Below, in pieces: positions 1 to 27,559 of a stretch of DNA of 27,559 bases; the stretch's first letter is position 1, and each line of letters starts with the position of its first letter. Below the pieces are notes generated by a model. It did no database searches. It was not told the DNA's origin and was given only the letters and a program-made list of their open reading frames with translations. This stretch comes from a virus. The stretch covers positions 1 through 27,559 of IMG/VR virus record IMGVR_UViG_3300017952_000076; one strand, written 5' to 3'. The position numbers were made by a program, and so were the translations under genes.

Positions 1-7
1 ATCGATA

Positions 8-691
8 TCAGGCATCTATCTTTGCCTCCGCAATTACTTCCTTGACCAATTCAACATCAGCAGGAAGATTCTTAAATCTTTTTACCCAGTATTGTGGGTT
101 TATGGTTGGACCTATAATTTCTAACTGTTCATCATTTAATTTTTTAAGCATTTCCTTACCAGTCTTACTGTTCAACAGTAACCAAGGACTGATCTTTCCA
201 TCTCTAATATCGTGTGTTGCTCTATTTAAATTAACGTAACTAAAATAATGATTCCATGATGCTTGTTTATCGTCTGCCCAATCCATCATTGTTTGTATTG
301 TTCTCTGTATTGCACCATCTGCTGGTTCAATTTTTAATAATTCTTCGATGTAGGTATCATACAGTTCATCGCGGCACCAGTGGTCTAACTTAACGCCACT
401 CTTGATCACAAAATCTATAAATTTTTCAGGATATATTGGATTCACATTGCTCATGAAACTGCCAAACTTTACGAATGCATTGTAGTAAGGACTCTTAGCA
501 AACTCATCAAACGTTTTCTTACCGTTGTGTGTTTGTGTTAGTTCATAAAATCTTTGATATGTTAACAATGCCATCTGAACGTGCTTATCATTCTTGCTAA
601 GATGCCTTCTTTTTTGCTCACAAACGTGAACAGTAAGAGTCTTTTCTCTTGCAAACTTTTTACCACAATATTTACATTCAAATTGATCCAT
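8..691 (-). CDS. Zinc-finger-like hypothetical phage protein
   Basis: A 227-aa protein of unknown function. Its N-terminus carries a compact C2H2-like motif: C6-x2-C9, then H22 and C24 (with H30 nearby), so a single Zn finger of C2HC or C2HH type is plausible. The remaining ~190 residues are mostly helical with many aromatic and charged residues and no catalytic motif that I recognise. Similar N-terminal fingers occur in hypothetical proteins of marine T4-like phages (from memory, not searched). It is the last visible gene of the minus-strand run that includes probable gp62 and starts 4 bases after the stop of the oxygenase gene upstream. ATG start at 691 with a weak AGGT seven bases before. 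A nucleic-acid or protein binding role is inference only. Confidence 0.7.
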   Translation of the reverse strand: MDQFECKYCGKKFAREKTLTVHVCEQKRRHLSKNDKHVQMALLTYQRFYELTQTHNGKKTFDEFAKSPYYNAFVKFGSFMSNVNPIYPEKFIDFVIKSGVKLDHWCRDELYDTYIEELLKIEPADGAIQRTIQTMMDWADDKQASWNHYFSYVNLNRATHDIRDGKISPWLLLNSKTGKEMLKKLNDEQLEIIGPTINPQYWVKRFKNLPADVELVKEVIAEAKIDA

Positions 692-695
692 GGCG

Positions 696-1343
696 CTACC
701 TAATATCCAACGTTCCTATCTGTTCATCATCATTATCTGTGTTAAAATTAAGTGTTCCCTTAATCCATATGTTAAATGCAACACAAATTCTTTCTCTATC
801 GGAGTTTGAAGGTTTCACTTCGTGATCCAAGTGGCTTGGAAAAAGAAAAATTTGATTTTCTTGTGGTGTAAATTCCCAGTATCCACTGTTGAATAAATTG
901 TTCTCCGTAAACTTAAATTGAAAAGTTGGTGGAAATAAATTTATGTGCGTTGACGATCTTGACAATACCAAATCACCCGAGTTTTCATCACACTTGATAT
1001 AGAAAATTCCTGATACTAATGAATTGTTATGATAGTGTCTTGGTGCCCAATCACCTCTATGATGCCTCATTACCCAACTATTAGTAATATGAAACTCAAT
1101 TTCCGGTGTAACGTGCAATGCATTTCTTACAAATCCGTTGACATGGCTCATCACTTCCTTTTTTACTTCTGCAAGTTCTGGTCTATCAAGCACATACTTG
1201 TCCTTGCTCATGTCTCCGTTATCTGCGTTCAGTCTATTGTATTCAACGTTGATAATTTTCTGTTTATTTTCGTCGGAAATGGAAAATTCACCGATGGAAA
1301 TTGGAGTGGGAAAAGCAGGAATTATGTCTGATTGCTTATTCAT
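696..1343 (-). CDS. 2OG-Fe(II) oxygenase (TIGR02466-like)
   Basis: A 215-aa protein of the putative 2-oxoglutarate/Fe(II) oxygenase family found in many marine T4-like phages (TIGR02466/PF13759 type). Visible signatures are the H103-Y-H105-N-N stretch followed by SGIFYIK (111-117), and the C-terminal LFPSHLDHEV block (167-176) with H174 as likely Fe ligand and R183/R185 as candidate 2OG-binding residues. Such enzymes hydroxylate a substrate using O2 and 2OG; the substrate here is unknown. The start is taken at the ATG at 1343, which forms an ATGA overlap with the stop of the preceding gp62-like gene; an in-frame ATG 33 bases further upstream would overlap that gene more. A second family member lies at 3228-3839. 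Confidence 0.75.
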   Translation of the reverse strand: MNKQSDIIPAFPTPISIGEFSISDENKQKIINVEYNRLNADNGDMSKDKYVLDRPELAEVKKEVMSHVNGFVRNALHVTPEIEFHITNSWVMRHHRGDWAPRHYHNNSLVSGIFYIKCDENSGDLVLSRSSTHINLFPPTFQFKFTENNLFNSGYWEFTPQENQIFLFPSHLDHEVKPSNSDRERICVAFNIWIKGTLNFNTDNDDEQIGTLDIR

Positions 1344-1807
1344 AGTTTTATACCCGCAATTTGCTTCTTGTCCCAACCAAGTTCTTCACAGTATTGCTTA
1401 ATTTCCTTATCTGTGGTAATGGAAGCCAGCGTTTTTATGTCAGATTTTTTCATATTAGGAAATAGGTCTTCTAAAAACTGTTCCTTTTTGTTTTTTTCTT
1501 TTAATAATTTGAGCCACTGATGAAAATAAATCTTTTTTGACTCGTGACCACAACTGCACGCCAGTTGCCAGAGCAATTTTGGATGCTTGTTTAACAATAA
1601 AAATAGATTCTTGTTAAATCTTTCATTTCCGAGAAGCACAAAGTGCTCGTTATCTTCTCTTGACCCTTTAACGTTGCTAATGTATCTGTTTAGCGTAAAG
1701 AAGACCACGCTTTTTCTCTGATCCTCTGTGAGTTCGTCCCACAGATGCTTTGCATTCATGTCCACTGCCGCAAGGACCTCGTTAAGTTTTAGTTTTTCCT
1801 GACTCAT
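1340..1807 (-). CDS. 62: Probable clamp-loader small subunit gp62
   Basis: A 155-aa protein resembling the gp62 clamp-loader subunit of marine T4-like phages. In T4, gp62 works with the gp44 ATPase to load the gp45 sliding clamp for the DNA polymerase. Seen here: an N-terminal KLNEVLAAVDM helix, an LTEDQRKSVVFFTLNRY segment, the HPKLLWQLAC block (about 75-84) that I associate with this family, and a C-terminal helical region ending GWDKKQIAG. It has no Walker motif, as expected for gp62, and is slightly shorter than T4 gp62 (187 aa). ATG at 1807 is preferred to an in-frame GTG at 1822. gp44 is not adjacent in this window, which lowers certainty. A promoter sits immediately upstream. Confidence 0.6.
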   Translation of the reverse strand: MSQEKLKLNEVLAAVDMNAKHLWDELTEDQRKSVVFFTLNRYISNVKGSREDNEHFVLLGNERFNKNLFLLLNKHPKLLWQLACSCGHESKKIYFHQWLKLLKEKNKKEQFLEDLFPNMKKSDIKTLASITTDKEIKQYCEELGWDKKQIAGIKL

Positions 1808-1813
1808 GATATT

Positions 1814-1842
1814 AGTATACACTCAAAGTTTGAAATTTTCAA
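1814..1842 (-). promoter_or_regulatory. sigma70-like promoter abutting gp62 start
   Basis: On the minus strand TTGAAA (1837-1842) is followed after 17 bases by TATACT (1814-1819); each hexamer matches five of six consensus positions. The TATACT ends six bases before the ATG at 1807, so the expected transcript start falls on or next to the start codon. The -35 lies in a 6-1-6 inverted repeat (TTGAAA-A-TTTCAA). Confidence 0.5.
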
Positions 1843-1850
1843 GGATTTTT

Positions 1851-2093
1851 TTAATCGTTCCACCAATTTTCTTCGTGTTCCTTATTCATTGTGTAAATTA
1901 ATTTCAACTTTTCCAAAATTTTTTGAATTGGCTGATTTCCGTCTTGTGCCATTTCCATTATTTCGGAAAGTTCGTGTTCGTTTAACCACCATGCTGGATA
2001 TTTTGGCTTCTCTATGCATATTCTCTTTCCAGTTTTCGTGTCTCTTTCGTAAACTGTTTTTCCTCCATCTGGCGATTCGTAAATTTTAGGCAT
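1851..2093 (-). CDS. Small conserved hypothetical protein
   Basis: An 80-aa protein beginning MPKIYESPDGGKTVYERD, with a central PAWWLNEHELSEIMEMA segment and a tryptophan-rich acidic end (ENWWND). I do not recognise a domain. The N-terminal pattern (a short beta-rich head giving YESPDGG...VYER) is familiar from small hypothetical proteins of T4-like cyanophages, but no function is known to me. It begins 3 bases after the stop of the upstream oxygenase gene, and 43 bases separate it from gp62, so it most likely shares an early transcript with the replication gene. Confidence 0.7.
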   Translation of the reverse strand: MPKIYESPDGGKTVYERDTKTGKRICIEKPKYPAWWLNEHELSEIMEMAQDGNQPIQKILEKLKLIYTMNKEHEENWWND

Positions 2094-2096
2094 AAT

Positions 2097-2651
2097 TTAA
2101 TCAAGTTCTGTTAACATATCAAAATTTATGATGCAACGCATGTTCTTCTTAGGCTGTTCAGCAGTGTGATAGTATCTTCCGTCGAATATAACTGCTCTAC
2201 CCTGCTTGGGAGTAATCTTTTTTACTATTTCGTAATCCTCAAGCCTAAGATTGTCTTGGGAATTATTATTTTCCATCTTCTTGTCAACAATAATTGTATC
2301 ACCATCCGAGTCCATGACGTAGTATAGTAAAACAGTGTGCTTGTATGGCAAATCAACATGTAACTTGTCCGTATTTCTTTCCCCTGCCAATGGAAACTGT
2401 AAAAAGGATCTTGCCTGTATAACTTCTCTGACTTCCATGTTCGTGTTATACACCATTGGGTTCAGAAAATCGTAAAAATTACTCTTTGTTTCGTTATCTG
2501 CTCTATAGATATGAAACATTGCAGGATTATTATTATCATCACGATAGGTTACATCGGATGCATAAAACCACTGGAAGTGTCTTCCTAAAAGAGTTGATTT
2601 AATTTCTTCCTGATATTGTTTTGGTATAAAATTATCAACTACTTGTATCAT
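2097..2651 (-). CDS. 2OG-Fe(II) oxygenase (prolyl-4-hydroxylase-like)
   Basis: A 184-aa protein with the complete double-stranded beta-helix oxygenase signature: H98-x-D100 (KLHVDLPYKH), distal H162 (RYYHTAEQP), and R172 ten residues later as the likely 2OG carboxylate ligand. The block GRAVIFDGRYYHTA is typical of prolyl-4-hydroxylase-like 2OG-Fe(II) proteins. The hydroxylated substrate cannot be told from sequence. The start is placed at the ATG at 2651 (MIQVVDNFIP); an in-frame start at 2711 would overlap the upstream small gene by 77 bases rather than 17. It belongs to a different oxygenase subfamily from the two TIGR02466-like proteins in the window, so three oxygenases lie within 4 kb. 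Confidence 0.8.
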   Translation of the reverse strand: MIQVVDNFIPKQYQEEIKSTLLGRHFQWFYASDVTYRDDNNNPAMFHIYRADNETKSNFYDFLNPMVYNTNMEVREVIQARSFLQFPLAGERNTDKLHVDLPYKHTVLLYYVMDSDGDTIIVDKKMENNNSQDNLRLEDYEIVKKITPKQGRAVIFDGRYYHTAEQPKKNMRCIINFDMLTELD

Positions 2652-2832
2652 GTTTAACGTATGAACTTCTATCTTGCGATACCAAATAACATTCTGCTTG
2701 TATTTGTGCAATTAGATTATCAATCTCTATAGTTGAACCTTTTTTTGGACCGTATTTTAGTTCTCTTAAACGATCAGCATCTTTTTTGATTCCGTCGATT
2801 TTATCACACAGTTGACTAATCTTATGAAGCAT
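2635..2832 (-). CDS. Small helical hypothetical protein
   Basis: A 65-aa protein, charged and predicted helical (MLHKISQLCDKIDGIKKDADRLRELKYG), with heptad-like spacing of hydrophobics suggesting a short coiled coil. No family recognised. Support for it being real: ATG start preceded by AAAGGAAAAAAAC, which contains an AAGGA ribosome-binding site, direct placement after a consensus sigma70-like promoter, and a short 17-base overlap with the following oxygenase gene. It would be the first gene of the transcript leading through the oxygenase to gp62. Confidence 0.6.
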   Translation of the reverse strand: MLHKISQLCDKIDGIKKDADRLRELKYGPKKGSTIEIDNLIAQIQAECYLVSQDRSSYVKHDTSS

Positions 2833-2859
2833 GTTTTTTTCCTTTACTAGTTTTATACA

Positions 2860-2888
2860 ATTATAGTATAAATTTTATGATTTGTCAA
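2860..2888 (-). promoter_or_regulatory. Perfect sigma70 consensus promoter
   Basis: Minus strand reads TTGACA (2883-2888), a 17-base spacer, and TATAAT (2860-2865): a full match to the housekeeping consensus at optimal spacing. The -35 lies inside the last codons of the HAD gene. Expected start about 2853, giving a ~21-base leader before the ATG at 2832. It fits an early phage promoter read by unmodified host RNA polymerase. Confidence 0.8.
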
Positions 2889-3228
2889 ACCCTTTATCGC
2901 GCTCAATATTCCAACTGATTGCTGTTTTTAATCCTTTTGGTTTGATATCATTTACAATTATTCTTTCACCTGTTGGCAAATCAAATATTATCCTATCGTA
3001 TCTTAAATCGTTTATTCTTAAAAAATCTTCTGTTACTCTCGCTTCTATGCTCGGTCGACTTGTTGTTATTATGATGAAATCGTCTTTTGGAATTTCATTC
3101 CAAAATTCTTTTGCTCCTGGTAATAAAACATCATCACCTGTTAGATAACCGTTATGTTTAACTACTGTTCCATCGAGATCTATGAACCACGTATGTCTTA
3201 GATTTTTTGATAATTCAAACGGAAACAT
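2875..3228 (-). CDS. HAD-superfamily phosphatase
   Basis: A 117-aa protein with HAD hydrolase motifs: motif I WFIDLDGTVV with nucleophile D17 and acid/base D19, motif II IIITTSRP (T56), and a late acidic ND pair (N93-D94) in IIVNDIKPKG as a candidate motif IV. It lacks a cap domain and is short, comparable to small capsule-biosynthesis phosphatases (EcbF/BcbF type). It probably removes phosphate from a sugar phosphate. The ATG at 3228 shares one base with the upstream stop (TAATG). It follows a TIGR02466-like oxygenase and a nucleotidyltransferase-kinase fusion, so a shared sugar-activation pathway is likely but inferred. Confidence 0.75.
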   Translation of the reverse strand: MFPFELSKNLRHTWFIDLDGTVVKHNGYLTGDDVLLPGAKEFWNEIPKDDFIIITTSRPSIEARVTEDFLRINDLRYDRIIFDLPTGERIIVNDIKPKGLKTAISWNIERDKGFDKS

Positions 3229-3839
3229 TATATTTGTGCCCAAGTTTTTTGTTTTACACTTCCAATTTCACCCTTGACAAATGTATTAAATGACAGGCTG
3301 ACTCTTAGTTTTTCACTTTCATTTGGAGCAACACCGTGTATTAGTTTTGATGGAAATAAAAATAATTTGTTTTTAATCATATCCAAATTCCACTGGCTTG
3401 AATTCCAAATATTCCATTCATCGTGTATTAAGTTTAGATCCAGTAACTTATCCTGCCTGTGAAATTCAATCGGAGCATCCTCGCCTTCAATATAAAATAC
3501 TCCGCTTATTATGCTGTTCGGGTGCGAGTGAACATGATGTGAAGTATTTGTTTTATTATAATTGATCCATGATTGTGTAATGTATATTTCGTTTTTGTCA
3601 TTGACCTTCATTACATCTTTTACATAATACCCTAGATATCTTTCTATGAATGCTCTTAGATTCTTAAACTCAGGGTTATCCAATACTCTACTATCAGCGG
3701 TAATTAAATTTTCTCCACCACCTGTATTTTCTTCCTTTGGCATATTCATGATATGATCATAAAGACTCTTTTCCATTGGATATGTCTCTGTTGAGATCAT
3801 TACCGGTGATGAAAACAAAGGTAAAATTTCTTGTTGCAT
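3228..3839 (-). CDS. 2OG-Fe(II) oxygenase (TIGR02466-like)
   Basis: A 203-aa paralogue of the protein at 696-1343. It shows HHVHSHPNSIISGVFYIEG (101-119; H104/H106 candidate ligands) and LFPSKLIHGVAPN (161-173; H168), followed by LRVSLSFNTFVKG with R179. The N-terminus (ILPLFSSPVMI) also matches the family, whose members usually open with a short 'PLFxxPV' strand. The start at 3839 is preferred because it lies 2 bases after the upstream stop; an in-frame ATG at 3872 would run 31 bases into that gene. Located between the HAD phosphatase and the nucleotidyltransferase-kinase fusion. Substrate unknown. Confidence 0.8.
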   Translation of the reverse strand: MQQEILPLFSSPVMISTETYPMEKSLYDHIMNMPKEENTGGGENLITADSRVLDNPEFKNLRAFIERYLGYYVKDVMKVNDKNEIYITQSWINYNKTNTSHHVHSHPNSIISGVFYIEGEDAPIEFHRQDKLLDLNLIHDEWNIWNSSQWNLDMIKNKLFLFPSKLIHGVAPNESEKLRVSLSFNTFVKGEIGSVKQKTWAQI

Positions 3840-3841
3840 TA

Positions 3842-5353
3842 TTAAATATCCTCCAGCCCTTTTTGTAACCAATATAATCCTAAGTAAAAACTACCTATAA
3901 CACTATCAATGTCATCTTTTGCATAACCACTTAGAGCAAGCCAGATTAACCCGTGTAGTATTTCTATTTTATAAAAATCCTTACCGAAATATTCTTGGAA
4001 TATTTCTTTACCCGTGTCATAGAATAATGGTTGTTCCATTAACACTTCTACAGTTTCATTGTCTATATGTAGTTTAAATTTTCTTCTATTAAAACTATCA
4101 TATCCTCCGACTGCACTGTAATAAACTTTTGCAAAATCATACATAGGGTCTCCCCATATGCTTCCTTGTTTTGCAAAATATCCTCTAGGATCGATAAACC
4201 AAGTTCTTAAATTTTTATCAATTAAACTATTACTAAATGTAGGATCACCGTGAATTGGTGAAAACATCTTAGGTAAAAGTTCTTTATATATATCATTCCA
4301 AATATTATCTTGGAAAACATTTTTACATTTTTTTCCATTAATTGTTACAGATTTTTGTTCAAAGTTGGGAATAATACTAGAAACGCTTTCTACCCTACTT
4401 ATTGTTTTACTAATATAAGTGTCCTTTACATCTTGATGATCTGCAGGTCTGCTTCCTAGATCATGCAGTGAAATTAAAGCATCTAAATAATCTGCTAAAA
4501 CTGCTCTCTTTTCTCTGTTGCTCAAATCGCTCATTTGGTAGGCTTGCTCGCCTTTCACACGTTGCATTACCAACGGATCAGTTGAATGTATTTTAGGTAT
4601 CCTTCTAAATCCTAAATCGCTTACGCTATTATACCAAGATATTTCATTGTTTATTAAATGACTATATTCAGGATCTATGGCACGCTTTTCTACAGTATCT
4701 TCTAGTATTTTAACTTCGTTAAAGAATCTACTAAATCCTGCTCTGTCATTTTGTAATTCTATAGTTGAAAAGTCACCCAGTTCTTCTAAATCATTTGCTT
4801 CTATAGTTACAAAATGTTTTATAGTATTACTAAACCATTTTACAAACTCTCCACTAGAAGGAGGTGTAGGAAAATCTTTTGCTTGACGAACATAAAATAT
4901 TCCAGGAATTCCATTTGGACCTGGTGTTTCTTTTAGTGTTTCATTATATGTCCATCTACATGTAAAGGCATTAGTTATTACTACTACCGGGAGGTCTGTC
5001 TCTGGCATTTCAGGAAGACTGCCAATAATAAGATCACTCCATGTAATCATTAAAGGTTCTTCTTTGGAAACGCTTTCAAGTGCGATATCAATACCAGACG
5101 CAGTGCCTTTTTCGTTAGATTCAATTAGTGTATATTTTACTTTAGGTTGGTTGACCTGTAAATATTTTTCAAGTTTGTCATAAGCATAATCACCGATAAT
5201 AACAAAGTTTGCTTCTGGAAATCTATCAAATAAATGATATAATAAAGGCTTACCTCTCACACTAACCAAGCACTTTGGTTTATTCCAAGTGTGGTGTCGT
5301 AATCGGCTTCCTCTTCCGCCTGCTTGAACTATGATATTCATTTTTACACTCAT
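3842..5353 (-). CDS. Sugar nucleotidyltransferase - APH-like kinase fusion
   Basis: A 503-aa two-domain protein. Residues 1-~215 are an NTP-transferase domain: AGGRGSRL (11-18), KPKCL (25-29) and an acidic TWSD (104-107), the layout of GlmU/LicC/MurU-type enzymes that couple NTP to a sugar- or choline-phosphate. Residues ~235-503 look like an aminoglycoside-phosphotransferase/choline-kinase fold: HGD (368-370) with N375 as catalytic loop and IDPRG (387-391) supplying the metal-binding Asp. The architecture would phosphorylate a substrate and then activate it as a nucleotide derivative, as LicA+LicC or AmgK+MurU do with separate proteins. The IDPRG form is one I associate with capsule loci. 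Its start shares one base with the upstream stop (TAATG); an in-frame ATG at 5341 is an alternative. Confidence 0.8.
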   Translation of the reverse strand: MSVKMNIIVQAGGRGSRLRHHTWNKPKCLVSVRGKPLLYHLFDRFPEANFVIIGDYAYDKLEKYLQVNQPKVKYTLIESNEKGTASGIDIALESVSKEEPLMITWSDLIIGSLPEMPETDLPVVVITNAFTCRWTYNETLKETPGPNGIPGIFYVRQAKDFPTPPSSGEFVKWFSNTIKHFVTIEANDLEELGDFSTIELQNDRAGFSRFFNEVKILEDTVEKRAIDPEYSHLINNEISWYNSVSDLGFRRIPKIHSTDPLVMQRVKGEQAYQMSDLSNREKRAVLADYLDALISLHDLGSRPADHQDVKDTYISKTISRVESVSSIIPNFEQKSVTINGKKCKNVFQDNIWNDIYKELLPKMFSPIHGDPTFSNSLIDKNLRTWFIDPRGYFAKQGSIWGDPMYDFAKVYYSAVGGYDSFNRRKFKLHIDNETVEVLMEQPLFYDTGKEIFQEYFGKDFYKIEILHGLIWLALSGYAKDDIDSVIGSFYLGLYWLQKGLEDI

Positions 5354-6075
5354 TATAAAACAACAACATCCGATTGTAAATCTTTATCCCATAATTTATT
5401 ATCGTGCCATACATATATACCGTGAGGCATCTCAGGGTAGTTATTTTCTTGATGTTGAAATGCTGTTCTTGAAAAAATAAAATTTTTCAAATTAAATATT
5501 TTTTTCTCTCGTAAAAGATTGAATACAGTATCGATATTTTGTGCAAACCCAGTCTGTCTTATTTCTTCGTTTGTAATATCTTTAATTTTTTTCCAATCTA
5601 GAGTAGACTTCAACAAGCATATTCCAAATGTCCAACAGTTATTTTGATTTCTATAAAAATCTAAACTAAAGCCATCAAGATTATTACTTAAAAAATATTC
5701 TTCAGCAGCCTTTAATTTGTTTCTTATAATTTCATAATTCCTAGTTAAGAACAATGTATCGTCTGCATCTATAATCCAAAAACCTTTTTGCTTTTTTGAT
5801 ATATGGTTAAACCCTGTCATATTCGCAGAAGCCATATTACGCTTTGCACCTTTTAAATTCATACAGTATTCTTTACCTATTGAATAGTCGCTGTTTATTA
5901 CTTTTACATTATAATCTAACAACGACGATTTTAAATAATCAGGTGTCGATTCTTCACTAGGATCATATCTATCACATAAGATAAAAGTTTCATAGTTCTT
6001 AAAAACTTCTAACCAGTATCTTAAACAGTTGACTGCGGCTGGATCAGTTCTATGAAATTTTAAAAAAACTTTCAA
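5353..6075 (-). CDS. Putative GT-A-like glycosyltransferase
   Basis: A 240-aa protein with an N-terminal strand MKVFLKFHRTD, a short ILCDRYD, and the central FWIIDADDTLF, a DxDD-type metal site as in GT-A glycosyltransferases. No close family recognised; the donor sugar is unknown. The start codon is TTG at 6075, supported by AGGAG six bases upstream, which itself lies over the end of the acyltransferase gene. Neighbours are an acyltransferase and a nucleotidyltransferase-kinase fusion. The D-A-D-D stretch also resembles a HAD motif (DxDxT), but the surrounding order of elements fits a glycosyltransferase better. Confidence 0.55.
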   Translation of the reverse strand: MKVFLKFHRTDPAAVNCLRYWLEVFKNYETFILCDRYDPSEESTPDYLKSSLLDYNVKVINSDYSIGKEYCMNLKGAKRNMASANMTGFNHISKKQKGFWIIDADDTLFLTRNYEIIRNKLKAAEEYFLSNNLDGFSLDFYRNQNNCWTFGICLLKSTLDWKKIKDITNEEIRQTGFAQNIDTVFNLLREKKIFNLKNFIFSRTAFQHQENNYPEMPHGIYVWHDNKLWDKDLQSDVVVL

Positions 6076-6084
6076 GTTATTCTC

Positions 6085-6582
6085 CTAATCTATTTCTTTA
6101 AATTCAATACGCTTTTTAAATTTTGCAGGAACTCCTGCATATAAACATCCTTGTTCGTATTTGCCAGGAAGAACAATTGAACCTGCAGCAATAACAGCAT
6201 AATCTCCTATTTCGCAAGGTCCTAAAATAGTAGCATTGCTTGCAATCCAAACTCCATACCCTATGTGTATATCATTACCCTTAGTGGGTGCTTTTTTCCT
6301 TAATCCATCTTTTAGACTAATATCATGAGTTCCTGTAAGAACGGAAACATTATTTCCAAAAAATGTTCCTGACTTGATGTATACGTTTCCTGAAATCAGA
6401 TTAAAAAATGTGTTTACTAATTTTACTTTTTTTGAAACATGAACTCTTGCTTCGTCTCCATAATAAAAAGGAGTAGATTTTTGGTAACGAGAAATAGCAG
6501 GTGCTAGTCGAGCCGCTAAAAGATTTTCTTCTTCAAGCGTAAGATTATCAAAAAAATCATTTATTTTTTGAGTATTACTCAT
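6085..6582 (-). CDS. Left-handed beta-helix O-acyltransferase
   Basis: A 165-aa hexapeptide-repeat acyltransferase of the maltose/galactoside acetyltransferase (LacA/WbbJ) type. Imperfect hexapeptide turns run from about 52-84 and 107-140 (IGYGVWIASNATILGPCEIG), H86 in LTGTHD is the likely catalytic base, and YAGVPAK near the C-terminus is the characteristic closing motif. It would transfer an acetyl or related acyl group from acyl-CoA to a sugar hydroxyl or amine. The ATG overlaps the upstream methyltransferase stop (ATGA). Slightly shorter than classical LacA (~200 aa). Confidence 0.88.
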   Translation of the reverse strand: MSNTQKINDFFDNLTLEEENLLAARLAPAISRYQKSTPFYYGDEARVHVSKKVKLVNTFFNLISGNVYIKSGTFFGNNVSVLTGTHDISLKDGLRKKAPTKGNDIHIGYGVWIASNATILGPCEIGDYAVIAAGSIVLPGKYEQGCLYAGVPAKFKKRIEFKEID

Positions 6583-7220
6583 CTAATAGGTTTCCACTCT
6601 TTAGGATCACATCCTCTAAAAGGAATAAATCCAGCGGCGTCAAAATTAAAATTTTCCTTATCATTAACAATACAAGCCTGTCTTGCTCCATCTTCGGTTG
6701 ATTCTAAGTCGTATATGTTATACTGATCTTTTATTTCCCAAAGGTATTGATTAACACCTTGTAGATCTGCATCATCGAAAACAATAACACTACAATCTTT
6801 AAGTTGTTCGTGGTCCCATTTAACCGTTTCGTAACTATGGCCGCCATCAATATATGCCCATTCTGCTATACTTGGTTTTAAACTGTCTGTAGTATATCCT
6901 TCAACTAATTCATATGTAACGTGAGGATTGCGTTTACACAATTTGCTAAGTGCTTTATTACATTTTATAATATTTCCTGCACCTTTACCATTATCTTCCT
7001 TTATATGGAAACTGCTAGTTTCAGCATCAAAAATATCATAACCTATGATATGAAGTTTTTTGCATTTATCTTTTAAAAAATTTCCTATAGTTCCGATACT
7101 TCTTCCTCTGTGAGCACCTACTTCGATATAAGTTGCGCTTTCATTGGTTACGTTTAAAGCAACCATTGCCCTAATCGTTCTTTCTAAGTGTCTTACATTG
7201 TGTGATAGTTCGATTTTCAT
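6579..7220 (-). CDS. Class I SAM methyltransferase (Methyltransf_24-like)
   Basis: A 213-aa protein with a Rossmann SAM-binding motif YIEVGAHRGRS (31-41), an IIGYDIFD acidic strand (58-64) and WAYIDGGHSYETV (121-133), the D-x-x-H-x-Y signature of the Methyltransf_24 group. The target is unknown; in sugar loci these enzymes O-methylate sugars. The C-terminus (GCDPKEW) shows no extra domain. It begins 2 bases after the FkbM gene stop would on the coding strand, and overlaps the acyltransferase start by 4 bases, so the three are probably co-translated. Confidence 0.75.
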   Translation of the reverse strand: MKIELSHNVRHLERTIRAMVALNVTNESATYIEVGAHRGRSIGTIGNFLKDKCKKLHIIGYDIFDAETSSFHIKEDNGKGAGNIIKCNKALSKLCKRNPHVTYELVEGYTTDSLKPSIAEWAYIDGGHSYETVKWDHEQLKDCSVIVFDDADLQGVNQYLWEIKDQYNIYDLESTEDGARQACIVNDKENFNFDAAGFIPFRGCDPKEWKPIR

Positions 7221-7221
7221 A

Positions 7222-7863
7222 TTACCCCCTTGGTATCCATATTTTATCTTTCTTTACAGATTCTACACAATGATAATTAAGTGGCTCTAGTATAGAATTA
7301 AGTCGGATAAATGCTTTTTTATATTCTACTTCTAACATAATTACTGGTTGGCATCTTTTAATTGTATCTAAAGATCCCAACAAAAATTTATCTTCAAAAC
7401 CTTGAACATCTACTTTAATAAAATCTGCATTTAAATTAAAGTCGTCTAATTTTTTAATCTCTATAGATTCTTTTATTAAATTAGATTCTTGATTAAAATC
7501 TACTAAACTATATGCTCCGCAGTTATTATGTTCTGAAGGTATAGATATCTCGTTAGTTTCATTATTATCTCCTAACCCTAATTTATATAGATGAACATTT
7601 TTAAAATTTAATGTATTTTTTTCAAGACATTCGTAATTACTAGTAACAGGCTCAAATGAATGCACGTTATTAAATTTTTTAGAAAATCTAACGGTATGTA
7701 GTCCTACATTTGCTCCAACATCTATTACATCATTAAAATTTTTAACATAACTATATGCAGCATCGATTGCTTTTTGTTGATAACTTGATTCAGGATAGGT
7801 TTCTTGATACCTTCCAAAATGTTCATCCATATCAGGAAAATGCCAACCATTTCTAATAATCAT
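7222..7863 (-). CDS. FkbM-family methyltransferase
   Basis: A 213-aa FkbM-type SAM methyltransferase (PF05050). Diagnostic elements: DVIDVGANVGLHTVRF (45-60, SAM loop), HSFEPV (68-73, adenosine-binding acid) and FIKVDVQGFED (148-158), the family hallmark. FkbM proteins usually O-methylate sugars or polyketides, and are common in polysaccharide clusters. It sits directly between a GT-A glycosyltransferase and a second methyltransferase. ATG at 7863; spacing of 1 base to the upstream stop. Confidence 0.88.
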   Translation of the reverse strand: MIIRNGWHFPDMDEHFGRYQETYPESSYQQKAIDAAYSYVKNFNDVIDVGANVGLHTVRFSKKFNNVHSFEPVTSNYECLEKNTLNFKNVHLYKLGLGDNNETNEISIPSEHNNCGAYSLVDFNQESNLIKESIEIKKLDDFNLNADFIKVDVQGFEDKFLLGSLDTIKRCQPVIMLEVEYKKAFIRLNSILEPLNYHCVESVKKDKIWIPRG

Positions 7864-7864
7864 T

Positions 7865-8659
7865 TTAGTTCTCTTTATTAATATCCAATATTTCTTTTAT
7901 TCTTTTTTCAGTAAATCCGTCTTTGACTTTGCCCTTATGATGTTGAAAATATTCTGATAGTTTACTTCTGTTTAATGGTGTTTGCGTTTTATTAGATGTT
8001 CGTAAAGAACTTAAATCTTCCACTAAATCTAAAAAATCAATTGCTGCACAAACACAAACTTCGCCATCATATCTTCTTGCAAGCGATTGATGTGTTTCTT
8101 GATTAAGATAAAGTTGCCTATATTGTTTTACGTATTCAGGATATTTTTCATGTGAAGTATCCATTATAACAAATCCACTCTCAGCGGCCATCTTTCCTCT
8201 ATTCCTCCAATCTAAGTATTCTTCTGGAGTATAGTTTGGATTGGTCTGATAAAAACAATCAAATAAGGCAATTAATTTATGAGAAGGTAACAAACTATCT
8301 AATAATTTATAATCTATATTTTTATAAAATAATAAATCACTATCTAACCAAACTAATTTATGGCTATGATTGTTTTCCATGGCGTGCAGCCAACTAAATC
8401 CCTTTTTACTAAATCTAAGTGTTCTAGCATCATGTAATATTTTTGCAAACTCTTCTTGATCTGCCAAGCAGTGTTCGTGCCAATCTAATATTACTATTCT
8501 TGGGTCTTTTTGTTTTATTTCGACATTCTCAGCATATATTATCAATTGTGCATCAGCAGGCCAAAATTCTAACCATGTATCTATCATAAACGAACCCAAG
8601 TGATCATAAATTCCTTGATTCAATGATGTAACACAAGTATATCTTTTTTTATTGTGCAT
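7865..8659 (-). CDS. GT-A-type glycosyltransferase
   Basis: A 264-aa protein with HKLVWLDSDLLFYKN (100-114), a D-S-D metal/nucleotide-sugar site, and an AESGFVIMD segment followed by a C-terminal HHKGKVK. This is the same arrangement as in the neighbours at 8649-9347 and 14735-15586. The ATG at 8659 (MHNKKRYTC) is preferred; a GTG at 8680 would overlap the upstream gene by 32 bases. Donor and acceptor unknown. One of three related GT-A proteins in the window. Confidence 0.65.
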   Translation of the reverse strand: MHNKKRYTCVTSLNQGIYDHLGSFMIDTWLEFWPADAQLIIYAENVEIKQKDPRIVILDWHEHCLADQEEFAKILHDARTLRFSKKGFSWLHAMENNHSHKLVWLDSDLLFYKNIDYKLLDSLLPSHKLIALFDCFYQTNPNYTPEEYLDWRNRGKMAAESGFVIMDTSHEKYPEYVKQYRQLYLNQETHQSLARRYDGEVCVCAAIDFLDLVEDLSSLRTSNKTQTPLNRSKLSEYFQHHKGKVKDGFTEKRIKEILDINKEN

Positions 8660-9347
8660 TACGCTTATCCTTATCGTCACCCTTATGGTGTATGATATAT
8701 CCCTTATGAAGATTGTTGAAGTGACTTTTTCTTGTTCCTTCTGGAGAAATATTTTTTGTAGATAACATTCCTTTGTTTTCTAGTTCTTCACAGACTCTGT
8801 CAAAAATATAACCATCGTGCCACTCTTTGTGTTTAAAGAGTTCGTCAGTATCGTAGATTTTTTTATAATTTTCTAAAAACATGTGAGTGTTCTTGTTTCT
8901 TAAATTAAAAACTAAAAAACCTGTTTCTGTAGATCTTTTTCTTTTTAGGCATCCAATATCATAATCTTGAGATAAAAATTGTAACAAGTATTTTTCGTCT
9001 ATGTGTTTTTTTATTTCTGCATCAGCATCGAGCCAAATTAAAACATCAGCATCTGTATTTTTTGCTGCATGGCATGTTGCATATACCTTATGACTAAAAA
9101 CTATTGCTGCATGCCTCCAGTCATCTTGCGGCCTATCCTTGTTTCTTTCTTTAAAGTTTTTAAGATCAACAACCGTTTCTTCTAAGTTTATGAGTTCAAA
9201 ATGATCGGCTGTTGGTATATTAAAATCGTCAACATATAATTTTAGTTTGATAGAAGGAGATAAATGTTCTATACAACTTGCGACAAAATATTTTGCGACT
9301 CTATCATAGTATGCCGGACTAAAAGTGGATACTACTTCGACTTTCAT
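8649..9347 (-). CDS. GT-A-type glycosyltransferase
   Basis: A 232-aa protein with DVLIWLDADAEI (101-112; DAD at 107-109), preceded by a HAAIVFSHKVYATCHAAK helix, then STETGFLVFN, KEWHDGYIFD and a C-terminal YIIHHKGDDKDK. The SHKVY, DAD, EWHD and HHKG blocks are shared in order with the plus-strand protein at 14735-15586 (AHKVY, DAD, EWHD, HLKG), so the two are paralogues. A metal-dependent sugar transferase is likely; substrates unknown. Its start abuts the cupin gene stop. Confidence 0.68.
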   Translation of the reverse strand: MKVEVVSTFSPAYYDRVAKYFVASCIEHLSPSIKLKLYVDDFNIPTADHFELINLEETVVDLKNFKERNKDRPQDDWRHAAIVFSHKVYATCHAAKNTDADVLIWLDADAEIKKHIDEKYLLQFLSQDYDIGCLKRKRSTETGFLVFNLRNKNTHMFLENYKKIYDTDELFKHKEWHDGYIFDRVCEELENKGMLSTKNISPEGTRKSHFNNLHKGYIIHHKGDDKDKRNAQ

Positions 9348-9707
9348 TTATTTTGCCTTTGTGCCAATAGTGCGTCTAACGATATCGTCGTGATTAAATT
9401 CTGCCCAATATAGTTCAAATGCTACACCATCTTCTACACCCTCAAACTGGTGAATTTTACCTGGCTTAACCTGTGTGAACTCGCCCGGACCAAGAATAGT
9501 TTCATCAACTAAACCTTTTTGATCAGCATCCTGCCAAACACGGACAATCATCTTTCCTGACTCTACAAAGAAGCCATTCCATTTATATCGATGTTCATGC
9601 TCAGAGCATTTATATCCTTTCTTGAATTCAATACGGTGAAACTCTAGGACACCGTTTGCATGGATCAATTCCGTTTGACCCCAAATCTTACCTGCTTTCA
9701 TTGTCAT
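9348..9707 (-). CDS. Cupin-domain protein
   Basis: A 119-aa single-domain cupin. The first cupin motif is visible as KGYKCSEHEHRYKWNGFFVESG (HEH metal ligands at about 37-39, Glu in the FFVESG strand) and the second as VKPGKIHQFEGVEDG with H86 as the distal ligand. The fold resembles phosphomannose-isomerase/ManC-type cupins, and the paired nucleotidyltransferase-cupin fusion at 19872-20654 carries a similar domain, so a sugar-phosphate role is plausible. It could also be a sensor. Start at 9707 has AAGGA a few bases upstream; an in-frame ATG two codons later is equally well placed. Confidence 0.75.
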   Translation of the reverse strand: MTMKAGKIWGQTELIHANGVLEFHRIEFKKGYKCSEHEHRYKWNGFFVESGKMIVRVWQDADQKGLVDETILGPGEFTQVKPGKIHQFEGVEDGVAFELYWAEFNHDDIVRRTIGTKAK

Positions 9708-9743
9708 TATTCCTTTCCTCTTGTTGAGTAATATATGTAGTTA

Positions 9744-10250
9744 TCATAGTAGTGCAGCCAAATCAACGACTTCTGATTGCCTACTAATGTCCTTCACAAA
9801 AAATGCACATGGAGGATTTTCATCTTCGTGAAGTGGTATTGTTAGTATTTGCCCATTTTTCATTTTTGGAAAATACCATCTAACATCTTGATAGACATTA
9901 ATAATTTCTACGGGTGCAAAATCACATCTAAAACCTTTTATTGGGTTCATAACAAATGCTTCAAACCCTCGTTCATTTATAGAAGTAAGAGGCAGCATTT
10001 CTGGATCTCCGCCACTGTCGCTATCACCAATAAGTATTGACCAATCCAGTGGCATTTGTATTTCGTGTCCGCCTATCTTCATTAGTATTGCTGGACTGTT
10101 AAATGATTCCAAAAAGATTAGTGGTTGAAAAAAGAAGTCTGGATTCTTTGGATCCGAATTATCAAGGACACTAAATCTAGCATCTTCCGATACTTCTTCC
10201 GGTAATTCATTTAGGTCAAATGCTTTGTTTTCTAAAGTAAGTATTCTCAT
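9744..10250 (-). CDS. Conserved phage hypothetical protein
   Basis: A 168-aa, acidic protein (MRILTLENKAFDLNELPEEV ...). It contains FSVLDNSDP, FFFQPLIFLESFNSPAILMKIGG, MPLDWSILIGD and an acidic centre, ending with PPCAFFVKDISRQSEVVDLAALL. The sequence reads like a hypothetical protein that I recall as widespread in T4-like cyanophages and pelagiphages, which suggests a core phage function rather than a sugar-island gene; no function is known to me. The ATG overlaps the stop of the upstream methyltransferase (ATGA) and is preceded by AGGAGAATAA. Confidence 0.7.
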   Translation of the reverse strand: MRILTLENKAFDLNELPEEVSEDARFSVLDNSDPKNPDFFFQPLIFLESFNSPAILMKIGGHEIQMPLDWSILIGDSDSGGDPEMLPLTSINERGFEAFVMNPIKGFRCDFAPVEIINVYQDVRWYFPKMKNGQILTIPLHEDENPPCAFFVKDISRQSEVVDLAALL

Positions 10251-10786
10251 TTATTCTCCTGTAAACCTGGATAAATTTTATCCTTTTTTGCAATCCAAAC
10301 ATTATCAGGACCAACTTCATAGAAGCCAATAGTTTGCATGACTGCTGCTTCAACAGATGGGTAGTCTATGTCATGACCCATCATCCAACCGTCGTCCTTT
10401 AGTTTTGGTATCCAGGCGTTTATATCTTTTACAACATTCTTGTATGTGTGTGATGCATCAATAAAGAAAAAATCCAAACTCTGATCTGCAACGAATTCAG
10501 GTTCCACCCTGCTGTCAACTTCGTATACTTTTAATCTATGTCCGTATTTTTCTTTTACCGTGTCATTAAAAAATTGTGCGATGTCCTTGTCAATGGCATA
10601 CATTTCACACATTGGATTGTTATCTAAAATATGAAATGTTGTTCTGCCTGTCCTAACTCCAACTTCGGCACCGAGTTTTAAATTATTATTCTTTACAATA
10701 TCACTTAGAAAGTGTTCTCGTGTTCCGCTGGTAGTAGATGTGTATTTTACTTTGTGTTTGATTTTTGTTTCGTTACTTATTTTCAT
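10247..10786 (-). CDS. Class I SAM methyltransferase
   Basis: A 179-aa methyltransferase of the Methyltransf_24 kind: LGAEVGVRTGRTT (38-50, SAM loop), MYAIDKD (acidic strand end) and DFFFIDASHTYKNVVKDI (105-122), the I-D-A-S-H-x-Y signature, then GWMMGHDIDYPSV. It is related in layout to the protein at 6579-7220. Substrate unknown; it sits between UvsW and the conserved hypothetical gene. The ATG overlaps the UvsW stop by 4 bases, so translation is coupled to the helicase gene. Confidence 0.78.
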   Translation of the reverse strand: MKISNETKIKHKVKYTSTTSGTREHFLSDIVKNNNLKLGAEVGVRTGRTTFHILDNNPMCEMYAIDKDIAQFFNDTVKEKYGHRLKVYEVDSRVEPEFVADQSLDFFFIDASHTYKNVVKDINAWIPKLKDDGWMMGHDIDYPSVEAAVMQTIGFYEVGPDNVWIAKKDKIYPGLQENK

Positions 10787-12237
10787 ATATCCACCTTAGT
10801 TACAGTGTGAGGATATTTTGCCTCCCTGTAGTATCTTTTCCTCTCTGTTAAATGTCTCTTGGCATACTTACACGTTGATGTTATATCCCAAATCTGAACA
10901 AAATCCTTATCTTCTGCTTTACGTATTCCTCTTCCTATAGATTGAATGACGCGGACAAAAGACTTGCCAGGCTCAATAAGAACAAGGTTGAAAATACGCG
11001 GAATGTTAATACCCACAGCGGCCACTCCATATGTTGCGATAATAATTTTTCCATCCGATGTCTTAATTTCGTCATACTGTTCTTTACGCTCGTCAAGTTT
11101 TACATCTCCCTTAATAAACGTTGCATCGGGTATATTCTTGAGCAGTTTATTACCCGTATCGATTCTGTTTACTAGCACAAGTGTGTTACCATTCTTGGCA
11201 ACCTTGCTAACATGCTTGCTAATATATTCCAATCGTTTTTCATCAGTCACTAACCAAGTGTATTCTTCTTGATAGTTTCTAAACTCTTCAATGTCCTTTG
11301 TTTGTAATATCTGAATATCAAGTTTTGCCAACACACCTTTTTCCTGTAAATCATGTGCGGACACATTATTAATTACGGGTCCTATGCTGGCAAGTATCCC
11401 TTGGAATTCCCATTTCTCCTTAGGAACAGTTCCAGTCAATCCCCAACGTATGGGAGCATTTCTAAAATTAACCGTGAGTAGTTTTTTAAGAACATCTGCT
11501 TTTGCTTGATGCACTTCGTCAATTATAATTGCTCTAACATCTTCCGTGAACTCTGCGAGTGTTAGGGTATCGCTGTCATAACTTTTCTTATCAAGAACAT
11601 TAAGGCTTTGCCATGTGCAGATGGTGTGCGTGTGATTTAATTCTTTTCGATCTCCGAAGTAAACACCAACATCCAACCCTAGGTTTTTATAATCTTCCTC
11701 AGTTTGAACAACAAGGCTCTTGTTCGGAACAATAACCATTGTGCGGCCATAAGGCTCACATAAATGCGAAAGGGTAGCAGTTGTAATAGTTTTACCAGCA
11801 CCGGTTGCAACCTCCTGTAGACTCTGTGGATTTTCTAGGAATTGATTAACAACGTCATACTGATAGTCTCTAAGCACGATAGGTTGTCCAGCAAGTTGAT
11901 GCCCTTGCGGCCATACCTTTCCTTGATCTGCCCAATAATTTTCACCTATCTTCTTAAAATCAAATGTATGATGTTCTCGTTGATCAATAACTTCTATATC
12001 GTATCCATCGTTTTCAACTATCGGAAGAGCAACATCAAGATGTGCAAGAAACCCATTACCACCAATGCCAAAGAAACTTACTGTGCCATCCCATCTTCCT
12101 AATTTAAATGCAGGCATGTGTCGAGCATAGGGAAGATCATATTTAAGTTTATTAACTATCTTCCTGCGTGTTTCAACAGCAAGTCCTTCAAACTTAACGT
12201 TTACTTCATCCTTTATTATTAATTTACAATTCGACAA
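10783..12237 (-). CDS. uvsW: UvsW-type SF2 helicase
   Basis: A 484-aa superfamily-2 helicase matching T4 UvsW, which unwinds branched DNA and R-loops during recombination-dependent replication and origin shut-off. Motifs: Q-like LRDYQYDVV (122-130), Walker A ATGAGKT (144-150), DEVH (240-243), LTGT (267-270), and motif VI QSIGRGIRK (432-440). N-terminal residues 1-110 form the usual UvsW head (FKLGRWDG at 44-51). The start is TTG at 12237 with AAGGA eight bases upstream, which places the N-terminus where the family begins (LIIKDEV); it overlaps the 3' end of the preceding gene by 14 bases. Confidence 0.93.
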   Translation of the reverse strand: MSNCKLIIKDEVNVKFEGLAVETRRKIVNKLKYDLPYARHMPAFKLGRWDGTVSFFGIGGNGFLAHLDVALPIVENDGYDIEVIDQREHHTFDFKKIGENYWADQGKVWPQGHQLAGQPIVLRDYQYDVVNQFLENPQSLQEVATGAGKTITTATLSHLCEPYGRTMVIVPNKSLVVQTEEDYKNLGLDVGVYFGDRKELNHTHTICTWQSLNVLDKKSYDSDTLTLAEFTEDVRAIIIDEVHQAKADVLKKLLTVNFRNAPIRWGLTGTVPKEKWEFQGILASIGPVINNVSAHDLQEKGVLAKLDIQILQTKDIEEFRNYQEEYTWLVTDEKRLEYISKHVSKVAKNGNTLVLVNRIDTGNKLLKNIPDATFIKGDVKLDERKEQYDEIKTSDGKIIIATYGVAAVGINIPRIFNLVLIEPGKSFVRVIQSIGRGIRKAEDKDFVQIWDITSTCKYAKRHLTERKRYYREAKYPHTVTKVDI

Positions 12238-13408
12238 CTGTGTTTTCCTTACTATTAGTTGGTTGTATGTCTCCTACAAAAATTACACAAGGATGATACT
12301 GTATAAGTGCCCTTGCAGTAGAGTTTGTAGCAGGATACAAATTATTACTTGCATATATTATAACATCACTTTTGTCTTTGAACAACCACTTTGCTGGTTT
12401 ATGTTGGAAGATCAAGAACTTAGCATCCTTGATTTTTCCTCCAAACTTGTTTTCACTTACCCATTTATTAAAATCTGCGTCATTAGTATTACTCGTTCTA
12501 AAGCATACCCTAAAGTCCGTTCTTTCAAAACCGTATTGATCTATTGATTCTGCTAGTGATTTAATCCAGTTAAGACTGTCCGATGTTCTATCGAGAATGA
12601 TACAAATTTTTCCTTCAACGGAATAACACAGTTCCAAAAATTCCTTATTAGTTTTTATCCAGAAAGAATTTGAGTTGGTTGCAGCAATTTTTTCAACTAT
12701 GGTATGAGGATTTTTATCCAAAAGATATCCCATGGATTTTGCCAAAAACAAATCATTAGCAACATTACCAGTTTTCTTGGATTCAAAATATTCCAATGCA
12801 TCCTCGGGTGCATTCTTTAATACTACACCATTTTCTATTACTGATCTTTTCTGCAGAGTTTCTGAATTTTGCCATATCTCTTCAACTGATGAAACTGCTT
12901 CTGAAAAAGTTTCATCGATTTCAAATCCCTGTTCCTTAACAAATTCATTAATCTGTATGATATTGAAATCATAGAGATACAGTTTTCTAAGTTTACGTTC
13001 TCTATCCCATACTGACTTTGATCCGTAAAAATCTTGCCAGCCCTTAAATTCAACATCGAACGTGTCCTTAAATTGATAAGGAAATTTTAAGCATACCCAT
13101 AATGCTTTATCATTATCTTCTTCAATCCATATGCTTTTGGTATTGTCAATCACCCTAAATGGTTTTTTCCAGTTTGGATTTTCTAATTCAGTTTCATATT
13201 CCATGTGTGGCTTGACAACATTTCTATACTTGTATAGAATTTTAAGAATATAGTTTCCTTGATTTTGTGTTAGGTCACCATTATTAATTATGGTGGTGTA
13301 GAAACTGTATGCTGCGGATCTATCCTGATACTGCATGCGAAATGTATTATGATCCACATAGGTCATAAATTCTAAAAATATATCTTCGATGTAAAAACTA
13401 TTTTTCAT
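12224..13408 (-). CDS. Unknown 394-aa protein upstream of uvsW
   Basis: A 394-aa protein without a recognised domain. Residues 1-70 contain FRMQYQDRSAAYSFYTTIINNGDLTQNQGNYILKIL, a helical head; residues ~85-170 are rich in aromatics. The C-terminal ~130 residues have repeating strand-helix units (IILDRTSD, FRVCFRTSN, AKFLIFQHKPAKWLF, VIIYASNNLYP, VIFVGDIQP) consistent with a Rossmann- or RecA-like alpha/beta fold but no Walker motif. It is read first from the promoter at 13415-13443 and overlaps uvsW by 14 bases, so a role in DNA transactions is a reasonable inference. Confidence 0.75.
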   Translation of the reverse strand: MKNSFYIEDIFLEFMTYVDHNTFRMQYQDRSAAYSFYTTIINNGDLTQNQGNYILKILYKYRNVVKPHMEYETELENPNWKKPFRVIDNTKSIWIEEDNDKALWVCLKFPYQFKDTFDVEFKGWQDFYGSKSVWDRERKLRKLYLYDFNIIQINEFVKEQGFEIDETFSEAVSSVEEIWQNSETLQKRSVIENGVVLKNAPEDALEYFESKKTGNVANDLFLAKSMGYLLDKNPHTIVEKIAATNSNSFWIKTNKEFLELCYSVEGKICIILDRTSDSLNWIKSLAESIDQYGFERTDFRVCFRTSNTNDADFNKWVSENKFGGKIKDAKFLIFQHKPAKWLFKDKSDVIIYASNNLYPATNSTARALIQYHPCVIFVGDIQPTNSKENTVVEL

Positions 13409-13414
13409 TAATAC

Positions 13415-13443
13415 AGTATACTACGTTTAGGGCAAAAGATCAA
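13415..13443 (-). promoter_or_regulatory. sigma70-like promoter for the uvsW transcript
   Basis: Minus strand: TTGATC (13438-13443), 17 bases, TATACT (13415-13420); four and five of six consensus positions. The -35 overlaps the last codons of the 13440 gene. Expected start about 13408, next to the ATG at 13408, so the leader would be absent or very short, as at the gp62 promoter. Confidence 0.5.
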
Positions 13444-14297
13444 GAATTAACTTGCTTTTTTATTAGAGATTCTAATCTTTTTATAGGTATTCCCTTGGAT
13501 ATTTCTCCCAAGGTCCATTCGGTGTGGGTGAGCCTAATCAGCCAATCGTCTCTTTCTGGTAATGTTGGATTTAAAATATTTTCAATATTATCCGACACTG
13601 GATAAGCAAGACTGCTTTCGTCACAAATCACGGGTGTGCCAGCAATGGCTGCATGAATGGGAACTCCGCTGTTATGATTAATTACAACATGGTAATCATA
13701 CCCAATATCAAAATCATCGTAGGTTCCGTTAATCTTCTGTGGAGTTTGTCTATATACATTTTTAAATTCGTGTTCGATGCCCGGCATTGGAGATCTAGGA
13801 TGCGGTCGAATGTATATGGGCATATCCGTCCTTTCTCTAATACCATCTATTAACCTTGTTAACCATATGTCCATTGATGGCATTCCTACCCATTGCAAAC
13901 TCTTATTATGCTGTGTTGCTATGAGTATTGATTGCTTTCTATTGGTATTGAGCGGCTTTAGTTTGATGCCTAACTTGTTTGGCCTGTCAGTATCTAGATC
14001 AGTATCATTACCGAATACACCAAGTCCATTAATATGATTTAGACAAATTCTCCATGTCTTATTTCTCTTAAGATTTCCGACTTCTATGATTATGACTGGT
14101 ATATTGTATTTTCTATATCTTTCATAAATTTGTTGATTAGGAGCCATTCTTCCGTTCCACAACACTGACCAAATAACTCCGACATCTTCGCCATCTTTAA
14201 CGACTTGATGCCCTGCTGCAATTAATCCCTTTTCAAACGCATCAAAAACTTCCGGACTATTAAGAGCACCGTGTTCGCGAAAAATTTTAAACTTCAT
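13440..14297 (-). CDS. Capsule-synthesis-like (KpsC type) glycosyltransferase
   Basis: A 285-aa protein of a family repeated five times in this window. Features: QHNKSLQWVGMPSMDIWL (129-146), IRPHPRSP (163-170), NHNSGVPIHAAIAGTPV (207-223) and the closing HTEWTLGEISKGIP (258-271). The 'GxP' region after a Ser/Ala-rich helix resembles the C-terminal donor-binding half of GT-B enzymes and PF05159 capsule-synthesis proteins (KpsC/KpsS, LipA). Donor unknown. ATG at 14297 with GAGGAT upstream is preferred; a longer reading at 14426 would run into the divergent gene. It pairs best with the protein at 15583-16518. Confidence 0.6.
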   Translation of the reverse strand: MKFKIFREHGALNSPEVFDAFEKGLIAAGHQVVKDGEDVGVIWSVLWNGRMAPNQQIYERYRKYNIPVIIIEVGNLKRNKTWRICLNHINGLGVFGNDTDLDTDRPNKLGIKLKPLNTNRKQSILIATQHNKSLQWVGMPSMDIWLTRLIDGIRERTDMPIYIRPHPRSPMPGIEHEFKNVYRQTPQKINGTYDDFDIGYDYHVVINHNSGVPIHAAIAGTPVICDESSLAYPVSDNIENILNPTLPERDDWLIRLTHTEWTLGEISKGIPIKRLESLIKKQVNS

Positions 14298-14306
14298 AGA
14301 ATCCTC

Positions 14307-14314
14307 AATAAATA
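14307..14314 (+). promoter_or_regulatory. Candidate T4-type late promoter
   Basis: AATAAATA on the plus strand matches the NATAAATA late-promoter form of T4-like marine phages and lies 22 bases before the ATG at 14337. The 39-base gap here separates divergent genes. The motif is short and common in AT-rich DNA, so support is modest. Confidence 0.35.
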
Positions 14315-14336
14315 TAGTAGTATTTAATGAATTATT

Positions 14337-14735
14337 ATGAACAAATTTCAAAAAAGAATTGCCAAAAATATGAAAAATCCTCCAATAGATGCTCTGGTAG
14401 TAGGAGAGGGGTTTGGTCATATGCATAGTATACTAGAAATTTTTAACACAGTATTCTGGAATGGATACAAAGAAGATACCCTAAGGGCAAAAAATTTAAT
14501 ATATAGACCTACAGTCAAATCAACATATGATTTAAGAAAATTAAGTGCAATATTTTTTGATTTAGATAAAGTAAATACCTTCGAAGACTTTGTTCCTTTA
14601 TTGGTTAATCCTGGACCTGATTTGTTTATTGAAGGAAATACAGTGATACCGAGAACAGATACAGCAAGGCTCTATCAACTAGGTTACAATGCAATTGCTC
14701 AATTAGGTGATTGCCATCAGTGGAGTAAAATTTAA
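14337..14735 (+). CDS. Hypothetical protein, plus-strand pair
   Basis: A 132-aa protein of unknown function (MNKFQKRIAKNMKNPPIDALVVGEGFGHMH...). The IDALVVGEGFGHMHSI stretch (about 17-32) looks like a glycine-bearing beta-loop-helix, and SAIFFDLDKVNTFEDF gives a DLD pair, but no family is recognised. It is one of only four plus-strand genes here. Its stop overlaps the ATG of the glycosyltransferase gene by one base (TAATG), so the two are translationally coupled and probably work together on the same sugar transfer. Confidence 0.65.
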   Translation: MNKFQKRIAKNMKNPPIDALVVGEGFGHMHSILEIFNTVFWNGYKEDTLRAKNLIYRPTVKSTYDLRKLSAIFFDLDKVNTFEDFVPLLVNPGPDLFIEGNTVIPRTDTARLYQLGYNAIAQLGDCHQWSKI

Positions 14736-15586
14736 TGAGTGTTTCAGTAGTAACAACATTTCATAAGGCAGGTTATGATTTGTATGGAAAAAGAATGATC
14801 AAATCATTTTTAGAAAAATGGCCACAGACTGTAAAGTTATATGTGTATGCAGAAGACTGTGAAGTAGAGGAAACTGCACCTAATCTAATAGTAAAAGATC
14901 TTCATCAGGCAAGTCCTGAACTAGTTGAATTTAAAACAAGATGGAAGAATGTTCCCAAGGCTAACGGCGATGTTAGTTCTGATCCTATACGAAGCAAAAG
15001 AAAAGATTCAGGTAAGGGTTTCAAATGGCATGCCATTAGATTTGCTCATAAAGTTTATTCCATATTTGCATGCGCCAAGGAATGTAATACTGAATGGTTA
15101 ATGTGGATGGATGCTGATACATTTTGCCATAGTGCAATAAGTGAAAAAGAATTAGGTAGAATGTTACCTGGAAAACAAGAACTATGTTTCCTAGGAAGAA
15201 GAGGAAAATATTCAGAGTGTGGACTGTATGCAATGCATTTAACTTCACCAGAAACACAAAAGTTTCTTGCTGAATTTCAAAGAGTATACGATCAAGCAGA
15301 AAGCCAAGGAGGAATATTTACAATGGCTGAATGGCACGACAGTTTTGTCTTTGATTGTGTAAGAATTAAATTTCCTCAAATGAATCAACACAACTGGGCA
15401 GCAAGTTTAGAGGACCTAAGACCCAAGCCTGGTATGAGCAGAGGAGAAGGTCATCCACTCATCAACAGCGAATGGGGAGCATGGCTAGATCATCTTAAGG
15501 GTGGAAGAAAACAATTAGGTATGAGTAAAAGAGATGATTTGAAGGTTCCAAGAACCGAACTATATTGGCAACAGTTTAAGGCCTAG
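14735..15586 (+). CDS. GT-A-type glycosyltransferase
   Basis: A 283-aa protein with WLMWMDADTF (121-130; DAD at 126-128), preceded by IRFAHKVYSIFACAK and followed by EWHDSFVFDCV and a C-terminal WLDHLKGGRKQ. The order of blocks matches the minus-strand protein at 8649-9347. A metal-dependent GT-A glycosyltransferase is likely; substrates are unknown. It is 50 residues longer than its paralogue, with an insertion near residues 65-95. Its TAG stop lies in the palindrome CTAG that also provides the stop of the convergent gene at 15583. Confidence 0.68.
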   Translation: MSVSVVTTFHKAGYDLYGKRMIKSFLEKWPQTVKLYVYAEDCEVEETAPNLIVKDLHQASPELVEFKTRWKNVPKANGDVSSDPIRSKRKDSGKGFKWHAIRFAHKVYSIFACAKECNTEWLMWMDADTFCHSAISEKELGRMLPGKQELCFLGRRGKYSECGLYAMHLTSPETQKFLAEFQRVYDQAESQGGIFTMAEWHDSFVFDCVRIKFPQMNQHNWAASLEDLRPKPGMSRGEGHPLINSEWGAWLDHLKGGRKQLGMSKRDDLKVPRTELYWQQFKA

Positions 15587-16518
15587 ACATACTGCCTAAA
15601 AAATTTCCAGGCTCTTCCGTCACGCAATTCGTCAAAGTTCCAATGACACATTGATAATTTTTCAACCCACTCCTGCCTATCGTAGAGTTTTGGATCTTCT
15701 ATTCTTTTTAGATTGGTGTTGCAAACACCATTGGATTGGCTTATTTCTACATCCGGATCAGTAACAAACGTAGGAACACCATCAATTACACTAGCAATAC
15801 TAGGAGAACTATTATAAACTACACTGGCCCAAGCATTTACAAGATCTTCTCTGATATGCTTTTGACTCAGTGTAACATTTTTAAATTCGTTTAGTATTTT
15901 TAAATCAAACCATGTTCGCCATTTTTTATCGCCCGGGTGTATTCTTACTATGATCGGTCTGTCTGTAAATGCTCTTAGTTTTGTAAGAGTATCTCTCAGC
16001 CAGGAAACAACAGGCATTCCCTTCATTGACCAACCACCGTTTCGTTGACAACATACAACAATATGATTTCCCTGTGTTCTATAAGGCTTTAGTTGTAAAT
16101 TAAGATCTCTGCTAATCTGTTGCCATCTTAAAGGATCTATGTCCTTGTCAAAGTAAAATCCTGTTGTAGGAAAAACTCCATCAAAACTATAACGCAAATA
16201 TCTTTTTGTGTTACCTGGATCTGCAAACAGGAAAAGATTGCTATCAACTATTAATGATTTCTTACCATTTCTTTTTTGCATTTCAATTGCATTTTGTCTT
16301 AGTGTAAGATGTGGAACTCCTCTCTTACCGTCCTCGTGAACGAATCCTTGTATAAGGGCAACATCGCACGGTATAGCCTGCATTTCTCTATGTGCGATTC
16401 CTTCATCTCCGCAGGATCTTACTCCTGCTAAAAAGTTATCTAGTATTAGAGGCTTTTCAGGATTATTATTCCTTGCTGGTATTCCTCCGTAATATGCTAC
16501 TGCTGTAATCTTAGACAT
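15583..16518 (-). CDS. Capsule-synthesis-like (KpsC type) glycosyltransferase
   Basis: A 311-aa protein related to the one at 13440-14297. Shared blocks: QRNGGWSMKGMPVVSWL (158-174), IVRIHPGD (190-197), YNSSPSIASVIDGVPTFV (235-252) and a closing CHWNFDELRDGRAW (291-304). GT-B-like donor site inferred from the NSS...GVP region. The N-terminal ~130 residues differ from the other copies. Donor and acceptor unknown. It overlaps the upstream family member by 8 bases and meets the plus-strand glycosyltransferase tail to tail. Confidence 0.6.
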   Translation of the reverse strand: MSKITAVAYYGGIPARNNNPEKPLILDNFLAGVRSCGDEGIAHREMQAIPCDVALIQGFVHEDGKRGVPHLTLRQNAIEMQKRNGKKSLIVDSNLFLFADPGNTKRYLRYSFDGVFPTTGFYFDKDIDPLRWQQISRDLNLQLKPYRTQGNHIVVCCQRNGGWSMKGMPVVSWLRDTLTKLRAFTDRPIIVRIHPGDKKWRTWFDLKILNEFKNVTLSQKHIREDLVNAWASVVYNSSPSIASVIDGVPTFVTDPDVEISQSNGVCNTNLKRIEDPKLYDRQEWVEKLSMCHWNFDELRDGRAWKFFRQYV

Positions 16519-17629
16519 GATATTTCTTAATTATTCTGTGTGCTGTTCCATTCATTAGTTCTTCTTTTGTAAACTGTGAATAACTTAGCATGCATAGCCA
16601 TTGACCCAAAGGACCATAATATAAATCATTTATATCACTTAACTTGTTTCTAGTCACCGGATTAGTAATGTGCTTGCCTAGTGTAATTGCAGGTATTCCA
16701 GCCCATATTGCTTCGGTTGCTGCATTACTATTAATGCTGATAACACAATGATAATCCTCATTTAGTAATTCGTCAAACAGTCTTGTTCTTTCTCTTAGTG
16801 GTTTCTTTTCTCTGAATTTAATTTTCTTGTCAGTGTATTTTCTCAATTCTGCTTCCACATCATATTTCCATGTAGCAAGATCGCAATGGAATATGCCAGC
16901 AGCAAAAGGCCCTGGTTCTATGATGTAGATGGTATCACCATTCTTTCTCCAAGGCACAGGAAACTTTGCAAAATTTTCTAATCTATATGCCGGAGCATCA
17001 AAGTAATCTCCGTAGTGTAAATGGTTCCTAACTAGTCTATGCCACTTTTTGCTGGGTTCCAAGAAGTTTGTATAACCACTATCAATGAACCACATGGGAT
17101 AGTTATTGTCTACCTTGGTTACTAATAATTCTTCATTGCCCACAGTATTTCTTATGAGAGCATCTTCAGTATAAGAATTAAAATCCTTTCGGCGCATCAT
17201 TTGTGCGTTAGGATCAAGTGTTAGGCCAGTTCCTTTTACAAAATTTTTATATTTGCTTTTTTTATACAAATCAAATATTTTGTCGATTCCTATTTTTTCA
17301 ATAATAGTTTCAATGTTATTGTGTATCTTATGGAAATTGTATTCTCTCTTTGATCTAATGTATTCTCTCGCTTCTTCTCGATAAAGATCTACGTCTCTTA
17401 TAATTGCCTTTCTAAGTTTATCTGCAAATTTTGCTTTCTGATCATCATTAAAATAGTGCTTGGCTTTCTTTCCTTGCACCTTTTTGCTATTCATCTTTTC
17501 ATAAAAATCTTCCTTGAATGCTTCAAGATTGGTCCAAGTTACTGTCTTTTTTAACTTTACCTTTTCAAAAATTTCCATATGATAATTTAGGAAATGGGCA
17601 ATTTCTTTATCGTTGATTAGAAGTTTCAT
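16511..17629 (-). CDS. Capsule-synthesis-like glycosyltransferase with helical N-extension
   Basis: A 372-aa family member carrying an extra lysine- and glutamate-rich helical region at about 1-150 not seen in the others. The core then shows MWFIDSGYTNF, KKWHRLVRNHLHYGD, SINSNAATEAIWAGIPAI (about 298-315) and the closing SYSQFTKEELMNGTA (349-363). These blocks match the proteins at 17626-18402 and 19072-19875. GT-B-like transferase; substrates unknown. The helical extension could bind a partner or acceptor. Overlaps its upstream neighbour by 4 bases (ATGA). Confidence 0.6.
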   Translation of the reverse strand: MKLLINDKEIAHFLNYHMEIFEKVKLKKTVTWTNLEAFKEDFYEKMNSKKVQGKKAKHYFNDDQKAKFADKLRKAIIRDVDLYREEAREYIRSKREYNFHKIHNNIETIIEKIGIDKIFDLYKKSKYKNFVKGTGLTLDPNAQMMRRKDFNSYTEDALIRNTVGNEELLVTKVDNNYPMWFIDSGYTNFLEPSKKWHRLVRNHLHYGDYFDAPAYRLENFAKFPVPWRKNGDTIYIIEPGPFAAGIFHCDLATWKYDVEAELRKYTDKKIKFREKKPLRERTRLFDELLNEDYHCVISINSNAATEAIWAGIPAITLGKHITNPVTRNKLSDINDLYYGPLGQWLCMLSYSQFTKEELMNGTAHRIIKKYHV

Positions 17630-18402
17630 GAATACCTTTCCGTCAATTCGTATGCCTTGCCATTTAAAATTTCATCCATAGTAAATTGGCCATATGCAAG
17701 ACTCATGCACTGTTTTTCTATTGTTTTCTTATCCGGCTTGTGAGGATTAATAATATTTTCTATGGTGCTTCCTGCTAATGGTGTTGCACAGCAAGGAACG
17801 GATACAATAGCAGGAACTCCATGAACTATTGATTCCAATGCACCTATGCTATTAAATGCTACGGTAGTATGAACTCCACTATCTAGTGCATCAAATATTG
17901 TATAACCCTTATTTCTTTCTGATCTAGATCCTTTAATCCTAACTTCAACTTCCATTTTTGTTGTATTCGCTATCTGTTCTTGTGTATCCTTGACCCAGTC
18001 ATCGTAGTTTACATTATAATACTTGCAGGCTTTAGGATTAGGCATTACAAGTAATATTTTTTTACTGTGATCTTTCCAACCCTTAAATTCTAGTGTAGGA
18101 TCCTGTTCTAATAGTTGTTGCCATCTATCAGCAGGAACTTCTCTAATTTTAGAATGTTGATTTTCATTCTTGACTACTCTATGCCAAAGTTTCTTACCTC
18201 CAGGATTGCCCTTGCTCGGAAAATTACCCAAGTATCCTGTATCAATGTAGTAAAAATCTCTCCCCATTTCAATACACTTGTTTACATGATCCTTTTTAAT
18301 AACTCCTCTTACTACCAAAGGTTTTGAAGTATCATCCGGATCCGTGGTTAATTTATTTCCTGATCCAATAACAAGTGCTTCTTCTAATGAGTAGTCTTTC
18401 AT
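17626..18402 (-). CDS. Capsule-synthesis-like glycosyltransferase
   Basis: A 258-aa family member, closest to 19072-19875. Shared signatures: VVRGVIKKDHVNKC, DFYYIDTGYLGNF, KLWHRVVKNENQH, KILLVMPNPKACKYY, VAFNSIGALESIVHGVPAI and the terminal LAYGQFTMDEILNGKAYEL. The central DxGY and WHR(I/V)VKN elements define a trio with the proteins on either side. GT-B-like donor site is inferred from the FNS...GVP block; substrates are unknown. Probably arose by tandem duplication and divergence. Confidence 0.62.
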   Translation of the reverse strand: MKDYSLEEALVIGSGNKLTTDPDDTSKPLVVRGVIKKDHVNKCIEMGRDFYYIDTGYLGNFPSKGNPGGKKLWHRVVKNENQHSKIREVPADRWQQLLEQDPTLEFKGWKDHSKKILLVMPNPKACKYYNVNYDDWVKDTQEQIANTTKMEVEVRIKGSRSERNKGYTIFDALDSGVHTTVAFNSIGALESIVHGVPAIVSVPCCATPLAGSTIENIINPHKPDKKTIEKQCMSLAYGQFTMDEILNGKAYELTERYS

Positions 18403-18403
18403 A

Positions 18404-19075
18404 TTAGGACATCATCTCAAAAAGTTCTTTTTTCCATAGATCAGCAAACTCACATTCTCTGTAATTTTCAAACCACGGTCCGCCTTCCGTATAATGAATT
18501 AGGTTTGGTTTTTCATAATCGTCATACACACCTACTAGGTAATTCCATGTATGATCAAGTTCGCCGATTTCTTCATCCTTGAGCCAACTAAATCGATGCA
18601 TGTATTTTCCAGTTGTTTCAGGATCGTTAATCAAGTCAGTAGTTACTACCTTGTTGCTAGGATGACCACAATTCCATAACACCACGCTTGACCAATTCTT
18701 GCGTGGATATACTGTTTGTTTTTGTCCATCCATCTTAACACCTTCCTGAACTTTGTAATCATGATGAACACACATTACCGCATATTTGTCATCTGCTTGA
18801 TCGAAAAGTTTTTTAATATCGGTTGTTAATATCATATCACAGTCCATGAATAACGCCCAACCGTCAAAGTTGGTTAATTCTGGTATTAAGAATCTAGTAA
18901 ACGTAAATTCAGTAGACGCTAGTTTATCAACGGGACGTGTATACCAGCCCGCATCTCTTAGTTCTTGTTGTTTTAATGGTTGCACATCAGCATTAGGTTG
19001 TTTGCTGATAATGCTGTGCTTGCATACTTGATATGCAATGTCTTCTCTAGTATCATATCCTACAAATACTTTCAT
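18404..19075 (-). CDS. GT8-like glycosyltransferase
   Basis: A 223-aa GT-A enzyme of GT8-like type. VFVGYDTREDIAYQVCKHSI (3-22) is the nucleotide-binding start, TFTRFLIPEL precedes WALFMDCDMIL (73-83) with D78-C-D80 as the metal site, and LDHTWNYLVG plus LIHYTEGGPWF near the C-terminus give the late His and acceptor-site loop. The 'HYT(E)GGPWF' ending is typical of the family. It is inserted between two KpsC-like genes with ATGA-type and 1-base junctions, so it belongs to the same translational unit. Confidence 0.78.
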   Translation of the reverse strand: MKVFVGYDTREDIAYQVCKHSIISKQPNADVQPLKQQELRDAGWYTRPVDKLASTEFTFTRFLIPELTNFDGWALFMDCDMILTTDIKKLFDQADDKYAVMCVHHDYKVQEGVKMDGQKQTVYPRKNWSSVVLWNCGHPSNKVVTTDLINDPETTGKYMHRFSWLKDEEIGELDHTWNYLVGVYDDYEKPNLIHYTEGGPWFENYRECEFADLWKKELFEMMS

Positions 19076-19875
19076 TGTTCCTCCAACATCCTTTTGGCAA
19101 CACCGGATTTCATTTCACTAATATGAAATTGTCCGTATGCTAGATGACAGCCCCACTCAAATAATTTATCCTGGTCTGGATAGTATGGTCTTTCTATTTG
19201 ACTTATATCCTTTAACCCTACAGGCGATGCTGCACATGCTGGTGCTAGTGTAAACACCGGTATTCCTTGGAATACTGATTCAACAGCAGCATTTGAATTG
19301 AATGTTACAAGAGCAAATACATCGTTATTTAATGCTTGTTCCAATGTATTAGTGGTCATTCTATCCAATCTAACCTTGTCACGTTTCCTTACTTCTATGG
19401 GTCTATCCGTATATTTTTTAATTGTTTCTATGGTATCACTTAACCATTGATCCAGTTCCAACCCGTAAAATTTCATAGGCTTTTCGTCTGGTGCTGCAAT
19501 TAAAATCTTTCTTCCATCCTTTTTCCAAGGAGAAAATTTCTTGTTGAATGTTTTAAATCTATCTGGAGGTCTTTTAATTATATCATTGTGTTGTAGATTA
19601 TTCTTTACTATCCTATGCCAATATTTCCAACCATTTGGATTTGATTGTGTTCTTTCATTTCCAAAATATCCTGTATCAACATAATAAAAATCTCTATTAT
19701 CTTCCCAGCACTTGTGTATAAACTTTTTCTTTAATATTCCTCTTAGAACAATAGGATCTTCAGATGAATCATAATCAAATGTATTACTATCCTTAGGCTT
19801 TACGCCACAGCCTTTAGCAAAATCATTTATGTATGGATCTTCTAGGCCCTTGCTGAGAAATATCCAGTTCCTCAT
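19072..19875 (-). CDS. Capsule-synthesis-like glycosyltransferase
   Basis: A 267-aa family member most like 17626-18402: IVLRGILKKKFIHKC, DFYYVDTGYFGNE, KYWHRIVKNNLQHND, KILIAAPDEKPMKFY, VTFNSNAAVESVFQGIPVF and LAYGQFHISEMKSGVA near the end. The ATG at 19875 makes an ATGA overlap with the nucleotidyltransferase-cupin gene stop; an in-frame start at 19902 would overlap by 31 bases. GT-B-like donor site inferred; the sugar is unknown, but the upstream gene may supply its nucleotide donor. Confidence 0.62.
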   Translation of the reverse strand: MRNWIFLSKGLEDPYINDFAKGCGVKPKDSNTFDYDSSEDPIVLRGILKKKFIHKCWEDNRDFYYVDTGYFGNERTQSNPNGWKYWHRIVKNNLQHNDIIKRPPDRFKTFNKKFSPWKKDGRKILIAAPDEKPMKFYGLELDQWLSDTIETIKKYTDRPIEVRKRDKVRLDRMTTNTLEQALNNDVFALVTFNSNAAVESVFQGIPVFTLAPACAASPVGLKDISQIERPYYPDQDKLFEWGCHLAYGQFHISEMKSGVAKRMLEEQ

Positions 19876-20654
19876 TTTCTTTCTATATCCTCTTCGATAC
19901 AATTAGTTCCATATTGTATCTCGACCACCTGTAATGGTTTATCAGTTTCGTTCGCTAACATATGCCAGTCCATGGTATTAATGTGTAAGGAATCATGCTC
20001 TTTGTATGTGCCATGTAATTCAAAATCCGTTGTTTGTTTATCTATTGTATAAACTGTGGCTGTTCCTTTAGCAACAAACCAATGCTCTGCACGTTCTCTG
20101 TGTCTCTGCATGCTTAGAGTTTTTCCTGGATCAACTGTTAATTCTTTTACCTTAACGCTGTTGCCATATTCGTGTATAACTCTATAGTAACCCCACTTGC
20201 GTTCAGTCTTAGGAGCCTTCCAATCATCCAATATCCAACTGCTTGAATTCTTTTTATCTTCGCCTCCTACACCGTATTCAAACTTAACAAATGCACTATC
20301 TCTGAATGCAATTTCTTCAGGAACATTTCCTATAACTCGATCACCACCGTTGGCAAAAATAAGTTTTGTTGCAGAAATTTTGCCTGCTTCCATTATTGCC
20401 TTTGTTATTGCATCTTTTGCTGTTCCGTCGGAATCATCAAAATCGATAACGTTATCAACACAAGAAAGTTCGGAAAGAATATTTGCTCTTTCCGTCCACG
20501 GCATAAACGGTCTTCCTTTCTTATTGGTTAACCATTCATCCGAATTAAGTCCTACCCAGAGTTCATCTCCAAGTTCTTTCGCTGCTTTGAAATAAGCAAT
20601 GTGTCCCGAGTGTAGTGGATCAAAGCCACCTGTTACTAAAACTATTGTTTTCAT
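19872..20654 (-). CDS. HldE-like nucleotidyltransferase - cupin fusion
   Basis: A 260-aa two-domain protein. Residues 1-~130 form a cytidylyltransferase-like HIGH domain: VTGGFDPLHSGHIAYF (7-22), LWVGLNSDEWL and FMPWTERANIL, as in the C-terminal domain of HldE/RfaE (heptose-1-phosphate adenylyltransferase). Residues ~150-260 are a cupin of the ManC/phosphomannose-isomerase kind: WGYYRVIHE, LSMQRHRERAEHWFVAKG and DWHMLANETDKPLQVVEIQYG. It would activate a sugar phosphate, perhaps combined with isomerisation or substrate sensing. No SD is seen; a TATAAATA element ends five bases before the ATG. Confidence 0.8.
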   Translation of the reverse strand: MKTIVLVTGGFDPLHSGHIAYFKAAKELGDELWVGLNSDEWLTNKKGRPFMPWTERANILSELSCVDNVIDFDDSDGTAKDAITKAIMEAGKISATKLIFANGGDRVIGNVPEEIAFRDSAFVKFEYGVGGEDKKNSSSWILDDWKAPKTERKWGYYRVIHEYGNSVKVKELTVDPGKTLSMQRHRERAEHWFVAKGTATVYTIDKQTTDFELHGTYKEHDSLHINTMDWHMLANETDKPLQVVEIQYGTNCIEEDIERK

Positions 20655-20659
20655 ACTAA

Positions 20660-20682
20660 TATTTATATGCCCAGTTAATTAC
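20660..20682 (-). promoter_or_regulatory. Candidate late promoter with extended upstream element
   Basis: Minus strand holds TATAAATA (20660-20667), the exact T4 late-promoter consensus, preceded by AATTAACTGGGCA. A near-identical arrangement (AATTAACTGCGCATAAATA) precedes the gene starting at 22963, at a similar distance from the ATG. A start of transcription near 20654 would give a leaderless mRNA. Confidence 0.4.
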
Positions 20683-21311
20683 TTCAAAAATTTTGGATGA
20701 GAATAATCTTTTTCCATTTGGTCGTGATTTTTTCTGTAGTGAATAAATGTTTGCCAAAACTTTTTCTTTGGTTCAAAACGATCCATTCTATAATTGAATT
20801 TATAGTGAAGATTGGCAACGCCCTTGTTTTGGAATTTACAGAAATCCTGCATAACATTTCCATTCTTGGGAAAAGCATCATTCTCCTTACAGTGATTTAC
20901 ATATTCCATAAATGTTTCGTATTTTGATCTTGGAATAATAACAACACCGTCATCAACAGGACCAAGATGCCAGTAAGGATGTCCTGATTCGATTTTATCT
21001 ACTACCAATAGTCCTGAATTTGCATGACATGCATTGATATCAGTATCATCACACATGCCTACGATATTATTGGATACATCTGTTGCAAGAATATCGCATT
21101 CCACATAGGTTACAAAATCGTATTTTTCATGCCAGCCTTCTAAAAATGGAACGAATATACCGTTGCGATTATTATCAGGTGCACCGCCATTAATTAACTT
21201 GTATTCGTGAGTAAAAAATTTAGCATAAGCACTAACTGAGTTTGACGACTTTGTCCACAATGTATCTGTTGAGTCGTAGTCTGAATATTGATAAATTAGA
21301 TTATTTTCCAT
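20679..21311 (-). CDS. Putative GT-A-like glycosyltransferase
   Basis: A 210-aa protein with YDFVTYVECDILATD (64-78), an E-C-D site in place of the usual DxD, then ACHANSGLLVVD, DDGVVIIPRS and FIHYRKNHDQ. The layout (acidic metal site, a mid-protein strand of small residues, a late His) fits GT-A transferases of the kind found in phage and polysaccharide loci. Donor unknown. It overlaps the sulfotransferase gene by 11 bases and is separated by 24 bases from the nucleotidyltransferase-cupin gene. Confidence 0.55.
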   Translation of the reverse strand: MENNLIYQYSDYDSTDTLWTKSSNSVSAYAKFFTHEYKLINGGAPDNNRNGIFVPFLEGWHEKYDFVTYVECDILATDVSNNIVGMCDDTDINACHANSGLLVVDKIESGHPYWHLGPVDDGVVIIPRSKYETFMEYVNHCKENDAFPKNGNVMQDFCKFQNKGVANLHYKFNYRMDRFEPKKKFWQTFIHYRKNHDQMEKDYSHPKFLK

Positions 21312-21891
21312 TTTTATTCCTCATATTACTCTTTGTAAGTGTATTAGATGATAGTGCTGCATCGACACATTTTAAAGAATCTGATTTAATTTGTCCAAAA
21401 AGATACATTTGTAAATCATCTAAAACTTTCTTGTTTCTATTAATTATCTGATCGAATTCTATCTTAAAAATATCCTGAGCATTAGTCCATTCACCGATTG
21501 CAACTATTTTTCTTTGTTTAACATTAGTCCTTTCTGGATTTCCTCTTCCAGTTTGAGATTGCCATCTTTTTGCCGATTGATTTATGTCGTCCACATCTCT
21601 TGTTAATAATATTTTTTTAAAAGGTTTAAGTATGTTGTATATGTTTTCATTAAAAGGTAAGTGACCAACCACAATTTGATTTTCTTTTACTAAGTTAATC
21701 GATTCTTCTATCGGTAGTTCATGAGTATACTTTAAGGGATCCTTTCTTCCTGCCGACAAGTTATTTGGATCATATTTTTGATATTTGTTTATTCCTATGT
21801 GTAATAATGATTCTTCTAAACCAAACTGAGAAATTAAATTACTCAAAAGGTATGTTCCTGATTTAGGCAAACTGATGATAAAACATTTCAT
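21301..21891 (-). CDS. PAPS-dependent sulfotransferase
   Basis: A 196-aa sulfotransferase. The 5'-phosphosulfate loop is clear at the N-terminus: FIISLPKSGTYLLSNL (4-19), matching the PKSGTT-type motif, and the 3'-phosphate-binding region is KKILLTRDVDDINQSA (92-107) with R98 and S106 in the expected places. It transfers sulfate from PAPS, probably to a glycan given its position between a GT29-like and a GT-A transferase. PAPS could be boosted by the APS kinase encoded at 23030-23452. ATGA overlap with the upstream gene. Confidence 0.85.
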   Translation of the reverse strand: MKCFIISLPKSGTYLLSNLISQFGLEESLLHIGINKYQKYDPNNLSAGRKDPLKYTHELPIEESINLVKENQIVVGHLPFNENIYNILKPFKKILLTRDVDDINQSAKRWQSQTGRGNPERTNVKQRKIVAIGEWTNAQDIFKIEFDQIINRNKKVLDDLQMYLFGQIKSDSLKCVDAALSSNTLTKSNMRNKNGK

Positions 21892-22409
21892 TCAAATATC
21901 CTAATGTTATATTTTTTACAGTATTCATCTCTAATTAATCTTTCTTCGTTATCATAGATATGAGAAGTCCATACTAGATCAGTTCGTTTACGATATTCTT
22001 CTTCGTAGTATGTTTTTGTTTTGTTCCAATCAAAACCGTATAAATTAATTTGTTTTGGTTTTAAAGAAATTACATGTGTTAAAAATAATAAGCCTGTAGA
22101 CGCTTTTTGTTTCTTTGTAACTAAATTTAATTTTTCTCTTAACTGTTGTAGATATTTGTTTTGTAAATCTTTACCGTAGAGTATTATAACGTTGGGTGGT
22201 ATTTGGTCTAACAAATCTTCAATAATTGGCTTTCCTGAACAGCACAATATATCAAATTTTTTACCTTGGTATGGATGAGTTGGAATTCCTCTATTAAATC
22301 TTAATACTGTATCGTTATCATCAATATGCGTTGAATAATTTTTTTCTAAAATTAAAGAAGCATTACCGACTAAGCCTATAATTTTGTTTTCAACAAAATT
22401 TTTTAGCAT
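21888..22409 (-). CDS. GT29-type sialyltransferase-like protein
   Basis: A 173-aa protein with features of family GT29 sialyltransferases: an L-motif-like IGLVGNASLIL (11-21) plus D-x-x-D-x-V-x-RFN (30-39), an S-motif-like STGLLFLTHVI (104-114) followed by INLYGFDW (121-128), and H150-x4-E155 as in motifs VS. GT29 enzymes use CMP-sialic acid or CMP-linked acids; no CMP-sugar synthetase is visible in this window. The ATG at 22409 lies 2 bases from the upstream stop; a longer start at 22520 would overlap 109 bases of the methyltransferase gene. Confidence 0.7.
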   Translation of the reverse strand: MLKNFVENKIIGLVGNASLILEKNYSTHIDDNDTVLRFNRGIPTHPYQGKKFDILCCSGKPIIEDLLDQIPPNVIILYGKDLQNKYLQQLREKLNLVTKKQKASTGLLFLTHVISLKPKQINLYGFDWNKTKTYYEEEYRKRTDLVWTSHIYDNEERLIRDEYCKKYNIRIFE

Positions 22410-22411
22410 AG

Positions 22412-22963
22412 TTACATTACCATGACTGCTTCGTATTTTGTTACCGCTAAAGGACGATTTCCTTTTTTTCTGTGCTTCATATATGAAATAATATCTTCGT
22501 GAACAAAATTCCATTCCCATTCACCTAATTTTCGTTGCCACCAATCTGGAGTTTCAATAATTAAGTGTGCATTTCTTCCATCCGGTAATAATTTTTTTGC
22601 TAAATGACACGCAATTAAATGATATTGAAGTATATTTGTTCGCGATCTTAAATCATTAATAGTATTATCTAATTCATGAGGTTCTATGTGTTCTAGCACA
22701 TCTGTGCTCATGATCATATCTACTTTTTCAGGGAGGACATCATTAAATGCAGGATCGTAACCGTGGACTTCTAAATGAGGATATTGTCTTTTGAGTTCTT
22801 CAACTACCGCTCCTTTTCCGCAACCAAAATCTAGTATTGACTTGATTGGATAATTTTCAATGCACCATTTTACTTTTTCGGGTATCTCTACTCTAACTCC
22901 CCATTTTTGTGATCTTCCGTGCATTTCTTTTAATGCGTCTTGGTATTCTTTGCTTATAGTCAT
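22412..22963 (-). CDS. Class I SAM methyltransferase
   Basis: A 183-aa methyltransferase with ILDFGCGKGAVVEEL (43-57, SAM loop), VHGYDPAF (acidic strand) and MIMSTDVLEHIEPHEL (83-98), the post-motif typical of Methyltransf_11/23 domains, then HLIIETPDWW. Similar small methyltransferases are common in tailed phages. Substrate unknown. It is the first gene of the large minus-strand sugar block; the ATG follows a strong AAAGGAGG site by seven bases and a candidate late promoter overlaps the leader. Confidence 0.82.
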   Translation of the reverse strand: MTISKEYQDALKEMHGRSQKWGVRVEIPEKVKWCIENYPIKSILDFGCGKGAVVEELKRQYPHLEVHGYDPAFNDVLPEKVDMIMSTDVLEHIEPHELDNTINDLRSRTNILQYHLIACHLAKKLLPDGRNAHLIIETPDWWQRKLGEWEWNFVHEDIISYMKHRKKGNRPLAVTKYEAVMVM

Positions 22964-22979
22964 GTGTGTTCCTCCTTTA

Positions 22980-22999
22980 TATTTATGCGCAGTTAATTT
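22980..22999 (-). promoter_or_regulatory. Candidate late promoter (second copy of extended element)
   Basis: Minus strand CATAAATA (22980-22987) fits the NATAAATA late-promoter form and is preceded by AATTAACTGCG, as at 20660-20682. A strong ribosome-binding site (AAAGGAGG) follows at once, before the ATG at 22963. The 66-base gap also serves the divergent plus-strand gene at 23030. Confidence 0.4.
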
Positions 23000-23029
23000 G
23001 GTAAATATAGAAGTGACAAAGGAATAACT

Positions 23030-23452
23030 ATGAAAATTCTTATATGTGGGTTACCCGGGAGTGGTAAGACTACACTGGCAGAACCTTTTAGCAAACTTAT
23101 TGGTGCAGTATGGATCAATGCTGACGCCGTTAGAACCGAATATGATGATTGGGATTTTAGTCCCGAAGGCAGAATAAGGCAAGCACAAAGAATGCGTTAT
23201 CTAGCAGATGGAATTGTCAAGGCTGGCAAGATTTGTGTGGCAGACTTTGTTGCTCCAACACCACAGGCACGTAACGAGTTTAGTGCAGACTATGTTGTCT
23301 GGATGGACACGATTAAGGAAGGCAGATTTGAGGATACAAATAAAATGTTTGTTCCTTTAGAAAAAGGCCAATATGACTATCATGTGTCAGAATGGTTTAA
23401 CGATACACATGAACAACTAGTAAAAGTTATTGAAAAATACATAAAGAGGTAA
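23030..23452 (+). CDS. cysC: Adenylylsulfate (APS) kinase
   Basis: A 140-aa P-loop kinase of the APS-kinase type. Walker A is GLPGSGKTT (7-15), followed by WINADAVR (28-35), equivalent to the DGDxxR region of CysC, then FSPEGR and RQAQRMRYLAD, and VADFVAPTPQAR (70-81), equivalent to the FVSPxxxxR block. It phosphorylates APS to PAPS. Shorter than cellular CysC (~200 aa), as usual for phage versions. The partner use is probably the sulfotransferase on the opposite strand at 21301-21891. AAAGGA precedes the ATG. It is followed after 2 bases by a small nucleotidyltransferase. Confidence 0.78.
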   Translation: MKILICGLPGSGKTTLAEPFSKLIGAVWINADAVRTEYDDWDFSPEGRIRQAQRMRYLADGIVKAGKICVADFVAPTPQARNEFSADYVVWMDTIKEGRFEDTNKMFVPLEKGQYDYHVSEWFNDTHEQLVKVIEKYIKR

Positions 23453-23454
23453 AC

Positions 23455-23865
23455 ATGTTTGACTGGAAGAAGCCAACTACGGAGATGTTAGGTAGATGGC
23501 AGCCGTGGCACCCAGGCCATACAGCATTGTTTAAGAAAGCATTTGCTGAAACTGGACAGGTAGTAATTATGGTTCGCGATGTGGGCGGCATAGTAGGACA
23601 AGATGCCGGCGCAGGAAGAACTGCAAATCAAGATGATAATCCATTTCATTGGGATCAAGTAAGGAACAATATCATTGATGCACTGTGGAAGGAAAACTTT
23701 CGTGAAAATGAAGATTATATCATTATGAAAGTTCCTAACATTGTTGATATAAGTTATGGTCGTGGTGTGGGTTATACATTCACACAGCACGAGTTAGGTG
23801 AGGAAATTCACAACATTAGTGCTACAAAGATTAGAGAACAGTTAAGAAAAGACGGCAAACTCTAA
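23455..23865 (+). CDS. Small HxGH nucleotidyltransferase
   Basis: A 136-aa nucleotidyltransferase of the HIGH superfamily: GRWQPWHPGHTALF (13-26) with H19-x-x-H22 and ISATKIREQL (121-130), the (I)S-x-T-x-x-R signature. Members adenylylate or cytidylylate small phosphorylated molecules (NMN, pantetheine-P, glycerol-P, sugar-P); ATP sulfurylase shares the fold. Because it is co-transcribed with APS kinase, an ATP-sulfurylase-like activity is a tempting but unproven reading; classical ATP sulfurylases are much longer. GAGG five bases upstream. Its TAA overlaps the convergent uvsY stop. Confidence 0.75.
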   Translation: MFDWKKPTTEMLGRWQPWHPGHTALFKKAFAETGQVVIMVRDVGGIVGQDAGAGRTANQDDNPFHWDQVRNNIIDALWKENFRENEDYIIMKVPNIVDISYGRGVGYTFTQHELGEEIHNISATKIREQLRKDGKL

Positions 23866-24320
23866 AGAGTTGCGTCATCCAATCCTGCTGTTCTTAGTTT
23901 TACGATATTTGATAGTTGCCACTGTTTGATATCAAGTCCCTTGATTATTCCTAACCATTTGTTTCTTAACAGTGCAAACTCATTTATGATTTTTTCAAAA
24001 TCTACAACATCGGCTTCGCCGTCCACAAACTTCTCTGCATCTCTAGAACTTAGTTGTCTTTGATAACTTTCAACATATTTTCTAAAGTGAGAAGCACGCA
24101 GTCGACGAAGTTCGATGTTTAGATATTCAAGAATGGCTTCAATTTCTTGTAGTTGGCCAAATCGAGTTTCTACGTTTGCTGGCATCATTGCGGCAGCCTT
24201 TTCAATTCTACCAGATATTGCTGTTTCCTGTTTTGCAAGAATCAGTTGATCCTCGTAATACTTTACAGCATCGGGTATTGTTGAAATATCCTTGGATACC
24301 TTATCATACCAATTAATCAT
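23862..24320 (-). CDS. uvsY: UvsY-like recombination mediator
   Basis: A 152-aa helical protein resembling UvsY of marine T4-like phages. In T4, UvsY (137 aa) helps UvsX displace gp32 from single-stranded DNA. Visible: an N-terminal INWYDKVSKDISTIPDAV, a LQEIEAILEYLNIELRRLR helix, SYQRQLSSRDAEKFVDGEAD (similar in position to the T4 DYYSGRGDGD stretch) and NKWLGIIKGLDIKQWQLSNI near the end. No enzymatic motif, as expected. Placement after uvsX and a small acidic gene supports the call. ATG at 24320, 1 base after the upstream stop; an in-frame start at 24359 is less likely. Confidence 0.72.
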   Translation of the reverse strand: MINWYDKVSKDISTIPDAVKYYEDQLILAKQETAISGRIEKAAAMMPANVETRFGQLQEIEAILEYLNIELRRLRASHFRKYVESYQRQLSSRDAEKFVDGEADVVDFEKIINEFALLRNKWLGIIKGLDIKQWQLSNIVKLRTAGLDDATL

Positions 24321-24321
24321 A

Positions 24322-24546
24322 TTAACCCCAATCTTCGTCCTCGTCATCTGTTGGCTCATCGCTTATTGCGTATTCGATTGCACCGTCCAGATACGTGTCT
24401 ATTCCCAACATGCCTTCTAGCACACTTTCATTCACACCATAGTCCAATAGTGTTGTAATGTATTCCTGTGCTACACCTTCTTTATCCTTTTCAGGAATGT
24501 GTTCACTCATGACATTCCAAATATCAGCGAGCAAATCTTGATTCAT
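24322..24546 (-). CDS. Small acidic hypothetical protein between uvsX and uvsY
   Basis: A 74-aa acidic protein (MNQDLLADIWNVMSEHIPEK...), ending in TDDEDEDWG. It has a helical N-terminal half and no catalytic motif. A similar small acidic gene between uvsX and uvsY is, from memory, a common feature of marine T4-like phages, but no function is known to me. The ATG at 24546 is chosen because GGAG lies nine bases upstream; an alternative ATG at 24561 would overlap the end of uvsX by 11 bases. The acidic tail could mimic DNA or touch gp32/UvsX (inference). Confidence 0.65.
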   Translation of the reverse strand: MNQDLLADIWNVMSEHIPEKDKEGVAQEYITTLLDYGVNESVLEGMLGIDTYLDGAIEYAISDEPTDDEDEDWG

Positions 24547-24550
24547 ACCC

Positions 24551-25618
24551 TTACTCTCCATTAACAGATTCTACTTCTTTTTCCTCTTCGGCTTCATCTG
24601 CAATAGCGGGTTTATCAGCAAGGTCTTTCATAACCATGTCTAATTTTTCGCCAGTCCAATTTTTTCTGTATTCTAAATGCACTTCGCCGTTGAGGTCAGT
24701 GTATTTAAGTCTATTTCCATCTTTCTTGATTAATCCTTTCGCTTCGAAAAGATCAACTAGTCCACTGTATGGATCCATGCCAGTTTCATATGGAATTTTA
24801 ACTTGAACTGCTTCAAATGGTTTTGCGTAACGTGTTTTCATAACCTTACAGGCTGCACGAATACCACGCACATCAGTTACCTTGTTACCATCTTCATCTT
24901 CTTTTAGTTTTAATTTACGCATTGCAACAACAATTGAAGATGCATAGATAAATCCTTGACCACCTGAAATCTTATCATCTGGATCAAACATATCCTGTGA
25001 TGCGTATGTGTGATTGGTTGCTACCAATCCAACATTATAACTACCAAACATATTGACACAGTTTCTTACAAGTGCTGTTAGTGCCTTGGGTTTTCTACCC
25101 ATGTCACCTTTCAAATCACCCTTACCAAACTGGTCAACGTCTGTGGGTGTTAATAACATACCCAACGAATCGATGACAAATAATACCTTAGGACGATCTT
25201 CTTCAGCCATGTCCCTGTATTCTTTCATGAATTCTGATACCGTTTTCGCAACATCGTCAATCATGCTCATGTTTAGTTTAAGTAATTTTTCTTCACTCGT
25301 ATCAACGTCCAATGCATGTAGCCATGCTTCGTCAAGTGCGTTCTCCGAGTCAACAAGGACTACAAAAATGCCTTGTTCCTGTGCTGCTTTCACAATGTTA
25401 CCTGCTGCAATATACGATTTACCCGCACCAGATTCACCTGCTAATACAGTTACTTTTCCTAGTGGAACACCCTTATGGAAGTCGCCGCTGATCAAATAGT
25501 TTAGAGCATAGTTTCCTGTTGAAATCCAATCAGTAGGATCATTAAATCCAATACCTAGTCCGTCAATGCTCTTTGTCAGACTCTTTCTAAATTTAGTTAC
25601 GTCAAATGCTTTTGCCAT
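24551..25618 (-). CDS. uvsX: UvsX recombinase (RecA/Rad51 family)
   Basis: A 355-aa RecA-fold recombinase. It drives strand invasion in T4-type recombination-dependent replication. Walker A GESGAGKS (61-68), Walker B VLFVIDSLG (145-153), a SGGQGFIYASSIVV segment in the core, and an acidic C-terminal tail (ADEAEEEKEVES). Length is close to T4 UvsX (391 aa) minus the extended tail. AAGGA precedes the ATG at 25618 by four bases. It follows gp32 with an 85-base spacer that can form a hairpin. Confidence 0.95.
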   Translation of the reverse strand: MAKAFDVTKFRKSLTKSIDGLGIGFNDPTDWISTGNYALNYLISGDFHKGVPLGKVTVLAGESGAGKSYIAAGNIVKAAQEQGIFVVLVDSENALDEAWLHALDVDTSEEKLLKLNMSMIDDVAKTVSEFMKEYRDMAEEDRPKVLFVIDSLGMLLTPTDVDQFGKGDLKGDMGRKPKALTALVRNCVNMFGSYNVGLVATNHTYASQDMFDPDDKISGGQGFIYASSIVVAMRKLKLKEDEDGNKVTDVRGIRAACKVMKTRYAKPFEAVQVKIPYETGMDPYSGLVDLFEAKGLIKKDGNRLKYTDLNGEVHLEYRKNWTGEKLDMVMKDLADKPAIADEAEEEKEVESVNGE

Positions 25619-25641
25619 AATATCCTTTCCTTTGTTAAGAA

Positions 25642-25695
25642 GTGTGTGAGACCTCGCTGATTACCGAATGGAGGTTTTTGCCGGAACTCACACAC
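25642..25695 (-). promoter_or_regulatory. Structured RNA element between gp32 and uvsX
   Basis: GTGTGTGAG (25642-25650) pairs perfectly with CTCACACAC (25687-25695), and directly stacked on it ACCTC (25651-25655) pairs with GAGGT (25671-25675), leaving a 15-base loop and an 11-base one-sided bulge (25676-25686). On the mRNA (minus) strand it lies after the gp32 stop and 23 bases before the uvsX ATG. There is no U-run, so it is not an intrinsic terminator; an RNA processing site, stability element or translational operator is more likely. Confidence 0.65.
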
Positions 25696-25703
25696 AAACT
25701 CGT

Positions 25704-26690
25704 TTACTGCTGTTGTCTGTTACGGATCATTGCAAGAATGTCCTGAGCTCTGTTTGCACTATCGGAACTTTCCGCCGGTGCTTCAGTTGCTGCTGGTGCC
25801 GCTTCAGTTGTTGCAGTTTCAGTTACTGGAGCCGCTGGTGCCGCAGTCGCTGGTGCCGCAGTTGATGTAGATTTGTTAGGATCACCCGTAGCCTGGCCCA
25901 TGCCTGCTGGCTTAAAGTATTGACCCCACTTGTCCATATCATATGCCTCGCCATCAACAGATGCTTCGAACATTTCTTTCATTACCTGTAGTTCAACTTC
26001 AGTTGGTTTCTTAGGTAGGAAGTCGTTTAGATTAAACAGTCCGTGAGTATCAATTGCTGCTTTTTCCTCATCAGTTAAAGCACGTTCTCTACGTGACCAC
26101 TGTGAAGTTGAATAGTCAGCATATCCACCTTTGGATGTTTTCTTAATACGGAAATCAACACCCTTCATATAGTCTGTTGGCAATTCTTCCAATTCAGGAT
26201 CCATTAATGCACCCTTAATGATTTGGAAAATTTGTGGACCAATGATAAAGCGTCTAATTGGATTTTCTGGTTTAGAATCTTCATTTAGAGGATCATCTGA
26301 AACGAAACCTTGGAAGATGTATGAACGCTTCTTCCAATACTTACGACCCATGTCTTCTAATGATTTATCTTTGAACCAAGGACGAACTTCGGAAAGAATT
26401 GGACACGCTGTTCCGTCATTATACATTTCCACACATGGAACTTGAACAATTACGTTACGGTTGTCTGATTCGCCTTTAATACCTGCGAAAGGTAATTTGA
26501 TCATCGCACGTTCTACCCAAAAGAATGTGTTGTCAGTGTTACCGTCTGGTAAGAATCTTACCACGGCTTCCTTGCCTTCTTGCATATTCCAATGTGGGTA
26601 AATTGCGTTGTCTCCGCCACCAGTAGAATTACCAGTTGAGCGATTTTGCTGTTCCGCTAGTTTTGCGCGGATTTCTGCTAATGATGCCAT
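25704..26690 (-). CDS. 32: gp32 single-stranded DNA-binding protein
   Basis: A 328-aa protein of the gp32 type seen in marine T4-like phages. It coats ssDNA during replication, repair and recombination. N-terminal basic segment LAEIRAKLAEQQNRS, a core with VPCVEMYNDGTACPIL (84-99), EVRPWFKDKSLEDMGRKYW and RRFIIGPQIFQII, then a long Ala/Pro/Thr/Glu low-complexity linker (about 270-312) and a C-terminal ANRAQDILAMIRNRQQQ helix. Only two Cys (86 and 96, spaced as T4 C77/C87) of the T4 zinc set are kept. AAAGGAGG lies seven bases upstream; a consensus promoter precedes it. Confidence 0.93.
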   Translation of the reverse strand: MASLAEIRAKLAEQQNRSTGNSTGGGDNAIYPHWNMQEGKEAVVRFLPDGNTDNTFFWVERAMIKLPFAGIKGESDNRNVIVQVPCVEMYNDGTACPILSEVRPWFKDKSLEDMGRKYWKKRSYIFQGFVSDDPLNEDSKPENPIRRFIIGPQIFQIIKGALMDPELEELPTDYMKGVDFRIKKTSKGGYADYSTSQWSRRERALTDEEKAAIDTHGLFNLNDFLPKKPTEVELQVMKEMFEASVDGEAYDMDKWGQYFKPAGMGQATGDPNKSTSTAAPATAAPAAPVTETATTEAAPAATEAPAESSDSANRAQDILAMIRNRQQQ

Positions 26691-26708
26691 TTTGTAGCCT
26701 CCTTTGTT

Positions 26709-26740
26709 TGCCTAATAAAAAAATGTCATTTATGCCTAAT
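26709..26740. repeat. Direct repeat in the gp32 leader
   Basis: TGCCTAAT occurs at 26709-26716 and again at 26733-26740 (24 bases apart), i.e. ATTAGGCA twice in the gp32 mRNA leader. The leader is A-rich with little pairing. T4 gp32 represses its own translation by binding an unstructured leader, so this is a candidate operator; that is inference. Confidence 0.4.
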
Positions 26741-26751
26741 GCATACGTACT

Positions 26752-26780
26752 ATTATATGCAACTTTATTTATCTTGTCAA
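26752..26780 (-). promoter_or_regulatory. Perfect sigma70 consensus promoter for gp32-uvsX
   Basis: Minus strand TTGACA (26775-26780), 17-base spacer, TATAAT (26752-26757): complete consensus at ideal spacing. Expected start about 26745, giving a ~55-base leader before the gp32 ATG. It lies directly downstream of a terminator, so gp32-uvsX-uvsY form an insulated early unit. Confidence 0.85.
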
Positions 26781-26814
26781 TAGGAATTTTAACTAAAAGT
26801 GAATTTGTTTTACC

Positions 26815-26848
26815 AAAAAAAAAAAAAGGATCCGAAGATCCTTTCTTT
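26815..26848 (-). terminator. Intrinsic terminator with C(UUCG)G loop downstream of pqqA
   Basis: On the minus strand AAAGGATC-TTCG-GATCCTTT forms an 8-bp hairpin with the very stable C(UUCG)G tetraloop, followed by a run of 13 T (26815-26827 on the plus strand as A). It ends the pqqA transcript just upstream of the gp32 promoter. On the plus strand the tail TTTCTTT is weaker. Confidence 0.88.
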
Positions 26849-26902
26849 ATTAACAGTCCAATGTTTCTAACAATCTGTGTATATCTACTTCTACTTCTTT
26901 AT

Positions 26903-26974
26903 CTATCGGTTGGCTACATACATCGTTACTTCGAAGCCAAATCTCATTTCTGTTGCTATTGGTTTTGTCCACAT
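26903..26974 (-). CDS. pqqA: PqqA-like PQQ precursor peptide
   Basis: A 23-codon gene (ATG 26974, stop TAG 26903-26905) for a peptide starting MWTKP and continuing E9-M-R-F-G-F-E15-V-T-M-Y19, ending V-A-N-R. This is the PqqA pattern: M-W-x-K-P at the start, R-x-G-x-E-V-T-x-Y in the middle, N-R at the end, and the Glu/Tyr pair separated by three residues that PqqE cross-links to build pyrroloquinoline quinone. It is of the short beta/gammaproteobacterial type. AAGGA lies seven bases before the ATG. No pqqB-E genes are visible, so host enzymes (PqqD/PqqE and others) would have to process it. The gene is bracketed by two minus-strand terminators. The likely effect is to raise PQQ supply for host dehydrogenases (inferred). 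Confidence 0.9.
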
Positions 26975-26995
26975 AATGTTTTCCTTTATAAAGTG

Positions 26996-27031
26996 AAAAA
27001 AAATAGTGTAGCAGTTTCCTACTACACTATT
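26996..27031 (-). terminator. Intrinsic terminator upstream of pqqA
   Basis: Minus strand AATAGTGTAG (from 27031-27022) pairs with CTACACTATT (27011-27002), a 10-bp stem that can continue past one mismatch with two more pairs around a four-base loop. It is followed by eight T (26996-27003 as A on the plus strand). It closes the transcript of the gene at 27072 and lies 22 bases before the pqqA ATG. Confidence 0.85.
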
Positions 27032-27071
27032 ATTTAAACATCTTTACGTAAAAAATCAATACGTAAAATCA

Positions 27072-27559
27072 TTAAAACATACTAAGTTGTTTAATTCTTT
27101 CAAGTTCTTCTAAGTCTTCTGCGCCTTGTTCTTGTGCAGGAGCCATTCTTTCTACCATCTTACGTGCAACTTGCTCAGCCTGTTCACCAAACTTTTTGCC
27201 TACCATAGTAGCAACACCTTCTGGTCCTTTTGGAAAAGTTCCTGTGTTCTTATCATAAAAAGATTTAATAAATTCTGCTAAACCTTCTAGTGTATGTTCT
27301 TCACCATCTGAAGTTTTAAACTTAGTGCCTTTTTTAGCGCCTTGTGCTTTTAGGTCTTGAACTTTTTTGCTAAATTCATTGCCTTCAGTTTCTTGGCTTT
27401 CCATATCCATAATATCGCCTGCTATATCACCGTGAAACTCTTGTCTATCAATTTCATGTCTCACTTTATCAAAGCCATCTGTTTTAATTTTTTCAATGTA
27501 GTCTTGATAAATTTTGTCTGCATAAGATTCGTCTGGCTCATTGCTACCTGTGATTTCAT
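27072..27559 (-). CDS. Unrecognised protein, 5' end outside window
   Basis: The frame stays open to the window edge, so this is the C-terminal 161 residues of a longer protein; a GTG at 27464 is merely internal. The visible part is hydrophilic and helical: SYADKIYQDYIEKIKTDGF, HGDIAGDIMDMESQ, a glycine-lysine-rich AQGAKKGTKF, GEEHTLEGLAEFIKSFYD and EDLEELERIKQLSMF at the end. No signal peptide or membrane segment and no family recognised. Endings of the ELxRIKxL kind occur in hypothetical T4-like cyanophage proteins. It is followed by a strong terminator. Confidence 0.75.
   Translation of the reverse strand, partial: EITGSNEPDESYADKIYQDYIEKIKTDGFDKVRHEIDRQEFHGDIAGDIMDMESQETEGNEFSKKVQDLKAQGAKKGTKFKTSDGEEHTLEGLAEFIKSFYDKNTGTFPKGPEGVATMVGKKFGEQAEQVARKMVERMAPAQEQGAEDLEELERIKQLSMF

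What the first reader, a model, noticed from the sequence alone, without database searches (positions are those of the whole stretch)
26903..26974. Phage-encoded PqqA: a 23-residue PQQ precursor peptide gene
A tiny open frame missed by length cut-offs encodes M-W-T-K-P ... R-F-G-F-E-V-T-M-Y ... A-N-R, which holds every conserved PqqA position including the Glu/Tyr pair that PqqE cross-links. It has its own ribosome-binding site. Known biology: PqqA is the ribosomal substrate of PqqD/PqqE; PQQ is the cofactor of methanol (MxaF/XoxF) and other dehydrogenases. Inference: the phage supplies extra precursor to keep PQQ-dependent oxidation running during infection, and its host makes PQQ, possibly a marine methylotroph such as OM43. 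A lone substrate peptide as an auxiliary metabolic gene is unusual.
Basis: partly seen in the sequence, partly recalled or inferred. Interest (0 to 1): 0.95.

Follow-up and report, generated by a model that had tools for sequence, protein, structure and literature searches.

The report
Phage-borne PQQ precursor peptide gene
Viruses of methanol-eating bacteria carry a 23-residue gene, usually missed by annotation, for the raw material of their host's methanol-oxidation cofactor (PQQ), often together with host-like control elements, which suggests that they keep that cofactor supplied during infection.

Summary
Confirmed: window 26974..26903 (minus strand) encodes [23 protein letters not shown], a PqqA over both curated cut-offs. 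It is a phage gene: tblastn found it in nine methylophage isolate records (four are Melnitz variants), where it is unannotated or under a 'hypothetical protein', and a capped IMG/VR scan gave 120 contigs. PqqE and PQQ dehydrogenase are absent over the cut-off from 38 of 38 longer contigs tested: only the consumable peptide is carried. Viral pqqA is already in print (Lake Baikal 2020; reservoir sediments 2026), so this is a new variant, not a first. New here: (1) a promoter-like box shared with host pqqA genes (11 of 12 host sites precede pqqA), with a copy in the window at 27075-27058; (2) a second small frame overlapping pqqA, coding-conserved at its C-terminus, in the window; (3) in relatives, not in the window, a covarying RNA leader before pqqA, also before pqqA in OM43-size genomes (23 of 187 Methylophilaceae), without an Rfam match. 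Its stem competes with a helix over the pqqA start codon or beside the ribosome-binding site: a candidate riboswitch. Expression, PqqE processing and any ligand are untested.

The parts
26903..26974 (-). phage pqqA, 23 codons plus stop
26982..26987 (-). ribosome-binding site AAAGGA, 7 nt before the ATG
   Evidence: read
27058..27075 (-). 'pqqA box' TTAATGATTTTACGTATT, of the type shared with phage and Methylophilaceae pqqA leaders; overlaps the stop codon of the upstream ORF
   Evidence: alone not significant in the window (3 matches at up to 2 mismatches against 1.95 expected), its weight rests on position and relatives
27032..27038 (-). -10-like TTTAAAT, 37 nt after the start of the box; putative pqqA promoter
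   Evidence: read; TATAAT- or TTTAAATA-like sequences follow the box in many phage leaders; inference
27002..27031 (-). 13-bp hairpin followed by a T run, between box and RBS; terminator of the upstream gene and/or 5' end of the pqqA mRNA
26850..26972 (-). ORF2: overlapping frame (+2 relative to pqqA) from the GTG inside ATGTGG, 40 aa
   Evidence: relatives
26853..26885 (-). conserved C-terminal tail of ORF2 (D-I-H-R-L-L-E-T-L-D-C)
   Evidence: relatives
26821..26848 (-). terminator-like hairpin plus T run that ends the unit
25704..26690 (-). gp32-type ssDNA-binding protein, next gene downstream (context)
24551..25618 (-). UvsX recombinase (context)
27072..27557 (-). upstream ORF, no family found, runs off the window

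Best explanation
The gene is a phage copy of the host's pqqA. The phage makes only the ribosomal precursor; the host's own PqqD/PqqE and later enzymes turn it into PQQ. PqqA is consumed one peptide per PQQ while the enzymes are catalytic, so once the phage stops host transcription the peptide is the part that runs out. Supplying it keeps PQQ-dependent methanol oxidation (MxaF/XoxF) running while virions are made. In the window the gene looks like its own unit: a host-type pqqA promoter box, an RBS and a terminator. Some relatives add an RNA leader, shared with OM43, that appears to gate translation. Shown here: family membership, purifying selection, occurrence without PqqE, host-type control elements, presence in isolate phages. 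Inferred: expression, processing by the host, effect on PQQ and on phage yield.
For: PqqA over both curated cut-offs. tblastn against 50,697 phage records gives 14 matches; the ten with E<1e-4 are nine methylophage records (Venkman, P19250A, MEP301, MEP401, MEP402, four Melnitz variants) and one Caudoviricetes record. All 124 phage loci compared encode 23-25 residues, generally behind a GGA-type RBS (the loci were found by a PqqA pattern or match). Purifying selection. One pqqA per record in 41 of 41. PqqE over the cut-off in 0 of 38 and PQQ alcohol dehydrogenase in 0 of 38 contigs; no pqq enzyme or PQQ dehydrogenase among the 37 longer window ORFs scanned with Pfam. Hosts show the same logic: 12 genomes chosen because they have pqqA carry 1-12 copies, and PMC4109929 (passages) reports 3-12 pqqA copies beside, with one exception, single copies of the other pqq genes. 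The promoter box is shared with the host.
Against: No expression, PQQ measurement or processing data here. Stoichiometric consumption and the PqqD/PqqE chemistry are recalled knowledge. Each phage carries one copy against a host's 1-12, so the gain depends on phage dosage and expression, both unmeasured. Of the methylophage papers searched for the term, none mentions pqqA. PMC13188868 lists viral pqqE and pqqD too, so not every virus carries only the precursor gene. Only PqqE and the dehydrogenase were sought on the 38 contigs, not PqqB, C or D.
Confidence: 0.75

Rival explanations
1. The phage peptide is a decoy: it occupies PqqD/PqqE without good turnover and lowers PQQ, starving the host or blocking rivals.
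For: Positions 6-8 and 20-23 often differ from host copies: only three distinct phage peptides are identical, from the Trp on, to one of the host sequences fetched (the host set was found with a restrictive pattern).
Against: The reactive Glu/Tyr and the core are kept, Tyr19 in 109 of 109 without being demanded; 33 phage loci encode, from the Trp on, the commonest WTKP-type host peptide; a host-type promoter box fits supply better than poisoning.
Confidence: 0.08
2. pqqA is a passenger of a small cassette whose useful product is ORF2 (the R-L-L-E-T-x-D-C peptide) or the RNA leader.
For: ORF2's tail is as strongly conserved as pqqA (pN/pS 0.20); no confident match of the RNA leader was seen before another gene (two weak partial matches, E 1.5 and 6.4, lie elsewhere).
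Against: Most of the phage pqqA loci compared have neither: tail in 8 of 124, RNA leader in 13 of 124. pqqA is the constant part and is itself under purifying selection.
Confidence: 0.07
3. Host DNA swept into viral contigs or prophage edges.
For: Two 'Acinetobacter phage' records matched; the one opened is a chromosomal contig with pqqB and pqqC.
Against: Isolate genomes carry it; in the window it lies between an ORF and gp32, a place kept in L021, L023, L082 and L091; PqqE is absent from the 38 contigs tested.
Confidence: 0.02
4. The gene is a neutral, frequently exchanged hitch-hiker; PQQ precursor is not limiting.
For: The pqqA segment recombines: window and L023 are 96-100% identical across gp32/uvsX but 62-85% around pqqA.
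Against: pN/pS 0.18 across divergent phages and occurrence in different phage types.
Confidence: 0.08

Closest known systems
Bacterial PqqA (PF08042, TIGR02107), especially the multi-copy pqqA of Methylophilaceae
   Same: Core sequence, Glu15/Tyr19, length, RBS, promoter box; in relatives also the RNA leader of OM43 pqqA
   Different: Phage-borne, one copy per record (41 of 41), no PqqE on the 38 contigs tested
Viral PqqA of Lake Baikal population VP_266 (PMC7678222, section 9 read)
   Same: PqqA in a T4-type virus of a predicted Methylophilaceae host; same proposed role
   Different: There it accompanies a viral methanol dehydrogenase; here none was found. The paper says P19250A carries none of these AMGs, but P19250A has an unannotated pqqA
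Viral pqqA, pqqE and pqqD in reservoir sediments (PMC13188868, passages)
   Same: Virus-encoded pqqA, treated as an auxiliary gene
   Different: Framed as phosphate solubilisation; passages do not describe a lone-peptide pattern, promoter box, leader or overlapping ORF
Cyanophage psbA-type auxiliary metabolic genes (recalled)
   Different: psbA replaces a turned-over protein subunit; pqqA supplies a consumed substrate
c-di-GMP riboswitch before a pqqA in Methylophaga GP59 (PMC12530212, passages)
   Same: A riboswitch upstream of pqqA
   Different: The OM43/phage leader matches no Rfam family over the gathering score in the 12 leader-bearing loci scanned

Membership tests
PqqA | Profile score over the curated cut-off | tested here: met
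   PF08042 42.1 vs 21.1; TIGR02107 41.7 vs 20
PqqA | Glu and Tyr of the cross-link, E-x3-Y | tested here: met
   E15, Y19; Y19 in 109 of 109 phage sequences
PqqA | Short ribosomal peptide with its own RBS | tested here: met
   23 aa, AAAGGA; 23-25 aa in 124 loci
PqqA | Substrate of PqqD/PqqE, yields PQQ | not testable with these tools
   needs enzymes and mass spectrometry
Auxiliary metabolic gene | Phage-borne homologue of a host metabolic gene in a genuine phage genome | tested here: met
Auxiliary metabolic gene | Expressed during infection and changes host metabolism | not testable with these tools
   no transcriptomes
Riboswitch (leader of relatives, not of the window) | Conserved structure with compensatory changes | tested here: met
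   A2, 20 sequences: 98.6% of cells paired, 14 double-change cells vs 2.7 shuffled (0 of 500), but pairs with a double change 3 (80 of 500 shuffles reach it). A3, 29 sequences fitted to the model: 10 of 11 pairs with double changes, 49 cells vs 10.1, 0 of 500 for both
Riboswitch (leader of relatives, not of the window) | Aptamer strand shared with a helix that hides RBS or start codon | tested here: inconclusive
   Predicted: start codon in 20 of 20 distinct phage leaders though their RBS is not predicted hidden (0.43 unpaired vs 0.34 shuffled); RBS side in host leaders; mixed in divergent leaders
Riboswitch (leader of relatives, not of the window) | Binds a ligand | not testable with these tools
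   needs in-line probing
Known Rfam riboswitch classes | Rfam match over gathering score | tested here: not met
   (12 leader-bearing loci, no match at the leader); only sub-threshold matches

The most novel reading that the evidence does not exclude
The leader shared by OM43 pqqA and its phages is a new riboswitch class that tunes PQQ supply by sensing PQQ, a precursor or a C1/lanthanide signal. Phages import the control module (promoter box, riboswitch, precursor peptide, sometimes a second overlapping peptide) and re-wire its expression platform so that the aptamer stem competes with the pqqA start codon itself. The window's lineage has lost the switch and so would escape that control.
Probability: 0.4. 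Interest if true: 0.92.

Novelty: new variant of a known kind. Interest (0 to 1): 0.74.

Why it matters
It would make one consumable peptide, not an enzyme, a recurrent target of phage metabolic hijacking in an important group of marine and freshwater methanol oxidisers, and it shows how genes of about 23 codons escape viral annotation. The shared promoter box and RNA leader give direct, testable handles on how OM43 controls PQQ, and possibly a riboswitch dedicated to PQQ supply. Isolate phages with the gene (Venkman, Melnitz, MEP301, MEP401/402, P19250A) already exist with their hosts.

Tried and rejected
Considered and rejected: chance ORF; host contamination; a phage-encoded PQQ pathway or dehydrogenase (0 of 38 over the cut-off, the 38 being picked for length from about 150 pqqA contigs then in hand; G010 and G023 have weak radical-SAM matches below it; PqqB, C and D were not sought on contigs). 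A ribosomal frameshift joining PqqA to the ORF2 tail: the tail is in the +2 frame in 40 of 43 contigs and in the +1 frame in 3, and the 30 contigs without an ATG inside pqqA all keep the overlap open to the GTG, so independent starts fit better; not excluded. Melnitz-type kinship of the window phage: UvsX and gp32 are nearest, in the rows listed, to jumbo phages.

Led nowhere: a stricter box pattern over 187 host genomes hit 27 single sites (reversed control 8), none before pqqA; the host form does not fit it, and the host-form pattern did better. PHROGs gave no family for the peptide. The ORF2 tail pattern is in 0 of 150 Methylophilaceae genomes, and a 36-aa ORF2 found nothing convincing among phages (the two methylophage matches lie on pqqA, the third is weak). 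A TerL search meant to count methylophages without pqqA was uninformative: 1,943 records matched, 40 rows listed. Isolates named in the taxonomy (MEP431-434, Venkman EXVC038S, HIM624-A, phiMB624-A) were not tested. My note says 34 of 34 leaders precede pqqA; itself shows 32 of the 34 it examined, the other two ending too early; L248 and L258, not re-examined there, carry pqqA. A note gives the box control as 9; it is 8.

Full report
OBSERVATION. On the minus strand 26974..26903 reads [23 protein letters not shown]-stop; the plus strand does not. It scores 42.1 bits on PF08042 (cut-off 21.1) and 41.7 on TIGR02107 (cut-off 20) and is the only such match in the record, with none in 14 control genomes. 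AAAGGA stands 7 nt before the ATG. The gene lies between an ORF without family (27072-27557, running off the window) and gp32, bracketed by two terminator-like hairpins. Thirty-seven longer window ORFs scanned with Pfam show no pqq enzyme or PQQ dehydrogenase; the window is a fragment.

THE PHAGE. The window encodes UvsX, a UvsY-like mediator, a gp32-type protein and a UvsW-like helicase. In the rows listed, UvsX is nearest to jumbo phages such as Sinorhizobium phage Phosso (469 kb, 69%) and Agrobacterium phage Atu_ph07 (490 kb, 66.5%), and gp32 to Phosso (58%) and PA5oct-type phages (54%). Related contigs reach 132 kb. That the window comes from a jumbo phage is an inference; its genome size is not known.

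HOW WIDESPREAD. tblastn of the peptide against 50,697 phage records gave 14 matches: nine methylophage records (Venkman, P19250A, MEP301, MEP401, MEP402, four Melnitz variants) and one Caudoviricetes record at E<1e-4; two Acinetobacter-labelled contigs, the opened one chromosomal; and one Arthrobacter phage twice at E 8. At the site the records of Venkman, P19250A, MEP301, MEP401 and MEP402 have no feature; Melnitz EXVC044M and the Caudoviricetes record have an opposite-strand 'hypothetical protein' over it. Methylophages without pqqA were not counted. The 124 loci then in hand (window, three phage records, 120 contigs) all encode 23-25 residues. 109 distinct sequences have pN/pS 0.18, or 0.25 at codons not fixed by the pattern, with Tyr19 and Arg11 invariant. 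41 of 41 records tested have exactly one pqqA. Of 38 pqqA-bearing contigs of 15-133 kb, picked for length from about 150 in hand, none has PqqE or a PQQ alcohol dehydrogenase over the cut-off; contigs may be fragments, and PqqB, C and D were not sought.

HOST. Twelve genomes chosen through their pqqA carry 1-12 copies; one of them, G045, is not in the family list. PMC4109929 (passages) reports 3-12 pqqA copies beside, with one exception, single copies of the other pqq genes. 33 phage loci encode, from the Trp on, a peptide identical to a common host one. The control elements below point to the same family and, where the RNA leader is present, to OM43.

PROMOTER BOX. The relaxed motif [AT][TC][AC]ATG[AG]TTTT occurs in the 150-nt leaders of 39 of 114 non-redundant phage pqqA genes (letter-shuffled 0.4%) and 15 of 109 non-redundant host pqqA genes (0.2%). 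The host form TTCATGATTTTACKTAG over 80 host genomes gave 12 sites (reversed control 1), 11 of them 93-111 nt before a pqqA start. The window has TTAATGATTTTACGTATT at 27075-27058, with TTTAAAT 37 nt on; counted over the whole window this pattern is not rarer than chance (3 matches at up to 2 mismatches, 1.95 expected), so its weight rests on its place and on relatives. Also against it: a stricter phage-style pattern found 27 host sites (control 8), none before pqqA.

OVERLAPPING ORF2. After the window's pqqA, in another frame, a tail R-L-L-E-T-x-D-C is conserved. A pattern for the tail alone hit 33 viral contigs; 32 have pqqA overlapping or just before it, one (L265) does not. A second scan, which did ask for the end of pqqA but left the gap free, gave 43 contigs: 40 in frame +2, 3 in frame +1, none in frame with pqqA. 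In 31 the frame is open through pqqA to the GTG inside ATGTGG; the other 12 have an ATG inside pqqA (L297 is cut by the contig end); L300 has both. Many of the 31 also have an ATG after the pqqA stop, but not the window's type. Among the first 124 loci, frame +2 is open through pqqA in 6 of 8 with the tail and 2 of 116 without; related phages are not independent. Tail pN/pS is 0.20 in its frame against 0.87 and 1.03 shifted (16 distinct sequences, L297 dropped, some residues fixed by the pattern); the overlap itself is constrained only as pqqA. The window's copy ends one codon early (GAA to TAA against L091). Its function is unknown; I guess a small accessory peptide translated from the same mRNA.

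RNA LEADER IN RELATIVES. Four relatives share a leader of about 50 nt directly before pqqA. An element-only pattern hit 36 viral contigs; of 34 examined, 32 have pqqA next and two end too early; L248 and L258, the other two, carry pqqA too. On 20 sequences (A2) two helices have 98.6% of cells paired, 25-62% when slid, and 14 double-change cells against 2.7 in shuffles; two weaker measures (3 pairs with a double change, 9 further pair types) are reached by 80 and 136 of 500 shuffles. Model R1 then found it before host pqqA. With hosts and divergent phages added (29 sequences, A3, an alignment fitted to the model), 10 of 11 pairs show double changes. Model R2 hits 13 of the 124 first-scan loci, all 13 ending 23-30 nt before the ATG, 23 of 187 Methylophilaceae genomes, all of 0.7-1.4 Mb, and 2 of 300 genomes of the order, both already known. 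The 21 host loci that my expression could read have it before a tandem pqqA pair; two were not read. None of the 12 leader-bearing loci scanned has an Rfam match at the leader. The window has no match.

A SWITCH? In 20 of 20 distinct phage leaders the 3' strand of P1 pairs 6 of 6 with its partner and also 9-11 of 11 with the pqqA start region (slid controls 3.0-6.3); the two helices exclude each other, and the AUG is predicted 0.14 unpaired. The phage RBS, though, is not predicted hidden (0.43 unpaired against 0.34 with shuffled upstream sequence). In host leaders that strand pairs just before the RBS (15 of 15 leaders matched) and the RBS is predicted mostly paired (0.16 over 23 leaders against 0.34 shuffled, a level of 0.12 or less being reached by 15% of shuffles). 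Divergent phage leaders give mixed support. If P1 forms on ligand binding, translation would turn on; that is an inference from folding, and no ligand is known.

MECHANISM. Best reading: the phage supplies the one consumable part of PQQ synthesis from a host-type promoter, and the host's enzymes do the rest. Shown: gene identity, selection, occurrence without PqqE, control elements. Inferred: expression, processing, benefit. In other phages pqqA plus ORF2 lies behind the major head protein gene (L045, L124, L245, L250, L260), a place of high late expression (recalled). Window and L023 are 96-100% identical across gp32/uvsX but 62-85% around pqqA, and only L023 has the leader, so the cassette is exchanged between close relatives.

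NOVELTY. Viral pqqA is in print: PMC7678222 (section 9 read) in 2020, and PMC13188868 (passages), which lists virus-encoded pqqA, pqqE and pqqD in reservoir sediments. The second was opened only on re-checking, and I lowered interest slightly for it. PMC9602057 concerns a PQQ-dependent oxidoreductase, not pqqA (passage). Ten library searches listed no other paper that I recognised as reporting viral pqqA or a PQQ riboswitch; the library holds open-licence PMC papers only, some result lists were cut, and most listed papers were not opened. In the methylophage papers PMC10580990, PMC8163748, PMC8024684 and PMC9004378 (term searches of the main text) pqqA does not occur, and PQQ occurs only as a medium ingredient in the last.

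Noticed in passing
L340, L344-L357, L360-L362 (OM43-size genomes): Between the two tandem host pqqA copies lies a micro-ORF of 24-32 aa with a WxFHxWxCxCPxC-type end, printed in 18 of 21 loci. Unknown function.
   Followed up: no
window 696-23452: Many small transferase-type genes: 2OG-Fe(II) oxygenases (two over cut-off, one below), methyltransferases, nucleotidyl/cytidylyltransferase, a hexapeptide transferase, one family-8 glycosyltransferase, APS-kinase-like; many ORFs without a Pfam family. Possibly surface or virion glycan modification.
   Followed up: partly
window 26780-26752 (minus): Perfect sigma-70 promoter TTGACA-17-TATAAT just before gp32.
   Followed up: no
window about 26690-26836 against L023: Recombination edge: 96-100% identity in gp32/uvsX falls to 62-85% over the pqqA segment.
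   Followed up: partly
L045, L124, L245, L250, L260: pqqA plus ORF2 lies behind the major head protein gene (PHROGs phrog_138 or phrog_371); in L124 about 0.6 kb behind.
   Followed up: partly
KX815270.1 28085-28153: P19250A has an unannotated pqqA although PMC7678222 states that it lacks these AMGs.
   Followed up: yes
CAKLQF020000010.1 106710-109775 (L403): Record labelled 'Acinetobacter phage' carries polyphosphate kinase, pqqB and pqqC and looks chromosomal.
   Followed up: yes
L049:1445-1510: ROSE_3 RNA thermometer match in a pqqA-bearing viral contig (54.3 bits, gathering 43).
   Followed up: no
records of L245 (G023) and L038 (G010): Radical-SAM-like genes below the PqqE cut-off on two pqqA-bearing phage contigs.
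   Followed up: no
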